Notes under the pieces: generated by a model
The model's database searches: none
What the model was told of the DNA's origin: nothing
What the model saw: only the letters and a program-made list of their open reading frames with translations
Made by a program: the position numbers and the translations under genes
Virus record (IMG/VR): IMGVR_UViG_3300009164_000117
Span: 1-48,319 of that record
DNA length: 48,319 nucleotides
Direction: 5' to 3' (one strand)
Source: a virus
In this document: one piece after another, positions 1 through 48,319 of the stretch
Layout: the number at the start of each line of letters is the position of its first letter
Numbering within the stretch: the first letter of the stretch is position 1

Positions 1-41
1 CTGTATGGTATTCTGTATGGGATTACTTCGAACAAAAATGA
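1..41 (+). CDS. 3' end of a tetrapeptide-repeat (SV) protein, cut by the window edge
   Basis: Read from base 3, the frame gives VWYSVWDYFEQK and then TGA at 39-41. This is the same C-terminal signature (repeat, then DYF and a few polar residues) as the complete genes downstream. The start lies outside the window. Its stop overlaps the ATG of the next unit as ATGA. Function unknown. Confidence 0.75.
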   Translation, partial: VWYSVWDYFEQK

Positions 42-270
42 TTATGAATAAAATTAATAAATCTGTAGGGAATTCTGTATGGGATTTTGTAGGACGTTCT
101 GTATGGGATTTGTAGGACGTTCTGTAAATGATTCTGTATGGGGAGGTGGTGTAGGGACTTCTGTAAGGCGTTCTGTAAGGAATTCTGTAGGGAATTCTGT
201 AGGGAATTTTGTATGGGGTTCTGTAAATGATTCTGTAGGAGATTACTTTTCAAAACGAACTCTGATATAA
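38..270 (+). pseudogene. SV tetrapeptide-repeat gene broken by a 1-bp frameshift
   Basis: The frame opens with ATG at 38 (MIMNKINKSVGNSV...) and hits TAG at 113-115 after 25 codons. The run GATTTG at 108-112 is one T shorter than the homologous GATTTTG 36 bp upstream. Restoring one T joins it to the +2 frame, which runs on through NDSV...GDYFSK to TAA at 268-270. This looks like a single-base loss in a T run, or a sequencing error. Without correction only a 25-residue peptide would be made. Confidence 0.7.
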
Positions 271-277
271 TAAAGCA

Positions 278-493
278 ATGAATAACTCTATCGTTTATAA
301 AGCTGTTGTAGATTCTATAAGGATTTCTGTCAGGGATTCTGTAGGGTGTGCTGCATGGTATTCTATAATGGAATTCTTACAGAATTATGTAGGGATTTCT
401 GTAAGGAATTCTGTAAGAGATTCTGTAGCGGGTTCTGTAGGGGATTCTGTATGGCGTTCTGTAAATGAGTCTATAGGAGATTACTTTCAATAA
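278..493 (+). CDS. SV tetrapeptide-repeat protein, 71 aa
   Basis: Begins MNNSIVYKAVV, the family N-terminus, then about 14 four-residue units of the form x-S-V-x, and ends GDYFQ. A degenerate patch in the middle (GCAAWYSIMEFLQNY) breaks the S-V register and shows that some units tolerate drift. It has no signal peptide, cysteine pattern or catalytic motif. It is preceded by the promoter-like element at 254-272. Not recognised; a structural repeat protein is the safest description. Confidence 0.75.
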   Translation: MNNSIVYKAVVDSIRISVRDSVGCAAWYSIMEFLQNYVGISVRNSVRDSVAGSVGDSVWRSVNESIGDYFQ

Positions 494-512
494 AACGAAC
501 TCCGATAAAATA
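494..512 (+). promoter_or_regulatory. Array promoter-like element (GATAAAATA version)
   Basis: Representative of the element before most SV genes: AACGAACTCCGATAAAATA followed by AAGCAATG. Copies with small changes lie near 254, 731, 1339, 2009, 2515, 2741, 3002, 3236, 3554, 3782 and 4147. The likely -10 is TAAAAT, weaker than the TATAAT of the same element at 5575-11945 (the copy at 254 has TATAAT). The distance to ATG is only about 6 bp. Confidence 0.6.
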
Positions 513-517
513 AAGCA

Positions 518-745
518 ATGAATAACTCTAGCATTCGTAAAGCTGTTGTAGATTCTGTAGAGAGTTCTGTAGGAGCTTCTGTACATTATTCTGTAGGGTT
601 TTCTGTATGGCGTTCTACATGGAGTTCTATAGGGAGTTCTGTATGGAGTTCTGTAGCGGGTTCTGTAAATGATTCTGTAACGAATTCTGTAGAGAGTTCT
701 GTAGAGGATTCTGTAAATGATTACTTCGCAAACGAACTCCGATAA
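518..745 (+). CDS. SV tetrapeptide-repeat protein, 75 aa
   Basis: Family N-terminus MNNSSIRKAVV, about 15 units with S-V nearly invariant (SSVE, ASVH, FSVW, SSIG), and C-terminus NDYFANELR. The last residues NELR are encoded by the promoter-like element of the next gene (731-749), so the coding end and the next gene's control site are the same bases. Weak ribosome site AAAG just before the ATG. Function unknown. Confidence 0.78.
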   Translation: MNNSSIRKAVVDSVESSVGASVHYSVGFSVWRSTWSSIGSSVWSSVAGSVNDSVTNSVESSVEDSVNDYFANELR

Positions 746-754
746 AATAAAGCA

Positions 755-916
755 ATGAATAACTCTAACATTTATAAAGCTGTTGTAGATTCTGTCTGGC
801 GTTCTGTATGGCGTTCTGTATGGGATTCTGTAAAGACTTCTGTAGCGGGTTCTGTAAAGGCTTCTGTAAATGATTCTGTAGGAGATTACTTCTCAAAACG
901 AACTACGCTAAAATAA
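755..916 (+). CDS. SV tetrapeptide-repeat protein, 53 aa
   Basis: ATG at 755 gives MNNSNIYKAVVDSVWRSVWR..., about 9 units, then GDYFSKRTTLK and TAA at 914-916. An extra A before the promoter-like element shifts the tail, so it ends KRTTLK instead of NELR. It follows the previous gene by 9 bp. Same family and same unknown function as its neighbours. Confidence 0.7.
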   Translation: MNNSNIYKAVVDSVWRSVWRSVWDSVKTSVAGSVKASVNDSVGDYFSKRTTLK

Positions 917-920
917 AGGA

Positions 921-1106
921 ATGAACAACTTTAACATTCCTAAAGCTGTATGGGATTCTGTAGAGAATTCTGTATGGCAGTCTATACGGAATTCTGTAAG
1001 AGATTCTGTAAGGAATTCTGTAAGGAATTCTGTATGGAGTTCTGTAGAGGGATCTGTAGAGGATTCTGTATGGGATTCTGTAAGAGATTATTTCGAAACA
1101 AAATGA
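921..1106 (+). CDS. SV tetrapeptide-repeat protein, 61 aa
   Basis: MNNFNIPKAVW start, about 12 units rich in NSVR and DSVW, ends RDYFETK. This copy and the one at 3261 have a better ribosome site (AAGGA) than the AAAGC of the others. No non-repeat domain is present. Confidence 0.77.
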   Translation: MNNFNIPKAVWDSVENSVWQSIRNSVRDSVRNSVRNSVWSSVEGSVEDSVWDSVRDYFETK

Positions 1107-1125
1107 CTATAAATAAAATAAAGCA

Positions 1126-1353
1126 ATGAATAACTCTACCGGTTATAAATCTGTTGCGGATATTGTCTGGAATTCTGTAAGTAGTTCTGTAGGGAATTCT
1201 GTATGGAATTCTGTAAGTAGTTCTGTAGGGAATTCTGTAAGGAGTTCTGTAAGGGATTCTGTATGGGATTCTATAATGGTTTCTGTAATGGTTTCTGTAA
1301 TGGTTTCTGTAGAGGATTCTGTAAGGGATTACTTCGCAAATGAACTCCGATAA
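1126..1353 (+). CDS. SV tetrapeptide-repeat protein, 75 aa
   Basis: Starts MNNSTGYKSVADIVW. It contains a repeated block (NSVSSSVGNSVW) of the type also found in the 2539 and 3261 genes, and a recent-looking triplication MVSVMVSVMVSV, which suggests unit gain by slippage. Ends RDYFANELR, with the tail again encoded by the next promoter-like element. Confidence 0.77.
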   Translation: MNNSTGYKSVADIVWNSVSSSVGNSVWNSVSSSVGNSVRSSVRDSVWDSIMVSVMVSVMVSVEDSVRDYFANELR

Positions 1354-1362
1354 AATAAAGCA

Positions 1363-1440
1363 ATGAATAACTCTGATATTCGTAAAGCTGTAAGGAATTC
1401 TGTAAGGAGTTCTGTAAGGGATTACTTCGAACAAAAATGA
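1363..1440 (+). CDS. Minimal SV-repeat protein, 25 aa
   Basis: ATG at 1363 encodes MNNSDIRKAVRNSVRSSVRDYFEQK. It has the complete family N-terminus and the DYFEQK C-terminus with only about three repeat units between. It is either a contracted allele or a natural minimal member. Its stop overlaps the next ATG (ATGA). Confidence 0.6.
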   Translation: MNNSDIRKAVRNSVRSSVRDYFEQK

Positions 1441-1646
1441 TTATGAACGACTCCACTATTCGTGAAGCTGCAAGCATAGGTAGTTCTATATGCACTTCTA
1501 TAGAGAATGACGCATGGTATTCTATAATTAATGCTGTAGACGATTCTATATGGGAGCTTGTAATGAATTCTCTATTAGATTCTGGATGGGAGTCTATAAG
1601 GGATTCTGTAGAGGATTCCGTAAGTGATTACTTTACAAATACATAA
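1437..1646 (+). CDS. Divergent SV-repeat protein, 69 aa
   Basis: Begins MIMNDSTIREAASIGSS (an alternative start is the Met at 1443) and ends SDYFTNT. The repeats are more degenerate than elsewhere (WYSIINAVDDSIWELV), so this is probably one of the older members. It is coupled to the preceding mini-gene by an ATGA overlap. Last member before the unrelated gene at 1665. Confidence 0.72.
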   Translation: MIMNDSTIREAASIGSSICTSIENDAWYSIINAVDDSIWELVMNSLLDSGWESIRDSVEDSVSDYFTNT

Positions 1647-1664
1647 TAAAATTAATAATTAATA

Positions 1665-1946
1665 ATGAAAACTGACACACTAAATATTAGCTACGATAGA
1701 ACACAGAAAGAGTGGAGCGTAAGCTATAAAAGATCTGATATTGAGCGAATTGATCATGTACCCGAGCCATCTAAAATGGGATTCTATCACTTTCATCGAA
1801 AAATTGGACCAAAAAAAGCTTTTGCTGAACTCAAAAAGTTTTTGATAGACGAAACAAATAAAGAAATTTTATCGCTTCAAGAATATATAAATGAAATGAA
1901 TGCTCTACAATTGCCCGATTGGATTACTAATAAAAAAAAGAACTGA
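1665..1946 (+). CDS. Small non-repeat protein inside the SV array, 93 aa
   Basis: Encodes MKTDTLNISYDRTQKEWSVS..., an ordinary soluble-looking sequence with a basic and acidic C-terminal half (AFAELKKFLIDETNKE) and no SV units. It is preceded by AATTAATAATTAATAATG instead of the array's promoter-like element. Directly after its TGA lies the headless 3' end of an SV gene, so it seems to have replaced the 5' part of an array member. I do not recognise the family. Confidence 0.7.
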   Translation: MKTDTLNISYDRTQKEWSVSYKRSDIERIDHVPEPSKMGFYHFHRKIGPKKAFAELKKFLIDETNKEILSLQEYINEMNALQLPDWITNKKKN

Positions 1947-2028
1947 TTCTGTAGTGAGTTCTGTAGAGCGTTCTGTATGGGATTCTGTAGAAGATTATTT
2001 TCAAACAAAACGAACTCCGCTAAAATAA
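1945..2028 (+). pseudogene. Headless 3' remnant of an SV-repeat gene
   Basis: An open frame reads DSVVSSVERSVWDSVEDYFQTK and ends TAA at 2026-2028. It has no start codon or family N-terminus because the 93-aa gene directly abuts it. It keeps the DYF ending and the promoter-like element of the next gene (about 2009-2027). Confidence 0.7.
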
Positions 2029-2032
2029 AGCA

Positions 2033-2311
2033 ATGAATAATTTTAACATTAGTGAAGCTGTATGGGATTCTATAAGGGATTCTATAAGGGATTCTGTAGG
2101 AAATTCTGTAAGCCTTACAGAATTAAATTCTGTAAGGCGTTCTATAGGGAATGCTGTATGGCGGACTGTAGCGGCTTCTGTAGCGGATTCTGTATGGGAT
2201 TCTGTATGGGATTCTTGGTATTCTGTAAGGAATTCTGTGAGCGATTCTATAGGAGCTTCTGTAAGGGTTTATGTAAGAGATTCTGTAAAAGATTACTTCG
2301 AACAAAAATGA
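2033..2311 (+). CDS. SV tetrapeptide-repeat protein, 92 aa
   Basis: Starts MNNFNISEAVW and ends KDYFEQK. About 20 units, with one interruption (SLTELNSV) and one spacing slip (DSWYSV). The second longest copy. Its 3' end overlaps the following gene's ATG (ATGA). Confidence 0.77.
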   Translation: MNNFNISEAVWDSIRDSIRDSVGNSVSLTELNSVRRSIGNAVWRTVAASVADSVWDSVWDSWYSVRNSVSDSIGASVRVYVRDSVKDYFEQK

Positions 2312-2526
2312 TTATGACAAATTTTAACATTCGTAAAGCTGTATGGGATCCTGCAATGTATTCTGCAATGTATTCTGCAATGTATTATGTAAAGGCTTCT
2401 GTAGCGAGTTCTGTATGGTATTCTATATCGCATTCTGTAGAGGGTTCTGTATGGGGTTCTGTACGGGGGCCTATATGGGGTTCTGTAAGGGATTCTGTAA
2501 GAGATTACTTTTCAAACGAACTCTGA
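2308..2526 (+). CDS. SV tetrapeptide-repeat protein, 72 aa
   Basis: Start chosen at ATG 2308 (MIMTNFNIRKAVW), which gives the family N-terminus; the longer open frame from 2062 is an out-of-frame reading of the preceding gene. It contains PAMYSAMYSAMYYV, where Ala replaces Ser and Tyr the following residue, so the four-residue period survives substitution of its core. Ends RDYFSNEL. Confidence 0.75.
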   Translation: MIMTNFNIRKAVWDPAMYSAMYSAMYYVKASVASSVWYSISHSVEGSVWGSVRGPIWGSVRDSVRDYFSNEL

Positions 2527-2538
2527 TAAAATAAAGCA

Positions 2539-2754
2539 ATGAATAACTCTAATATTCGTAAAGCTGTAGTGGATTCTGTAGAGAATTCTGTATGGCAGTC
2601 TGTATGGAATTCTGTAAGTAGTTCTGTAGGGAATTCTGTAGGGAGTTCTGCATGGAATTATGTAGGGGCTTCTGTAAGGGATTCTGTATGGAGTTCTGTA
2701 AGTGTTCCTACAGAGGATTCTGCAAAAGATTACTTTTCAAACGAACTTCGCTAA
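2539..2754 (+). CDS. SV tetrapeptide-repeat protein, 71 aa
   Basis: MNNSNIRKAVVDSVENSV start, then NSVWQSVWNSVSSSV, a segment shared with the 921, 1126 and 3261 genes. Ends KDYFSNELR. The 3' codons coincide with the next promoter-like element. Confidence 0.77.
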   Translation: MNNSNIRKAVVDSVENSVWQSVWNSVSSSVGNSVGSSAWNYVGASVRDSVWSSVSVPTEDSAKDYFSNELR

Positions 2755-2763
2755 AATAAAGTA

Positions 2764-3027
2764 ATGAATAACTCTAATATTCGTAAAGCTGTAGAGAATT
2801 CTGTATGGCAGTCTGTATGGGATTCTGTAAGAGATTCTGTAAGGAATTCTGTAGAGGATTCTGTATGGAATTCTGTAGAGGAGTCTGTAGAGGAGTCTGT
2901 AGCGAATTCTGTAAGGGTTTATGTATGGGATTCTGTAGGGGATTCTGTAAGAGGTTCTGTAGGGGTTTCTGTATGGGATTATGTAGAAGATTATTTTAAA
3001 ATGAACTCCGATAAAATAAAGCAATGA
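2764..3027 (+). CDS. SV tetrapeptide-repeat protein, 87 aa
   Basis: MNNSNIRKAV start, about 17 units including EESVEESVANSV. It runs past the usual end into the promoter-like element in another frame, giving the tail EDYFKMNSDKIKQ. Its TGA overlaps the ATG of the next gene, so the two are translationally coupled. Confidence 0.76.
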   Translation: MNNSNIRKAVENSVWQSVWDSVRDSVRNSVEDSVWNSVEESVEESVANSVRVYVWDSVGDSVRGSVGVSVWDYVEDYFKMNSDKIKQ

Positions 3028-3248
3028 ATAACTCTAGCATTCGTAAAGCTGTTGTAGATTCTGTAAGTAGTTCTGTAAGTAGTTCTGTATGGAATTCTAT
3101 AAGGGATTCTGTAAGTAGTTCTGTAGGGAATTCTGTAAGGAGTTCTGCATGGAATTATGTAGGGTATTCTGTAGTGCGTTCTATAAAAGATTTTGTATCG
3201 GATTCTGTAAAAAATTCTGTAGAAGATTACTTTTCAAACGAACTTTGA
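3024..3248 (+). CDS. SV tetrapeptide-repeat protein, 74 aa
   Basis: MNNSSIRKAVVDSVSSSV start. A central block SSVGNSVRSSAWNYVG closely matches one in the 2539 gene, which suggests gene conversion or unequal exchange between copies. Ends EDYFSNEL. Confidence 0.77.
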   Translation: MNNSSIRKAVVDSVSSSVSSSVWNSIRDSVSSSVGNSVRSSAWNYVGYSVVRSIKDFVSDSVKNSVEDYFSNEL

Positions 3249-3260
3249 TAAAATAAAGGA

Positions 3261-3572
3261 ATGAATGACTCTATCGTTTATAAAGATGTTGCGGCTACTG
3301 TCTGGCGTTCTGTAAGTAGTTCTGTAGGGAATTCTGTATGGAATTCTGTAAGTAGTTCTGTAGGGAATTCTGTATGGAATTCTGTATGGAATTCTGTAAG
3401 GAGTTCTGTAGGGAATTCTGTAAGGGATTCTGTAGGGGGTTCTGTAAATAATTCTGTAGCGAATTCTGTAAGGAATTCTGTATGGAATTCTGTATGGGAT
3501 TCTGTATTTAATTCTGTAAGGAATTCTGTAATGGGTTCTGCAAAAGATTACTTTTCAAACGAACTCTTATAA
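3261..3572 (+). CDS. Longest SV tetrapeptide-repeat protein, 103 aa
   Basis: MNDSIVYKDVAATVW start and about 22 consecutive in-register units (NSVWNSVSSSVGNSV and similar), ending KDYFSNELL. It has the better ribosome site AAGGA. Most of its length is nearly perfect 12-bp repeat, so it is likely the most recently expanded copy. Confidence 0.78.
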   Translation: MNDSIVYKDVAATVWRSVSSSVGNSVWNSVSSSVGNSVWNSVWNSVRSSVGNSVRDSVGGSVNNSVANSVRNSVWNSVWDSVFNSVRNSVMGSAKDYFSNELL

Positions 3573-3581
3573 AATAAGGCA

Positions 3582-3809
3582 ATGAATAATACTATCATTC
3601 GTAGGACTGTAAGGGATTCTGTATGGGATTCTGTATGGGATTCTGTATGGGATTCTGTAGGGCGTTCTGTAAGGGATTCTGTAAGGCGTTCTGTATGGCA
3701 TTCTGCAATGGATTCTGTAAGGGTTTCTGTAGTGGTTTCTGTATGGCGTTCTGTAGAGAATTCTGTAACAGATTACTTTCAAACGAACTCCGATAAAATA
3801 AAGCAATGA
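3582..3809 (+). CDS. SV tetrapeptide-repeat protein, 75 aa
   Basis: MNNTIIRRTVRDSV start, then a run of four near-identical DSVW units. Ends TDYFQTNSDKIKQ after reading through the promoter-like element. Its TGA overlaps the next ATG. Confidence 0.76.
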   Translation: MNNTIIRRTVRDSVWDSVWDSVWDSVGRSVRDSVRRSVWHSAMDSVRVSVVVSVWRSVENSVTDYFQTNSDKIKQ

Positions 3810-3961
3810 CCAATACTATCATTCATAAAGCTGTAAGGGTTTCTGTAAGGGATTCTGTGGGGGCTTCTGTATTGGGTTCTGTATGGCATTCTGTATGGGA
3901 TTCTGTAGGGTCTTCTGTAAGGTATTCTGTATGGGATTACTTCAATAAAATAAAGCAATGA
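3806..3961 (+). CDS. SV tetrapeptide-repeat protein, 51 aa
   Basis: ATG at 3806 gives MTNTIIHKAVRVSV..., about 9 units, then WDYFNKIKQ and TGA at 3959-3961, overlapping the next ATG. The promoter-like element before the next gene is truncated here: GAACTCCG is missing and only the AATAAAATAAAGCA part remains. The downstream gene may therefore depend on coupling. Confidence 0.7.
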   Translation: MTNTIIHKAVRVSVRDSVGASVLGSVWHSVWDSVGSSVRYSVWDYFNKIKQ

Positions 3962-4173
3962 ATAACTTTACCATTCGTAAAGCTGTATGGGGTTCTGTAT
4001 GGGATTCTGTAGAGGATTCTGTAGAGGATTCTGTATGGTATTCTATATCGCATTCTGTAGAGGGTTCTATATGGGGTTCTGTAAGGAATTCTGTAAGGAG
4101 TTCTGTAGGGAATTCTGTAGCGGGTTCTGTATGGGATTATTTTAAAATGAACTCTGATAAAATAAAGCAATGA
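3958..4173 (+). CDS. SV tetrapeptide-repeat protein, 71 aa
   Basis: MNNFTIRKAVWGSVWDSV start. A segment YSISHSVEGS(I/V)WGSV is shared with the 2308 gene. Ends WDYFKMNSDKIKQ, overlapping the next ATG. Confidence 0.76.
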   Translation: MNNFTIRKAVWGSVWDSVEDSVEDSVWYSISHSVEGSIWGSVRNSVRSSVGNSVAGSVWDYFKMNSDKIKQ

Positions 4174-4331
4174 ATAACTCTAACATTCGTAATTCTGTAG
4201 CGATTTCTCTAGAGGATTTTGTAAGTAATTCTGTAGAGGGTTCTGTAAGTGATTCTGTATGGGTTTCTGTAGCGTGGTTTGTACATGATTCTATAGTAGA
4301 TTACTTTCAAAATAAAATGACCTCAAAATAA
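4170..4331 (+). CDS. Last SV-repeat protein of the array, 53 aa
   Basis: ATG at 4170 gives MNNSNIRNSVAISLEDFV..., with degenerate units (AWFVHDSI), then VDYFQNKMTSK and TAA at 4329-4331. It is the most diverged copy and marks the right edge of the array. Confidence 0.68.
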   Translation: MNNSNIRNSVAISLEDFVSNSVEGSVSDSVWVSVAWFVHDSIVDYFQNKMTSK

Positions 4332-4338
4332 TAACCGT

Positions 4339-4473
4339 ATGTTTGAACTTCAAGCTAAAATCAACAATCACTGGCAACGCATTCTTCGGCATTCGGATGG
4401 AGCCTATCTGAAGATTGTAGGAGACCGTCAATTCTCCCGTTATGAAACCCGCAGAATAGTTAAACTTGAATAG
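4339..4473 (+). CDS. Small basic protein, 44 aa
   Basis: ATG at 4339 gives MFELQAKINNHWQRILRHSD... ending RRIVKLE, TAG at 4471-4473. The sequence is rich in His and Arg and looks soluble. It is preceded by AAAATAATAACCGT, which is also found before the next gene. No family recognised; supported by position, compact spacing and clean codons only. Confidence 0.5.
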   Translation: MFELQAKINNHWQRILRHSDGAYLKIVGDRQFSRYETRRIVKLE

Positions 4474-4499
4474 AATAATCACTTCAAAATAATAACCGT

Positions 4500-4679
4500 A
4501 TGATTATACAAAAAAGCAAAAAAGTAACCGCAATTGGAAAGAACCCAATTCATAAAGCAAAAGATACTATTAGAGTACAACAACAAAAAGAAGATGAAAA
4601 GTTTCGTAATACATTAAAGATTCTCCATAAGGTCTTCTTCGAATCAGACACCACAGCAATAGAAGCGAAACAACTATGA
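4500..4679 (+). CDS. Small basic protein, 59 aa
   Basis: ATG at 4500 gives MIIQKSKKVTAIGKN..., strongly charged and probably helical (RVQQQKEDEKFRNTLKILHK), ending EAKQL. Its upstream sequence TCAAAATAATAACCGT repeats the one before the 44-aa gene. Its TGA overlaps the next ATG, suggesting co-translation with the small membrane protein that follows. Function unknown. Confidence 0.5.
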   Translation: MIIQKSKKVTAIGKNPIHKAKDTIRVQQQKEDEKFRNTLKILHKVFFESDTTAIEAKQL

Positions 4680-4795
4680 TGATGAAACCAGAAAACAATG
4701 AAGGTGTAGATAAAGTTATCCTGATAGCTATTGTGATCTGTTGGATTATCATTTGGCTAGCGTGTAACCAGGCAAAATCGCTGATGTATCCTTAA
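4676..4795 (+). CDS. Small single-pass membrane protein, 39 aa
   Basis: ATG at 4676 gives MMMKPENNEGVDK followed by one hydrophobic segment (VILIAIVICWIIIWLA, roughly residues 14-29) and a short polar tail. The size and topology are typical of phage accessory membrane peptides, but nothing points to a specific role. Confidence 0.5.
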   Translation: MMMKPENNEGVDKVILIAIVICWIIIWLACNQAKSLMYP

Positions 4796-5057
4796 CCTCT
4801 TCTAAATAAACGCCGTAAAGCGTAAAATACAAGATAGAAACAAAGGATAAAGGGGTTTCTTCAAGAAGAAAATACAAAAATATCGAGACAAAAAGGGGTT
4901 TGCGGTTGAAATATGAGAGAGCGGTGAATTTCTGCTGAAAAATATGATTCTTACTAATGAGCAGACAAAAAGAAAAAAAGAAAAAAAAGGAGACAACGAT
5001 CGATCATTATGAACTTCAATATAATGATCGGGTAATAACTAACCAATACTTAAGACA
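4796..5057. other. Non-coding gap with an inverted repeat around a promoter
   Basis: No convincing gene. The purine-rich stretch 4970-4992 is A/G only. A 10-bp perfect inverted repeat (CGATCATTAT at 5001-5010, ATAATGATCG at 5021-5030) brackets GAACTTCAATATAATGA, a variant of the accessory promoter element, so a regulator or RNA hairpin could act here. Confidence 0.55.
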
Positions 5058-5471
5058 ATGACTGAAAAACCTAAATACTGTGGCGTTCTGACTTCCCCTG
5101 AAAGCAAAGCCCTTCTAAATGAACTGCGTAGCAAGATTCCAGGAATGACCGAAGCGACAATGATGCACTTCTTTATTACGGAGACCTTTAAGAACGCCGA
5201 TTTTATCGCCGCCTTTCTGGAAGATATGAACGCCGAGGCACAAATTGCCAAGGAAATCGCCGATATGACCCGCAAAGAGAAGTATCAAGCATTTCTCGCC
5301 AATGGTCGGCAACTCCGAGCTGCTGCACGCACTAAGAATCCAGCTAAGGCTCCTAAGGTCACGAAGGCTCCTAAGGTCGCGGAGACTCCTAAAGCGACCT
5401 CTCAATGGAGCATCAAAATCACCGACATCGCTCCTCCAGATGCAGAATGGTCTTGCGGAGATGAAGAATAG
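5058..5471 (+). CDS. Hypothetical protein with Lys-Ala-Pro repeats, 137 aa
   Basis: Begins MTEKPKYCGVLTSPES. Residues about 1-85 look like a compact helical domain (LLNELRSKIPGMTEATMMHFF). Residues about 95-115 are a low-complexity basic linker with repeated KAPKV, and the tail is acidic (CGDEE). Codon use is more GC-rich than in the repeat array. The promoter variant at 5011-5027 lies upstream and a long hairpin follows. The linker plus acidic tail suggests a binding or adaptor protein; function unknown. Confidence 0.65.
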   Translation: MTEKPKYCGVLTSPESKALLNELRSKIPGMTEATMMHFFITETFKNADFIAAFLEDMNAEAQIAKEIADMTRKEKYQAFLANGRQLRAAARTKNPAKAPKVTKAPKVAETPKATSQWSIKITDIAPPDAEWSCGDEE

Positions 5472-5478
5472 TATGAAT

Positions 5479-5555
5479 GCGCTGAGAAGCGCTGGGTCTC
5501 TCCTTGTTGAATACTGATTAGTATATTCTCACTGTAGTAGACAGCTTCTCAGCGC
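5479..5555 (+). ncRNA. Structured RNA or terminator-like hairpin after the 137-aa gene
   Basis: GCGCTGAGAAGC at 5479-5490 is perfectly complementary to GCTTCTCAGCGC at 5544-5555, a 12-bp closing stem. The enclosed sequence has a second short hairpin (AATACT-GATT-AGTAT). There is no U-tract, so a simple intrinsic terminator is unlikely; a stable 3' end or small RNA is possible. Confidence 0.5.
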
Positions 5556-5574
5556 TTAGCGTTAATCTCTGTTA

Positions 5575-5593
5575 AACGAACTCCGATATAATA
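5575..5593 (+). promoter_or_regulatory. Accessory-region promoter element
   Basis: AACGAACTCCGATATAATA, here before the 131-aa gene. The same 19 bases, or versions with one to three changes, recur at about 6265, 6767, 7010, 7948, 8254, 8874, 9363, 9582, 9895, 10258, 10655, 11214, 11320 and 11927. TATAAT fits a sigma70-type -10. The conserved GAACTCC directly upstream is not a standard -35 and is probably read by a phage factor. Confidence 0.65.
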
Positions 5594-5618
5594 ACTAAGT
5601 AGAAAGATAAAATCCTCA

Positions 5619-6014
5619 ATGAACGCAAATAATCGAATCGGTCTAAAGGCAGATAGTATCAGATATAAGAAGGTAGGCAATCGCTACGTTCAGGTTAACG
5701 ACCCCTACGCCTATGAAGGTCTGAGTAATGGGTGGTGGCTGGTTAAAGTCTCTCCTGAGAGTAAGACCATTCGAGCGATCGTCCATCCTAATAATGCTGA
5801 GATTAGAGCAGCTGCTCTCGATAAGGTAGATGAGCTGATGGACATTATCAGAGAAGCGGGAGAAGGTACACCAGTTAAAGCTGAGCTTACTCTAGAGGCT
5901 CTTGCAGACTGGAAGGCCTTCATTGCTAAGCATGGTGAACAGTTTAACTATATTAGCTATCCCAGTCTTCATGATGTAGCTACGAAGATCATGGACAACC
6001 TTATCAAGTCCTGA
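5619..6014 (+). CDS. Hypothetical protein, 131 aa
   Basis: Begins MNANNRIGLKADSIRYKKVG. The N-terminal half looks like a small beta domain (YVQVNDPYAYEGLSNGWWLVKVSPESKTIRAIVHPNN); the rest is helical. No transmembrane segment. It is transcribed from the 5575 element. I do not recognise the family. The first copy of a 25-nt non-coding repeat begins 18 bp after its stop. Confidence 0.65.
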   Translation: MNANNRIGLKADSIRYKKVGNRYVQVNDPYAYEGLSNGWWLVKVSPESKTIRAIVHPNNAEIRAAALDKVDELMDIIREAGEGTPVKAELTLEALADWKAFIAKHGEQFNYISYPSLHDVATKIMDNLIKS

Positions 6015-6289
6015 AATTGAAGCTCTAAAGATGCAACGCCTACAGAGATTCTGCTTTTTTACGCACAGACTCTATCAGACATACAGCTGATAGGATCAAG
6101 TGGTATCTCAATGGGACACAGGCTGGTGTCCTGAATAAAACACTACTATTACTCTAGAAAAAGATGCAACGCCTACAGAGATTCTGCTTGTTTCAACAAA
6201 TTATTAGGTCTGCCTAAGGAGACGCGTCCTAGACCAACTGCAACGCCTACAGAGATTCTGCTTTTAACGAACTAAGATATAATATTAAT

Positions 6290-6631
6290 ATGCTAACCAA
6301 TACACAATACAAAAGACTCGCTGCTTCTCAAGGGTTGACCTTAGTAACTCTCTCAGAGATGGTGCTCGGGGCCGGTGCTTACTGGAGTGATGAAGCGCTC
6401 ATTCGAGGTGTTAGCCGGCTTCTCCTCAATCAAGCAACTCCTCTGCCTAAGGCGCCAAAGAGGGTTGACCTTACCAAAGCGGAGGAAGCGAAACAGAAGT
6501 TCGACAACTTGGCCGATCAAGTGATCGAGGAGATCGGTAAGTGTAACCCGCAGAGTGTGCCCTGGGACTTTGGAGGTGAAGAGCGATGCTATTGCGACCT
6601 CTGCCGCGACGTTCGCGAAGACGAACTGTAA
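6290..6631 (+). CDS. Hypothetical protein with C-terminal Cys cluster, 113 aa
   Basis: Begins MLTNTQYKRLAASQGLTLV; its own promoter element GAACTAAGATATAATA lies just upstream (6268-6283). The C-terminal CYCDLCRDVRED is a possible zinc-binding or redox motif and resembles the CNCDDCVYLRPF end of the small gene at 9419. The N-terminal half is helical. It sits between copies three and four of the 25-nt repeat. Function unknown. Confidence 0.65.
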   Translation: MLTNTQYKRLAASQGLTLVTLSEMVLGAGAYWSDEALIRGVSRLLLNQATPLPKAPKRVDLTKAEEAKQKFDNLADQVIEEIGKCNPQSVPWDFGGEERCYCDLCRDVREDEL

Positions 6632-6662
6632 CCAGATCCTCTAACTCGTTAAGTCCCTAAGA

Positions 6663-6706
6663 GTCTCCCCACGGGCAAAAACTCCCAACTTTTTGCCCGG
6701 GGAGAC
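6663..6706 (+). ncRNA. Very stable long hairpin
   Basis: GTCTCCC at 6663-6669 pairs with GGGAGAC at 6700-6706, and CGGGCAAAAA at 6672-6681 with TTTTTGCCCG at 6690-6699, leaving an 8-nt loop and one small bulge: about 17 bp. It lies 31 nt after the 113-aa gene and 32 nt before the last 25-nt repeat. It could end or protect the transcript, but there is no terminal U-tract. Confidence 0.6.
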
Positions 6707-6831
6707 AAACATCAACAGAATAAGTCAACTCAACCAACTGCAACGCCTACAGAGATTCTGCTTTTAAACGAACTCCGATATAATAATATGAAAGTAACTG
6801 TAACTAAATAATTTCGGGCATGCCCGCTGCC

Positions 6832-6850
6832 GACCTGAGCAAGTCGATAA
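6832..6850 (+). repeat. Recurring 19-nt intergenic element, copy 1
   Basis: GACCTGAGCAAGTCGATAA. Related copies lie at 9242-9260, 10617-10635 and 11812-11830, with consensus GACCTGAGYAAGTCRGTAA. Two copies sit directly between a coding gene and a tRNA, and this one is 42 nt before the tRNA-like element at 6892. A perfect palindrome CGGGCATGCCCG lies at 6815-6826 just upstream. It may be a processing or regulatory RNA element. Confidence 0.5.
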
Positions 6851-6891
6851 CCTTGTCCATGGACGAGGAATTAAACTGCTCAATATATTTT

Positions 6892-6971
6892 ATCCCGATA
6901 GCGGAGCTGCCTTCTAAGCAGTGCATTATACCGTAAATGGACGCATGTCAGTTCGAGTCTGACTCGGGATA
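6892..6971 (+). tRNA. tRNA-like element with perfect acceptor and T arms, atypical centre
   Basis: ATCCCGA at 6892-6898 pairs with TCGGGAT at 6964-6970. The T arm GTCAG-TTCGAGT-CTGAC is canonical. A 5-bp arm GCTGC/GCAGT (one G-U) carries loop CTTCTAA (anticodon would be TCT, Arg), but only 7 nt separate it from the acceptor, so no normal D arm fits. A 24-nt insert with a weak stem (CATT/AATG) then precedes the T arm. No encoded CCA. It is an aberrant tRNA, a pseudo-tRNA or a tRNA mimic. Confidence 0.5.
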
Positions 6972-7038
6972 CTTCTCTTTTTTAAAAAAGAGAAACTTCT
7001 CTTTCAAAACGAACTCCAATATAATATACTTATAAAGA

Positions 7039-7347
7039 ATGAATAACCCACAAACACAAACACAAAACATCGCTGAAATTATGCTGAAGTACGCAGAGAT
7101 TAAACTCTACGATCTTCAAAACCTCATTGGTAGCGAACTAAAATTGCTAAAGGCTCAACACGAGCTCGCCAATTCAACTGATTCTAATCAAAATGAACTG
7201 CTGCATAAAGTCAATAAAATCATGGAAGAGGTTGAAGCGTTTGACGAACAGTATCTTAAATCTATTCAAGCATACGAACAGGCTGAAAATGACTTAAATC
7301 TCCATGTCGAGCAAATTGTTCCCGATAAGCTCGAACAAACAAATTGA
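7039..7347 (+). CDS. Coiled-coil hypothetical protein, 102 aa
   Basis: Begins MNNPQTQTQNIAEIMLKYAEIK and is almost entirely helical with heptad-like spacing of Leu, Ile and Val (LQNLIGSELKLLKAQHELA, LLHKVNKIMEEVEAF). Acidic, with no membrane segment. Promoter variant AACGAACTCCAATATAATA is upstream at about 7010. Similar short helical proteins occur at 8941, 9967, 10312 and 11399. Function unknown. Confidence 0.65.
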   Translation: MNNPQTQTQNIAEIMLKYAEIKLYDLQNLIGSELKLLKAQHELANSTDSNQNELLHKVNKIMEEVEAFDEQYLKSIQAYEQAENDLNLHVEQIVPDKLEQTN

Positions 7348-7382
7348 AATTATTTACAGCTCCTATTACAAACGAACACCAT

Positions 7383-7517
7383 ATGATGTTTAATAACAAA
7401 AAAATACCGGACTCGCTAATCATGTGCGTAATGACTACGCTTGCCATCTTGAGCATAATCATCTTTATTAGTGCTGTCTTAATGACAGTGATGCTTTCCT
7501 TTCCTCACGGCCTCTAA
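7383..7517 (+). CDS. Small membrane protein, 44 aa
   Basis: ATG at 7383 gives MMFNNKKIPDSLIM followed by a long hydrophobic segment (VMTTLAILSIIIFISAVLM) and a short end. The upstream AACGAACACCATATGATG looks like a degraded copy of the promoter element. One predicted transmembrane helix; role unknown. Confidence 0.5.
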   Translation: MMFNNKKIPDSLIMCVMTTLAILSIIIFISAVLMTVMLSFPHGL

Positions 7518-7530
7518 CCCCGGTATCAAA

Positions 7531-7947
7531 ATGAACTTTGTAATGAACACTCTCTCTACCGACTCTACTATTCAACAGCTACGAACTCTAGGCTGGACTG
7601 TACGCTGTATATATTACCGTTACCGTGCAGAATTTCCTTATGGTCTAGCAGCTGTACACGATATGAAATGGTCAGCTCCTCTTGTACCCCGGACTCGGCC
7701 GCTAGTTCATAATGTAAAGAATGTTATCTGGAAACACGCGCGGCGAGTGTTTCGAGAGGAACCTCTTGCTAAAGGAGGTAAGGTAGAGATTAGTCTCACG
7801 CCGCCAGACAATTGGCACGGGCTGCCCATGGCAACAGCTGAAGCGGTGTGCAGTATCAAAGATCAGTTCGTTAAGAAGGTCGGCAGAGATCTTGCCTTGC
7901 GACGATGCATCGAAAAGGTCAATATCATTATTGAAGGAAAGATCTAA
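7531..7947 (+). CDS. Hypothetical basic protein, 138 aa
   Basis: Starts MNFVMNTLSTDSTIQQLRTLGW (the Met at 7543 is an alternative start). It is basic and mixed alpha/beta, with YYRYRAEFPYGLAAVHDMKW and a C-terminal helix (DLALRRCIEKVNIIIEGKI). The stop overlaps the next promoter element at 7946. No family recognised. Confidence 0.62.
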   Translation: MNFVMNTLSTDSTIQQLRTLGWTVRCIYYRYRAEFPYGLAAVHDMKWSAPLVPRTRPLVHNVKNVIWKHARRVFREEPLAKGGKVEISLTPPDNWHGLPMATAEAVCSIKDQFVKKVGRDLALRRCIEKVNIIIEGKI

Positions 7948-8000
7948 ACGAACTCCGATATAATTGGTTGTAGGAAAGAATAACTAACCAAATAATTAAA

Positions 8001-8246
8001 ATGAAAACGTTGAAAGAAATTTGCGATAGTCTTAAGGAAATCGATTTGATGTTCGATGACGAATTGATGGAAAAGTTCATTGAAGAAAAGTCCGATATTG
8101 ATGATCTCTTTAAAGCGGGAAGTTTGAGAGAAGACGACGTTTGTGACTTGAGTTTGAAAGACATTAAGAATATTATTGAGTACGTAAATCTTCGATACGC
8201 ACTTAATTTGTCTTATGTCAATCATAAGCTTATTTGGAATAGTTAA
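8001..8246 (+). CDS. Acidic hypothetical protein, 81 aa
   Basis: Begins MKTLKEICDSLKEIDLMFDD. Strongly acidic and helical, with no cysteine pattern or membrane segment. A promoter element at 7948-7966 and the leader GTAGGAAAG lie upstream. Small acidic phage proteins of this size often bind host enzymes or mimic DNA, but nothing here proves that. Confidence 0.62.
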   Translation: MKTLKEICDSLKEIDLMFDDELMEKFIEEKSDIDDLFKAGSLREDDVCDLSLKDIKNIIEYVNLRYALNLSYVNHKLIWNS

Positions 8247-8253
8247 ATTTCAA

Positions 8254-8272
8254 AACGAACTCCGATATAATA
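8254..8272 (+). promoter_or_regulatory. Accessory-region promoter element
   Basis: AACGAACTCCGATATAATA, followed by TAGTGTAGAAAGAATC and the ATG at 8298. The first bases of the leader (TAGTGTAGRAAAG) are also conserved at most other copies and supply a GRAAAG ribosome site. Confidence 0.65.
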
Positions 8273-8297
8273 ATAGTGTAGAAAGAATCAAATCAAA

Positions 8298-8864
8298 ATG
8301 CAAAAAGAACAATATATTAAAATTGACGAATTCGGCGACAAATATTATTTCAGCGACAAATATATGACCTTACTTCATCGAGAAGGTGGTCCTGCTATCG
8401 AATGGTCCTACGGAGGCGGATTATGGTACCGAAATGGTAAACTGCACCGAGAGGACGGACCTGCGATTGAAACGACAAGTGGCTATAATGTATGGTATCA
8501 AGATGGAGCGATGCATCGAGAGGACGGACCCGCGATTGAATATCGCGATGGAGGTAAATCTTGGTATTATAAAGGAGTTCGTCACCGTGTAGGAGGACCT
8601 GCAGTTGAGTTTGCTGTTGCTGGCGGCGGCCCACCGCAGTGGTGGGTGAACGGTGAGCAGGTGACTTCGGTATCGGAAACGTTTTTGCAGCTGAAAAAGA
8701 TTATCGAACTGAGCTTGAGATCAGTCCGGCAGATCGATCGATTGCCAACGGCGGGGACAGCAACGGTATTGCCTGCAGTTCGTATCGATCTTCTCGAGAC
8801 CGTTGCGCTTGCTGAGAAGCTATTCAGCAAGCTGATGGATGGCAAATCTGAGTTTGAGCAGTAA
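8298..8864 (+). CDS. HREDGPAIE-repeat protein, 188 aa
   Basis: Residues about 1-110 carry four to five imperfect repeats of about 21 residues centred on LHREDGPAIE and WYxxG (LHREGGPAIE, LHREDGPAIE, MHREDGPAIE, HRVGGPAVE), a MORN/YwqK-like beta repeat common in phage proteins. Residues about 120-188 form a different helical tail. Two more repeats of the same kind are fused to the end of the 10722 gene. The promoter element lies at 8254-8272. Exact role unknown; such repeats usually make surfaces for protein contact. Confidence 0.72.
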   Translation: MQKEQYIKIDEFGDKYYFSDKYMTLLHREGGPAIEWSYGGGLWYRNGKLHREDGPAIETTSGYNVWYQDGAMHREDGPAIEYRDGGKSWYYKGVRHRVGGPAVEFAVAGGGPPQWWVNGEQVTSVSETFLQLKKIIELSLRSVRQIDRLPTAGTATVLPAVRIDLLETVALAEKLFSKLMDGKSEFEQ

Positions 8865-8940
8865 GATCAGCCAAACGAACTCCGATATAATAATAGTGTA
8901 GGAAAGATCGAATCAAATCAAACTCAAAACTCAAATCAAG

Positions 8941-9234
8941 ATGACTAAATATACCTTCCAAACGATTGTTGCAACTTCTGAAGTGCGTATTAAATTTTCT
9001 AGTATGCGCGACGAGATGGAAAGCACCGACAAAGAGCTGATGACCGCGATGTTTGAACTTGCGCTGAAGCACAAAGACGAACTGGAACAATTGGTCAAAG
9101 ACCAGCAAGCGATCGCTCGCGGATACAAAGAGCGAGTTAAAGAGATCAAAGCTGCGGCGAAGATTCGCGCGAAGGAGATGGTGAAGGAAATGTTGGAGAA
9201 GGAAATGGCTGAGAAAGAACTTGAGGGAGAGTAG
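8941..9234 (+). CDS. Coiled-coil protein, 97 aa, paralog of the 11399 gene
   Basis: Begins MTKYTFQTIVATSEVRIKF. Residues about 20-97 are a continuous charged helix (STDKELMTAMFELALKHKDE, LEQLVKDQQAIARGYKERVKE). The 134-aa protein at 11399 is about 70 per cent identical by eye over this length and has an extra C-terminal extension. Promoter element at 8874. Downstream come the GACCTAAGTAAGTC element and a tRNA, an order repeated after the paralog. Confidence 0.72.
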   Translation: MTKYTFQTIVATSEVRIKFSSMRDEMESTDKELMTAMFELALKHKDELEQLVKDQQAIARGYKERVKEIKAAAKIRAKEMVKEMLEKEMAEKELEGE

Positions 9235-9241
9235 GATTCGG

Positions 9242-9260
9242 GACCTAAGTAAGTCAGTAA
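9242..9260 (+). repeat. Recurring 19-nt intergenic element, copy 2
   Basis: GACCTAAGTAAGTCAGTAA, 7 nt after the stop of the 97-aa gene and 14 nt before the tRNA at 9275. It is followed by ACTGCTT as in the copy at 11812. Confidence 0.55.
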
Positions 9261-9274
9261 ACTGCTTCAAATTT

Positions 9275-9351
9275 GTAATGGTAGCTCAGTTGGTAGAGCA
9301 GATGGCTTTAAAGCCATCAGGTCCTGGGTTCGAATCCCAGCCATTACACCA
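9275..9351 (+). tRNA. tRNA with an 8-nt anticodon loop
   Basis: Fully paired cloverleaf: acceptor GTAATGG/CCATTAC, D arm GCTC-AGTTGGTA-GAGC, anticodon stem GATGG/CCATC, variable AGGTC, T arm CTGGG-TTCGAAT-CCCAG, then A and an encoded CCA. The anticodon loop is CTTTAAAG (9306-9313), eight nucleotides instead of seven; its outer C and G could pair to leave six. Counting from T33 the anticodon would be TTA (reads UAA), but a Lys-like or Leu-like assignment cannot be excluded. Everything outside this loop looks functional. Confidence 0.8.
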
Positions 9352-9418
9352 ATTAATTTCAAAACGAACTCCGATATAATTGGTTGTAGGAAAGAATCAA
9401 ATCAAAAAGCAATATATT

Positions 9419-9583
9419 ATGATTGATGAAGCAAACAAAGACAAGGCTAAGATTGCACTGTTGCGGAAGACGATTGAAGATTTGATCGCAGGATGGGGCG
9501 GTCAGCGCGTTGATCCAGAATGCAACTGTGATGACTGCGTTTATCTGCGACCTTTTGTGGAGGCGTTAAAAGCGACGGAGTAA
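9419..9583 (+). CDS. Small protein with Cys-rich C-terminus, 54 aa
   Basis: Start placed at ATG 9419 (MIDEANKDKAKIALLRKTIE), because the leader GTAGGAAAGAATCAAATC lies upstream and the longer frame would start inside the promoter element. The C-terminal CNCDDCVYLRPF resembles the CYCDLCRDV end of the 6290 gene, which suggests a shared metal-binding tail. The stop TAA overlaps the next promoter element. Confidence 0.6.
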   Translation: MIDEANKDKAKIALLRKTIEDLIAGWGGQRVDPECNCDDCVYLRPFVEALKATE

Positions 9584-9623
9584 CGAACTCCGATATAATA
9601 ATAGTGTAGAAAGATCAAATCAA

Positions 9624-9914
9624 ATGAGCCTAGAAAAAGCAATCGAATATCGGAAAGAGAAGCGCAAGCCTTATCGTGGGAGCAAGCGCTGGGATCATAC
9701 TTGCCGCAATCACGGGTCTTGCTCCTACTGCGAGAATAATCGAACGATTCAAAGCAAGCGTGAGATGGATCGAGCATCGGATCAAGAGGCTGAACTCTAC
9801 ACGAGCTGCTATCTCGATGAGATGGTGTCTGGTAATATGACAGATGGCAAAGCCATCACCGTTGAAGAATGGAATTCGATGATCGATGAGCATTACGAAC
9901 TCCGATATAATTAG
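9624..9914 (+). CDS. Hypothetical protein with possible zinc motif, 96 aa
   Basis: Begins MSLEKAIEYRKEKRK. The basic N-terminal half contains CRNHGSCSYC, a possible zinc-binding cluster; the C-terminal half is acidic. Its final residues HYELRYN are encoded by the next promoter element (9895-9913), an arrangement like that in the SV array. Could be a nucleic-acid-binding accessory protein; not recognised. Confidence 0.62.
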   Translation: MSLEKAIEYRKEKRKPYRGSKRWDHTCRNHGSCSYCENNRTIQSKREMDRASDQEAELYTSCYLDEMVSGNMTDGKAITVEEWNSMIDEHYELRYN

Positions 9915-9966
9915 TTATCGGAAAGAATCAAAATAAAAAATACTTCTAACCAAAACCAATACCTTT

Positions 9967-10248
9967 ATGATTTATGATCTTCACCCTCACCTCGCTCCTG
10001 CAATTGATTTGTACACTGATTATGTTAGATGTTTTAAAGCACGAAGAGAGGAAGTGGATCTTCTTATCGAAGATCTGTTCGTTATGCAACGAATCATTAC
10101 CACATTTGACAAAGCTCGGTTCGAATATGAGTCAGCGAGGGCTGGTGCCCTCGAGGGGATTGAGACTGATGAAAAGCTTAAAGCGCGCTTGTTTGATGCT
10201 GAGCAAGCTCTTAGTCAAGCTGCCGCTGATCTTGCTGATGACTCTTGA
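9967..10248 (+). CDS. Helical hypothetical protein, 93 aa
   Basis: Begins MIYDLHPHLAPAIDLY. Acidic, helical, with repeated Ala/Glu-rich segments (FDKARFEYESARAGAL, FDAEQALSQAAADLAD). It resembles the 10312 protein in size, composition and layout (a two-helix bundle), so the two may be paralogs. Unknown function. Confidence 0.6.
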   Translation: MIYDLHPHLAPAIDLYTDYVRCFKARREEVDLLIEDLFVMQRIITTFDKARFEYESARAGALEGIETDEKLKARLFDAEQALSQAAADLADDS

Positions 10249-10311
10249 AGATCGTCAATCGAACTCCGATATAATAATAGTGTAGGAAAAATCAAATCAA
10301 ATCAAATCAAA

Positions 10312-10605
10312 ATGAGTTCAACAAACCTTACCGATAATAAGCTTACTCTCGCCGACGCTGATGAACTGTATTACAATCATCGCAGCGCCTATGAGGGTCT
10401 CAAAGAAGAAATCAATCGTCTTAACGAAGAGCTGATGCGTAGGTTGGCAAGTATTGTAGCGTATGAAAAAGCGCGCGCATATTACGCAGCATGTGAGATG
10501 AATATTGAAGCGGCTGGATATGATACTCTTAAAGCTGAGGAGGCACTTAAAAAAGCAGCAAGTGAGTTCTTCTGCATGCCATCAGGCCGATCTTTCTACA
10601 GCTAG
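10312..10605 (+). CDS. Helical hypothetical protein, 97 aa
   Basis: Begins MSSTNLTDNKLTLADADELYYNHR. A helical pair follows (YEGLKEEINRLNEELMRRL and YEKARAYYAACEMNIEAAGY). Likely related to the 9967 protein and to the N-terminal half of the 10722 protein. Promoter element at about 10258. The 19-nt intergenic element follows its stop at 10617. Confidence 0.6.
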   Translation: MSSTNLTDNKLTLADADELYYNHRSAYEGLKEEINRLNEELMRRLASIVAYEKARAYYAACEMNIEAAGYDTLKAEEALKKAASEFFCMPSGRSFYS

Positions 10606-10616
10606 TAAAACGACTC

Positions 10617-10635
10617 GACCTGAGTAAGTCGGTAA
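10617..10635 (+). repeat. Recurring 19-nt intergenic element, copy 3
   Basis: GACCTGAGTAAGTCGGTAA, 11 nt after the 97-aa gene. Unlike the other copies, no tRNA follows; the next feature is the promoter element at about 10655. Confidence 0.5.
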
Positions 10636-10721
10636 AAGGCTTAAAACATTTTCAATCGAACTCCGATATAATAATAAGGAGGTAAGAATTAAATCAAATC
10701 AAACTCAAAAATCAAATCGAA

Positions 10722-11195
10722 ATGAATAACACGCTTAACGAAAATCAAGTTTATGATGGTCAAGTTGCTTACGAAACCCGGAAGCAGCTGCGAGAGATCC
10801 GGGATCAAGCTCGAAATGAATACTTGAAGTGTCGCGAAACCTGGTGTAGAGCTCGTAAAGTGCTTGAAGAAGCTGACGATTGTGTTAATGCTAGTCTGCG
10901 CTTCTGGCGAGAGGCCTTCAGCGCAGTATCTGATGCTGAAGAGCTGGAGATGCAAAAAAATCCATACGTCAAAACTGATGAGGATGGCAACGTATTCTAC
11001 TACAAAGACGCAGCGATGACGATTCTCCACAGGGAAGATGGCCCCGCTATTGAATATAAATGCGGTGATAAGCTGTGGTATCAAAACGATAAGGTGCACA
11101 GGGAAGACGGTCCTGCTATTGAATATGCATCCGGAACTAAAGAATGGTGGTTGAATGACATTTTTCAGCGCGATCCTGTCGGATCAGCGCGATGA
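10722..11195 (+). CDS. Two-part protein: helical domain plus HREDGPAIE repeats, 157 aa
   Basis: Residues about 1-80 are helical (YETRKQLREIRDQARNEYLK and CRARKVLEEADDCV), like the 9967 and 10312 proteins. Residues about 85-150 match the 8298 protein (NPYVKTDEDGNVFYYKD, then ILHREDGPAIE and VHREDGPAIE). It therefore looks like a fusion of two modules that exist separately nearby. The 3' end overlaps a strong hairpin at 11173-11206. Confidence 0.68.
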   Translation: MNNTLNENQVYDGQVAYETRKQLREIRDQARNEYLKCRETWCRARKVLEEADDCVNASLRFWREAFSAVSDAEELEMQKNPYVKTDEDGNVFYYKDAAMTILHREDGPAIEYKCGDKLWYQNDKVHREDGPAIEYASGTKEWWLNDIFQRDPVGSAR

Positions 11196-11206
11196 TCCGA
11201 CAGGAT
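11173..11206 (+). terminator. Perfect 14-bp hairpin at the end of the 10722 gene
   Basis: ATCCTGTCGGATCA at 11173-11186 is perfectly complementary to TGATCCGACAGGAT at 11193-11206, with a 6-nt loop. It spans the stop codon. There is no U-tract (ATTGCC follows), so it is either a weak terminator, an mRNA end-protecting structure or a protein site. The next promoter starts 8 bp later. Confidence 0.5.
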
Positions 11207-11213
11207 ATTGCCA

Positions 11214-11232
11214 AACGAACTCCGATATAATA
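11214..11232 (+). promoter_or_regulatory. Promoter element directly before a tRNA-like gene
   Basis: AACGAACTCCGATATAATA; the last T of TATAAT is at 11231. A start 7 bp downstream falls on 11238, the first base of the tRNA-like sequence. This fits the reading of the element as a promoter with TATAAT as the -10. Confidence 0.65.
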
Positions 11233-11237
11233 ATAGG

Positions 11238-11306
11238 GCAGAGCGGGGCGATGGTAGCTCCTGGAGGCTCGAGCTTCTAATAAGTTGGTTCGAATCCAAC
11301 CTCTGC
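11238..11306 (+). tRNA. Degenerate tRNA-like paralog of the initiator-like tRNA
   Basis: Aligns without gaps over 69 nt to the tRNA at 11845-11919. GCAGAG/CTCTGC, the D arm and the T arm GTTGG-TTCGAAT-CCAAC are kept. The anticodon region is changed: the stem keeps four pairs and the seven-base loop GCTCGAG lacks T33; the nominal anticodon is TCG. The seventh acceptor pair is G-G and there is no CCA. Probably a pseudo-tRNA or a tRNA fragment precursor. Confidence 0.55.
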
Positions 11307-11319
11307 GATTAATCGGCAA

Positions 11320-11338
11320 AACGAACTCCGATATAATA
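11320..11338 (+). promoter_or_regulatory. Promoter element before the 134-aa gene
   Basis: AACGAACTCCGATATAATA, followed by TAGTGTAGGAAAGATC and a CAAAAT-rich leader before ATG 11399. Confidence 0.65.
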
Positions 11339-11398
11339 ATAGTGTAGGAAAGATCGAATCGAATCAAAATCAAAATCAAAATCAAAACTCAAATCAAA

Positions 11399-11803
11399 AT
11401 GACTAAGTATACCTTCCAAACCATCGTTGCAACCTCCGAAGTGCGTGCTGACTTTACTGTGCTGCGCGAAGAGCTGAAGAGCACCGACAAAGAGCTGATG
11501 ACTGCGATGTTCGAACTCGCTAGCAAGCATCGTGAAGAGCTGGAACAGTTGGTGAAAGATCAGCAAGCGATCGCTCGCAACCTTCGGGAACGGACTAAAG
11601 AGATCAAAGCCGCAGCGAAGGTTCGCATGAAAGAGTTGGTCAAAGAGATGCTGCAGAAGGAAGAAGCTGCAGAGGTGCCTGTAGTGGCAGTAAAGGTTAA
11701 GAAGGCTCGCAAAGCTAAAGTGGTAGAGGTAGTCGAAGCGGTCGAACCTGAGGGAGAGTGGTCCGCTGAGGCTGAGGTGGAAGAGCTTGCGATCGCTGAG
11801 TAG
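11399..11803 (+). CDS. Coiled-coil protein with basic/acidic tail, 134 aa
   Basis: Residues 1-90 are a close paralog of the 8941 protein (MTKYTFQTIVATSEVRADF, STDKELMTAMFELASKHREE). The added tail has a basic stretch (VKVKKARKAKVVEVVEA) and an acidic end. Promoter element, gene, 19-nt element and tRNA repeat the order seen at 8874-9351, so a block was duplicated. A possible oligomeric binding protein. Confidence 0.72.
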   Translation: MTKYTFQTIVATSEVRADFTVLREELKSTDKELMTAMFELASKHREELEQLVKDQQAIARNLRERTKEIKAAAKVRMKELVKEMLQKEEAAEVPVVAVKVKKARKAKVVEVVEAVEPEGEWSAEAEVEELAIAE

Positions 11804-11811
11804 CAGCGAGG

Positions 11812-11830
11812 GACCTGAGCAAGTCAGTAA
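11812..11830 (+). repeat. Recurring 19-nt intergenic element, copy 4
   Basis: GACCTGAGCAAGTCAGTAA followed by ACTGCTT, 8 nt after the 134-aa gene and 14 nt before the initiator-like tRNA. Nearly identical to copy 2. Confidence 0.55.
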
Positions 11831-11844
11831 ACTGCTTTAATTTT

Positions 11845-11919
11845 TGCAGAGTGGAGCAGTGGTAGCTCAGCAGGCTCATAACCTGAAGGTCGTTGGTTCA
11901 AACCCAACCTCTGCAACCA
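11845..11919 (+). tRNA. Initiator-like tRNA-Met (CAT)
   Basis: Acceptor TGCAGAG/CTCTGCA, discriminator A and encoded CCA. D arm GAGC...GCTC with A11-U24, the purine-pyrimidine pair typical of bacterial initiators. Anticodon loop CTCATAA with CAT at 11877-11879; variable AGGTC; T arm GTTGG-TTCAAAC-CCAAC. GGCTCATAACC and GAAGGTCGTTGGTTCAAA closely follow bacterial fMet tRNA. Departures: a weak U1-A72 pair instead of a mismatch, and one of the three anticodon-stem G-C pairs replaced by A-U. Confidence 0.82.
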
Positions 11920-11981
11920 ATTTCAAAACGAACTCCGATATAATTGGTTGTAGGAAAGAATTAAATCAAATATTCGCTCTA

Positions 11982-12233
11982 ATGTCTAATACTAATACTC
12001 CCGCTATCGAATCTCTTACCTTTGATCAAGCCAAGGCTGCTGGCCTGGTCAGAGTTGTTCATAAGGTCGTCAGGGCTCATGCAGATGGTCGCCCTGACGT
12101 TGTCATCTTTGAAACGAAAGATGGGGCAGCAGCTTACGTTGCTTTGAAACAGATTACTAAAATGTCCGCCCCAAGTGACGATCACTGGTATGAGGTGAAT
12201 GAGATGATGCTGATTGAGCCTCTGGCGGCCTAG
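11982..12233 (+). CDS. Hypothetical protein, 83 aa
   Basis: Start set at ATG 11982 (MSNTNTPAIESLTFDQAKAA), because the longer frame begins inside the tRNA gene. Mixed alpha/beta, with HKVVRAHADGRPDVVIFETK and KQITKMSAPSDDHWYEV. It is driven by the promoter element at 11927-11945 that directly follows the tRNA. No family recognised. Confidence 0.62.
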   Translation: MSNTNTPAIESLTFDQAKAAGLVRVVHKVVRAHADGRPDVVIFETKDGAAAYVALKQITKMSAPSDDHWYEVNEMMLIEPLAA

Positions 12234-12249
12234 AGGCTAGCAGTGGTGC

Positions 12250-12283
12250 GAGCGCTGGCGGTGCTCTAGAGGTGCCAGCGCTC
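12250..12283 (+). terminator. Strong GC-rich hairpin closing the accessory region
   Basis: GAGCGCTGGC at 12250-12259 pairs with GCCAGCGCTC at 12274-12283 around a 14-nt loop. It lies 16 nt after the last small accessory gene. No clear U-tract follows. Confidence 0.5.
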
Positions 12284-12332
12284 CGAATTGTCTATAGGCT
12301 AGAGGGGGCAAAAAAAGCCGCAGAAGGCATGG

Positions 12333-12420
12333 CTCCATTTTTTTGCTAAAAAATCGCCGATTCTCCTAATAGCTCCGACTCTCCATTTTTTTTGCTAAAA
12401 AATCGCCGATTCTCCTAATA
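12333..12420 (+). repeat. Direct repeats in a 360-bp gene-free stretch
   Basis: A unit of about 39 bp, starting CTCCATTTTTTT and ending GCCGATTCTCCTAATA, is present at 12333-12371 and 12381-12420. Shorter TCTCCTAATA-like motifs continue to about 12530. Each long unit contains a T-run/A-run hairpin (TTTTTTGCTAAAAAA). I see no gene between 12234 and 12596. It could be a terminator cluster or a replication or recombination site. Confidence 0.55.
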
Positions 12421-12596
12421 ACTCCATCCTCTATCACCATTGCCGTTTCTCCTAATATCCCCTACCTCCTCCTAATCTCCTAATCTCTAAAATTTTTTTT
12501 TATAAAAATCTCGGAGATATCCTAATAGCCGTGCTGAGATAACTCCTGCGTTGATTCTAAATTACGGGTGTGAGGCGGGTAATAATTGAAGAGATA

Positions 12597-12604
12597 TATA
12601 AATA
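12597..12604 (+). promoter_or_regulatory. T4-type late promoter box
   Basis: TATAAATA, 5 bp before the ATG at 12610. Identical boxes precede structural and lysis genes elsewhere in the window. Confidence 0.6.
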
Positions 12605-12609
12605 ATATT

Positions 12610-13299
12610 ATGAAGAAAAAAGATATCGAGCAGCTTAGCTTACTCTATGAGAATCTTACAGAACAAAATAGATTATTTGCTAAAGTTATAAAGTTAAAAG
12701 AAGCGAATGAAGAAGATTTTGATTCCATAGAACCTTTTAATCAAGAGCTAAATGATAAAATATTATCTCAGCTTAAGAATTCAGCAAATGGAGTACCCGT
12801 TAAAAACTTCTTGCAAGCCTGTAGCATACTATTTAATGAGCCTAATTTAACACATGTAAGCTGGGCAATAGAAATGTTTGGTGATCTTAATGATATTGAA
12901 CTTACGCATGAATTAGGAGGCAAGGCCGGTGGTAGAGTTATAGTAGATGTTAGACCTGAACCCGAAGCTGTAGAAGTGGACCCAATGGCAGATTATGCTG
13001 AATATCTAACTGTTGATGAGACTGATCCTGCTAGTTTTGAGACCTTTCTTAGCTTACGTTCTAAGCTCATGTCAGGTGATAGGGTATTACTTACTAAATT
13101 TTTCCGTGACTTTGAAACAATATATGGAGTTAATAATTACGAATGGTATAAACAAGGTAACTGGCATTATGATAATTGTACAGCAGCTGTTAACAAGATG
13201 GCAAAAGACTTTAAGATAAAACTTAAAGCTGATTTCGATAGAGGAGGCAGTCTATATATGCTTGGTAGACCTACCAACCCTCCTATTTCTAATGATTAG
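12610..13299 (+). CDS. Putative internal head protein, 229 aa
   Basis: Start placed at ATG 12610 (MKKKDIEQLSLLYENL), just after a late box; the frame from 12586 would begin upstream of it. The first 15 residues match those of the next gene (MKKKDIDQLGVIYEFM), although the rest differs in length and content. Both end this segment in L/I-x-E, the cleavage consensus of T4 prohead protease gp21, as in T4 internal proteins. The C-terminal part (NNYEWYKQGNWHYDNCTAAV ending GGSLYMLG) shares a layout with the next protein. Function after injection unknown. Confidence 0.65.
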   Translation: MKKKDIEQLSLLYENLTEQNRLFAKVIKLKEANEEDFDSIEPFNQELNDKILSQLKNSANGVPVKNFLQACSILFNEPNLTHVSWAIEMFGDLNDIELTHELGGKAGGRVIVDVRPEPEAVEVDPMADYAEYLTVDETDPASFETFLSLRSKLMSGDRVLLTKFFRDFETIYGVNNYEWYKQGNWHYDNCTAAVNKMAKDFKIKLKADFDRGGSLYMLGRPTNPPISND

Positions 13300-13325
13300 G
13301 TTAGTGCTAAATATTAAATAATAGT

Positions 13326-13769
13326 ATGAAGAAAAAAGATATCGATCAACTCGGAGTAATTTACGAGTTTATGAATAATAGCTATAGTGATCATGACTCA
13401 GCCGAGGGCGATGGTTCATCAAGCAGTCGCTCCAGTGCTGATAAAGATATTGGTCCTTATAATGACCATTTCGATTATGATAATAGTCCCTATAAAAATG
13501 CTGTATACGATGAGAGTAATCCTAAAGCTGCAGCAGCTTATACCCGATTAGTTGAAGACATGTATGCTAAGAATGTTATTACTCTTAAAAGGTTTTGGAA
13601 TCTCTTTAGTGTCATGTACGGCATGCATCCAGTTAAAGACGCGCCCCCTTATAAGGACTGGAAACGATCTCTGAAACATGCTGTGCATAAAGTACAACAA
13701 GATTTTCCTGATTTCCCGTTAGATATTGAGATTGAGGGTCATGGCTCTGTATACTTAAATGATACGTAA
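13326..13769 (+). CDS. Putative internal head protein, 147 aa
   Basis: MKKKDIDQLGVIYEFM repeats the N-terminus of the preceding gene and ends in I-Y-E, a possible gp21 site. A Ser/Asp-rich linker (about residues 20-50) follows, then a domain with FWNLFSVMYGMHPVK and a GHGSVYLND end resembling the GGSLYMLG end of the neighbour, so the two are probably diverged paralogs. A weak late-type box (ATTAAATAAT) lies upstream. A bidirectional terminator follows. Confidence 0.65.
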   Translation: MKKKDIDQLGVIYEFMNNSYSDHDSAEGDGSSSSRSSADKDIGPYNDHFDYDNSPYKNAVYDESNPKAAAAYTRLVEDMYAKNVITLKRFWNLFSVMYGMHPVKDAPPYKDWKRSLKHAVHKVQQDFPDFPLDIEIEGHGSVYLNDT

Positions 13770-13779
13770 CCTTTAAAAG

Positions 13780-13817
13780 AAAAAAGCGATCGGTGTTAAG
13801 CCGATCGTTTTTTTTTT
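13780..13817. terminator. Bidirectional intrinsic terminator
   Basis: CGATCGG (13787-13793) pairs with CCGATCG (13801-13807), flanked by an A-run on the left and a T-run on the right. It separates the plus-strand 13326 gene from the convergent minus-strand lysozyme gene. Confidence 0.85.
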
Positions 13818-13818
13818 G

Positions 13819-16494
13819 TTAAGCCTTTACTTTTCTAATCTTCTTAGGCATCTTTACTAACTGATTAGTCTTAGGAGCTAATTTGCCTCCTGGTTCTGCA
13901 GCAATAATCTTAGAGTTTCTATTCATCCGAAGAACTACTCCATCACCATGCGATCCTTTCTTTTGCATTCTCGCTTTATATTCTTTATGATTGAGATACG
14001 CCTGTGCGGCTTTTTTGTAATAACCTGCTTTAATTAGCTTAACCCAGCCGAAATCTCCTCCGCTTGGATTGTCTAAGTCTCCACGGAACTTAATATCTAC
14101 TAGAGCTGCTTTTAACTTATTACTCATCTTCGGCCATTGCTCTCTGAACTTGGCTTGAACTGCAGGTACTCGAGTGCTTACGTCTTTCTTAAATAGTTCC
14201 AGAGCTTCTTCTCTCGATAAAGTTGATGAGAGGCCTGCCGCGTTTCTTCCTTTTTCGAAATCTTGCTTATCTTTGAGAGTACCTTTACCTATAAGATGAC
14301 CTACTCCAATAGTCCACTTACCTACATCATCTAGATAAGGTTTCATGAACTTATCGTTCGCTTTATTATAGATATCACCTCCTATAATTTCACTCGGGAG
14401 GATGAACTCGGAAGCTAACTTAACAACCACATCACCCGGTGCTTCTTTCGCTTTGACAGGTGCCGTAGGAGCTTTCTCAGCATCGTTGTCTTCACGTTTC
14501 TCTTTACGCTGCTCTTTAGCTTCGAGATCTGCTATGACTTTAGTAGCAGCTTGATGGAACTGCGGAGCTTTAATTGACTTAATCTTATTTTCGCCGTCTG
14601 CACCTTTACCTATAGCAATTTTGAGCGCTGTGATCTTTTCTCTATTTGATTCTGGTCTACTCGCTATTTCCCTTTCTAGAGTTTTAGCTCCGGATATATA
14701 TCCAGCACCGAGCGCCCCTATACCTAAAACCGTCGCTAATACTTCTTTAATACCTTCGTTAAATTGATCTGTTATTACGGTTTTGCTTTCTCTCTTACCT
14801 TCGTTTAATATTTCACGGACAACGCTATCAAAGCTTTCTTTAGATACAATATTACCTGCTAACTTACGTTTACTTTCTTCCATAGCTGCTTTTATATCTT
14901 CATCTGTAAATTCAACTGGATTATTATAACAATAAAAATCTCCTCCAACACTTTCTGGTGCTCCTTCTAAGGAAGTTAATTGATTATAAGTACAACTAAA
15001 ATTCTTTCCAACACTTTTCGGTGCTCCTTTCAAAGATGTTAATTGATTATTAGAACACTCAAAATGCCCTTCAACACTTTCCGGTGCTCTTTCCAAAGAT
15101 GTTAATTGATTACTAGAACAATCAAAAGTTCCTCTAACACTTTCCGGCGATCCTTCTAAAGATGTTAATTGATTATTAGAACAAAAAAAAGATTCTCCAA
15201 CACTTTCCGGCGCTCCTTCCAAAGAAGTTAATTGATTACCAGAACAATTAAAATATCCTCCAACACTTTTTGGTGCTCCTTCTAAAGACGTTAATTGATT
15301 ACTAGAACAATAAAAATCTCCTCCAACACTTTCCGGTATATTGTCAGGCAATCTTTCTAAAAACATTAAACCATTTAGATTGTATTTACCTGCTGCAACC
15401 ATTTTCCACGCTTCTTTATAATCTCTCTGTATTCTTTGTTGTACATATTGTATATTTCTGTCTAATTTATTAATTTTTAACGTACGAGTTTCCTCTAACT
15501 GCGGAATAGCAATCTCTCTAGTCTTTAAATACTGCTTTAGTATAGCTCCTCCTTTAGCTTCAATAGCATCAGCTTGAAGAGGAGTAAGATTAGGTCCTAC
15601 AGAAACATATTCATTTATATATTCTTGCCATAGATTATTATTCATTAAATAACTGAATATTTCATCTGTAATAGTATGACCTGATTTTAATACCATTAAC
15701 TGTAAGTCTCTTTCAGCATTTAAAAATTTTACTAACGATGGGCTGTTAGTAAAATCTCTTAAAAATTGTATGTTTGCTTTTTCTTTATCTGTTAACGGCT
15801 TATTTACAAATAAATTTTCATACTGAGCTAGCACAGGAAACTTTGCTACAACTTCTTTCCATGTAGTTTTTTTTGTATTATTAAGCTGATTTGTTCGCTC
15901 CCAGCCATTTTTTTTATGATCTAATACAAGTATATGATCAGGATTAGTCTTAGGTAGTTTTTTAAAGAATATAAAGTAAAATGTAGACTCTTTTTGTAAT
16001 CTGTAGCTATCATACATATTACCTCCTGCACGTCTTGATATACAAAATGAATATCCGTCACCATACTTTACACATTTATGTTGCGAATCGCCTGTATAAA
16101 TTGTAAGCTCATCCGTATCAACTAATTTATCAGCACTATCTTCATGTTCAATCGTAGGTGCTGGCGGTGCATTTTTAAGTTTTTGTTTAGTATCAACAGC
16201 ATCAATATGTTCTGTAAACTCTATAAAAGTTTTAAATACATTAGGCGCTTTAATAGGTATGTTTTTAGACTTAAGGTTGGTGTATAAATTAAAATATGTA
16301 GATATTTTGTTTAAGTCTTTAGTTTCGTTATAAAACTTTATTATTGTTGGCACATCACTTTTAGAAGGCGTTTGATCGAGTGCTAATAGCTTCTGTTGTA
16401 ATTCTGTATCAGAAGGAAATGTTTTCGCTAATAACGCTTCGCTTTCTCTTTTACCTTCATTTAATATTTCACGAACAATACTATCAAAACTCAT
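13819..16494 (-). CDS. LRR plus lysozyme fusion protein with two capsid-targeting-like motifs, 891 aa
   Basis: Start placed at 16494 (MSFDSIVREILNEGKRES), just after a late-like box (ATTAAATAAT). Order: targeting-like motif; about 350 residues unassigned; six to seven 21-residue leucine-rich units (core NQLTSLEGAPESVGG); a second copy of the motif (SFDSVVREILNEGKRES, about 14784-14840); a linker with a hydrophobic stretch (VLATVLGIGALGAGYI); a C-terminal lysozyme-like domain (YLDDVGKWTIGVGHLIG, matching the T4 lysozyme D20/T26 region; the catalytic Glu is probably in LASEFILPSE). Both motifs contain L-N-E, fitting gp21 cleavage. Likely a virion-packaged cell-wall enzyme, apparently made by joining two genes. 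Confidence 0.75.
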   Translation of the reverse strand: MSFDSIVREILNEGKRESEALLAKTFPSDTELQQKLLALDQTPSKSDVPTIIKFYNETKDLNKISTYFNLYTNLKSKNIPIKAPNVFKTFIEFTEHIDAVDTKQKLKNAPPAPTIEHEDSADKLVDTDELTIYTGDSQHKCVKYGDGYSFCISRRAGGNMYDSYRLQKESTFYFIFFKKLPKTNPDHILVLDHKKNGWERTNQLNNTKKTTWKEVVAKFPVLAQYENLFVNKPLTDKEKANIQFLRDFTNSPSLVKFLNAERDLQLMVLKSGHTITDEIFSYLMNNNLWQEYINEYVSVGPNLTPLQADAIEAKGGAILKQYLKTREIAIPQLEETRTLKINKLDRNIQYVQQRIQRDYKEAWKMVAAGKYNLNGLMFLERLPDNIPESVGGDFYCSSNQLTSLEGAPKSVGGYFNCSGNQLTSLEGAPESVGESFFCSNNQLTSLEGSPESVRGTFDCSSNQLTSLERAPESVEGHFECSNNQLTSLKGAPKSVGKNFSCTYNQLTSLEGAPESVGGDFYCYNNPVEFTDEDIKAAMEESKRKLAGNIVSKESFDSVVREILNEGKRESKTVITDQFNEGIKEVLATVLGIGALGAGYISGAKTLEREIASRPESNREKITALKIAIGKGADGENKIKSIKAPQFHQAATKVIADLEAKEQRKEKREDNDAEKAPTAPVKAKEAPGDVVVKLASEFILPSEIIGGDIYNKANDKFMKPYLDDVGKWTIGVGHLIGKGTLKDKQDFEKGRNAAGLSSTLSREEALELFKKDVSTRVPAVQAKFREQWPKMSNKLKAALVDIKFRGDLDNPSGGDFGWVKLIKAGYYKKAAQAYLNHKEYKARMQKKGSHGDGVVLRMNRNSKIIAAEPGGKLAPKTNQLVKMPKKIRKVKA

Positions 16495-16535
16495 ATGATT
16501 ATTTAATCTAAACATAAGAAAGCAGTTCTTTAATC

Positions 16536-16709
16536 TTAGATTTTAATATCGTCAAGTTCTTCTTGAGGTACACAAAGTTTACATTTACCAGCGCTAAAGT
16601 AAATCATCTTATCCTCTATTCGGTTTATAATTATAAAGTCTCTAATACCGCACCCTATTTTTTTAAGCTGGTCTTTAAAGCTGGTTTTTATGTATACTTT
16701 TTCTTCCAT
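16536..16709 (-). CDS. Small hypothetical protein, 57 aa
   Basis: ATG at 16709 gives MEEKVYIKTSFKDQLKKIGC and ends PQEELDDIKI. Mixed alpha/beta, with a CKLC motif near the end (GKCKLCVPQEE). It fills the gap between the lysozyme fusion and thyX and has coding-like composition. Unknown function. Confidence 0.55.
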   Translation of the reverse strand: MEEKVYIKTSFKDQLKKIGCGIRDFIIINRIEDKMIYFSAGKCKLCVPQEELDDIKI

Positions 16710-16785
16710 ATTAAGATTTAAGCTATTCTCGTTAAAATACTATATATTTAATTGCATTTTCCCAACTTAACTATATAATACAGAT

Positions 16786-17493
16786 ATGATAACAGTTGAG
16801 TTAGTAGATAAAATGGGGACTGATTTGTCAGCGGTAAATGCTGCTAGAGTTTCGTTTGATAAAAAATCTGATTGGGAATATACTATACAGAATAAATTTG
16901 ATATAGAAAGTGGTACAAGCGAGACTGTTAAGACTCCTATTGGCTTAAAACCAGGTGATGAAAAGTTAATCAAATTCTTAGCTGAACATAATCATTGGAC
17001 TCCCTTTGGTCATGCTTCTTTATCATTTCATATTAAAGCGCCTATCTTCGTTGCTCGTCAGCTTGTTAAACATACAGTAGGTCTCGTTTGGAATGAAGTA
17101 TCACGTCGATATGTTGATAGTACTCCAGAGTTTTATTTCCCAGACAATTGGCGTAAACGTAATGAAAATAAGAAACAAGGTTCACACGAAGATCAGTTTG
17201 TACCTGAAAATGCCTTTAATGAGTTTACTTGGCCAGAGTTAATTTGTAAAGATGCTTTAGATTTATATCGAGCTATGATTAAGGCAGGTGTATGTGCAGA
17301 ACAAGCTCGTATGATTTTACCTCAGAATATGATGACAGAATGGTATTGGTCTGGTTCGCTTATTGCATTCGCAAGGGTATGTAGCTTAAGATGTAAGAAG
17401 GATACTCAATTCGAAACTCGAGTTGTAGCTGATCAAATTGATGAGATAGCTAAAGAGCTCTTCCCAGTATGTTGGAAGTATTTACGTATATGA
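16786..17493 (+). CDS. thyX: Flavin-dependent thymidylate synthase ThyX
   Basis: Converts dUMP to dTMP using FAD and methylene-tetrahydrofolate. At 235 aa it matches the family length. Motif region at residues 91-109 is RQLVKHTVGLVWNEVSRRY, corresponding to the ThyX signature, but the usual RHR is replaced by KHT. EQARMILPQNMMTEWYWSGS and the Arg-rich end (RCKKDTQFETR) are the substrate and flavin segments. An unusual promoter ACTATATAATA sits just upstream. With nrdA/nrdB it supplies DNA precursors. Confidence 0.92.
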   Translation: MITVELVDKMGTDLSAVNAARVSFDKKSDWEYTIQNKFDIESGTSETVKTPIGLKPGDEKLIKFLAEHNHWTPFGHASLSFHIKAPIFVARQLVKHTVGLVWNEVSRRYVDSTPEFYFPDNWRKRNENKKQGSHEDQFVPENAFNEFTWPELICKDALDLYRAMIKAGVCAEQARMILPQNMMTEWYWSGSLIAFARVCSLRCKKDTQFETRVVADQIDEIAKELFPVCWKYLRI

Positions 17494-17511
17494 CTATATA
17501 TACGTAATATT

Positions 17512-18705
17512 ATGCATCAAACAGCAGCTGAAACTATCACTAGATTTTTTAAAAGTTATATATATCCAATTGAAGAGTCTGTAACTATTGTAGAAGTTGG
17601 AGCTTGCATAGGTGGGTTTAATATTCGAGAATTAAAACCAGAAAGCGCTACTTATATAGGTGTTGACCTGCATCAGTCTCCTGGAGTAGATATAGTACTT
17701 ACTGATCCGTATATATTACCTTTTGAAGATAGTAGTGTTGATTTTGTCATTAGCTCGTCTTGTTTTGAACATAGTGAATTCTTTTGGCTTAATTTTTTAG
17801 AAATTTTAAGAGTACTTAAACCAGCAGGTATTTTTTATTTAAATGTTCCTTCAAATGGTGATTTTCATAGAGACTCTGTAGATTGCTGGCGGTTTTATCC
17901 TGATAGTGGTCGTGCACTAGCCGCTTGGGGTAAAAGAAGTGGCTATAATTGTGAAGTTGTTGAATGTTATACTAGTGATAAGGGCAACGATATATGGTGT
18001 GATTATGTTAGCGTTTTTATTAAAGATGGTACTTATATTAATAAATATGCGTTCAGATTATTAGATAATTTTCATAACTTTACTAACGGATCTGTATACC
18101 CACATACACATCTCGTAAACGTTGATCATTCAAAAAGATGTGGAATGACACCGCAATCTTATATATTTTTAAACATAATAACTCCCTGTTCAAGACCTGA
18201 GAACTTACACACAATTAGTAAAAGTATTAATATACCTAAAACGAACTATAGATGGATAGTTATATGTGATATGGATGAGCTTCCCCCAAAAGAAATGATT
18301 CCTGATAATTGCGAAATTTATCTACATCGTAATCCAACAAGTGTGTATGGACATGACCAGCGAAACTATGCTTTAGATTTGATAAAAAGAGGTTATGTGT
18401 ATTTTAATGATGATGATACTGCATTGCATCCAGAACTTTGGGAAAACATACGAAGCGCTGCTGCTGACTTTATATCTTTTGTGCAGTTAAATACAGATGG
18501 TACTGTAAGACTGCCTGGCACTATTATTTCCTGCTGTCATATAGATAGTCATAACTTTATAGTATCACGCGATACTGTAGGTGATATTAAGTGGTGGATT
18601 ACAGAATATGGTGCAGATGGAGTTTTCGCACAAAAATGCTATGAGAATGCTATAAACAAATTATATATAGATAAGCCGCTATCTATATATAATTTGTTAC
18701 GTTAA
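17512..18705 (+). CDS. Methyltransferase plus glycosyltransferase fusion, 397 aa
   Basis: Residues about 1-165 are a class I SAM-dependent methyltransferase: VEVGACIGGFN (motif I), then IGVDLH, FVISSSCFEH and LKPAGIFYLNVPSNGD. Residues about 215-397 look like a GT-A glycosyltransferase (NIITPCSRPENLHTISKSIN, and YVYFNDDDTALHPELW carrying the DxD-type acidic cluster). It starts 18 bp after thyX. Together with the next gene it may modify a glycan on the host surface or virion; a DNA target is possible but unsupported. Confidence 0.72.
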   Translation: MHQTAAETITRFFKSYIYPIEESVTIVEVGACIGGFNIRELKPESATYIGVDLHQSPGVDIVLTDPYILPFEDSSVDFVISSSCFEHSEFFWLNFLEILRVLKPAGIFYLNVPSNGDFHRDSVDCWRFYPDSGRALAAWGKRSGYNCEVVECYTSDKGNDIWCDYVSVFIKDGTYINKYAFRLLDNFHNFTNGSVYPHTHLVNVDHSKRCGMTPQSYIFLNIITPCSRPENLHTISKSINIPKTNYRWIVICDMDELPPKEMIPDNCEIYLHRNPTSVYGHDQRNYALDLIKRGYVYFNDDDTALHPELWENIRSAAADFISFVQLNTDGTVRLPGTIISCCHIDSHNFIVSRDTVGDIKWWITEYGADGVFAQKCYENAINKLYIDKPLSIYNLLR

Positions 18706-18741
18706 TAAAAAAAATCTATATATACTAAGCCTTTTAAAAAT

Positions 18742-19518
18742 ATGACAGTTACTATTGCTACAGCAGGTTGGAACGAATCTAAAACTATTCTTCCAGTAAT
18801 ACGATACTATCTAGATATTTGTAAGTTTGATAAGTTTATTTATTTTGATAATTACTCAGAAGATGATACGATACAAAAAATTAACGATGCTTATGCTAAT
18901 GACATAAGAGTTATAATTTTAAATACTCCCTATACAGGACATAAGCCTGTGGAAGAGACTTGCTTAATGAATACAACTATGGAACAAGATGATAGTGATG
19001 TTTTCATATGGATAGATAGTGATGAAATTTTATATTGTAAAGATTTTCAGAAACATTTTCTTGATTTGGTTAATCAAGAAAAGTTTTATTCTGCGACATA
19101 TATGTCGAATGTTTATAACGACACAAACTCTTTTGAGGAGAATAAATTAAATATTGTTGATAACTTTAAATTAGTATGTACTGATACAATACTTAAAACA
19201 CCTATTATTGTTAAAACAGATAAGCATACAATTACCTTTGGAGGAGGTCATCATAGCATTAATAAAGACGGTATTGATTTTGGGAACTGTGAAGATAATC
19301 CTAAGTCACCTGGATTAAAAGATTTACACTTGTTTCACTTTACGTATATAACTGCTGAAATGTATTATAATAGAAAAACTTTAGGTCGATTCAGAAATTT
19401 AAATTTAAATATCGATAACTCTTGGTATCACGATTATTGGAACCTTTCTTTAGCAGATGTACAAAATATGATTGACTATCAAAAAACAATAAGTAAATCA
19501 ATTACAGAATACCTCTAA
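18742..19518 (+). CDS. Glycosyltransferase, GT-A/family 2-like, 258 aa
   Basis: MTVTIATAGWNESKTILPVI opens a family 2-type nucleotide-sugar fold. FIYFDNYSEDDTIQKI and VFIWIDSDEIL supply the characteristic acidic residues, with DSD as the likely metal site. GGGHHSIN and LHLFHFTYI resemble the C-terminal part of Glyco_tranf_2_4 proteins. It follows the methyltransferase-glycosyltransferase fusion by 36 bp. Acceptor unknown. Confidence 0.75.
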   Translation: MTVTIATAGWNESKTILPVIRYYLDICKFDKFIYFDNYSEDDTIQKINDAYANDIRVIILNTPYTGHKPVEETCLMNTTMEQDDSDVFIWIDSDEILYCKDFQKHFLDLVNQEKFYSATYMSNVYNDTNSFEENKLNIVDNFKLVCTDTILKTPIIVKTDKHTITFGGGHHSINKDGIDFGNCEDNPKSPGLKDLHLFHFTYITAEMYYNRKTLGRFRNLNLNIDNSWYHDYWNLSLADVQNMIDYQKTISKSITEYL

Positions 19519-19519
19519 G

Positions 19520-19768
19520 CTATTTACCGCTACCATAATACAACGACCGCTCTAGCTCTCTAAAGCGTTTATCAGAATGCCACACCTCATCTACTTGAGG
19601 TGTATATATTCCATCATTTGTTTGTACTGACAGGTTTGCTTTCAGCTTTAATATAGAAGGCTGATATATCACTAAGGAACCTACGTTCGTCGAGGAGTTC
19701 GTTACGCATGAGGTCAGCGCGGTCACTAGAAGCATTAGTACTAGTATTGCGTAGCTTTTCAATTTCAT
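19520..19768 (-). CDS. Rz1-like outer-membrane spanin lipoprotein, 82 aa
   Basis: Signal peptide MKLKSYAILVLMLLVTALTSC ends in a lipobox (LTSC; lipidation at Cys21). It starts inside the Rz-like gene in another frame, the classic nested Rz/Rz1 arrangement. After export and lipidation it would sit in the outer membrane and join the inner spanin to fuse membranes at lysis. This implies a Gram-negative host. Confidence 0.75.
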   Translation of the reverse strand: MKLKSYAILVLMLLVTALTSCVTNSSTNVGSLVIYQPSILKLKANLSVQTNDGIYTPQVDEVWHSDKRFRELERSLYYGSGK

Positions 19769-19889
19769 TTATTAATTCTGTTTGTTTTGCTCTGGATAAA
19801 CGCGTTACATTATAAAGCGTAGTTTTATTTTTTAACTGTAAATATGCAGTTAAAGCAGCAAGAGCCTCTTTTATAATACCAAGTAACAT
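19614..19889 (-). CDS. Rz-like inner-membrane spanin, 91 aa
   Basis: A short hydrophobic N-terminus (MLLGIIKEALAALTAYLQL) is followed by a charged helical periplasmic part (SRAKQTELINEIEKLRN), the usual i-spanin layout. It overlaps the Rz1-like lipoprotein gene by more than half. It lies 18 bp after the holin-like gene. Identification rests on topology and nesting, not on sequence similarity. Confidence 0.65.
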   Translation of the reverse strand: MLLGIIKEALAALTAYLQLKNKTTLYNVTRLSRAKQTELINEIEKLRNTSTNASSDRADLMRNELLDERRFLSDISAFYIKAESKPVSTNK

Positions 19890-19907
19890 AAAATTATGTT
19901 CTTTATA

Positions 19908-20108
19908 TTAAACTCCTTTATCCTTTGCTTTGCCAATATTAAGAGCTAAGAAGTCAATTATTTTATATATCCATGCAAACTTAGAAGTAGGAGATGGAGT
20001 CGGAGTTAGTGCAGCAATAGCAGAAGCCAATGCAATAACGCTCGAGACAACATTATACCAAGATTGTGATTGAAAAAATTCTAAGGCTTGTGTAAAAATC
20101 TCTGTCAT
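19908..20108 (-). CDS. Holin-like membrane protein, 66 aa
   Basis: MTEIFTQALEFFQSQSWYNV leads into a hydrophobic stretch (VVSSVIALASAIAAL), a Pro/Thr turn (TPTPSPTS) and a second moderately hydrophobic helix (IYKIIDFLALNI), ending in lysines. Its size, topology and position with spanins and a divergent endolysin suggest a holin. A late box GATAAATA at 20117-20124 precedes it. Confidence 0.65.
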   Translation of the reverse strand: MTEIFTQALEFFQSQSWYNVVSSVIALASAIAALTPTPSPTSKFAWIYKIIDFLALNIGKAKDKGV

Positions 20109-20116
20109 GATATAAT

Positions 20117-20160
20117 TATTTATCTAAATCAACTCTATTTTATCTTTAAAGTTATAAATA
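20117..20160. promoter_or_regulatory. Divergent late promoters of the lysis genes
   Basis: GATAAATA on the minus strand (20117-20124) faces the holin/spanin genes, and TATAAATA on the plus strand (20153-20160) faces the endolysin gene at 20166. Confidence 0.6.
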
Positions 20161-20165
20161 TTTTT

Positions 20166-20828
20166 ATGGATTTTAAAGATAAAGAAAACCTTATACGAAG
20201 TGTACAGCGATCACTAAATCTCGAAGCTGATGGTATAGATGGTCCCTTAACCTGGCAAACTATATTAAATAAAATAGTATTGTCAAATGGTCAAAAAGTA
20301 AGTACAGATTCAAATATTATATCACCTAATAAAGACTTTAAAGCAGTATCATTGAGTAGTAAACTTATTGAGCTTGCTCGAGAAGAAGTTGGTGTTCGTG
20401 AAATAGGTGAAACCAATTGCGGTAAACGCGTTAATGAATATAAAGGTGCAACATATCTTGATAATACTCAAAGTTGGCCATGGTGCGCTGCTTTTATATG
20501 CTGGCTTTTTAGAGAAGCAATGAAAGGCGGAAATTATACTTTTAAGCGCCCAACAACTGCTAGTGCATGGGCTTTCGAAAACTGGGCTGAGGATCAAGAT
20601 ATGTCGATTAGACTTAAAAAGCCTCATAATGGTGATATTGTTGCTGGTGATATTGTCATTTTTACTTTTTCTCATATTGGACTCGCAATTAGCTCACCTA
20701 ATAAAGATGGTATAGTTCAAACAATAGAAGGTAATACCGATGTTGCAGGTTCTAGAGAAGGTGGCGGTGTCTATCTTAAAGAGAGACATATATCTAAGAT
20801 AAGAAGTAGATTACGTTTATGCGTTTAA
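20166..20828 (+). CDS. CHAP-type endolysin with peptidoglycan-binding domain, 220 aa
   Basis: Start placed at ATG 20166 (MDFKDKENLIRSVQRSLN), right after a late box. Residues about 8-35 match the PG_binding_1 motif (RSVQRSLNLEADGIDGPLTW). The catalytic CHAP domain has Cys107 in WPWCAAFICW, His170 in FSHIGLAI and Asn190 in IEGNTD. It cleaves a peptidoglycan amide or peptide bond at lysis and needs the divergent holin for release. The lysozyme at 13819 is a different enzyme and probably acts at entry. Confidence 0.82.
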   Translation: MDFKDKENLIRSVQRSLNLEADGIDGPLTWQTILNKIVLSNGQKVSTDSNIISPNKDFKAVSLSSKLIELAREEVGVREIGETNCGKRVNEYKGATYLDNTQSWPWCAAFICWLFREAMKGGNYTFKRPTTASAWAFENWAEDQDMSIRLKKPHNGDIVAGDIVIFTFSHIGLAISSPNKDGIVQTIEGNTDVAGSREGGGVYLKERHISKIRSRLRLCV

Positions 20829-20840
20829 TAAATAAAATAT

Positions 20841-21041
20841 ATGATTAAGATAATTAATAATAATGAAGTAAAGCTTTGCTGTAATGGTCAAGGTTGTCCT
20901 GTAGTAAAAAAGTTAAGTGAAGATTCTTATCAAGTAACTGACGATGATGGTAATAAGATTATTGTTAAAAAGGCAGAACTAAAATTAATGGCTGACGCAG
21001 TAACTACGTTAGACGGAACCAATCAATTAATCTGTGGCTGA
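20841..21041 (+). CDS. Small hypothetical protein, 66 aa
   Basis: MIKIINNNEVKLCCNGQGCP begins with a Cys cluster (CCNGQGC), followed by SEDSYQVTDDDGNKIIVKK, a small beta domain. An AATAAATA box lies just upstream. It overlaps the next gene by 8 bp. Not recognised. Confidence 0.6.
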   Translation: MIKIINNNEVKLCCNGQGCPVVKKLSEDSYQVTDDDGNKIIVKKAELKLMADAVTTLDGTNQLICG

Positions 21042-21309
21042 TTTAATTTTAACGTTATTAGCTTGCTGTGGTTTTACTTTAATATTAAAGTATGGATCTA
21101 TAATAAACTACATACGTAATTTTCTTATTCAGTTCCAATTTTTTAAAAATCTTTTTTTATGCTCGCTTTGTATCGGATTTTGGACCGGTTGCATTATTGG
21201 TTTCTTCACACCATACAATTTTATCTTGCTTGGCTTTGCAAGTGCTTTCTGTAGCTGGCTTGCAGATCATATAATATTATTACTTAAAAATAAAATATGG
21301 CCTACATAG
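21034..21309 (+). CDS. Multi-pass membrane protein, 91 aa
   Basis: Three hydrophobic segments: LILTLLACCGFTLIL, LFLCSLCIGFWTGCIIGFF and FILLGFASAFCSWLAD. The CSLCIGFW motif followed by a second helix resembles small DUF1360-like phage/bacterial membrane proteins. Overlaps the preceding gene by 8 bp and ends convergent with the next minus-strand gene. Function unknown. Confidence 0.62.
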   Translation: MADLILTLLACCGFTLILKYGSIINYIRNFLIQFQFFKNLFLCSLCIGFWTGCIIGFFTPYNFILLGFASAFCSWLADHIILLLKNKIWPT

Positions 21310-21616
21310 GTTTATTATTTTTAAGAATAAACTCTTTTAAAATACTTAGCATATGAATTGCATATTGCATTTCATCTTTGCTAGCTCTATCTAAAAGATC
21401 GCTTAGTTTATCTATGACGATCTTTTTTTCTATACTTCCTGTAATCTTACTTTCTTCAGCTTCAATTCGGCCTGCAGTACCTGCTGCCGCTGCTACTGAG
21501 TATGCATTTGATCCTGTATTACCTTTATTAAAGTCAAGTTGACTAGGGTATGTATGCATTCCAGAATTTCTGGGATCAGGAGCATATTTAGGATTACCAG
21601 GTTCAGAAACACTCAT
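21302..21616 (-). CDS. Hypothetical protein, 104 aa
   Basis: Start chosen at 21616 (MSVSEPGNPKYAPDPRNSG), which has a purine-rich GAGGGTGGTGGT ribosome site; the longer frame adds an unlikely 33 residues. The N-terminal half is Gly/Asn/Ala-rich and disordered-looking; the C-terminal half is helical (EKKIVIDKLSDLLDRASKDE). It could be a minor virion component; not recognised. Confidence 0.58.
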   Translation of the reverse strand: MSVSEPGNPKYAPDPRNSGMHTYPSQLDFNKGNTGSNAYSVAAAAGTAGRIEAEESKITGSIEKKIVIDKLSDLLDRASKDEMQYAIHMLSILKEFILKNNKPM

Positions 21617-21686
21617 ACCACCACCCTCATAAATTAACTGCAGTTTTTTATAATCATTCACATATATATTTAGTTGAAACCTTATT

Positions 21687-21705
21687 GAACTACAATATAA
21701 TAGTA
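21687..21705 (+). promoter_or_regulatory. Promoter element of the phosphoribosyltransferase gene
   Basis: TTGAACTACAATATAATAG is a variant of the GAACT...TATAAT element, 1-2 bp before ATG 21707. Confidence 0.5.
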
Positions 21706-21706
21706 T

Positions 21707-22153
21707 ATGAATCAATATAAATATGATTATAATATAATAGAAACATACGTTAATTCTTTAGTCAGTCGTATTAAAGCTAGAAAGTCAGAGTTTAATTATA
21801 TAGTAGGTATCGGTAGAGGTGGTCTTATTCCTGCAACAATGATAGGTTATAAATTAAACTCGCCTGTTCTTAATTACGGTGTTAGTTTATATAATGATAA
21901 TAACGAACCTGAAACTTTAAAAGTATATCAAGATATAAATTTCGATGCTCTAGAATCTAATACGAAACTATTAGTAGTAGATGATATTTGTGATACCGGT
22001 AAGACCTTTTCACATTTTAAAGAACTGAAAAAGAACAATGTTATTCAGACTACTTACGCTGCATTGTTTGTTAAAGAAACTTCTATACATCTTGTTGATA
22101 TGTGTACCAATATCGTCGGTGAAGAATGGATAACTTTCCCTTGGGATTCTTAA
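21707..22153 (+). CDS. Type I phosphoribosyltransferase, 148 aa
   Basis: The PRPP-binding motif is LLVVDDICDTGKTF (two acidic residues, then DTGKT). YIVGIGRGGLIPATMIGYKL is the N-terminal PRTase core with the PPi loop. Its length fits small purine PRTases of the xanthine/guanine or hypoxanthine type; the base cannot be read from sequence. It opens a nucleotide-metabolism block that continues with nrdB and nrdA. Confidence 0.85.
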   Translation: MNQYKYDYNIIETYVNSLVSRIKARKSEFNYIVGIGRGGLIPATMIGYKLNSPVLNYGVSLYNDNNEPETLKVYQDINFDALESNTKLLVVDDICDTGKTFSHFKELKKNNVIQTTYAALFVKETSIHLVDMCTNIVGEEWITFPWDS

Positions 22154-22156
22154 TTT

Positions 22157-22519
22157 ATGTCAGCTAGAAAAGTTACATGTATTATTACTGGTAGTTCTTA
22201 TATATTTTCCACAGAATATTATAAAAAGAAAATAGCTGAGTATAAAGATGAAGATAATCTTAAGAGATTCTTTATTTTAAAGAAAGCAAAATCGTTACTT
22301 GATAGAGGATTCTCTGTACAAGAGGTGCGCAAGCATTTAGATATTGATGATAGTCAACTAATGGACTGTGATGCTCAACCTATTCAAGATTTAATAGCTT
22401 ATCATAAATTACAAAATCCTAACTCTACTAAAAAAGTTGAAAGTACTTTGAACTTCGCTACTCATAAATCGGATGATGACGTTGCTAAGTTCATAAATAA
22501 TATAAGAAATTATGAATAA
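22157..22519 (+). CDS. Conserved phage hypothetical protein, 120 aa
   Basis: MSARKVTCIITGSSYIFSTE, then YYKKKIAEYKDEDNLKRFFI and AKSLLDRGFSVQEVRKHLDI, which reads like a short helix-turn-helix. I recall similar proteins in T4-like phages of aquatic bacteria, with no function assigned. Three bp after the phosphoribosyltransferase and overlapping the next gene by 8 bp. Confidence 0.62.
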   Translation: MSARKVTCIITGSSYIFSTEYYKKKIAEYKDEDNLKRFFILKKAKSLLDRGFSVQEVRKHLDIDDSQLMDCDAQPIQDLIAYHKLQNPNSTKKVESTLNFATHKSDDDVAKFINNIRNYE

Positions 22520-22742
22520 AACAAAACGATTTATTGCGTCACAGGGTAGTGCAACTACCGTTAAAGTCTTCTTAGCTGATACAGGACAACTTTATCGTAC
22601 TATTAATACAGGTCCTATTACAGCTTCGCCTATCTGTACTGAATCAGAACTAACAGTACAAACAAAAGGTTCAGATGGTAAACTAGCTACAAAAATATAT
22701 GGCGTACCTTCTTTTAATCTTAAACAAACTATTAATCTCTAA
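22512..22742 (+). CDS. Small beta-rich hypothetical protein, 76 aa
   Basis: MNKTKRFIASQGSATTVKVF with alternating beta-type residues (ELTVQTKGSDGKLATKIYGV). No Cys and no membrane segment. Coupled to the preceding gene by an overlap. It could be a small virion or adaptor protein; not recognised. Confidence 0.58.
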   Translation: MNKTKRFIASQGSATTVKVFLADTGQLYRTINTGPITASPICTESELTVQTKGSDGKLATKIYGVPSFNLKQTINL

Positions 22743-22786
22743 CATCATTGACTTTATAATAATATATAATACAATATAGTTCTACT

Positions 22787-23770
22787 ATGAGAGAATACAG
22801 TATTTTTGAGGAACAAGTAAGTCGAAAGCCTAACAGATATCCGTGGACGGAAGAGTTTATTCGCGCTATGCATGATGGTCATTGGACTGACAAAGAGTTT
22901 ACCTTTGCAGCTGATGTTCAACAATTTAAAGTTGATCTATCTGAACAAGAGCAGGAGATTATTATCAGAACTTTATCCGCTATTGGTCAGATTGAGGTAG
23001 CAGTTAAGACCTTTTGGGCTAAGCTTGGTGATAATTTACCTCATCCTTCTTTACAAGATCTAGGTTATGTGATGGCAAATATTGAAGTCATTCATAATAA
23101 CGCATATGAGCGTCTTCTTAGTGTCTTAGGGTTAGAAGATATCTTCGAAAAAAATCTTAAACTAGACTTTATTCAAGGTCGAGTTAAGTATCTTCGTAAG
23201 TATACTCATAAGTTCTATAAAGACTCTAAAAAGCAATATCTTTATGCGTTAATTCTCTTTACTCTCTTTGTTGAGAATGTATCTCTTTTTAGTCAGTTCT
23301 ATGTTGTAATGTGGTTTGCTCGCTTTAAGAATGTTCTAAAGGACGTTGACCAGCAAGTAAAATATACTCGTAACGAAGAAGCGTTACATGCATTAGCGGG
23401 TATTAGACTTATAAGTGATATTCGTAAAGAGCATCCTGAATTATTTGATGAAGAGCTTGAACAACGTATTTCTCATGAAGCACAAGAGGCTTTTAAAGCT
23501 GAATCAAAGATTATTGACTGGATGGTAAATGGATATAATGAAGAGAATCTTAATTCTCCTTTACTAAAAGAGTTAATTAAACAACGTCTTAATACATCCT
23601 TAGAACAAATTGGATTTAAACCTATCTTTGAAGTTCAAGAAGGTACAGATGAAAAAGTTCTCTGGTTTAATGAAGATCTCCTTGGTAATGGTCAGACCGA
23701 CTTTTTTAGTTCACGTCCAATTGAGTACTCTAAAAATAGTCAATCTTTCGACGAAGATTCTTTATTTTAA
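22787..23770 (+). CDS. nrdB: Class I ribonucleotide reductase small (beta) subunit
   Basis: Holds the diiron-tyrosyl radical cofactor. Metal ligands by alignment with E. coli NrdB: Glu70, Glu100 and His103 in EVIHNNAY, Glu163 in FVENVSLF, Glu198 and His201 in NEEALHALAG; radical Tyr107. 327 aa, normal length, with no missing key residue. Paired with nrdA 38 bp downstream. Confidence 0.95.
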   Translation: MREYSIFEEQVSRKPNRYPWTEEFIRAMHDGHWTDKEFTFAADVQQFKVDLSEQEQEIIIRTLSAIGQIEVAVKTFWAKLGDNLPHPSLQDLGYVMANIEVIHNNAYERLLSVLGLEDIFEKNLKLDFIQGRVKYLRKYTHKFYKDSKKQYLYALILFTLFVENVSLFSQFYVVMWFARFKNVLKDVDQQVKYTRNEEALHALAGIRLISDIRKEHPELFDEELEQRISHEAQEAFKAESKIIDWMVNGYNEENLNSPLLKELIKQRLNTSLEQIGFKPIFEVQEGTDEKVLWFNEDLLGNGQTDFFSSRPIEYSKNSQSFDEDSLF

Positions 23771-23785
23771 TTCATAGCAATCTAT

Positions 23786-23802
23786 ACGAACTCTAATAAA
23801 AT
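23786..23802 (+). promoter_or_regulatory. Promoter element of nrdA
   Basis: ACGAACTCTAATAAAATA, a form of the accessory promoter element, 6-8 bp before ATG 23809. It would allow nrdA expression independent of nrdB. Confidence 0.5.
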
Positions 23803-23808
23803 ATAAGT

Positions 23809-25455
23809 ATGTTATCATATGAATGGCTTAATGCAGACTCTCGTAAATTTCTCGAACGTGGTTATTTAAAGGCAGGTGAGACGCCTGAACAAAGAATATC
23901 AGATATAGCTAATTCAGCTGAACAATATTTAAATATTAAAGGTTTTGCATTAAAGTTTATGACCTACTTGTCACGTGGGTTCTATTCTCTATCTTCTCCT
24001 ATCTGGTCCAATTTTGGTAGATCAAGAGGCTTACCTATCTCTTGCTTTGGTAGCTATATTCCTGACGATATGGAAAAAATTCTATATAAAGTTAGTGAAG
24101 TAGGTACTATGTCAAAAGTAGGTGGCGGTACTTCTGCATATTTTGGTGAAGTGCGTAAGCGAGGCGCTCCTATTAGTGATGGAGGTAGTGCTACAGGCGT
24201 ACATCATCAACTAACGGTCTTCAATTCTCTTATTAGTTATGTCTCTCAAAGTAACGTTAGAAGAGGATCCTTCGCTGCTTATCTTCCTATTGATCATGGA
24301 GACATTGAAGAGTTCCTAGAGATTAAGAGTACTGGTAATAGTATTCAAGATGTTTCCTTTGGAGTATGTGTAACGGATGAATGGCTAGCTGATATGAAAG
24401 CTGGTGATAAGCATAAGCGTAAAATTTGGGGTAAGGTAATTCAGAAGCGTTTTGAGACAGGATACCCTTATGTCTTCTTTACAGATAATGCTAATAATCA
24501 AGCTCCTCAAGTTTATAAAGATAAAGGATTGAAGATCAATGCGAGCAACTTATGTTCCGAAATTTTCCTAAGCAATTCTGCAGATGAATCCTTTGTATGT
24601 GATTTATCTTCTATAAATCTTGAGAAATGGGATGAGATTAAAGAAACTGATGCAGTGCAAACTCTTATCTACTTCCTCGATGCAGTAATGACTGAGTTTA
24701 TTAATAAGACTGAAGGTGTCTTGTTTATGGAAGCTCCACATAAATTTGCAGTTAATCAACGAGCATTAGGTCTAGGGGTACTTGGCTGGCATTCATATCT
24801 ACAGAGTAAAGACATAGAGTTTGAATCTATGGCTGCTAAACTTGAGAACGTTCAAATCTTCTCTACCATTAGATCTGAATGTGATAAAGCGACTGAGAGT
24901 TTAGCTTCTCTCTTTGGAGAACCGCCTCTGCTAAAGGGTTATGGTAGACGTAATACAACTACAATGGCTGTAGCTCCAACGACGTCTAGCTCATTTATCT
25001 TAGGTCAAGTTTCTCCCTCTATTGAACCTTTGAATAGTAATTACTTTGTTAAAGACTTAGCTAAAGGTAAGTTTACTTTCCGTTCTCCTCACTTAGCTAA
25101 ATTGCTTAAATCAAAAGATAAAGATACTAATGATGTATGGATGAGTATTCTATCAAGAGGTGGTAGTGTGCAGCATCTTGAGTTCTTAACGCAACATGAA
25201 AAAAATGTCTTTAAGACTTTTAGTGAGATAACTCAAAAGGAGATTATAATCCAAGCTGCTCAGAGACAGAAATATATCGATCAAGGACAATCATTGAACT
25301 TAATGATTCCTCCATCTACAAAAGCTAAAGATGTAAATGAGCTTATGTTATTTGCTCATGAGATGGGTATTAAGTCCTTATACTATCAACGATCTGCTAA
25401 TCCTGCGCAAGAGTTAGCACGATCTATTCTGAATTGTTCTTCATGTGAATCATAG
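23809..25455 (+). CDS. nrdA: Class I ribonucleotide reductase large (alpha) subunit, short form
   Basis: Active-site residues are present: Cys79 (PISCFGS), Asn247, Cys249 and Glu251 (NLCSE), Cys264 (VCDLSSINL), the radical-transfer pair YY525-526 and a C-terminal Cys pair (NCSSCES). At 548 aa it is about 200 residues shorter than E. coli NrdA; the N-terminal ATP-cone is absent, so dATP feedback inhibition is probably lost, which suits a lytic phage. Ends at a strong terminator. Confidence 0.95.
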   Translation: MLSYEWLNADSRKFLERGYLKAGETPEQRISDIANSAEQYLNIKGFALKFMTYLSRGFYSLSSPIWSNFGRSRGLPISCFGSYIPDDMEKILYKVSEVGTMSKVGGGTSAYFGEVRKRGAPISDGGSATGVHHQLTVFNSLISYVSQSNVRRGSFAAYLPIDHGDIEEFLEIKSTGNSIQDVSFGVCVTDEWLADMKAGDKHKRKIWGKVIQKRFETGYPYVFFTDNANNQAPQVYKDKGLKINASNLCSEIFLSNSADESFVCDLSSINLEKWDEIKETDAVQTLIYFLDAVMTEFINKTEGVLFMEAPHKFAVNQRALGLGVLGWHSYLQSKDIEFESMAAKLENVQIFSTIRSECDKATESLASLFGEPPLLKGYGRRNTTTMAVAPTTSSSFILGQVSPSIEPLNSNYFVKDLAKGKFTFRSPHLAKLLKSKDKDTNDVWMSILSRGGSVQHLEFLTQHEKNVFKTFSEITQKEIIIQAAQRQKYIDQGQSLNLMIPPSTKAKDVNELMLFAHEMGIKSLYYQRSANPAQELARSILNCSSCES

Positions 25456-25466
25456 TAGAAACACAT

Positions 25467-25500
25467 AAAACCCCGGCAATAAATTTATTGCCGGGGTTTT
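25467..25500. terminator. Bidirectional intrinsic terminator
   Basis: AAAACCCCGGCAATAAA and its perfect inverse TTTATTGCCGGGGTTTT form a 17-bp palindrome with A and T runs. It serves nrdA (plus) and the spike-like gene (minus), which converge here. Confidence 0.92.
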
Positions 25501-25505
25501 TATAA

Positions 25506-26999
25506 TTAACCACCAATAACCCACACTCCATTCACTACAATTACCGGTGAGTGATTTGCTCCGCCACCTGCAGCAGCAGTACCGATATTGATTCCATTAT
25601 AAGCAAGCGTAGAATTAGTGATATAAGCGCGTGCACCGTTTCCGGCTATAGCAGCAGCGGGGAGAGAGTCGAATAATGTAGCAGTGGTTTTAACATAAGT
25701 TCCAGCAACAATATCTGCAGCAGCAGCTATACCTGCACCAGCTGCTATCCCTGTACCAGCGACAATACTTGTTCCAGCAACAATCCCTGCACCAGCAGCT
25801 ATCCCAGCACCAGCTGCTATCCCTGTACCAGCGACAATATTTGTACCAGCTGCTATTCCTGTACCAGCGACAATATTTGTACCAGCTGCTATCCCTGTTC
25901 CAGCGACAATACTTGCAATAGCAATAATACTTGCACCAGAGGCTATATTTCCTCTAACATAAGAGTTACCTAAGACTGTTGAATCACCAGCAACAGTTAA
26001 TTTACCTTTCATCACTGTATCTTGTTCAACAGTAAGTTTAGAATCTATATTTGTTTGTTGAGAAACGATATTAACATTACCATCGCTTTTTAATTCTGTG
26101 TACTTAGAAGTTACATAAACGGAGCCTGGCGACGCTACCATAACCTGTGACCCGCCGATAACTGTCATGCCGGTGCCAGCAAACTTCATTGAACCTGCAG
26201 ATTTAATATCAATACCCCCAGCGCCTGCTTGAAGATTTATTTTCGTTGCTGCATTAACTGTTACATCACCTAAGGGAATAGTAGATGCTGTATTAACTTC
26301 ATTAAATTGCGGAACAAGTGCCGGTTCATCAGTTATAACACCAGCATAGCCAACTCCAGTATATGTTGATCCGCCTTTTACTTCTCTTGCATCTTTTTGC
26401 AAATTACCTGAGTCAAAATTTGCAGGACTAGTACCTGCAACTATATTAATATGTTTACATGACAGAAAGTGAAGATTACCGCCCTCGCCCATACTTTGAG
26501 CTATTTGAGTTAATTCTTCTTCTTTTTCTTTTAATAAATTTTGAACGTCTTCAGGACTACCAGCTAATTCAGCGCCTGAATTATTACCAGTACCTGGAAT
26601 ACCATTTTCAGGTATACTTTGCATAGCTGCAATTTCTGCCTGTACTTCTATATATCTTGAAGCGAGAATATTATTTAAAAATTGTGGAGAGCCTGTTATG
26701 AAGTGATGATCGCCAAATGTTCGATCTTCTTTATTTGTATAAGTTAAAGTATGGTGATTGCCTTTAACTGTTGTAAAGCTATCGCCTTGAGTTAGAACTT
26801 GTCTGTTATTTGGATTAAATTCAGTAGTAACTTGATTACCAAATACTAGACTTGCACCTCCTCTATGTGCTAAACTTACACTCTCTGAACCAGTTGTATT
26901 ATTAAAAGTAATCGTACCGGCGCTATGATTCCACACCGCTTCATTACGATACATATTTAACTCATTTGGATTTAAAACAGGTATTAATGAAATTGCCAT
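25506..26999 (-). CDS. Baseplate/spike-like protein with Ala-Gly repeats, 497 aa
   Basis: The N-terminal part has VgrG/gp5-like features (VTTEFNPNNRQVLTQGDSFT, HHTLTYTNKEDRTFGDHHFI). The middle is a run of short beta-helix-type strands (INLQAGAGGIDIKSAGSMKF). Residues about 355-440 carry about a dozen six-residue units (GIAAGT, NIVAGT), a pattern suited to a trimeric beta-helix. It follows the OB-fold protein by 6 bp. Probably the distal part of the central spike. Confidence 0.65.
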   Translation of the reverse strand: MAISLIPVLNPNELNMYRNEAVWNHSAGTITFNNTTGSESVSLAHRGGASLVFGNQVTTEFNPNNRQVLTQGDSFTTVKGNHHTLTYTNKEDRTFGDHHFITGSPQFLNNILASRYIEVQAEIAAMQSIPENGIPGTGNNSGAELAGSPEDVQNLLKEKEEELTQIAQSMGEGGNLHFLSCKHINIVAGTSPANFDSGNLQKDAREVKGGSTYTGVGYAGVITDEPALVPQFNEVNTASTIPLGDVTVNAATKINLQAGAGGIDIKSAGSMKFAGTGMTVIGGSQVMVASPGSVYVTSKYTELKSDGNVNIVSQQTNIDSKLTVEQDTVMKGKLTVAGDSTVLGNSYVRGNIASGASIIAIASIVAGTGIAAGTNIVAGTGIAAGTNIVAGTGIAAGAGIAAGAGIVAGTSIVAGTGIAAGAGIAAAADIVAGTYVKTTATLFDSLPAAAIAGNGARAYITNSTLAYNGINIGTAAAGGGANHSPVIVVNGVWVIGG

Positions 27000-27005
27000 A
27001 TTAAT

Positions 27006-27677
27006 TTAAACTGATGGAGGAGGTTGCGCGTTAACACTAAACGGTCCTGGGTAACTTGGTCTAATATTATCATCTACACTATACATACGATTTATATCAT
27101 CTGCAGATTGAAGAACACCTGTAATAATAGGGTAGCTTCTATTACCATATAAAAATTGAATAATAACATGAGTACCAACAGTAGGAATTGCAAACATACC
27201 TTTTGATAAATTAGATCTATTATCACAAAAATATGCTCGACCATAGGTATTTATTCCTCTAGTACCGAGAACATTTGGTGCTCCGGAAAATCCATCAGAA
27301 ATAGCATGTATCCCAAATTGCGCGGCTGGTGGTGCTCCACTGTCTGGGATATTTCCGAATATAGATATATCAGATGAATCTGTTGTACTTGCTCGATCAC
27401 GAGCAGCATTATACTTACCCATTGAACTTTCACCTAAAACAGACATACTTACATATGCCCAGGTTTCATATATATCTATTAATTCTAGGTTTGGTGTTGA
27501 TATTCCTCCGACAATATTATTACCTCTTGGATATCTGTAACTTTCATTATTATTATCTACATAAGTAACACCTTCGATTTTAACTTTTACACGACCTTGC
27601 GCATTATAGTTAACAGGCGAGCTTATATCGCTATCAAATATTACAACACCTTTATATAATCCAAAAAGTCTTTCCAT
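27006..27677 (-). CDS. gp5-like OB-fold baseplate protein, 223 aa
   Basis: LYKGVVIFDSDISSPVNYNA, then GRVKVKIEG, is the start of the OB-fold found in T4 gp5 and VgrG. FAIPTVGTHVIIQFLYGNRS and YPIITGVL are its later strands. No lysozyme domain follows, unlike T4 gp5, so cell-wall cleavage is presumably done by another protein. Neighbours on the same strand are a spike-like protein and a possible hub protein. Confidence 0.72.
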   Translation of the reverse strand: MERLFGLYKGVVIFDSDISSPVNYNAQGRVKVKIEGVTYVDNNNESYRYPRGNNIVGGISTPNLELIDIYETWAYVSMSVLGESSMGKYNAARDRASTTDSSDISIFGNIPDSGAPPAAQFGIHAISDGFSGAPNVLGTRGINTYGRAYFCDNRSNLSKGMFAIPTVGTHVIIQFLYGNRSYPIITGVLQSADDINRMYSVDDNIRPSYPGPFSVNAQPPPSV

Positions 27678-27681
27678 ATAT

Positions 27682-28266
27682 TTAAATACGATTTAAAGTA
27701 TTAATAGTATTTGTTGCTCTATTTAAGCTACTTGAAGTTTTATTCAAGTAGCTTGTTAAAACGTTACCTGGTTCCGCTAATGTATTTGATATTTCTTGAG
27801 CTTTATTAGCTATTGTAATAACACCGTTATTTATTTTTGATATATCAGTTTTCTTAATATTACTAGCTACATTAGCTGTAATACACTTTAAAAGTCTTGC
27901 TGCATTAAAGTTACAATTATCTTTATTAAATAAGTTATTTTTAACACGCTTTACAAAATCTTTAATATTTTGTATACTTTGAATAACACTATCAACAATG
28001 CCTTGTATTGAGGCTATTAGGTTGTTAAGAGCTCCAACTACACTATTAATCACTCCATTAATAGTATCATTAACAATACCAAGTAAAGCATTAGCCATAT
28101 CTAACGGTGCTGCTAATAATATTGATATAGACTGCTTTACAATAGCTGCGAGTTCTTCCATTACTAATTGAGGTAAGCATAAAATACCTCCAATAGCTCC
28201 AGATATTGATTCAACTTTACCAGCTGTACCTGTAATTAAACCTCCTATTTGTGTGACAGATGCCAT
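27682..28266 (-). CDS. Putative tail/baseplate protein, 194 aa
   Basis: MASVTQIGGLITGTAGKVES, then long amphipathic Ile/Asn-rich helices (LLGIVNDTINGVINSVVGAL, SIQGIVDSVIQSIQNIKDF). A late-like box (GATTAAATAG) precedes it. Its composition resembles structural or tape-measure-like segments. It starts a three-gene minus-strand baseplate operon. Identity uncertain. Confidence 0.55.
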   Translation of the reverse strand: MASVTQIGGLITGTAGKVESISGAIGGILCLPQLVMEELAAIVKQSISILLAAPLDMANALLGIVNDTINGVINSVVGALNNLIASIQGIVDSVIQSIQNIKDFVKRVKNNLFNKDNCNFNAARLLKCITANVASNIKKTDISKINNGVITIANKAQEISNTLAEPGNVLTSYLNKTSSSLNRATNTINTLNRI

Positions 28267-28291
28267 AAAACTATTTAATCATTGAATCTAA

Positions 28292-28310
28292 AACGAACTA
28301 TCATATAATA
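28292..28310 (+). promoter_or_regulatory. Promoter element of the dpd/queF operon
   Basis: AACGAACTATCATATAATA, 5 bp before ATG 28316, belongs to the same family as the accessory-region promoters. The DNA-modification operon is thus probably switched on with the early accessory genes. Confidence 0.6.
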
Positions 28311-28315
28311 ATAAT

Positions 28316-29122
28316 ATGTTAATTGCACACGAAGCCCCTATATCAATTTTAAATAATATTCAACAAGTAACAGATTACGACTATGCTCTAGTACATCTAT
28401 TTGAAACGCGTCCGGAATATTATAAGTTTTTTAAACATGCAGTTGCTGCTGGACGAGAAGTATTACTTGATAACTCGATTTTTGAACTAGGTACTGCTTT
28501 TGACGCTTCTAAGTTTGCAAAGTATGTTAACGATCTTAAACCTACGTTTTATGTTGTACCTGATGTACTTGAGGATGCAGCTGCAACAATTGAATCATAT
28601 ATTAATTTTAATATAAATTATGACTTACCAGGATTAAAGATCGGAGTTGTTCAAGGTAAAACTTATGAAGAGTTAGTAGATTGTTATACCTTTATGAGTA
28701 ATAACGCAGATTATATTGCTATTTCTTTTGACTATTCTTTTTATCAATTTATTGGTCGTCGTTATGGTAATAATACGTCAGCTAATCAAGCTAAGCTTCA
28801 GCGTCAGAGTTCTGGTCGACAAGCGTTAATTGATATGCTTAAACGAGATGGTATTTGGAATTATAATAAGCCTCATCATCTGCTTGGTGCTTCTCTTGCT
28901 TCTGAATTTTCTGTATATAAAGGTGATGTAAGTATTAGATCATGTGATACTTCTAATCCAGTAATAGCGGGGTTGTATGAGCAACTATACATTAAAGGTA
29001 TCGGATTACGTTATAAAAACTCTACTAAATTGGTCGATTTAATTGATACTCCGTTCAATGAGACTAATTTATCAGATATTCTCTTTAATATTAAATGTTT
29101 CCGTTCTATTTGTAATGATTGA
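28316..29122 (+). CDS. dpdA: DpdA-like DNA guanine transglycosylase, 268 aa
   Basis: A TGT-superfamily barrel. LLDNSIFELG (Asp52) lies where tRNA-guanine transglycosylases have LDSGGFQV, VVPDVLEDAA (Asp83, Asp87) in the second acidic position, and KIGVVQGKTYEELVDC matches the GIVQG base-binding motif (Gln113). At 268 aa it is much shorter than tRNA-TGT (about 370) and lacks its zinc site, fitting phage DpdA. Linkage to QueF and a formyltransferase supports base exchange in DNA rather than tRNA. It overlaps the next gene by 8 bp. Confidence 0.8.
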   Translation: MLIAHEAPISILNNIQQVTDYDYALVHLFETRPEYYKFFKHAVAAGREVLLDNSIFELGTAFDASKFAKYVNDLKPTFYVVPDVLEDAAATIESYINFNINYDLPGLKIGVVQGKTYEELVDCYTFMSNNADYIAISFDYSFYQFIGRRYGNNTSANQAKLQRQSSGRQALIDMLKRDGIWNYNKPHHLLGASLASEFSVYKGDVSIRSCDTSNPVIAGLYEQLYIKGIGLRYKNSTKLVDLIDTPFNETNLSDILFNIKCFRSICND

Positions 29123-29696
29123 TATTCATAAAGAATTTATTAAACCTCGTTACTGGGTGGCACTCTACTCTATGTCTGGATCAGAGATTGTCAAGATAAG
29201 TACCCATATTGGGAAATATCCTGATCTGATTATAACTGATAATGAAAATATTGAGTCATGGCATCCTATGATGAAATCGCTAGCTTATCTAAATATTCTT
29301 ATAACTATTAGTAAAGCTAATCGTAAGAATATTGAAGTTTTAAAAAACTTATTTACATCAGATCAGCAAACCTGTATTACTCTTCATGGCTGGCTTAATA
29401 TTGTACCTGCAGAGATTTGTGAAGCTTTTGAAATTTATAATGGTCATCCAGGTCTTATTAATGTGTTTCCAGAATTAAGAGGCAAAGACCCTCAACAGCG
29501 CGTATGGGATAGTATTGATAAGTATCCTATTGTAGGCAGCGTGGTACATAAAGTTGTAGCTGAAGTAGATGCAGGTGATATTATTAGCTCTGATACTGCA
29601 AGTAGTGATAGATGTACTTCATTAGATGAAACATATAAAGTACTGACTGATACTTCTTTTAACGCGTGGAAAAAAGCAATCAATACTATATTATAA
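29115..29696 (+). CDS. dpdN: DpdN-like formyltransferase, 193 aa
   Basis: Start set at ATG 29115 (MIDIHKEFIKPRYW), overlapping the dpdA stop (ATGATTGA). It has the formyltransferase fold of PurN and methionyl-tRNA formyltransferase: Asn109 and His111 in YNGHPG, then GSVVHKVVAEVDAGDII with catalytic Asp152. It would move a formyl group from 10-formyl-tetrahydrofolate. In this operon the likely acceptor is the aminomethyl group of preQ1 in DNA. PurN-type or fMet formylation is less likely because the C-terminal tRNA-binding domain is missing. Confidence 0.75.
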   Translation: MIDIHKEFIKPRYWVALYSMSGSEIVKISTHIGKYPDLIITDNENIESWHPMMKSLAYLNILITISKANRKNIEVLKNLFTSDQQTCITLHGWLNIVPAEICEAFEIYNGHPGLINVFPELRGKDPQQRVWDSIDKYPIVGSVVHKVVAEVDAGDIISSDTASSDRCTSLDETYKVLTDTSFNAWKKAINTIL

Positions 29697-29700
29697 TATT

Positions 29701-30279
29701 ATGATAATCTCTTTTAGTGGATCACAAAGTTCAGGAAAAAGTACGCTTCTCAATTATTTACGAACTAAGGATATAGATAATTATTATTATCCTCCGATAA
29801 CCTTTATCCCAGAAATTACTCGACTTGTTAAGCGTAAATATAATCTACCTATTAATGAAGAGGGAACAGATTTAACTCAGCTATTAATTGCTAATGAGCA
29901 TTTAGTTAACTGCTTACTACCCGAGCATCAAAATAATGTTACAATTCTTGATAGGTGTATTATAGATGGTTTAATTTATACTAAGTGGCTTTGGGATAAC
30001 AATCAAGTTACTGAACAAACGTATCGATCAGTAAGTCATATATACGATTTGATTCACGATAAGTATGATATCATTTTTTATACTTCTCCTAAAGATATTG
30101 AACTTGAAGATGATGGAGAACGAAGTATCGATAAGCAATTTAGAGATGATATTATTAAGGCTTTTGAAGAGCATATTAAAGATCTAAAAAATGTAGTCAT
30201 ACTCGAAGGATCAATTCAACAAAGACTTAATACTATTAAAGAAACACTTGCAAAACATAACATTCACATTACAATATAA
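29701..30279 (+). CDS. P-loop kinase of the AAA_28/NadR-like type, 192 aa
   Basis: Walker A is SGSQSSGKST (residues 6-15). LDRCIIDGLIYTKWL is the DR-lid type motif of nucleoside and nucleotide kinases, and FIPEITRLVKRKY is typical of AAA_28 proteins. It lies 4 bp after the formyltransferase and 2 bp before queF, so it is part of the operon. Candidate substrates: a dNMP, a nicotinamide riboside-like molecule or a modified base; none can be chosen from sequence. Confidence 0.75.
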   Translation: MIISFSGSQSSGKSTLLNYLRTKDIDNYYYPPITFIPEITRLVKRKYNLPINEEGTDLTQLLIANEHLVNCLLPEHQNNVTILDRCIIDGLIYTKWLWDNNQVTEQTYRSVSHIYDLIHDKYDIIFYTSPKDIELEDDGERSIDKQFRDDIIKAFEEHIKDLKNVVILEGSIQQRLNTIKETLAKHNIHITI

Positions 30280-30281
30280 CT

Positions 30282-31220
30282 ATGACATCTAAATTGGATA
30301 ACTCTAATATCTCACGGCATCTTGGCCAGACTTCATCTTATAAGTCTATCTACGATTCCTCTTTAATCGTACGTGAACCTAGGCAAGCTAATCGTACCCA
30401 TCTTAATATTCAAGACGATGATCTACCCTTTACTGGTACTGATACTTGGAATGCTTATGAAGTATCTGGTCTAACTAATTCTGGTGTACCTGTAGCTGGT
30501 ATTGCTAAGATCGTTTACTCTTGTACTAATAAATATATCGTTGAGTCTAAGTCTCTTAAGCTGTACTTTAACTCTTTTAATATGACTAAGCTAGGTGAGT
30601 CTAGTGAAGAAGTCAGAAAGACTATTCAAGAAATAGCTGCTCGAGATTTATCTAGATTACTTGAAACTGATGTTAAGGTGAGAGTATTTTCAAATAGAGA
30701 AGTTCTTGATGATACTACTACGGCTCAACAAGAATGGTTTGCTTATAGTAATGCAAGTCCTGATATTCAAGAGTTTATTACCTTAGAGGATGATTATCCT
30801 TTTGATGAACTTGAAATTAGTAAATATTCTGAATCTCCGGAACTCTTAGAAGTTATTGATTCTGAGAAAGAGGTTACTTCATATCATAGCTCTCTACTAA
30901 AGTCTAATTGCAGGGTTACTAGTCAACCTGACTTCGGTGATGTCTTTATTCATATTAAAGGCTCTAAGACTATTGAACCTGCTTCTATGTTGAAGTATAT
31001 TATCTCTTTTAGAGATGAATGTCACTTTCATGAAGAAATTTGCGAGACTATTTATACAAGACTTTGGAATCTGCTTAAGCCGCAGGAGTTAGTAGTTCGT
31101 TGTTTATATACTAGACGCGGCGGTATTGATATTTGTCCTGAGCGTGCTTCAGAACCTAAGCTTCAGCACTTCTCGTTAAATGATACTACAGTAGCTTATA
31201 TTAAGACTCCTCGACAATAG
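30282..31220 (+). CDS. queF: QueF, NADPH-dependent 7-cyano-7-deazaguanine reductase, 312 aa
   Basis: Reduces preQ0 (nitrile) to preQ1 (aminomethyl). Two-domain (YqcD-like) form. Signature VESKSLKLYFNSF with Glu88; catalytic Cys210 in LLKSNCRVTSQPDFGD, which forms the thioimide with preQ0; Asp217; His250 and Glu251 in ECHFHEE. All active-site residues are present. No QueC, QueD, QueE or FolE lies in the window, so preQ0 must come from the host or from genes elsewhere in the phage. Confidence 0.94.
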   Translation: MTSKLDNSNISRHLGQTSSYKSIYDSSLIVREPRQANRTHLNIQDDDLPFTGTDTWNAYEVSGLTNSGVPVAGIAKIVYSCTNKYIVESKSLKLYFNSFNMTKLGESSEEVRKTIQEIAARDLSRLLETDVKVRVFSNREVLDDTTTAQQEWFAYSNASPDIQEFITLEDDYPFDELEISKYSESPELLEVIDSEKEVTSYHSSLLKSNCRVTSQPDFGDVFIHIKGSKTIEPASMLKYIISFRDECHFHEEICETIYTRLWNLLKPQELVVRCLYTRRGGIDICPERASEPKLQHFSLNDTTVAYIKTPRQ

Positions 31221-31239
31221 TAAATTAAAGAATTAATTT

Positions 31240-31270
31240 AAAAAACCTCTACTTCGGTAGAGGTTTTTTT
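31240..31270 (+). terminator. Intrinsic terminator after queF
   Basis: A-run, CCTCTAC, loop TTCG, GTAGAGG, then T7: a tetraloop hairpin with a U-tract. It separates the modification operon from the late tail-fibre operon. Confidence 0.93.
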
Positions 31271-31279
31271 GTGTTCTGA

Positions 31280-31287
31280 TATAAATA
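31280..31287 (+). promoter_or_regulatory. Late promoter of the tail-fibre operon
   Basis: TATAAATA 8 bp before ATG 31296, directly after the terminator. Confidence 0.7.
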
Positions 31288-31295
31288 AACTATAT

Positions 31296-31619
31296 ATGGC
31301 GATATCTTCAACCAATAATGGGTCTACCTTTTATAACATCAATGATTGTAGATCTTTTAATCAAACCGTTAGTACTGCCCTCGTATCTCTAAGTTCGTAT
31401 ACTTGTTCTGAAGTTATTGTTATCAATAAGACAGGTGGTTCTATTTATGTATACGATTCTAATTATTTTGACGATTCTAATCGGCTTCTTTTAGAATCAA
31501 ATGAGAGTATTGTTATTAGAGGTATTACTAATTCCGCACAAGTAAGTGCAAAGACAGCTTCTGGGTCAGGTCTCGTCTACTTTAGAACCCAATTTTTTAG
31601 TCTTCTTCCTCAACGATAA
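31296..31619 (+). CDS. Small virion protein, first gene of the tail-fibre operon, 107 aa
   Basis: Start set at ATG 31296 (MAISSTNNGSTFYNINDCRS), after the late box; the ATG-like frame from 31269 would start inside the terminator. Beta-rich and Ser/Thr-rich (SEVIVINKTGGSIYVYDSNY), typical of fibre or decoration domains. AT-rich like the rest of the phage. Its stop overlaps the next start (TAAATGG). Confidence 0.65.
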   Translation: MAISSTNNGSTFYNINDCRSFNQTVSTALVSLSSYTCSEVIVINKTGGSIYVYDSNYFDDSNRLLLESNESIVIRGITNSAQVSAKTASGSGLVYFRTQFFSLLPQR

Positions 31620-32750
31620 ATGGTAACAATTCCTACTATACCTAATCATGATACTATCGGTATTTATAGTGGTGGGGTTTCCACACCACAGCTTGCCGCA
31701 CCTCCTGGCTACCAATATATGTCAGTGAATGGATCCCCGGTCACCTACGCGGTCGGACGGCGGATACAATTGCCGACTGTAACCCCTGGGCTCTCTCTTT
31801 CGTCGCCGTCAACTTACCGGGTATTTCAGCGCAACGGATCAAATCAGGCCAATATCGTGATTGCGGGCACGTATACGGGGCAAAATCAAACAGTCGAGGC
31901 ACGCTGGGGAGACGGGACATGGGAGACGGTGGCATCCCCGACGGATGGAGTTTTTTCTGGTAGCATTTTACGTGGGACCGGCCAGGGAACTCTATCCGTT
32001 CGCATGGGAGGCACTCAGGTGGACGTTCCTTATGTGGGCATCGGGGATATTTTCGGCATCTGGGGCCAAAGCAATGGTTCCGGCCGGGGAACAAATAACC
32101 AATCGTATTCCCACGCCAGTCTCAAAGCCGCGATGCTTGGCAACGATAACACATGGAAAGAGTTGACTGACCCGACGGACATCGCCACCAATCAGGTGGA
32201 CTCGATCAGCTATGACGGGCCGTTTGATGCGGCGGGATCGGTCTGGCCTTTGGTGGCCACCGCTTACATGGCATCCAAAGGATTCCCCGTCGCCTTTGTG
32301 CCATGCTGCCGTGGCGGAAATGGCAACGTCCGCTGGCAGCCTCCCGTGGATCATTTTGATAGGAATACGCTTTACGGGTCCGCTCTTTACCGCACATCCA
32401 CTCTGGCGGGCGGGTGCAAGGCGGTTCTGTATTGGGCAGGAGAACCCGGAGTGGACGCCGCAGCCAGCGATTACGGCCAATACAAACCAATCGCTGTGGC
32501 AGTTGCCGCCGATTTGGGTGTGCCTGTCATGCGGTGTAAACTCCAATATTGCACTGGCGGAACATTAGCGGAAGCCAATGGGGTAGCCGCTGCTGTCCAG
32601 TATATTTGGGACAATCCCGTGGAGTTCAACGCCGTCACCGGGCCTGATTTCAGCGACATCATCTCCGACGATGGATTCCACCTTATAACTGATCCTAAAA
32701 TCCAACTCGCCGCCTCCAGATGGGCCACTGCCATGCTTAACGCATTCTAA
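31620..32750 (+). CDS. Tail fibre/receptor protein with SGNH-hydrolase domain, 376 aa
   Basis: The first 35 or so codons are AT-rich like the phage; from about 31740 the gene becomes GC-rich. Residues about 1-135 are an adhesin-like beta region. Residues about 140-376 are an SGNH/sialate O-acetylesterase-like domain: Ser151 in IWGQSNGSG, and Asp351/His354 in SDDGFHL (DxxH). It probably de-acetylates a host surface polysaccharide during adsorption. The chimeric composition indicates recent acquisition. Confidence 0.75.
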   Translation: MVTIPTIPNHDTIGIYSGGVSTPQLAAPPGYQYMSVNGSPVTYAVGRRIQLPTVTPGLSLSSPSTYRVFQRNGSNQANIVIAGTYTGQNQTVEARWGDGTWETVASPTDGVFSGSILRGTGQGTLSVRMGGTQVDVPYVGIGDIFGIWGQSNGSGRGTNNQSYSHASLKAAMLGNDNTWKELTDPTDIATNQVDSISYDGPFDAAGSVWPLVATAYMASKGFPVAFVPCCRGGNGNVRWQPPVDHFDRNTLYGSALYRTSTLAGGCKAVLYWAGEPGVDAAASDYGQYKPIAVAVAADLGVPVMRCKLQYCTGGTLAEANGVAAAVQYIWDNPVEFNAVTGPDFSDIISDDGFHLITDPKIQLAASRWATAMLNAF

Positions 32751-32754
32751 AATT

Positions 32755-34589
32755 ATGCCAAACAACATCACCGCATCCCCCGAAAGAACGTCACTCCTGC
32801 CGGAAGTGTCGTTCCCGATTTATAACCCAGCCACGGATTCGCTGGAGCATATCAAAGGAAAATATCTGTCCTCCGGCAGCGGTAGTAATGCCGTGCCCGT
32901 CACGGGCGGGCTCTATTTTGACGGGTATGCCAACACCGGCCCGGTGTCTCACTCGTTGACGGGTGCCAATGTTTTAAGCACGCCATTCACGATGACCGCT
33001 ACTATCGTGGTGCCTCCGAAGTCTCTCATCAAAGCGACCGGGCGCGGCATCGTGGGCATTTCTGCCAGCGATCCGACCAGCACCCTTAACTCATCCATCA
33101 CCATTGGCATCCGGGGCACCACCGGATACGGCAATGCAGGAGTAAGCAACGCGGGGGATTTAATCATCAAGGCAATTGGATCAAGTGGCAGTGACCTTGA
33201 CATGGTAGTGACGGGGTTCTGTGACGCCTACGCGGGGCAGACCGTGCGCATTGACTTTACCCGTGGACTTACCACTGTGGACTTTCCGGTCAAGGTGTAT
33301 ATCAATCGCGTTCTCGCAGTATCCGCCAGCGGTAGCGGCTCAGATTGGGGCTGCTCCATGGGGTCAAATCCTTACTTCTTTTATGGAGCACAATCATCCG
33401 CCCGACCATGGGTGGGGAAGATCATCCAAGCGGGGTTGGGCGTGCTGGAATATTTGGCAGATGATATTTTTGGTTTCAATCTCCCTTCATCCCCTCAACT
33501 TGGCAGCGTCGTCTGGGGCAGCATAATCAATAACCGCGACCAGGACTGTAATGCCTACTCCGGTTTTACCTGGAATGACTGGACGCAGGATGGAGTGGCT
33601 TATACCGAATCCGGCGGCGGAACGGTCACGCCGACGGCAGGCAGTGCCAATTCCTGGGCACACGGGGAAGTCAATGGCACCACTGCACCGGGCAAGCTAA
33701 GGCTCACCGCGAAGGCCAGTAGCGGGAAAAATATCGCTGCCAAAGGCGGGGCAGTGAGAGGGCGGGCCTACCGCATCACCATCAAAGCCCGGTGCGCCAG
33801 CGGCACATCGGTCCCGCTTTACATCGGATTTGGGCATAACGTCTCTGATACCTCACAAGATACCAATATTGGGGAAGCTTTGGTAATCACCCCCACCAGC
33901 ACGGAATTGACCTATACTGCACGGGTAGTTGCCCGTCGTTCCTCAACTTTCAGCATCGCCTTGGTCAACGATGCGGATTCCGCAGGGCAGGTTTTTGAGT
34001 TCGACACGATCACGGTGGAGCGGGACGGATGGGCCGTCTGGACTAACATGGATTATGGGGACAGTTTTGTGGTGCCTAATATCAGTAATCCTGACTCTGA
34101 CGGCATCATCCCGGCATCGTCCGCCATCGCGTGGGATTCCCCGCGCCGGAATGTTGCCAGTTGCGTCACACTGGCGGCAGATCAGGCAGTGACTTCATCG
34201 ACCACATTGGTGGATACCGGTCTCACTTTCCGAGTCGCGGCCAATGCCACTTACTTGTTTGATTTTACGGTAAGGTTTACCTTGGCGGAACAGCGAGCGG
34301 GCTTAAATTTAACCTTGTTGCCCCATCCGGGGCAGTGGGCGCAGCCACCGTTGTTATTTTCAACACGGTCCAGAACAATCTTAACGAAGCACAGGATGCC
34401 GCTGCGTTCCCGGTCCTGGTGCAAGGGTCCATGGGCTATGCCGGCACGCACCAACTGCGCATTCAAGGGGTTATTGAAAACGGGGCAACAGAAGGACTGA
34501 TCACTCTCCAGATGGCTCAATTTGTATCCGACGCTGGAGCTATTACGATCAAGAAATACAGCACGGCAGTTTTCACTCGCCGTAAATAA
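32755..34589 (+). CDS. GC-rich tail-fibre protein interrupted by a frameshift, about 611 aa if joined
   Basis: MPNNITASPERTSLLPEVSF opens a long beta-rich fibre with lectin-like segments (GLYFDGYANTGPVSHSL). As read, the first frame ends at 34500 with nonsense-like residues after about 34266. A coherent continuation lies one base back, from TACGGTAAGG: GKVYLGGTASGLKFNLVAPS, running to TAA at 34587-34589. The shift is at GATTTTAC (34261-34268); one lost T, a sequencing error or programmed -1 slippage would explain it. Confidence 0.68.
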
Positions 34590-34659
34590 TTTGGGCGATT
34601 TGCGACCCCATTTTGCAACTCCTGATCTTAATTCCATCCGTAAACCGTTGATAATGAAG

Positions 34660-34710
34660 TGGTCCCGCAGAGACTTGAACCCTAGACCAAAGGATTGTAT
34701 ATCCTTTAAA
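34660..34710 (-). pseudogene. 3' fragment of a tRNA gene at the edge of the GC-rich segment
   Basis: On the minus strand the sequence ends GGTTCAAGTCTCTGCGGGACCA: a T arm (TAGGG-TTCAAGT-CTCTG, two wobble pairs) plus a 3' acceptor strand. Before it, AAGGA/TCCTT encloses the loop TATACAA, like an anticodon arm. No matching 5' acceptor or D arm exists upstream. It lies 71 bp after the fibre gene, so it may be a recombination scar. Confidence 0.45.
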
Positions 34711-34744
34711 TTGTTATATTTACTCCTTTAGATTAAAAATTATT

Positions 34745-34780
34745 AAAAAAGCGGTGATGCTAAAAACATCACCGCTTTTT
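34745..34780. terminator. Bidirectional intrinsic terminator
   Basis: A-run, GCGGTGATG (34751-34759), loop, CATCACCGC (34767-34775), T5. It closes the tail-fibre operon and the convergent minus-strand gene at 34794. Confidence 0.92.
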
Positions 34781-34793
34781 GTTTGTAAATTTC

Positions 34794-35213
34794 TTAGAGC
34801 ATTCCTAGCAATGCAAGACGTCTAGCCTGCGGAGAGACACTGTCAAAACCGTTTGCAGTTAAAGACTGAACAGTAGTACCTGTTTGACAAACAAACAGCG
34901 TAGACGTGTTGTCTGTATATAACACACTTAAGGTAACTCCTTGATATGCTCTATCAACTCTAAAAGTAGTACCATTAAATGCAGATAGTGTTGTCGTGAA
35001 GATGCCAGTACCAGATGCAGGGTTGGTTAAAGAATTAAATAATATACCTCTTACCTGCTTAGCACTTAAAGAAGCTACATTAAGAGGACCTGTTCCAACA
35101 GTAAGGAGTTCAACAGTTTTAGGTAAACCAGTACCAGATACAGACCAACTAAGATTAGCAGGTGTTTGCCCAAAAGCGGAAAGAGCTTGATTGTTATATG
35201 AAATAAATGCCAT
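34794..35213 (-). CDS. Putative virion protein, 139 aa
   Basis: MAFISYNNQALSAFGQTPAN with many Thr/Ser/Gly beta segments (FTTTLSAFNGTTFRVDRAYQ), ending in a short helix (SPQARRLALLGML). A late-type box CATAAATAAT directly precedes it, so it is expressed with structural genes. Possibly a head decoration or small tail protein; not recognised. Confidence 0.62.
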   Translation of the reverse strand: MAFISYNNQALSAFGQTPANLSWSVSGTGLPKTVELLTVGTGPLNVASLSAKQVRGILFNSLTNPASGTGIFTTTLSAFNGTTFRVDRAYQGVTLSVLYTDNTSTLFVCQTGTTVQSLTANGFDSVSPQARRLALLGML

Positions 35214-35253
35214 ACTATTATTTATGTCTTTTTGTACAAAATATAATACTTTA

Positions 35254-36471
35254 TTATGATTGTTGATATATTAATAGTATTTCTTGCTTTGTAGATGTAT
35301 TTTTATTGAAGTGTGATATAGCGTTTGTTGAACCTAGGATCTGTTCTTGTATCAATTTAAATGTATCAGGAATAGCTTCACAAATTATTTGCTTATATGT
35401 ATTATTAATAACAATACCAATATATTTAACAGAAGGCTTGATGGATTTTTTTATAAGATTAACAATAAAAGACTTATACTCGTCAAGACTACTATATTTA
35501 CCGGTATTATAAATTTCTACATTATGGTATGGAGGACATGTAAAAACACAATCATAATTTTCTTGCGGTGTAAAATTAGTACAATCTTGATTATATATGG
35601 TTAGCTTATCGGTATAGTGTATTGTATTAGCGATTTTTTTAATACCACTACATGACTCTGTCCAAATATCATTATAGATATAATTTATATTACAAGCTGC
35701 AGCGCCAATAAATCTATGTCCCCACCCTCCACATGGATCATATATTGTTGTTACATTAGTATCTTCAATAAATTTTTTAATCCAAAGAGGTGAAAAATGT
35801 GAATACCCAATATGTATACCTGATATTTTAAACCCACGCAATAATTCTTTATGATTAAACGTATCTTTAAATAGATATTTTTGCCTATTTAATATAAGTT
35901 TTTCTTGTATTACAGGATTTTTAAAAAGTTCGCGTTCAATATGATAAAAATGTTGTTGATTGGTCAATACTATTCTATTATTAGCTGGAGCAGCGCTATA
36001 GTTGCCTGTATTGCGTGTAATGTTTTTAAACTCTTTTAAACATTCTTGTAGGGTATATACATATTGTAATTCTTCTGTGTTTAAATTATTACTTTGCGGT
36101 ATTTTATTACTATTTTTCTTTTCTAAACGATGCTGTTTCATGTAGTTATTATGTTCTAGTCTACGTTCAGGTGTTAAATTATTATACCACTCTTTCCATT
36201 TTTTATGAGTTATACCTTTTGCTGCTCGATATTCTCGATATTCTTTGTTGTATTGCTTTTGCTCTACTGTCAATTCTTTATGTCTTGCTTTTGCTTTAGC
36301 TCTAATTTTACTAGGATCAATCCAATATCTTACAGTGTCAGGCCATACGTTAAACTTTGCCTTAACAGACGATATACCATGTTCTAAAGCATATGAAATA
36401 ATTTTTTGTTTTTGCTCATCAGTGAATGTTTGCTGTTTACGATATGTTTGTATACTGTTATTTATTGTCAT
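35254..36471 (-). CDS. DNA methyltransferase with homing-endonuclease-type N-terminal domain, 405 aa
   Basis: Start set at 36471 (MTINNSIQTYRKQQTF), overlapping the end of the HNH gene by 14 bp. Residues about 1-115 closely match the HNH neighbour (TFTDEQKQKIISYALEHGI, FNVWPDTVRYWIDP), a helix-turn-helix-like DNA-reading region. The rest is an amino-methyltransferase: SAM-binding DPCGGWGHR at 245-253 and catalytic TCPPY at 311-315, as in N4/N6 DNA methylases. Probably methylates adenine or cytosine in phage DNA at sites set by the shared domain. Confidence 0.78.
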   Translation of the reverse strand: MTINNSIQTYRKQQTFTDEQKQKIISYALEHGISSVKAKFNVWPDTVRYWIDPSKIRAKAKARHKELTVEQKQYNKEYREYRAAKGITHKKWKEWYNNLTPERRLEHNNYMKQHRLEKKNSNKIPQSNNLNTEELQYVYTLQECLKEFKNITRNTGNYSAAPANNRIVLTNQQHFYHIERELFKNPVIQEKLILNRQKYLFKDTFNHKELLRGFKISGIHIGYSHFSPLWIKKFIEDTNVTTIYDPCGGWGHRFIGAAACNINYIYNDIWTESCSGIKKIANTIHYTDKLTIYNQDCTNFTPQENYDCVFTCPPYHNVEIYNTGKYSSLDEYKSFIVNLIKKSIKPSVKYIGIVINNTYKQIICEAIPDTFKLIQEQILGSTNAISHFNKNTSTKQEILLIYQQS

Positions 36472-37225
36472 ATTTATCTTGTTTAGAGAGATTATCTTTT
36501 TCCCAAAGCGGTTGATAATTAGTATAATGACATATTTCACGTAGCGTATTATCGTCATTTATATCAATTAGTTTTGCGAGCGGTTTAATATGATCTAAAT
36601 GCCAACAATACTCACCTCTTGAATGATTATCCCATGTCATACCTTCAACAAATTGTTTCTCAATATGTTGTTTAAACTCTTCTATAGTACAACCTAAATA
36701 TAGAATAGAAGAGTGAGTCTTTGAGACTTGTGCATATTTAACAGCAACTCTAACATGCTCTCGTATATTACATCTTAACTTATACAGTGGATCTTCATTA
36801 TATCTTTTTCTATATTCTCCAGCATTCAGTTGTTTTTTATAACGCTCTGCTGCTAGTAATGTATAGTGCTCTATATTATCGAGACGGTGCTGTTTAATAG
36901 CTATATTACGTGACTGCCTTTGTTCAGGTGTTAAGCTATTATACCACTCCTTTCTTTTTTTACGAGTTATACCTTTTGCTGCTCGATACTCTCGATATTC
37001 TTTTTCGTGTTGTATTTGTTCAGGTGTCTTACCTAGTGTATTATATTTAATTTTGCTTTGTTGTTTTTTAACTTCACGTAAGTCAGGATCTATCCAATAT
37101 CTTACGGTCTCTGGCCAAACGTTAAACTGTTTTTTTACTGACCAAATACCGTGTTCTAGAGCATATGAAATAATTTCTTGTTTTTGTTCATCAGTGAATG
37201 TTTTATTTTTACGATAAGTCTTCAT
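36458..37225 (-). CDS. HNH homing endonuclease, 255 aa
   Basis: Start set at 37225 (MKTYRKNKTFTDEQKQEIIS). The N-terminal HTH-like segment is shared with the methyltransferase downstream. The C-terminal nuclease has CWHLDHIKPLAKLID, then HYTNYQPLWEKDNLSKQDKY, a complete HNH motif. It stands free next to the capsid gene, a common position for phage homing endonucleases. It probably cuts an allele of a nearby gene and spreads by repair. Confidence 0.85.
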   Translation of the reverse strand: MKTYRKNKTFTDEQKQEIISYALEHGIWSVKKQFNVWPETVRYWIDPDLREVKKQQSKIKYNTLGKTPEQIQHEKEYREYRAAKGITRKKRKEWYNSLTPEQRQSRNIAIKQHRLDNIEHYTLLAAERYKKQLNAGEYRKRYNEDPLYKLRCNIREHVRVAVKYAQVSKTHSSILYLGCTIEEFKQHIEKQFVEGMTWDNHSRGEYCWHLDHIKPLAKLIDINDDNTLREICHYTNYQPLWEKDNLSKQDKYDNK

Positions 37226-37304
37226 ATGTATACTTAATACCAACCAACTATATTATATCATATTTATTCAAAATTGCTCTAACATTATTTTAATATATAT
37301 AAGG

Positions 37305-37336
37305 AAACCCACGGGAGAGCAATCTCCCGTGGGTTT
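37305..37336. terminator. Strong hairpin terminator after the capsid gene
   Basis: AAACCCACGGGAGA (37305-37318) and TCTCCCGTGGGTTT (37323-37336) form a perfect 14-bp stem with loop GCAA. It lies 39 bp beyond the gp23 stop and separates it from the HNH gene. Confidence 0.85.
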
Positions 37337-37374
37337 ATTATTATTGATTCTTATAACTCGTTGATTATCAACTA

Positions 37375-38829
37375 TCAGAAGTAGACCGACTGGTTGGCTG
37401 GCGTAAACGCCTGACCAAGACCTTGAATAATTACGACGTGGTAGTAGAGGTTAGCACCAAAAATGTTATCGACTACGCCATAACGTGTAAGCAAGCCAAC
37501 ACGAGGAGCAAAGTCATTAGGACCAATGGTTCTCTGTACCATAATCGGAATATAAGGGCAGTAAATAATACCAGTATCGTAGAATTCAGGACCCTTATAG
37601 CCAAGTAGGGCATACTCAATTCCTTGAGTACGACCGGCAGAGTAGCCGACATCACCATAATAGGTTGAGTTCTGAACTTCGGTACGAGTATCACGATATA
37701 CGCTGAATCGTCCACCAATAGCACCGATCTTCGCAATACCGACTGGCTGTGTGTTTACATCGCCTTGAACAGGTACCCACTGGAATTCAGGGAGCATTTC
37801 AAGTATAGCACAGACACGAGGAGTTGCAACAATGAAGTTAGCAGAGCCACGACGATTACGCGTTGCAATTCTGTTAGCTTCAATAACGATACGTTGATAG
37901 AAGTCTCTGTTACGTTCAACTAACCAACGAGCATCAGCAGAAGCAGGATTCCAGAAGGAATAGCCTACACCAGCAGGAGCGTTAAGGGCAGTTTGAATCA
38001 TCCGCATGATCATTTCACGGTCAATTTCGGCCTGAATTTCATACGACATAGCGTTTGTAATTTCAGAATCGATATCGATACCGTTCATGTTCTTAAGATC
38101 TTGTTCGAGTTCAACGGACCAACGAGCACCTAACCGACGAGTAACAGCTTCAACAGCTGTCTTTTCGAAGGTTACGTTAACCTGTGGAATGTTGTTCTGA
38201 ATTTCGAAGTTCTTAAGAATTTCAGCAACACCGTTATCTTGAGCAGCAAATGTCCAGGCAGCATTGCCTGAAAGAGCTGTAGAAGACACACCAGTGAAGC
38301 GAGTATCAAGATGCTGGTAACCTAATTCGTTTGTACCTTGACCTGAACCGTAAGATAGAGGTTGGTTGTAACGAGTTCCAGGAGCAGAAGCACCACCATC
38401 AACACCACCAGAAGCAAGCCCGGTATTGTCATACTTATAGCGCAAGGCAAAAGCAAGACCGACTGGACCAGACATAGGTTGGACACCGACGATTTCATTC
38501 GAGATGAGTTCAGGGAACGTACGACGAATCATTGGAATAAGGATCTTAGGTAGACGAGAATCACCAGCGGCATAACTGTCTGTACTAGAGATAGAACCAG
38601 GAGGACTATATTGACCTCCTGCATTAGTACCAAAAGCACCACCAGCACCACCAGAAGATTGCTCAAAGCAATATTGCTCTTGGTTCTCAAGAAGTACTGC
38701 TGTACTCCAACGGGTATGCTCGTCTTTAATTTCCTTAATAGAATCAGATTTAAAATCAAGTACTGGCGCCCACTTTTCGAGCAAGCGTGCAGCTTTATTT
38801 TTATCTATAAATGTTTGAGGTTTATTCAT
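37375..38829 (-). CDS. gp23: Major capsid protein, T4 gp23 family
   Basis: Start set at 38829 (MNKPQTFIDKNKAARLLEKW), 5 bp after a late box AATAAATA (38835-38842). Hallmarks: RWSTAVLLENQEQ near the N-terminus (LLE is a candidate gp21 cleavage point), LPKILIPMIRRTFPELISNE and GVQPMSGPVGLAFALRYKY, all typical of gp23. 484 aa, close to T4 gp23 (521). It forms the hexamers of the prolate head after cleavage. Confidence 0.95.
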   Translation of the reverse strand: MNKPQTFIDKNKAARLLEKWAPVLDFKSDSIKEIKDEHTRWSTAVLLENQEQYCFEQSSGGAGGAFGTNAGGQYSPPGSISSTDSYAAGDSRLPKILIPMIRRTFPELISNEIVGVQPMSGPVGLAFALRYKYDNTGLASGGVDGGASAPGTRYNQPLSYGSGQGTNELGYQHLDTRFTGVSSTALSGNAAWTFAAQDNGVAEILKNFEIQNNIPQVNVTFEKTAVEAVTRRLGARWSVELEQDLKNMNGIDIDSEITNAMSYEIQAEIDREMIMRMIQTALNAPAGVGYSFWNPASADARWLVERNRDFYQRIVIEANRIATRNRRGSANFIVATPRVCAILEMLPEFQWVPVQGDVNTQPVGIAKIGAIGGRFSVYRDTRTEVQNSTYYGDVGYSAGRTQGIEYALLGYKGPEFYDTGIIYCPYIPIMVQRTIGPNDFAPRVGLLTRYGVVDNIFGANLYYHVVIIQGLGQAFTPANQSVYF

Positions 38830-38834
38830 ATGTT

Positions 38835-38842
38835 TATTTATT
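38835..38842 (-). promoter_or_regulatory. Late promoter of gp23
   Basis: AATAAATA on the minus strand within TAATAAATAAAC, 5 bp before the ATG. Confidence 0.6.
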
Positions 38843-38933
38843 ATTTCCTTTCTTTTCGACCTCATGAAATGAGAATTATTTTTCTTACTTCATGTTACTC
38901 AGGTGTTGCCACCTCATAATTCCGGATAAATTG

Positions 38934-39782
38934 TTATTTAAAGCGTTGTAGTTCATCAACATACGGGTTTTTATATCGTGATGTTGACTCTTGTTGTATT
39001 TCTTGAGGAGCATCTGCTTTAACCTTACGATTGTCAAATGCTTCTTCCTTTATCATATTTAGTCTTTCTTGATCTTTTCTTTCAAATAACCTTAAAGTAT
39101 AATCAAAGTTTTCTTCAATAAATTTAGGACTCTTATCTCCTAAGACTCTCTTAAGATAATCTTTCTTTTTAGCTGTAAGATGGCTTGTTTTACTTTCGAG
39201 TATTGCATTGGCTTTGGCTTTATTATAATTTTCCTTTATAATAGTATTTTCAGCTTCCAGTTTCGCTACTTTAGTAGTCAATTCAGTAATTTGATTCTTA
39301 CCATCTACTACAGCACCTTTAACAGATTCACTCATAAGAGCTGAGTCAACAGCGAGTACTTTCCTTAAGTTCTGGAGAACAGTAGCTGCTGTACGATTCT
39401 TTGTAGCTTCTAAAATGGCTTCTGCTGGAATAGCTTCATCAATATACTCTTCTAAATAACTAGAAACAGATTCAATAATATTGTCTTTAAAATCTTTTGC
39501 TTTAGTATTAATTTCTGTTTCATATCTATTAACAACATTTAAAAGCTTTTTAGCATTAGAGAGATCAACAGCTTCTATTACTTTTTTTAGCTTCTTAGTA
39601 TGATCAACATCAATAGCAGTTATTAATTGCTCTAGCTTTTCAGCATAAAGACTATCTTGTTCAACTAAAGCAGCTTCAATAAGAAGATCTGTCTTACTTT
39701 GAAAAGCATCTTGAATTGCACTAATAGATTCTTCACTAAGAATCTGCTTTACATCATCTGTTAACATGTTTGTTATTTTCAT
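38934..39782 (-). CDS. gp22: Prohead scaffold protein, T4 gp22-like
   Basis: 282 aa, almost entirely charged coiled coil (DVDHTKKLKKVIEAVDLSNA, KVAKLEAENTIIKENYNKA), and ends NPYVDELQRFK, like the conserved gp22 tail. It lies between gp21 and gp23 as in T4. Serves as the inner core around which the capsid assembles and is then cut by gp21. Confidence 0.88.
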   Translation of the reverse strand: MKITNMLTDDVKQILSEESISAIQDAFQSKTDLLIEAALVEQDSLYAEKLEQLITAIDVDHTKKLKKVIEAVDLSNAKKLLNVVNRYETEINTKAKDFKDNIIESVSSYLEEYIDEAIPAEAILEATKNRTAATVLQNLRKVLAVDSALMSESVKGAVVDGKNQITELTTKVAKLEAENTIIKENYNKAKANAILESKTSHLTAKKKDYLKRVLGDKSPKFIEENFDYTLRLFERKDQERLNMIKEEAFDNRKVKADAPQEIQQESTSRYKNPYVDELQRFK

Positions 39783-39783
39783 A

Positions 39784-40098
39784 CTAGAATAAAGGGGTGT
39801 TAATGGCTTGATCGATTCTATTAGAAATCTTACTCTCGACGGCCTGTACTAAATATTTATTAGCTTGAGCATAATTTTTTGTTGAAAGCGCGTAAATAAA
39901 GTTAGCTATATCAACTGATTCTTTTAAGGCTTTCTTTTTACCTTTTTCTATAGCAGCTGCTCGTTTACCTTCATACTTTGAAATCTTTGAATCTTTGTTA
40001 AGATCAGCTTTCGGATTTATTTTAGCCTTGCCTTTTACCACCATTTTCTTTTTGGCAATCACCTTAGCAGGTTTTTTGTTTTTTTTAAGTTTAGCCAT
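39784..40098 (-). CDS. Prohead core protein, gp67/gp68-like, with an EF-hand loop
   Basis: 104 aa. The very basic N-terminal half (LKKNKKPAKVIAKKKMVVKG) contains DLNKDSKISKYE, a perfect 12-residue EF-hand calcium-loop pattern (acidic or polar residues at 1, 3 and 5, Glu at 12). The C-terminus FIYALSTKNYAQANKYLVQA, then ESKISNRI, matches gp68-type core proteins. Late box TATAAATA at 40104-40111. One bp from gp22. Confidence 0.72.
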   Translation of the reverse strand: MAKLKKNKKPAKVIAKKKMVVKGKAKINPKADLNKDSKISKYEGKRAAAIEKGKKKALKESVDIANFIYALSTKNYAQANKYLVQAVESKISNRIDQAINTPLF

Positions 40099-40103
40099 AT
40101 ATT

Positions 40104-40111
40104 TATTTATA
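40104..40111 (-). promoter_or_regulatory. Late promoter of the core/scaffold genes
   Basis: TATAAATA on the minus strand, 5 bp before the ATG of the 104-aa core protein. Confidence 0.65.
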
Positions 40112-40140
40112 CTTTATTATCGTTTTATACTCTATGCTTC

Positions 40141-40806
40141 TTAAAAATTACTAATAAATTTTAAAATTTGCTCTCTAAGATATGCATCAACATCTTTCGT
40201 AGGTAATTTACCTACGCTCTTTTCAAATTTAGCATATGCTTCTTCATATTTACCGCTATCAGCTAATACCCATTGCTTAGATTCAAGTATACCATTAACA
40301 AATGCTTTAGGAAAAGATGGATCAGCGACACAATCTACAGCAACAAGTCTCATGTTACGTACAACATTATGTCCTCTTGATTCTTCTAAGGTACCTAACG
40401 CACGCGAAGACATACCTACTTTTACACCATCGTTAATTAAAGATCTTACTATTTGACCACAGGGTGTAGTTAGTACTTTTGACTTACCGAAAAATACATT
40501 GTCTTGTTCATATAGTTCTGTAACAATATGACATGCTCTTTCAAGATCAACATCAGCAGATGCAGGGTGATTAAGCTCGCCCATCGCGCGTCCTGGTGTT
40601 ATCATCTCCTCATTATATCTCTTTACTTCACCTCTTAGCTCGTCTATGGGATACAGTCTCTTATTCTTATTAACTCCTTCTGCCATCATATATGGACCTT
40701 TTATATATAAAGTTGATGGTGTTTTTCTATTAGTTTCTTCTAAAATGTATTCAAAATTGTCTTCTAAGGCAGGTTTTTCAACAAGAAGGTTAAGTTTTAA
40801 GGGCAT
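40141..40806 (-). CDS. gp21: Prohead maturation protease, T4 gp21
   Basis: Serine protease of the phage/herpesvirus prohead family. GELNHPASADVD carries the catalytic His, and VGMSSRALG carries the catalytic Ser. 221 aa, close to T4 gp21. It cleaves scaffold, core, capsid and internal proteins after I/L-x-E. Late box TATAAATA at 40813-40820. The start MPLKLNLLVEKPALEDNFEY follows that box directly. Confidence 0.93.
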   Translation of the reverse strand: MPLKLNLLVEKPALEDNFEYILEETNRKTPSTLYIKGPYMMAEGVNKNKRLYPIDELRGEVKRYNEEMITPGRAMGELNHPASADVDLERACHIVTELYEQDNVFFGKSKVLTTPCGQIVRSLINDGVKVGMSSRALGTLEESRGHNVVRNMRLVAVDCVADPSFPKAFVNGILESKQWVLADSGKYEEAYAKFEKSVGKLPTKDVDAYLREQILKFISNF

Positions 40807-40926
40807 ATATTTTATTTATATCATTTTATAATTTTATAAAGGTTTTATTCATTATTGTAGATACACTAAAAAAATAATTTAACTATAAAGTCGTAAATGA
40901 CTGTCTATAGTATATAATTACTATAT

Positions 40927-42597
40927 ATGGCTAGACTTACCCAAGAAGAATTTGTTGCAAGATGTAATGTAAAGCATAATAATCAATATAACTATTCAAA
41001 AACTCTATACACTACAACAAGAGATAAAATAATAGTAACTTGCGTACATCATGGAGATTTTTTTGTACTAGCAGATAATCATTTAAGGAAGAGTGGTTGT
41101 CCTAAATGTGGTACTCAACTAGGTGCTAAATCTACAACCCTATCATACACAGAATTTGTTAATAAAGTTTCTGATACTGATCGCTTAAATTTACTATTTT
41201 ATGAAGCTGATTATATAAATTCACGTACACCTATAACAGTTATATGTAAGAAGCATAACTACGAATTTAAGCAAAAGCCATACGATATATATACAAATCG
41301 AACTAAATGTAAACATTGTTTGTTTGAGAAACTCTCTAATAAAAGCCGAAGTAATAATCAAGATTTTATTATGAAAGCTCGTGAGATCTATAATGATAGA
41401 TATCTATATGATAATATAGTATATACTTGTAATACTGAAGCTGTTAATATTACTTGTAAACAACACGGTATATATAGTATTACGCCAAAAGAATTTTTAC
41501 GTGGATATCATTGTAAAAAATGCATGAAGCAAGATTTATTAAAAAAGAATAGTACTATGTTTTTTAATACGTTTAAAGATAAATGGCCTAATTATACTAT
41601 TAAGTCAGAGTATAATGGATGTTATTCTCCGATACTTATAAATTGTAACTTACACGGTGATTTTTATGCATCTCCTGAGCAATCTCGAACCTCACAAGAT
41701 ATATGTGATAGCTGCCGCGTTTATAGAGGCTCACAACAAGAGTTAAAAATTACTAATTTATTAGATAAATATAACATAGAATATCAGAAACATAAAAAAA
41801 TTAAAGGTGCTAAGGGTATGTTTGAGATAGATATTTTCTTGCCTAAACAAAATATCGCAATAGAAGTAAATGGATTATACTGGCACCGTGATCGAGATAA
41901 TGGTAAATATTCAAAAGATTATCATTTAAATAAAACAGCTACTTGCTTTGAGCAAGGTATTACACTCTTACATTTTTATGATACTGAAATTGATACAAAG
42001 TTTTCGATTATTAAGTCAATCTTAGAAAATAAATTAAATCTCAATACACGTAAGGTACATGGTAGAAAAACGATTATTAAATATGTATCTAATGTAGAAA
42101 AGAAAATGTTCTTAGACACATATCATATGCAAGGCAATGATAGAGCTTCGATATGTATTGGATTATATTATAATGATGAGTTGTTATCTATTATGACATT
42201 TGGTACACGAAAAATTACCGGTTCAGTAGATCATGAACTTTTAAGATACTGCGTAAAATCAGGAGTAAATGTAGTAGGAGGATTCTCTAAACTTATTAAA
42301 TTCTATAGCAAACAACACAATATTACTACTATTAAGACATATGCAGATAAACGATATAGTCGAGGTCATGTATATAATATAAATGGGTTTAAGCATTTAC
42401 GTGATTCTGCTCCCTCATATTGGTATTTTAATACTAAAGCATATAAGTTACACCACCGCTATAATTTTGCAAAACATTTACTAAAAAACAAATTAGAAAA
42501 CTATGATGAAAATAAAACAGAGTATGAAAATATGCGAGACAACAATTACTTTAGAGTTTGGGATTGTGGGCACTGTGTATTTGAGTACACCGTCTAG
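40927..42597 (+). CDS. Free-standing homing-type endonuclease with four zinc modules, 556 aa
   Basis: Four DUF723-like units (xxFxxxCxxxH...YxYS, C-x2-C) with Cys pairs at 58/61, 128/131, 196/199 and 260/263, then a PD-(D/E)xK nuclease core FEIDIFLPKQNIAIEVNGLYWH (Glu300, Asp302, Glu313). The C-terminal domain (about 380-556) is DNA-binding-like (FGTRKITGSVDHELLRYCVK). It is the only plus-strand gene inside the minus-strand head block, which fits insertion as a mobile gene between gp21 and the neck genes. Confidence 0.8.
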   Translation: MARLTQEEFVARCNVKHNNQYNYSKTLYTTTRDKIIVTCVHHGDFFVLADNHLRKSGCPKCGTQLGAKSTTLSYTEFVNKVSDTDRLNLLFYEADYINSRTPITVICKKHNYEFKQKPYDIYTNRTKCKHCLFEKLSNKSRSNNQDFIMKAREIYNDRYLYDNIVYTCNTEAVNITCKQHGIYSITPKEFLRGYHCKKCMKQDLLKKNSTMFFNTFKDKWPNYTIKSEYNGCYSPILINCNLHGDFYASPEQSRTSQDICDSCRVYRGSQQELKITNLLDKYNIEYQKHKKIKGAKGMFEIDIFLPKQNIAIEVNGLYWHRDRDNGKYSKDYHLNKTATCFEQGITLLHFYDTEIDTKFSIIKSILENKLNLNTRKVHGRKTIIKYVSNVEKKMFLDTYHMQGNDRASICIGLYYNDELLSIMTFGTRKITGSVDHELLRYCVKSGVNVVGGFSKLIKFYSKQHNITTIKTYADKRYSRGHVYNINGFKHLRDSAPSYWYFNTKAYKLHHRYNFAKHLLKNKLENYDENKTEYENMRDNNYFRVWDCGHCVFEYTV

Positions 42598-42602
42598 TTT
42601 AT

Positions 42603-43052
42603 TTAATTTTTTAACTCTTTCTCTGTTAATATAAGAAAATTAAGTTTATTCTTCTTACAATACTCATTAGCACTCTCCCACTTTGCTTGATTTACTATAT
42701 ATTGAGCTTGATCATATACTAAGTGTTGTTTTTTTCTGTACTTAGTAGTAGGGGGTAATGTCTGTTTAAAAGGTTTTATTTCTATAAGATATTTCTTTAT
42801 CACCGTACCTTCACGAATCGCAACATAATTATCGACATAATATCGATGCATTTTACCGTCTACAGGGCTTATGTATGGTATTATTACGTTTTCACTTCCC
42901 CATTGAATTATATTAGGATTAAAGTCACAAAATCTAAAGAATTTTAATTCTAGACCAGAGCGATATATAGCCTTAGATCCTATTAATTTATTAGGATATT
43001 TAGGCTTGTAAATGCCTTGCTTGTACTTTGGATTATTAGGTATATTATTCAT
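42603..43052 (-). CDS. gp4: Head completion protein, T4 gp4-like
   Basis: 149 aa with YRSGLELKFFRFCDFNPNII, QWGSENVIIPYISPVDGKMH and YLIEIKPFKQT, which follow T4 gp4 nearly residue by residue. VDNY...EIK is a TnsA/PD-(D/E)xK-type nuclease core. gp4 finishes the packaged head before tail joining. It overlaps the gp13-like gene by 4 bp. Confidence 0.88.
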   Translation of the reverse strand: MNNIPNNPKYKQGIYKPKYPNKLIGSKAIYRSGLELKFFRFCDFNPNIIQWGSENVIIPYISPVDGKMHRYYVDNYVAIREGTVIKKYLIEIKPFKQTLPPTTKYRKKQHLVYDQAQYIVNQAKWESANEYCKKNKLNFLILTEKELKN

Positions 43053-44194
43053 CCTACGAAAAATAGCGTTGGATCCGCGTCTCCCGCTCCTGGAGAAGCT
43101 CCTTCTAATAACATTTTTTCGAGTGCGTCTCTTTCACCTATACCTTCGGCTAATAAGTCAGTGTTAAGAGAGCCACCACCGAGTAATGACACTCCTGTGA
43201 ACTTACCTCGAACTCTTCCAATTACTATCTTGCATAGAGCAGATGCATATTTATATACCCATTGCTCTTTAATTAAATCTCTAATAGGTCGCTCTACATA
43301 ACAGGTTATAACACCATAAAAACGACTTACATTAGGTTGCGGATACATTTGCATATATTGAGTACGTGGATTAAAGCTAATATCTTTTCTTGTCGCTAGC
43401 ATTTTTTCACGTGTATCAATAAACTCCTTAACAGTATACCACGATACTAAATCGAATCCAAAATTACCTAAAGCATAACTAAAATAAGTTTGTTGCGCGA
43501 GTGTTTGCTCAAGTGTAAATAGAGTATTAACTCCATTAGATGAACCTTCTTCAAATTCAGTCACATCAATAACTTTCCTATAATCCATTATATCATAATC
43601 AAAAGCATTATTATATGTGGTTACTGTTGTTGGTTCACTTTGTTTGGTTAATACTCTCTGCTTAGTCGGTGTAAAATAAGAAGATAAACTTGTATTAAAA
43701 CTTGTAATACTGCTATATATAGTTTGATCTATAATATCAAACGCATCCATATTAATGGTAAATACACTTGATAAAGAAGAAGATGATGCAAAAACTGATG
43801 TAGGTACTTCAGTGGTTATAACATATACAGCGCTAGGAGTTTCAGCTGTAAATCCCATACTCGGACTAGGAGGAGACTGTGCTAGTTTTTGTGCTTGAGT
43901 ATAAGATGAGTTTGAGATTGTAAATAAATGATCGAGACGAATACCTTTATTTTTTTCGTATAACTGCGAATCAAAAATTAAAAACTCTTGAGTATACCCA
44001 GCGTACTTAGAGAACATTTCAATAGCTATTTGAATATTCTCAAATAGTTGATCTTGATGTATTTCGAGAGAGATTAAGGGCCAGCCTAAAGATCTCTTTA
44101 TTCTATCACCTAACTGCTGAAACGATTCAATCTTATTACTTAAATTCGTAGATAAGAAAGCAGATACAGGTTTTACTTCACATACTAATGCCAT
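43049..44194 (-). CDS. gp13: Neck protein, T4 gp13-like, 381 aa
   Basis: N-terminal DRIKRSLGWPLISLEIHQDQ aligns with LKDVILRRLGAPIINVELT of T4 gp13. The C-terminal WVYKYASALCKIVIGRVRGK, GVSLLGGGSLNTDLLAEG and final PTLFFVG align with the gp13 end (WVKDWATALAKEL, PFGILVG). The middle about 130 residues (Ser/Thr-rich) are an insertion relative to T4 (309 aa). Late box TATAAATA at 44200-44207. Confidence 0.85.
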   Translation of the reverse strand: MALVCEVKPVSAFLSTNLSNKIESFQQLGDRIKRSLGWPLISLEIHQDQLFENIQIAIEMFSKYAGYTQEFLIFDSQLYEKNKGIRLDHLFTISNSSYTQAQKLAQSPPSPSMGFTAETPSAVYVITTEVPTSVFASSSSLSSVFTINMDAFDIIDQTIYSSITSFNTSLSSYFTPTKQRVLTKQSEPTTVTTYNNAFDYDIMDYRKVIDVTEFEEGSSNGVNTLFTLEQTLAQQTYFSYALGNFGFDLVSWYTVKEFIDTREKMLATRKDISFNPRTQYMQMYPQPNVSRFYGVITCYVERPIRDLIKEQWVYKYASALCKIVIGRVRGKFTGVSLLGGGSLNTDLLAEGIGERDALEKMLLEGASPGAGDADPTLFFVG

Positions 44195-44220
44195 GTAAGT
44201 ATTTATAGCTCACATCAATA

Positions 44221-46032
44221 TCAAGCTGTAGGAGCTTCAGAAGTTTCTGCAGGCTCAGGAGGAGCTTCAGGTACTGTTCCTGCTCCGGCACCAGCTCCAG
44301 ATGTATCTGCAGGACCACCTCCAAAGTCAGGCGGCATGCCAGGTGTTGCTCCAGCGCCCCCTGGCATACCTGGTTCAGCTCCTTCACCGGCACCAAGATC
44401 ACCAGCTACCATAACTTCTTTCCAAGCAGGTCCTGATGCAGAGATTTGCGCTAACTCCCATTGGAATTCTGCATCTTTACGTAAGAATTCTCTATTTGCA
44501 AGAATGTCATGATCTTTCCAGCCAAGATATTTTTTTTGTGCAAATGTTGCTGATATAAATTCATCTGTTGCAAAGTTAGAGTAAGTTTTCTGTTTAAGCT
44601 CTAGTCTTTGACTTTCACGCATTTCGTAAAAGTTAGTAGGTACATTAAACTCAACCTCTAAATTATTTTGGTCTAAATCATACTGTTCCCACAATCCCTT
44701 TAACTTGAGATGAATCATAAAGCCTTTCTTAAGGCTTGCTGCAAATCTTTGCTGCTGCCTAATAACAAACTTAGCGAATTTTAATTCTTCTCTTAATATC
44801 TCTGTACCATCTTTAAACGAGTCTTCTGGATCTAGTCTCGAAGAAGGTACTTTAAGAGAGCGATATAGCTTTTTAACAAAGTACATTAAGTCAGCTAATT
44901 CTCCAAGATTAGCGCCACCAGGTAATTGAGTAACAGATGTACCTTCAGATCCTTGTCTTTTTGCAAACCAAAAAGCATCGAGCATTGATTGTGGATTAAA
45001 TTTCTTAACCACATCGTTTTGATCCATATCAAAAGTCTTCTTAGACCAGTAGTTTTGAATCAACTTGCGCATATATGCTTCAGCCTTTGGTGGGGGCATA
45101 TTACCAGTATCAACGTTAAATACTAACCGCTCCGGTGCACGAACAAGTCTGTATATAACAATAGAGTCTTCAATTAAAGAAAGTTGTCTATAAGGTCGTC
45201 GAGCATTTTCTAAAAACGGTATAACAAAGGTCTTAGACTCATTAAACACACCTGAATTAGTATATATAATTTGATTTTCCTCCATAGGAACAAAATCAAC
45301 TCTTTCAATCTTATTAGGAGTGTTAGGACTGTATACAGGTTTTCTATAAACATACCCCTTAATTAGCATATTTTGTAAATTAGTGTATACTGGGTCAATT
45401 AATTCACAAGGTAAATTAATAACTCCTAAGATACCCTCTTTTAAATAATCTTGATGTATTATAAGCTCAAAAAATAATTCACCTTCTATTAATAATTGTC
45501 TAAAAAATTGCCAACCTCTATTTTTAAGATCAAAATATTCAATATATTTCTCAAATTCATCATCTATAATCTCTCTTTCTCTAACTGTTAAATCATGAGC
45601 CTTAATAGATAAATTAACTATATTAGAGTTTTCATCTACATTAATCGTTTCATCACATATTTCATCTAACGCATCTACTACTTCAGCAGCAGCAGCAATT
45701 ACTCTATAGTCTCTTATTCTTGCACCTTTATCCTGCTGTATATTTGCATACATTACATCTCCAAAAGATGTATCTTTACTAAACTCACCTATAAGTGAAT
45801 TATTTGAAGTTACTGACGATACTGAATTTCTTATAAGAGCTTCAGATCTGTTCATCTGTAGCTTTTTAAAGTATTTATATTTTGGATTTAAAGCGTCATT
45901 ATCTTGCGATATATTCGAGTAGGGTAATTTATTCTGAATAAAATTAGTTAAATTTCTACCAAACGTAGAAGATCTACCATCATTTTGAGTATATGACTTA
46001 TTAGAATTAGAAGTAGTAGATGTATCTGACAT
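44221..46032 (-). CDS. gp20: Portal protein, T4 gp20
   Basis: 603 aa. YRVIAAAAEVVDALDEICDE, LVRAPERLVFNVDTGNMPPP and AEAYMRKLIQNYWSKKTFD are the classic gp20 portal signatures. The C-terminal about 60 residues are Gly/Pro/Ala-rich and low complexity, absent from T4. Forms the dodecameric ring for DNA packaging and tail attachment. Late box GATAAATA at 46040-46047. Confidence 0.95.
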   Translation of the reverse strand: MSDTSTTSNSNKSYTQNDGRSSTFGRNLTNFIQNKLPYSNISQDNDALNPKYKYFKKLQMNRSEALIRNSVSSVTSNNSLIGEFSKDTSFGDVMYANIQQDKGARIRDYRVIAAAAEVVDALDEICDETINVDENSNIVNLSIKAHDLTVREREIIDDEFEKYIEYFDLKNRGWQFFRQLLIEGELFFELIIHQDYLKEGILGVINLPCELIDPVYTNLQNMLIKGYVYRKPVYSPNTPNKIERVDFVPMEENQIIYTNSGVFNESKTFVIPFLENARRPYRQLSLIEDSIVIYRLVRAPERLVFNVDTGNMPPPKAEAYMRKLIQNYWSKKTFDMDQNDVVKKFNPQSMLDAFWFAKRQGSEGTSVTQLPGGANLGELADLMYFVKKLYRSLKVPSSRLDPEDSFKDGTEILREELKFAKFVIRQQQRFAASLKKGFMIHLKLKGLWEQYDLDQNNLEVEFNVPTNFYEMRESQRLELKQKTYSNFATDEFISATFAQKKYLGWKDHDILANREFLRKDAEFQWELAQISASGPAWKEVMVAGDLGAGEGAEPGMPGGAGATPGMPPDFGGGPADTSGAGAGAGTVPEAPPEPAETSEAPTA

Positions 46033-46062
46033 TATTAATTATTTATCTATACTATTAAGTAA

Positions 46063-47145
46063 TCAATTTACTATTAAAGAAAAACCTAAGCTTTTATTTA
46101 TTGAAGCATAACCAGCTGGATTTGTAATCACAACGTCTAGATTTCCAGAACCAGATAATGTTGGTAAATTGAGTAATATTGTATTGTTATTTAATATATT
46201 ATAACTACTTAATGGTAATATATATCCTGAGACTGCTCCCATTTTTGCAGTAGCTACGGATGTTGTGCTAGGTACTAAAGTTAATTTATTTGAACTTAAT
46301 AATACATAGCTGGTATATTGATAATTATCTCCATTTAATATAAAGCTATTAATATTTTTATTAACTATTTTATAGCTTGAAAGCATAGGAAATTGTTTTC
46401 CAACTGTATTATATAATACTTCTGTAATCGTGGGGTATGCTGATATACTTTGTGTTTCTACTACAGTAGTGCCAGATAGAGAATTATAGGATAGATATAA
46501 TTCACTATCTGGAATTCTATAATTAGTATCAATATAGTATATTGGCGCTGAAATTTCGTTTTTATCTTTAAAGATCCACCCTTTAATAGTGAATGTAGTA
46601 TCTGCTGTAATTCTAAATTTATCGCTAAATGTAGAATCTACTGGTGATGACATTGTAATGTTACCGTCCCAAAGAACCTCTGATCGTATCTCGATAACAT
46701 CTGTTGTTTCAGTCGGTTCTTTCCATGCTAATATAATATATGGATTATTATATGGTAAGAAATTAGATATAATTTGATCCATATCTTCCATATAACGCGT
46801 TAGTATAGACATACTAACTGTTATATTAATAGGTACCGGCATTTTAACCGCAGTGCTATTTTTTTCAGTTGAAGCATTATATAAGTAATCGAGTTTATTA
46901 AAGACTCTTTTTTCATCTCGAGAAATGCTCGTTACATTTAAAGCAACAACTGGTAGTGTTAAGTTTTGAGCTTTATTAACAATGTCATACATCACTCTCT
47001 GTTTTGGAGCAAGTACATATCGCACTTCAATAACTTCAGTAGGCTCTCTATTCTGATTATATCTTTTAATAATCGTATCATCAAATGCAGCTAGGAATTG
47101 TGTAACTATGTCTTTGACATTCCAGTTGTATGTATAATTTTTCAT
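46063..47145 (-). CDS. gp15: Tail terminator/sheath stabiliser, T4 gp15-like, with C-terminal Ig-like extension
   Basis: 360 aa. MSILTRYMEDMDQIISNFLP matches the T4 gp15 core (SIFTRYEDDMFQIVEQILPY); FTIKGWIFKD is the later conserved strand. T4 gp15 has 272 residues; the extra about 130 C-terminal residues (SSYKIVNKNINSFILNGDNY, LPTLSGSGNLDVVITNPAGY) look like IPT/TIG Ig-like domains. Late box TATAAATA at 47194-47201, about 49 bp upstream. Confidence 0.85.
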   Translation of the reverse strand: MKNYTYNWNVKDIVTQFLAAFDDTIIKRYNQNREPTEVIEVRYVLAPKQRVMYDIVNKAQNLTLPVVALNVTSISRDEKRVFNKLDYLYNASTEKNSTAVKMPVPINITVSMSILTRYMEDMDQIISNFLPYNNPYIILAWKEPTETTDVIEIRSEVLWDGNITMSSPVDSTFSDKFRITADTTFTIKGWIFKDKNEISAPIYYIDTNYRIPDSELYLSYNSLSGTTVVETQSISAYPTITEVLYNTVGKQFPMLSSYKIVNKNINSFILNGDNYQYTSYVLLSSNKLTLVPSTTSVATAKMGAVSGYILPLSSYNILNNNTILLNLPTLSGSGNLDVVITNPAGYASINKSLGFSLIVN

Positions 47146-47193
47146 AGTTAATAATTCTAATATTGCACCTGTAATGATACTCTATATTATATT

Positions 47194-47201
47194 TATTTAT
47201 A
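47194..47201 (-). promoter_or_regulatory. Late promoter of gp15 overlapping the helicase stop codon
   Basis: TATAAATA on the minus strand; the TAA stop of the helicase gene (47197-47199) lies inside it. Confidence 0.65.
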
Positions 47202-48319
47202 CGAATCGATCTAAGAAATACTTTGGTAGTTTGCTCTTATTTTTAATTACACTATCAATAATCGCTCCATCTAATATATAAGTAACACAATGATCTTTAC
47301 TAGACCTAATACCTCTACCACATGCTTGTATCATCGAACCTAACATTTTATTTATATACCAATCCTTATCTATTTTCATCAGCCTTTCAACTCTCTTCTC
47401 CTTCATAGGTAAGTAAGGTGCTTTAATAATGATTTGAAATCTCGCAAGATCATCTTTTAGATCCACTCCATATCCCATCGATGGTGAAATCAATACTGTA
47501 GGTTCTTCTGTATTATAATGTTGTTCGAGTAAATTTTCGTTATTGATACCAGGCTCTCTAAACAAGTATCTACTATCTTTCATCGTAAGATGTAAGTAAG
47601 ATGTTATACTATTAGTATGCGTATGAATTACACCCTTATCATTTTTATGATGATTACATATCTCAATAATTTGCTTAGCAATCTTAGGTAATTCTTGCTT
47701 TAAATTATTAAAACTTAGTTTGACTTTTGATTGCGCGTAAATAGGAGCATTTTTAGCATCAAAGGATGATTCAACTTCTATATACTTATAATCAGTAATA
47801 CCTAAGGACTTGCAATAATTCTTATGATCGATAATAGTAGCTGACATAAGAACAACTTTATCAGCATAATCAAATAAGTTAGTAGCTAGCTTATCTACTT
47901 TAAGTGTAATAAACGAAATTGATTTTGTATCTGTCTCAAATAGATATTCACATTCATTCCAGTTATTTTGTAGAGCTGTTAGTTTTGATTGTAACCCTCG
48001 AAGCATAATAAGTTCTAACTTTTTATTTTCTTCACCTACAGTAGCTTTTACTTTAGGTTTATTAGTAGATGCTTTATTAACTAGTAAATCTTGTAAAGCT
48101 TCAACTTTATTTGTTACTTTAATTAATACGTTATTTACCCATTTAAAAGCTTTATCATAGTTATCACCCTCAAACGGAGGTATCGTAGTATCACTATTTC
48201 GTAAAGTATCAAAGCTTACAGTGCATGTGAATTGCTTAACAATTTGATCTTCTAACTCAGATGCTTCATCACATACAATATATTCTTTACGTTTTACATG
48301 ACTCGGTAATGCAAAAAAC
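47197..48319 (-). CDS. DinG/XPD-like superfamily 2 helicase, 3' part
   Basis: The frame continues upstream of the Met at 48006 to the window edge, so the 5' part is missing. VCDEASELEDQ near the edge is the DEAH-type Walker B. VVLMSATI is motif III, ISPSMGYGVDLKDD and ACGRGIRSSKDHCVTYILD are motifs V and VI of the Rad3/DinG family. Unwinds DNA with ATP, probably in replication or repair. Whether the Fe-S cysteines are present cannot be seen here. Confidence 0.85.
   Translation of the reverse strand, partial: FFALPSHVKRKEYIVCDEASELEDQIVKQFTCTVSFDTLRNSDTTIPPFEGDNYDKAFKWVNNVLIKVTNKVEALQDLLVNKASTNKPKVKATVGEENKKLELIMLRGLQSKLTALQNNWNECEYLFETDTKSISFITLKVDKLATNLFDYADKVVLMSATIIDHKNYCKSLGITDYKYIEVESSFDAKNAPIYAQSKVKLSFNNLKQELPKIAKQIIEICNHHKNDKGVIHTHTNSITSYLHLTMKDSRYLFREPGINNENLLEQHYNTEEPTVLISPSMGYGVDLKDDLARFQIIIKAPYLPMKEKRVERLMKIDKDWYINKMLGSMIQACGRGIRSSKDHCVTYILDGAIIDSVIKNKSKLPKYFLDRFV

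Follow-up and report, generated by a model that had tools for sequence, protein, structure and literature searches.

Organization of the repeat gene array

The window, i.e., the whole 48,319-nucleotide stretch of freshwater phage DNA that was analysed, carries at positions 1–4331 some 20 adjacent small genes that encode a four-residue Ser-Val repeat. According to the ORF list, 17 members are intact, all on the + strand and 25–103 amino acids long, with an ATG-AAY (or ACN) start and a ..DYF.. end. An edge-truncated tail, a frameshifted copy, and a headless tail complete the set, and the count of 20 is therefore exact. The features of the region are:

1–41, +: edge-truncated array member (..VWYSVWDYFEQK)
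44–270, +: array member MNKINKSVGNSV.., frameshifted by 1 bp and terminated early at 115, after which the repeat continues in a different frame up to ..DYFSKRTLI
256–4165, +: promoter-like motif CGAACTCCGATAWAATAA, 13 copies (up to 3 mismatches); most array genes are preceded by one, which overlaps the 3′ end of the gene upstream
278–493, +: xSVx protein, 71 aa
518–745, +: xSVx protein, 75 aa
755–916, +: xSVx protein, 53 aa
921–1106, +: xSVx protein, 61 aa
1126–1353, +: xSVx protein, 75 aa
1363–1440, +: shortest intact xSVx protein, 25 aa
1437–1646, +: diverged xSVx protein, 69 aa
1665–1946, +: 93-aa non-repeat gene inside the array; relative 91% identical in two related phages
1947–2028, +: headless xSVx tail; junction also in L024
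2033–2311, +: xSVx protein, 92 aa
2314–2526, +: xSVx protein, 70 aa
2539–2754, +: xSVx protein, 71 aa
2764–3027, +: xSVx protein, 87 aa
3024–3248, +: xSVx protein, 74 aa
3261–3572, +: longest xSVx protein, 103 aa; alpha-helical in the AlphaFold2 model
3582–3809, +: xSVx protein, 75 aa; a relative in L018 (3346) shares both its N and C ends
3806–3961, +: xSVx protein, 51 aa
3958–4173, +: xSVx protein, 71 aa
4170–4331, +: last xSVx protein, 53 aa

The repeat unit is a codon-phased 12-bp element, NNG NNT TCT GTA, of which each gene contains approximately 3 to 22 copies. Tandem Repeats Finder reports period 12 across the whole array, and a five-unit pattern is found 50 times on the + strand, with 0 occurrences on the − strand and 0 in a reversed-pattern control. 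ORFs, coordinates, and these strand-specific counts thus bear out the preliminary description of about 20 tandem paralogues, 17 of them intact, made of a codon-phased x-Ser-Val-x unit. The member at 1437–1646 is markedly more diverged than the others. The headless copy cannot be dismissed as random debris, since the identical junction with the 93-residue gene recurs in the related phage L024 (10788–10910), where the relative of the 93-residue protein has 91% identity. The promoter-like motif has 31 occurrences compared with 0.15 expected, and 29 of the 31 are located in the first 12 kb. The array region is also rich in small unknown ORFs.

Codon behaviour

On sequence evidence, the array is a genuine family of protein-coding genes, whose products are small tetrapeptide-repeat proteins with hypervariable x positions. 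Within each locus the Ser and Val codons show little or no variation, and the within-locus medians are about 1.55 bits for the first base of x1 and about 0.99 bits for the second base of x4. Across 92 loci, the third base of the Ser codon amounts to 1.91 bits and that of the Val codon to 1.84 bits, with every synonymous form in use. Scans with TCTGTA also caught unrelated SVSV, SVGA, and PSV repeats, which were removed by composition and by eye. Among single-step unit pairs in the window family, synonymous pairs are depleted (52 observed vs. 120 expected, p = 3.5e-15), and an excess of amino-acid changes is seen in four other families (ratios 2.2–5.1); taken together, these five unrelated arrays display a 2- to 5-fold surplus of such changes among single-step unit differences. 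Recent amplification, rather than selection, could be a partial cause of the fixed third positions. The variable residues are W/R/G by D/A in most of the larger proteins to which the repeat is fused (see below), and comprise a broader set in the window array. These alphabets persist between loci whether Arg is encoded by AGG or CGG, and the N and C caps are conserved in each array gene.

Turnover of the arrays

The phage L355, which is closely related to the window phage, shares 99.4% identity with L356 over a 20-kb stretch. Alignment end aside, the only indels between the two measure 12 and 36 bp and both fall in the array; all other differences are substitutions. The ortholog of 1437–1646 in L355 (6637 onward) has a near-identical 5′ part and a swapped 3′ end. 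The fused proteins of L268 and L298 have gapless flanks at 88% nucleotide identity, yet contain unrelated arrays. The outcome of a randomness test of unit order was mixed, with repeated words in excess in 17 of 46 arrays, which implies that local duplication contributes to, but does not fully explain, the order of units. As read from these alignments, copy number and order in the array shift via recombination in 12-bp steps, a step size that preserves the frame, and orthologous copies are mosaic. The nonsynonymous excess, the strain indels, and the mosaic members, together with orthologous slots occupied by unrelated arrays, lend support to the earlier proposal of a variable-length protein repertoire.

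Fold prediction and search for a known repeat family

For the product of 3261–3572, AlphaFold2 predicts two long helices (H3–57 and H63–101) at modest confidence (pLDDT 72, pTM 0.39), values at which the result is not decisive. In the cellular DUF6745 proteins examined, the sequence at the slot that corresponds to the array (see below) is non-repetitive and, judged by eye, helical-looking. The small xSVx proteins are probably helical according to this model, and the beta-solenoid suggested in the preliminary description finds no support. Comparison of the array proteins with Pfam, PHROGs, NCBIfam, and PADLOC yielded compositional matches only, and Foldseek gave no significant match in the PDB or BFVD. 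Profile matches in the PDB to TLP-4 and P230 were dismissed as low-complexity. Searches of isolated phages with tblastn and blastn returned no match, although low-complexity filtering has probably hidden the repeat from these programs, and literature searches by sequence word and topic retrieved nothing relevant to the repeat and nothing on DUF6745 function. The earlier statement that no described family has this period holds for the repeat itself with respect to Pfam, PHROGs, NCBIfam, and the PDB. The repeat is not restricted to the window phage, however: many DUF6745 proteins contain it, as do large proteins of a second type.

Relation to DUF6745 proteins

In many phage proteins of the DUF6745 family (PF20530), an xSVx array with the same unit and the same variable positions is embedded at one fixed slot. 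The DUF6745 proteins of phages with small-gene arrays have no array at that slot. A conserved protein of about 110 residues (HGE/RQGDVL, hereafter HGE) is a neighbour of this array-less DUF6745, and the DUF6745–HGE pair is present in cellular bacteria too. DUF6745 was detected in 15 of 22 small-array records compared with 1 of 24 controls (Fisher p = 5e-6), and HGE in 16 of 22 compared with 1 of 24; DUF6745 is usually close to the small-gene array. Seven of the 22 small-array records are without DUF6745 by profile A3, several of them being fragments, and one profile-negative record, L303, has a divergent DUF6745 relative by BLASTP. In relatives, array-adjacent genes score 44.4 (L344), 34 (L348), 31.3 (L349), and 26.8 bits (L355) against PF20530 at a threshold of 27 bits; at this threshold, the window array proteins have no match. 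Because the window contig begins within the array, DUF6745 and HGE of the window phage are inferred from its relatives: both genes lie near the array in L355 and L356, and in the contig of L018/L073, and the gene order in L355 is DUF6745, HGE, array. A second fused type (MCxFFS..WRLH, type B1, no Pfam family) bears an array with identical codon behaviour without DUF6745, and the repeat is therefore not exclusive to the DUF6745 module.

Possible function and comparison with known systems

Since the repeat resides inside DUF6745 proteins, the small genes look like detached and interchangeable DUF6745 arms. The reading we favour, with about an even chance of being correct, is that they are hypervariable arms belonging to the DUF6745 module and that recombination within the reading frame diversifies them. 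One DUF6745/HGE core would then be served by many interchangeable arms, i.e., the small, probably helical xSVx proteins, with early-type promoters of their own driving expression. The binding partner of each arm would depend on its variable residues and variable length, and fast turnover would let the repertoire keep pace with a shifting target in the host or a competitor. A more specific version, in which one core has up to about 20 detached arms and partner binding follows a compact combinatorial code, written in residues of the W/R/G and D/A type and rewritten by in-frame recombination, is put forward tentatively.

Alternatively, each small early protein may bind a different host factor independently of DUF6745, as a stand-alone anti-defence or host-takeover inhibitor. 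The early-type promoters, the small size, the setting among many small unknown ORFs, and the diversification of the array units are all compatible with such a role, but the co-occurrence with DUF6745/HGE and the equivalence of the slot are left unexplained, and PADLOC matches are not beyond chance, which makes this rather unlikely. Somewhat more doubtful is that an early phage protein of this type is detected by hosts, with the array supplying antigen-like arm variants for escape from recognition; the diversifying pattern and the unrelated arrays between close relatives would fit, but no sensor is known and escape alone does not account for detached, multiplied arms.

A selfish or neutral minisatellite, spread by slippage and kept open by stop-free composition without a selected protein function, is very improbable. 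The repeat is recombination-prone and homogenised per genome, some copies are frameshifted or headless, the other reading frames also stay fairly open, and the absence of stops from the SV frame is in part a consequence of how ORFs were selected. The minisatellite reading cannot readily be reconciled with the use of all synonymous codon pairs between loci for unchanged amino acids, with alphabets kept irrespective of the Arg codon, with the nonsynonymous excess, with a promoter-like motif and conserved caps for each gene, or with the identical slot in a conserved DUF6745 protein. A repertoire of surface, tail, or adhesive fibres whose length can be tuned, to which the length variation and weak, composition-driven tape-measure and tail profile matches might point, is scarcely plausible given the early-type promoters, the small helical predicted fold, and the lack of structural neighbours, the structural genes being elsewhere and mostly on the other strand.

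If the small genes are indeed detached DUF6745 arms, they would represent a hypervariable protein repeat of very short period (four residues) that extends across many phage lineages and serves both within a conserved module, also found in bacteria, and separately from it. They would open a direct route to DUF6745, a Pfam family to which no function is assigned, and suggest protein diversification in phages without reverse transcriptase.

The small array proteins differ from DUF6745 proteins in consisting of repeat and short caps only, without the DUF6745 domain. The MCxFFS..WRLH proteins likewise have an array between conserved flanks and the same codon behaviour, but their flanking domains are unlike DUF6745 and no small-gene array is seen alongside. 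Pentapeptide repeat proteins (PF00805) share the short period, fixed core, and variable positions, and the distinction from them made in the preliminary description is upheld: the xSVx period is 12 bp, or four residues rather than five, there is neither an A(D/N)LXX motif nor a PF00805 profile match, and the model is helical (modest confidence) rather than beta. In TALE-type modular recognition repeats, two variable residues per unit of about 34 residues are set in a constant frame, and repeat number varies. The xSVx proteins also have two variable residues per unit and a variable number of units, but the unit has only four residues, and the resemblance is an analogy only, which does not imply nucleic-acid binding. 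Diversity-generating retroelements similarly place hypervariable positions amid fixed surroundings in phage proteins. The array was rejected as a target of such an element, since no reverse transcriptase (PF00078) was detected in 21 partial records (the window and 20 related) and the substitutions are not adenine-directed: x1 varies as T/A/G or T/C/G and x4 as A/C, and the A of GTA is nearly invariant. Furthermore, unlike in diversity-generating retroelements, xSVx units are shuffled whole and the array length changes.

Organisation of the array

The first 4331 bases of the window hold 17 intact genes of 25–103 aa, all on the + strand, together with one edge-truncated, one frameshifted and one headless copy, and these coordinates confirm the tandem family of the preliminary description. 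Each intact gene runs from a short N-cap (MNNSNIRKAV type) through four-residue units to the C-cap DYF, and the common termini proposed there are thus present in every intact gene. The DNA unit is 12 bp, codon-phased as claimed, and is read x4 Ser Val x1, where x1 and x4 are variable residues and the codons are mostly NNT TCT GTA NNG. With a period of four, the array proteins differ from pentapeptide repeats, as had been noted. Past the array, the sequence is that of a divergent T4-like myophage, with a major capsid protein ~33% identical to cyanophage gp23.

Coding status and selection

The array is coding, and its x positions are hypervariable. Taken alone, the codon pattern in the window is unusual within one genome and might point to a DNA motif: 182 of 183 units share one third base in the Ser codon, the first two Ser bases are more variable, and variation in the x codons is concentrated at bases 1 and 2. 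This doubt is answered by comparison between phages. Scans for TCTGTA units and then for fully degenerate TCN GTN units recovered many loci of like design. Within any one locus the codons for Ser and Val hardly change, if at all (third-position median 0 bits), and between 92 loci every synonymous form is present (TCG GTC, TCC GTG, TCA GTT, TCT GTA, etc.), with 1.91 and 1.84 bits at the Ser and Val third positions, respectively. Because the TCN GTN search presupposes Ser and Val, the informative evidence is limited to the free third positions and to properties outside the search criteria, i.e., NGG at x1 in most loci, near-equal use of Trp, Arg and Gly, and an Arg codon that is AGG or CGG depending on the phage. 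When distinct units that differ by a single substitution are paired, the window family has fewer synonymous pairs than expected (52 vs 120, p 3.5e-15), and the depletion ratios of four further families are 2.3, 3.7, 2.2 and 5.1; the p-values are indicative, since such pairs are not independent events. The SV frame is stop-free and the other frames contain some stops, in ORFs selected for openness in the SV frame.

Larger proteins that carry the repeat

The array also occurs inside two large protein types, DUF6745 (PF20530) and MCxFFS..WRLH; the latter, for which there is no Pfam family, has Cys at position 2 and the same hypervariable array (viral loci L243, L252, L258, L278, L281 and others). 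The third setting is small-gene arrays in other phages, with caps that differ from those in the window.

Cap pairs of small-gene arrays in other phages (four of a larger set)
MTLKDSVYN..KSYDT
MKRSLNNSVW..NKINETIT
MTTEEKILKSV..YNYDY
MILGKSIKDK..PKIKL

The slot is equivalent between DUF6745 proteins, and the small arrays co-occur with DUF6745 and its neighbour. When five fused DUF6745 proteins are aligned with five that lack the array, the array falls at one site, between SP/NP and FYDFF-like motifs. Small-gene phages usually encode an array-free DUF6745 and an adjoining ~110-residue HGE protein (HGEA..SETTGNHHV), related to RQGDVL..HGEATGHHH..HEEH proteins. In profile searches of whole records, DUF6745 was found in 15 of 22 small-array records vs 1 of 24 controls (Fisher p 5e-6), and the HGE protein in 16 of 22 vs 1 of 24 (Fisher p 1e-6). 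The single positive control is common to both, and is itself a DUF6745 gene with another tetrad array (ATDA/ATYA/ATRD). The profile misses a divergent DUF6745 relative that adjoins the array in the small-array record L303, and which BLASTP aligns to L265 on either side of the array position. HGE and DUF6745 genes also adjoin in Nocardia-class and cyanobacterial genomes, where the slot holds non-repeat sequence, sometimes with Leu every four residues. The window contig begins inside the array, and this phage's DUF6745 and HGE genes, neither of which was seen in the record, would be predicted to lie immediately beyond its left end, as in the relative L355.

At the end of contig 3300042486_000458 (L077), a DUF6745 N-terminal region is followed by an ATDA, ATYA, ATRD tetrapeptide array, and the DUF6745 slot therefore accepts other four-residue repeats. 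HGE/RQGDVL proteins have invariant E44, H50, H86 and E103 (alignment including L344, L355, L241 and others), possibly a metal site. Two window proteins contain LHREDGPAIEY repeats, a motif also found inside DUF6745, which is another link from the early region to this family:

8298-8864, LHREDGPAIEY protein with a sub-threshold DUF6745 match (16.7 bits)
10722-11195, second LHREDGPAIEY protein

Variation between relatives

Array length is hypervariable, and recombination proceeds in 12-bp steps. The strains L355 and L356, of one virus lineage, are 99.4% identical over 20 kb; alignment end aside, their only indels are of 12 and 36 bp, both within the array and adjoining a patch of clustered substitutions. 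The diverged window member 1437-1646 is near-identical to an L355 gene until the last units, after which the 3' end is different. Over 5007-6788 the window shares 93% identity with a further relative, L018, whose neighbouring array differs. In the fused pair L268 and L298, the flanks are gapless (88% nucleotide identity) and the arrays inside differ in length and order. Excess repeated words, a sign of local duplication, occur in 17 of 46 arrays, and the remaining arrays appear scrambled. In-frame recombination between 12-bp units accounts for the observed variation. A diversity-generating retroelement is not indicated, because no reverse transcriptase was found in 21 records and the substituted bases misfit adenine-directed mutagenesis. 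Within gene 2033-2311, a perfect inverted repeat, CCTTACAGAATT-A-AATTCTGTAAGG (2113-2137), is a repeat unit in inverted form and suggests template switching.

Predicted structure and possible role

Given 26 family members, AlphaFold2 models the 103-aa array protein as two long helices (pLDDT 72, pTM 0.39), and the repeat within a fused protein is also predicted helical, at low confidence; these models thus lend no support to the beta-solenoid envisaged earlier, though it could still be the fold. No significant match was found in the PDB or BFVD. Profile libraries are bounded by their dates, and failure to match them is not proof of absence; the same applies to the open-licence literature, where no mention of DUF6745 or xSVx repeat words was found. 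The fused form of the repeat is already in databases, unexplained, under DUF6745. The small window proteins differ from that family in lacking the DUF6745 domain, and may act together with DUF6745 as exchangeable arms. The variable residues would then decide binding, presumably to keep pace with a partner that changes, whether in the host or in competing elements.

Promoter-like motif and other repeats

The window contains 31 copies of the promoter-like motif CGAACTCCGATAWAATAA, against an expectation of 0.15, and 29 of these copies fall within its first 12 kb. The residues past DYF (ANELR, QTNSDKIKQ, SKRTTLK) come from the promoter-like motif of the following gene, translated in different frames. 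Between 256 and 12000, the ATG of array genes lies only ~5–10 nt past the TATAAT-like part of the motif, and other genes start ~25 nt past it; the transcripts of array genes may lack leaders. Two further repeats lie elsewhere in the window:

13819-16515, - strand, 898-aa protein with 21-residue CSSNQLTSLEGAPESVGG-type LRR repeats fused to a phage lysozyme domain
25702-25947, 36/72-bp repeat that encodes GIAAGTNIVAGT-type units, part of a 497-aa - strand protein
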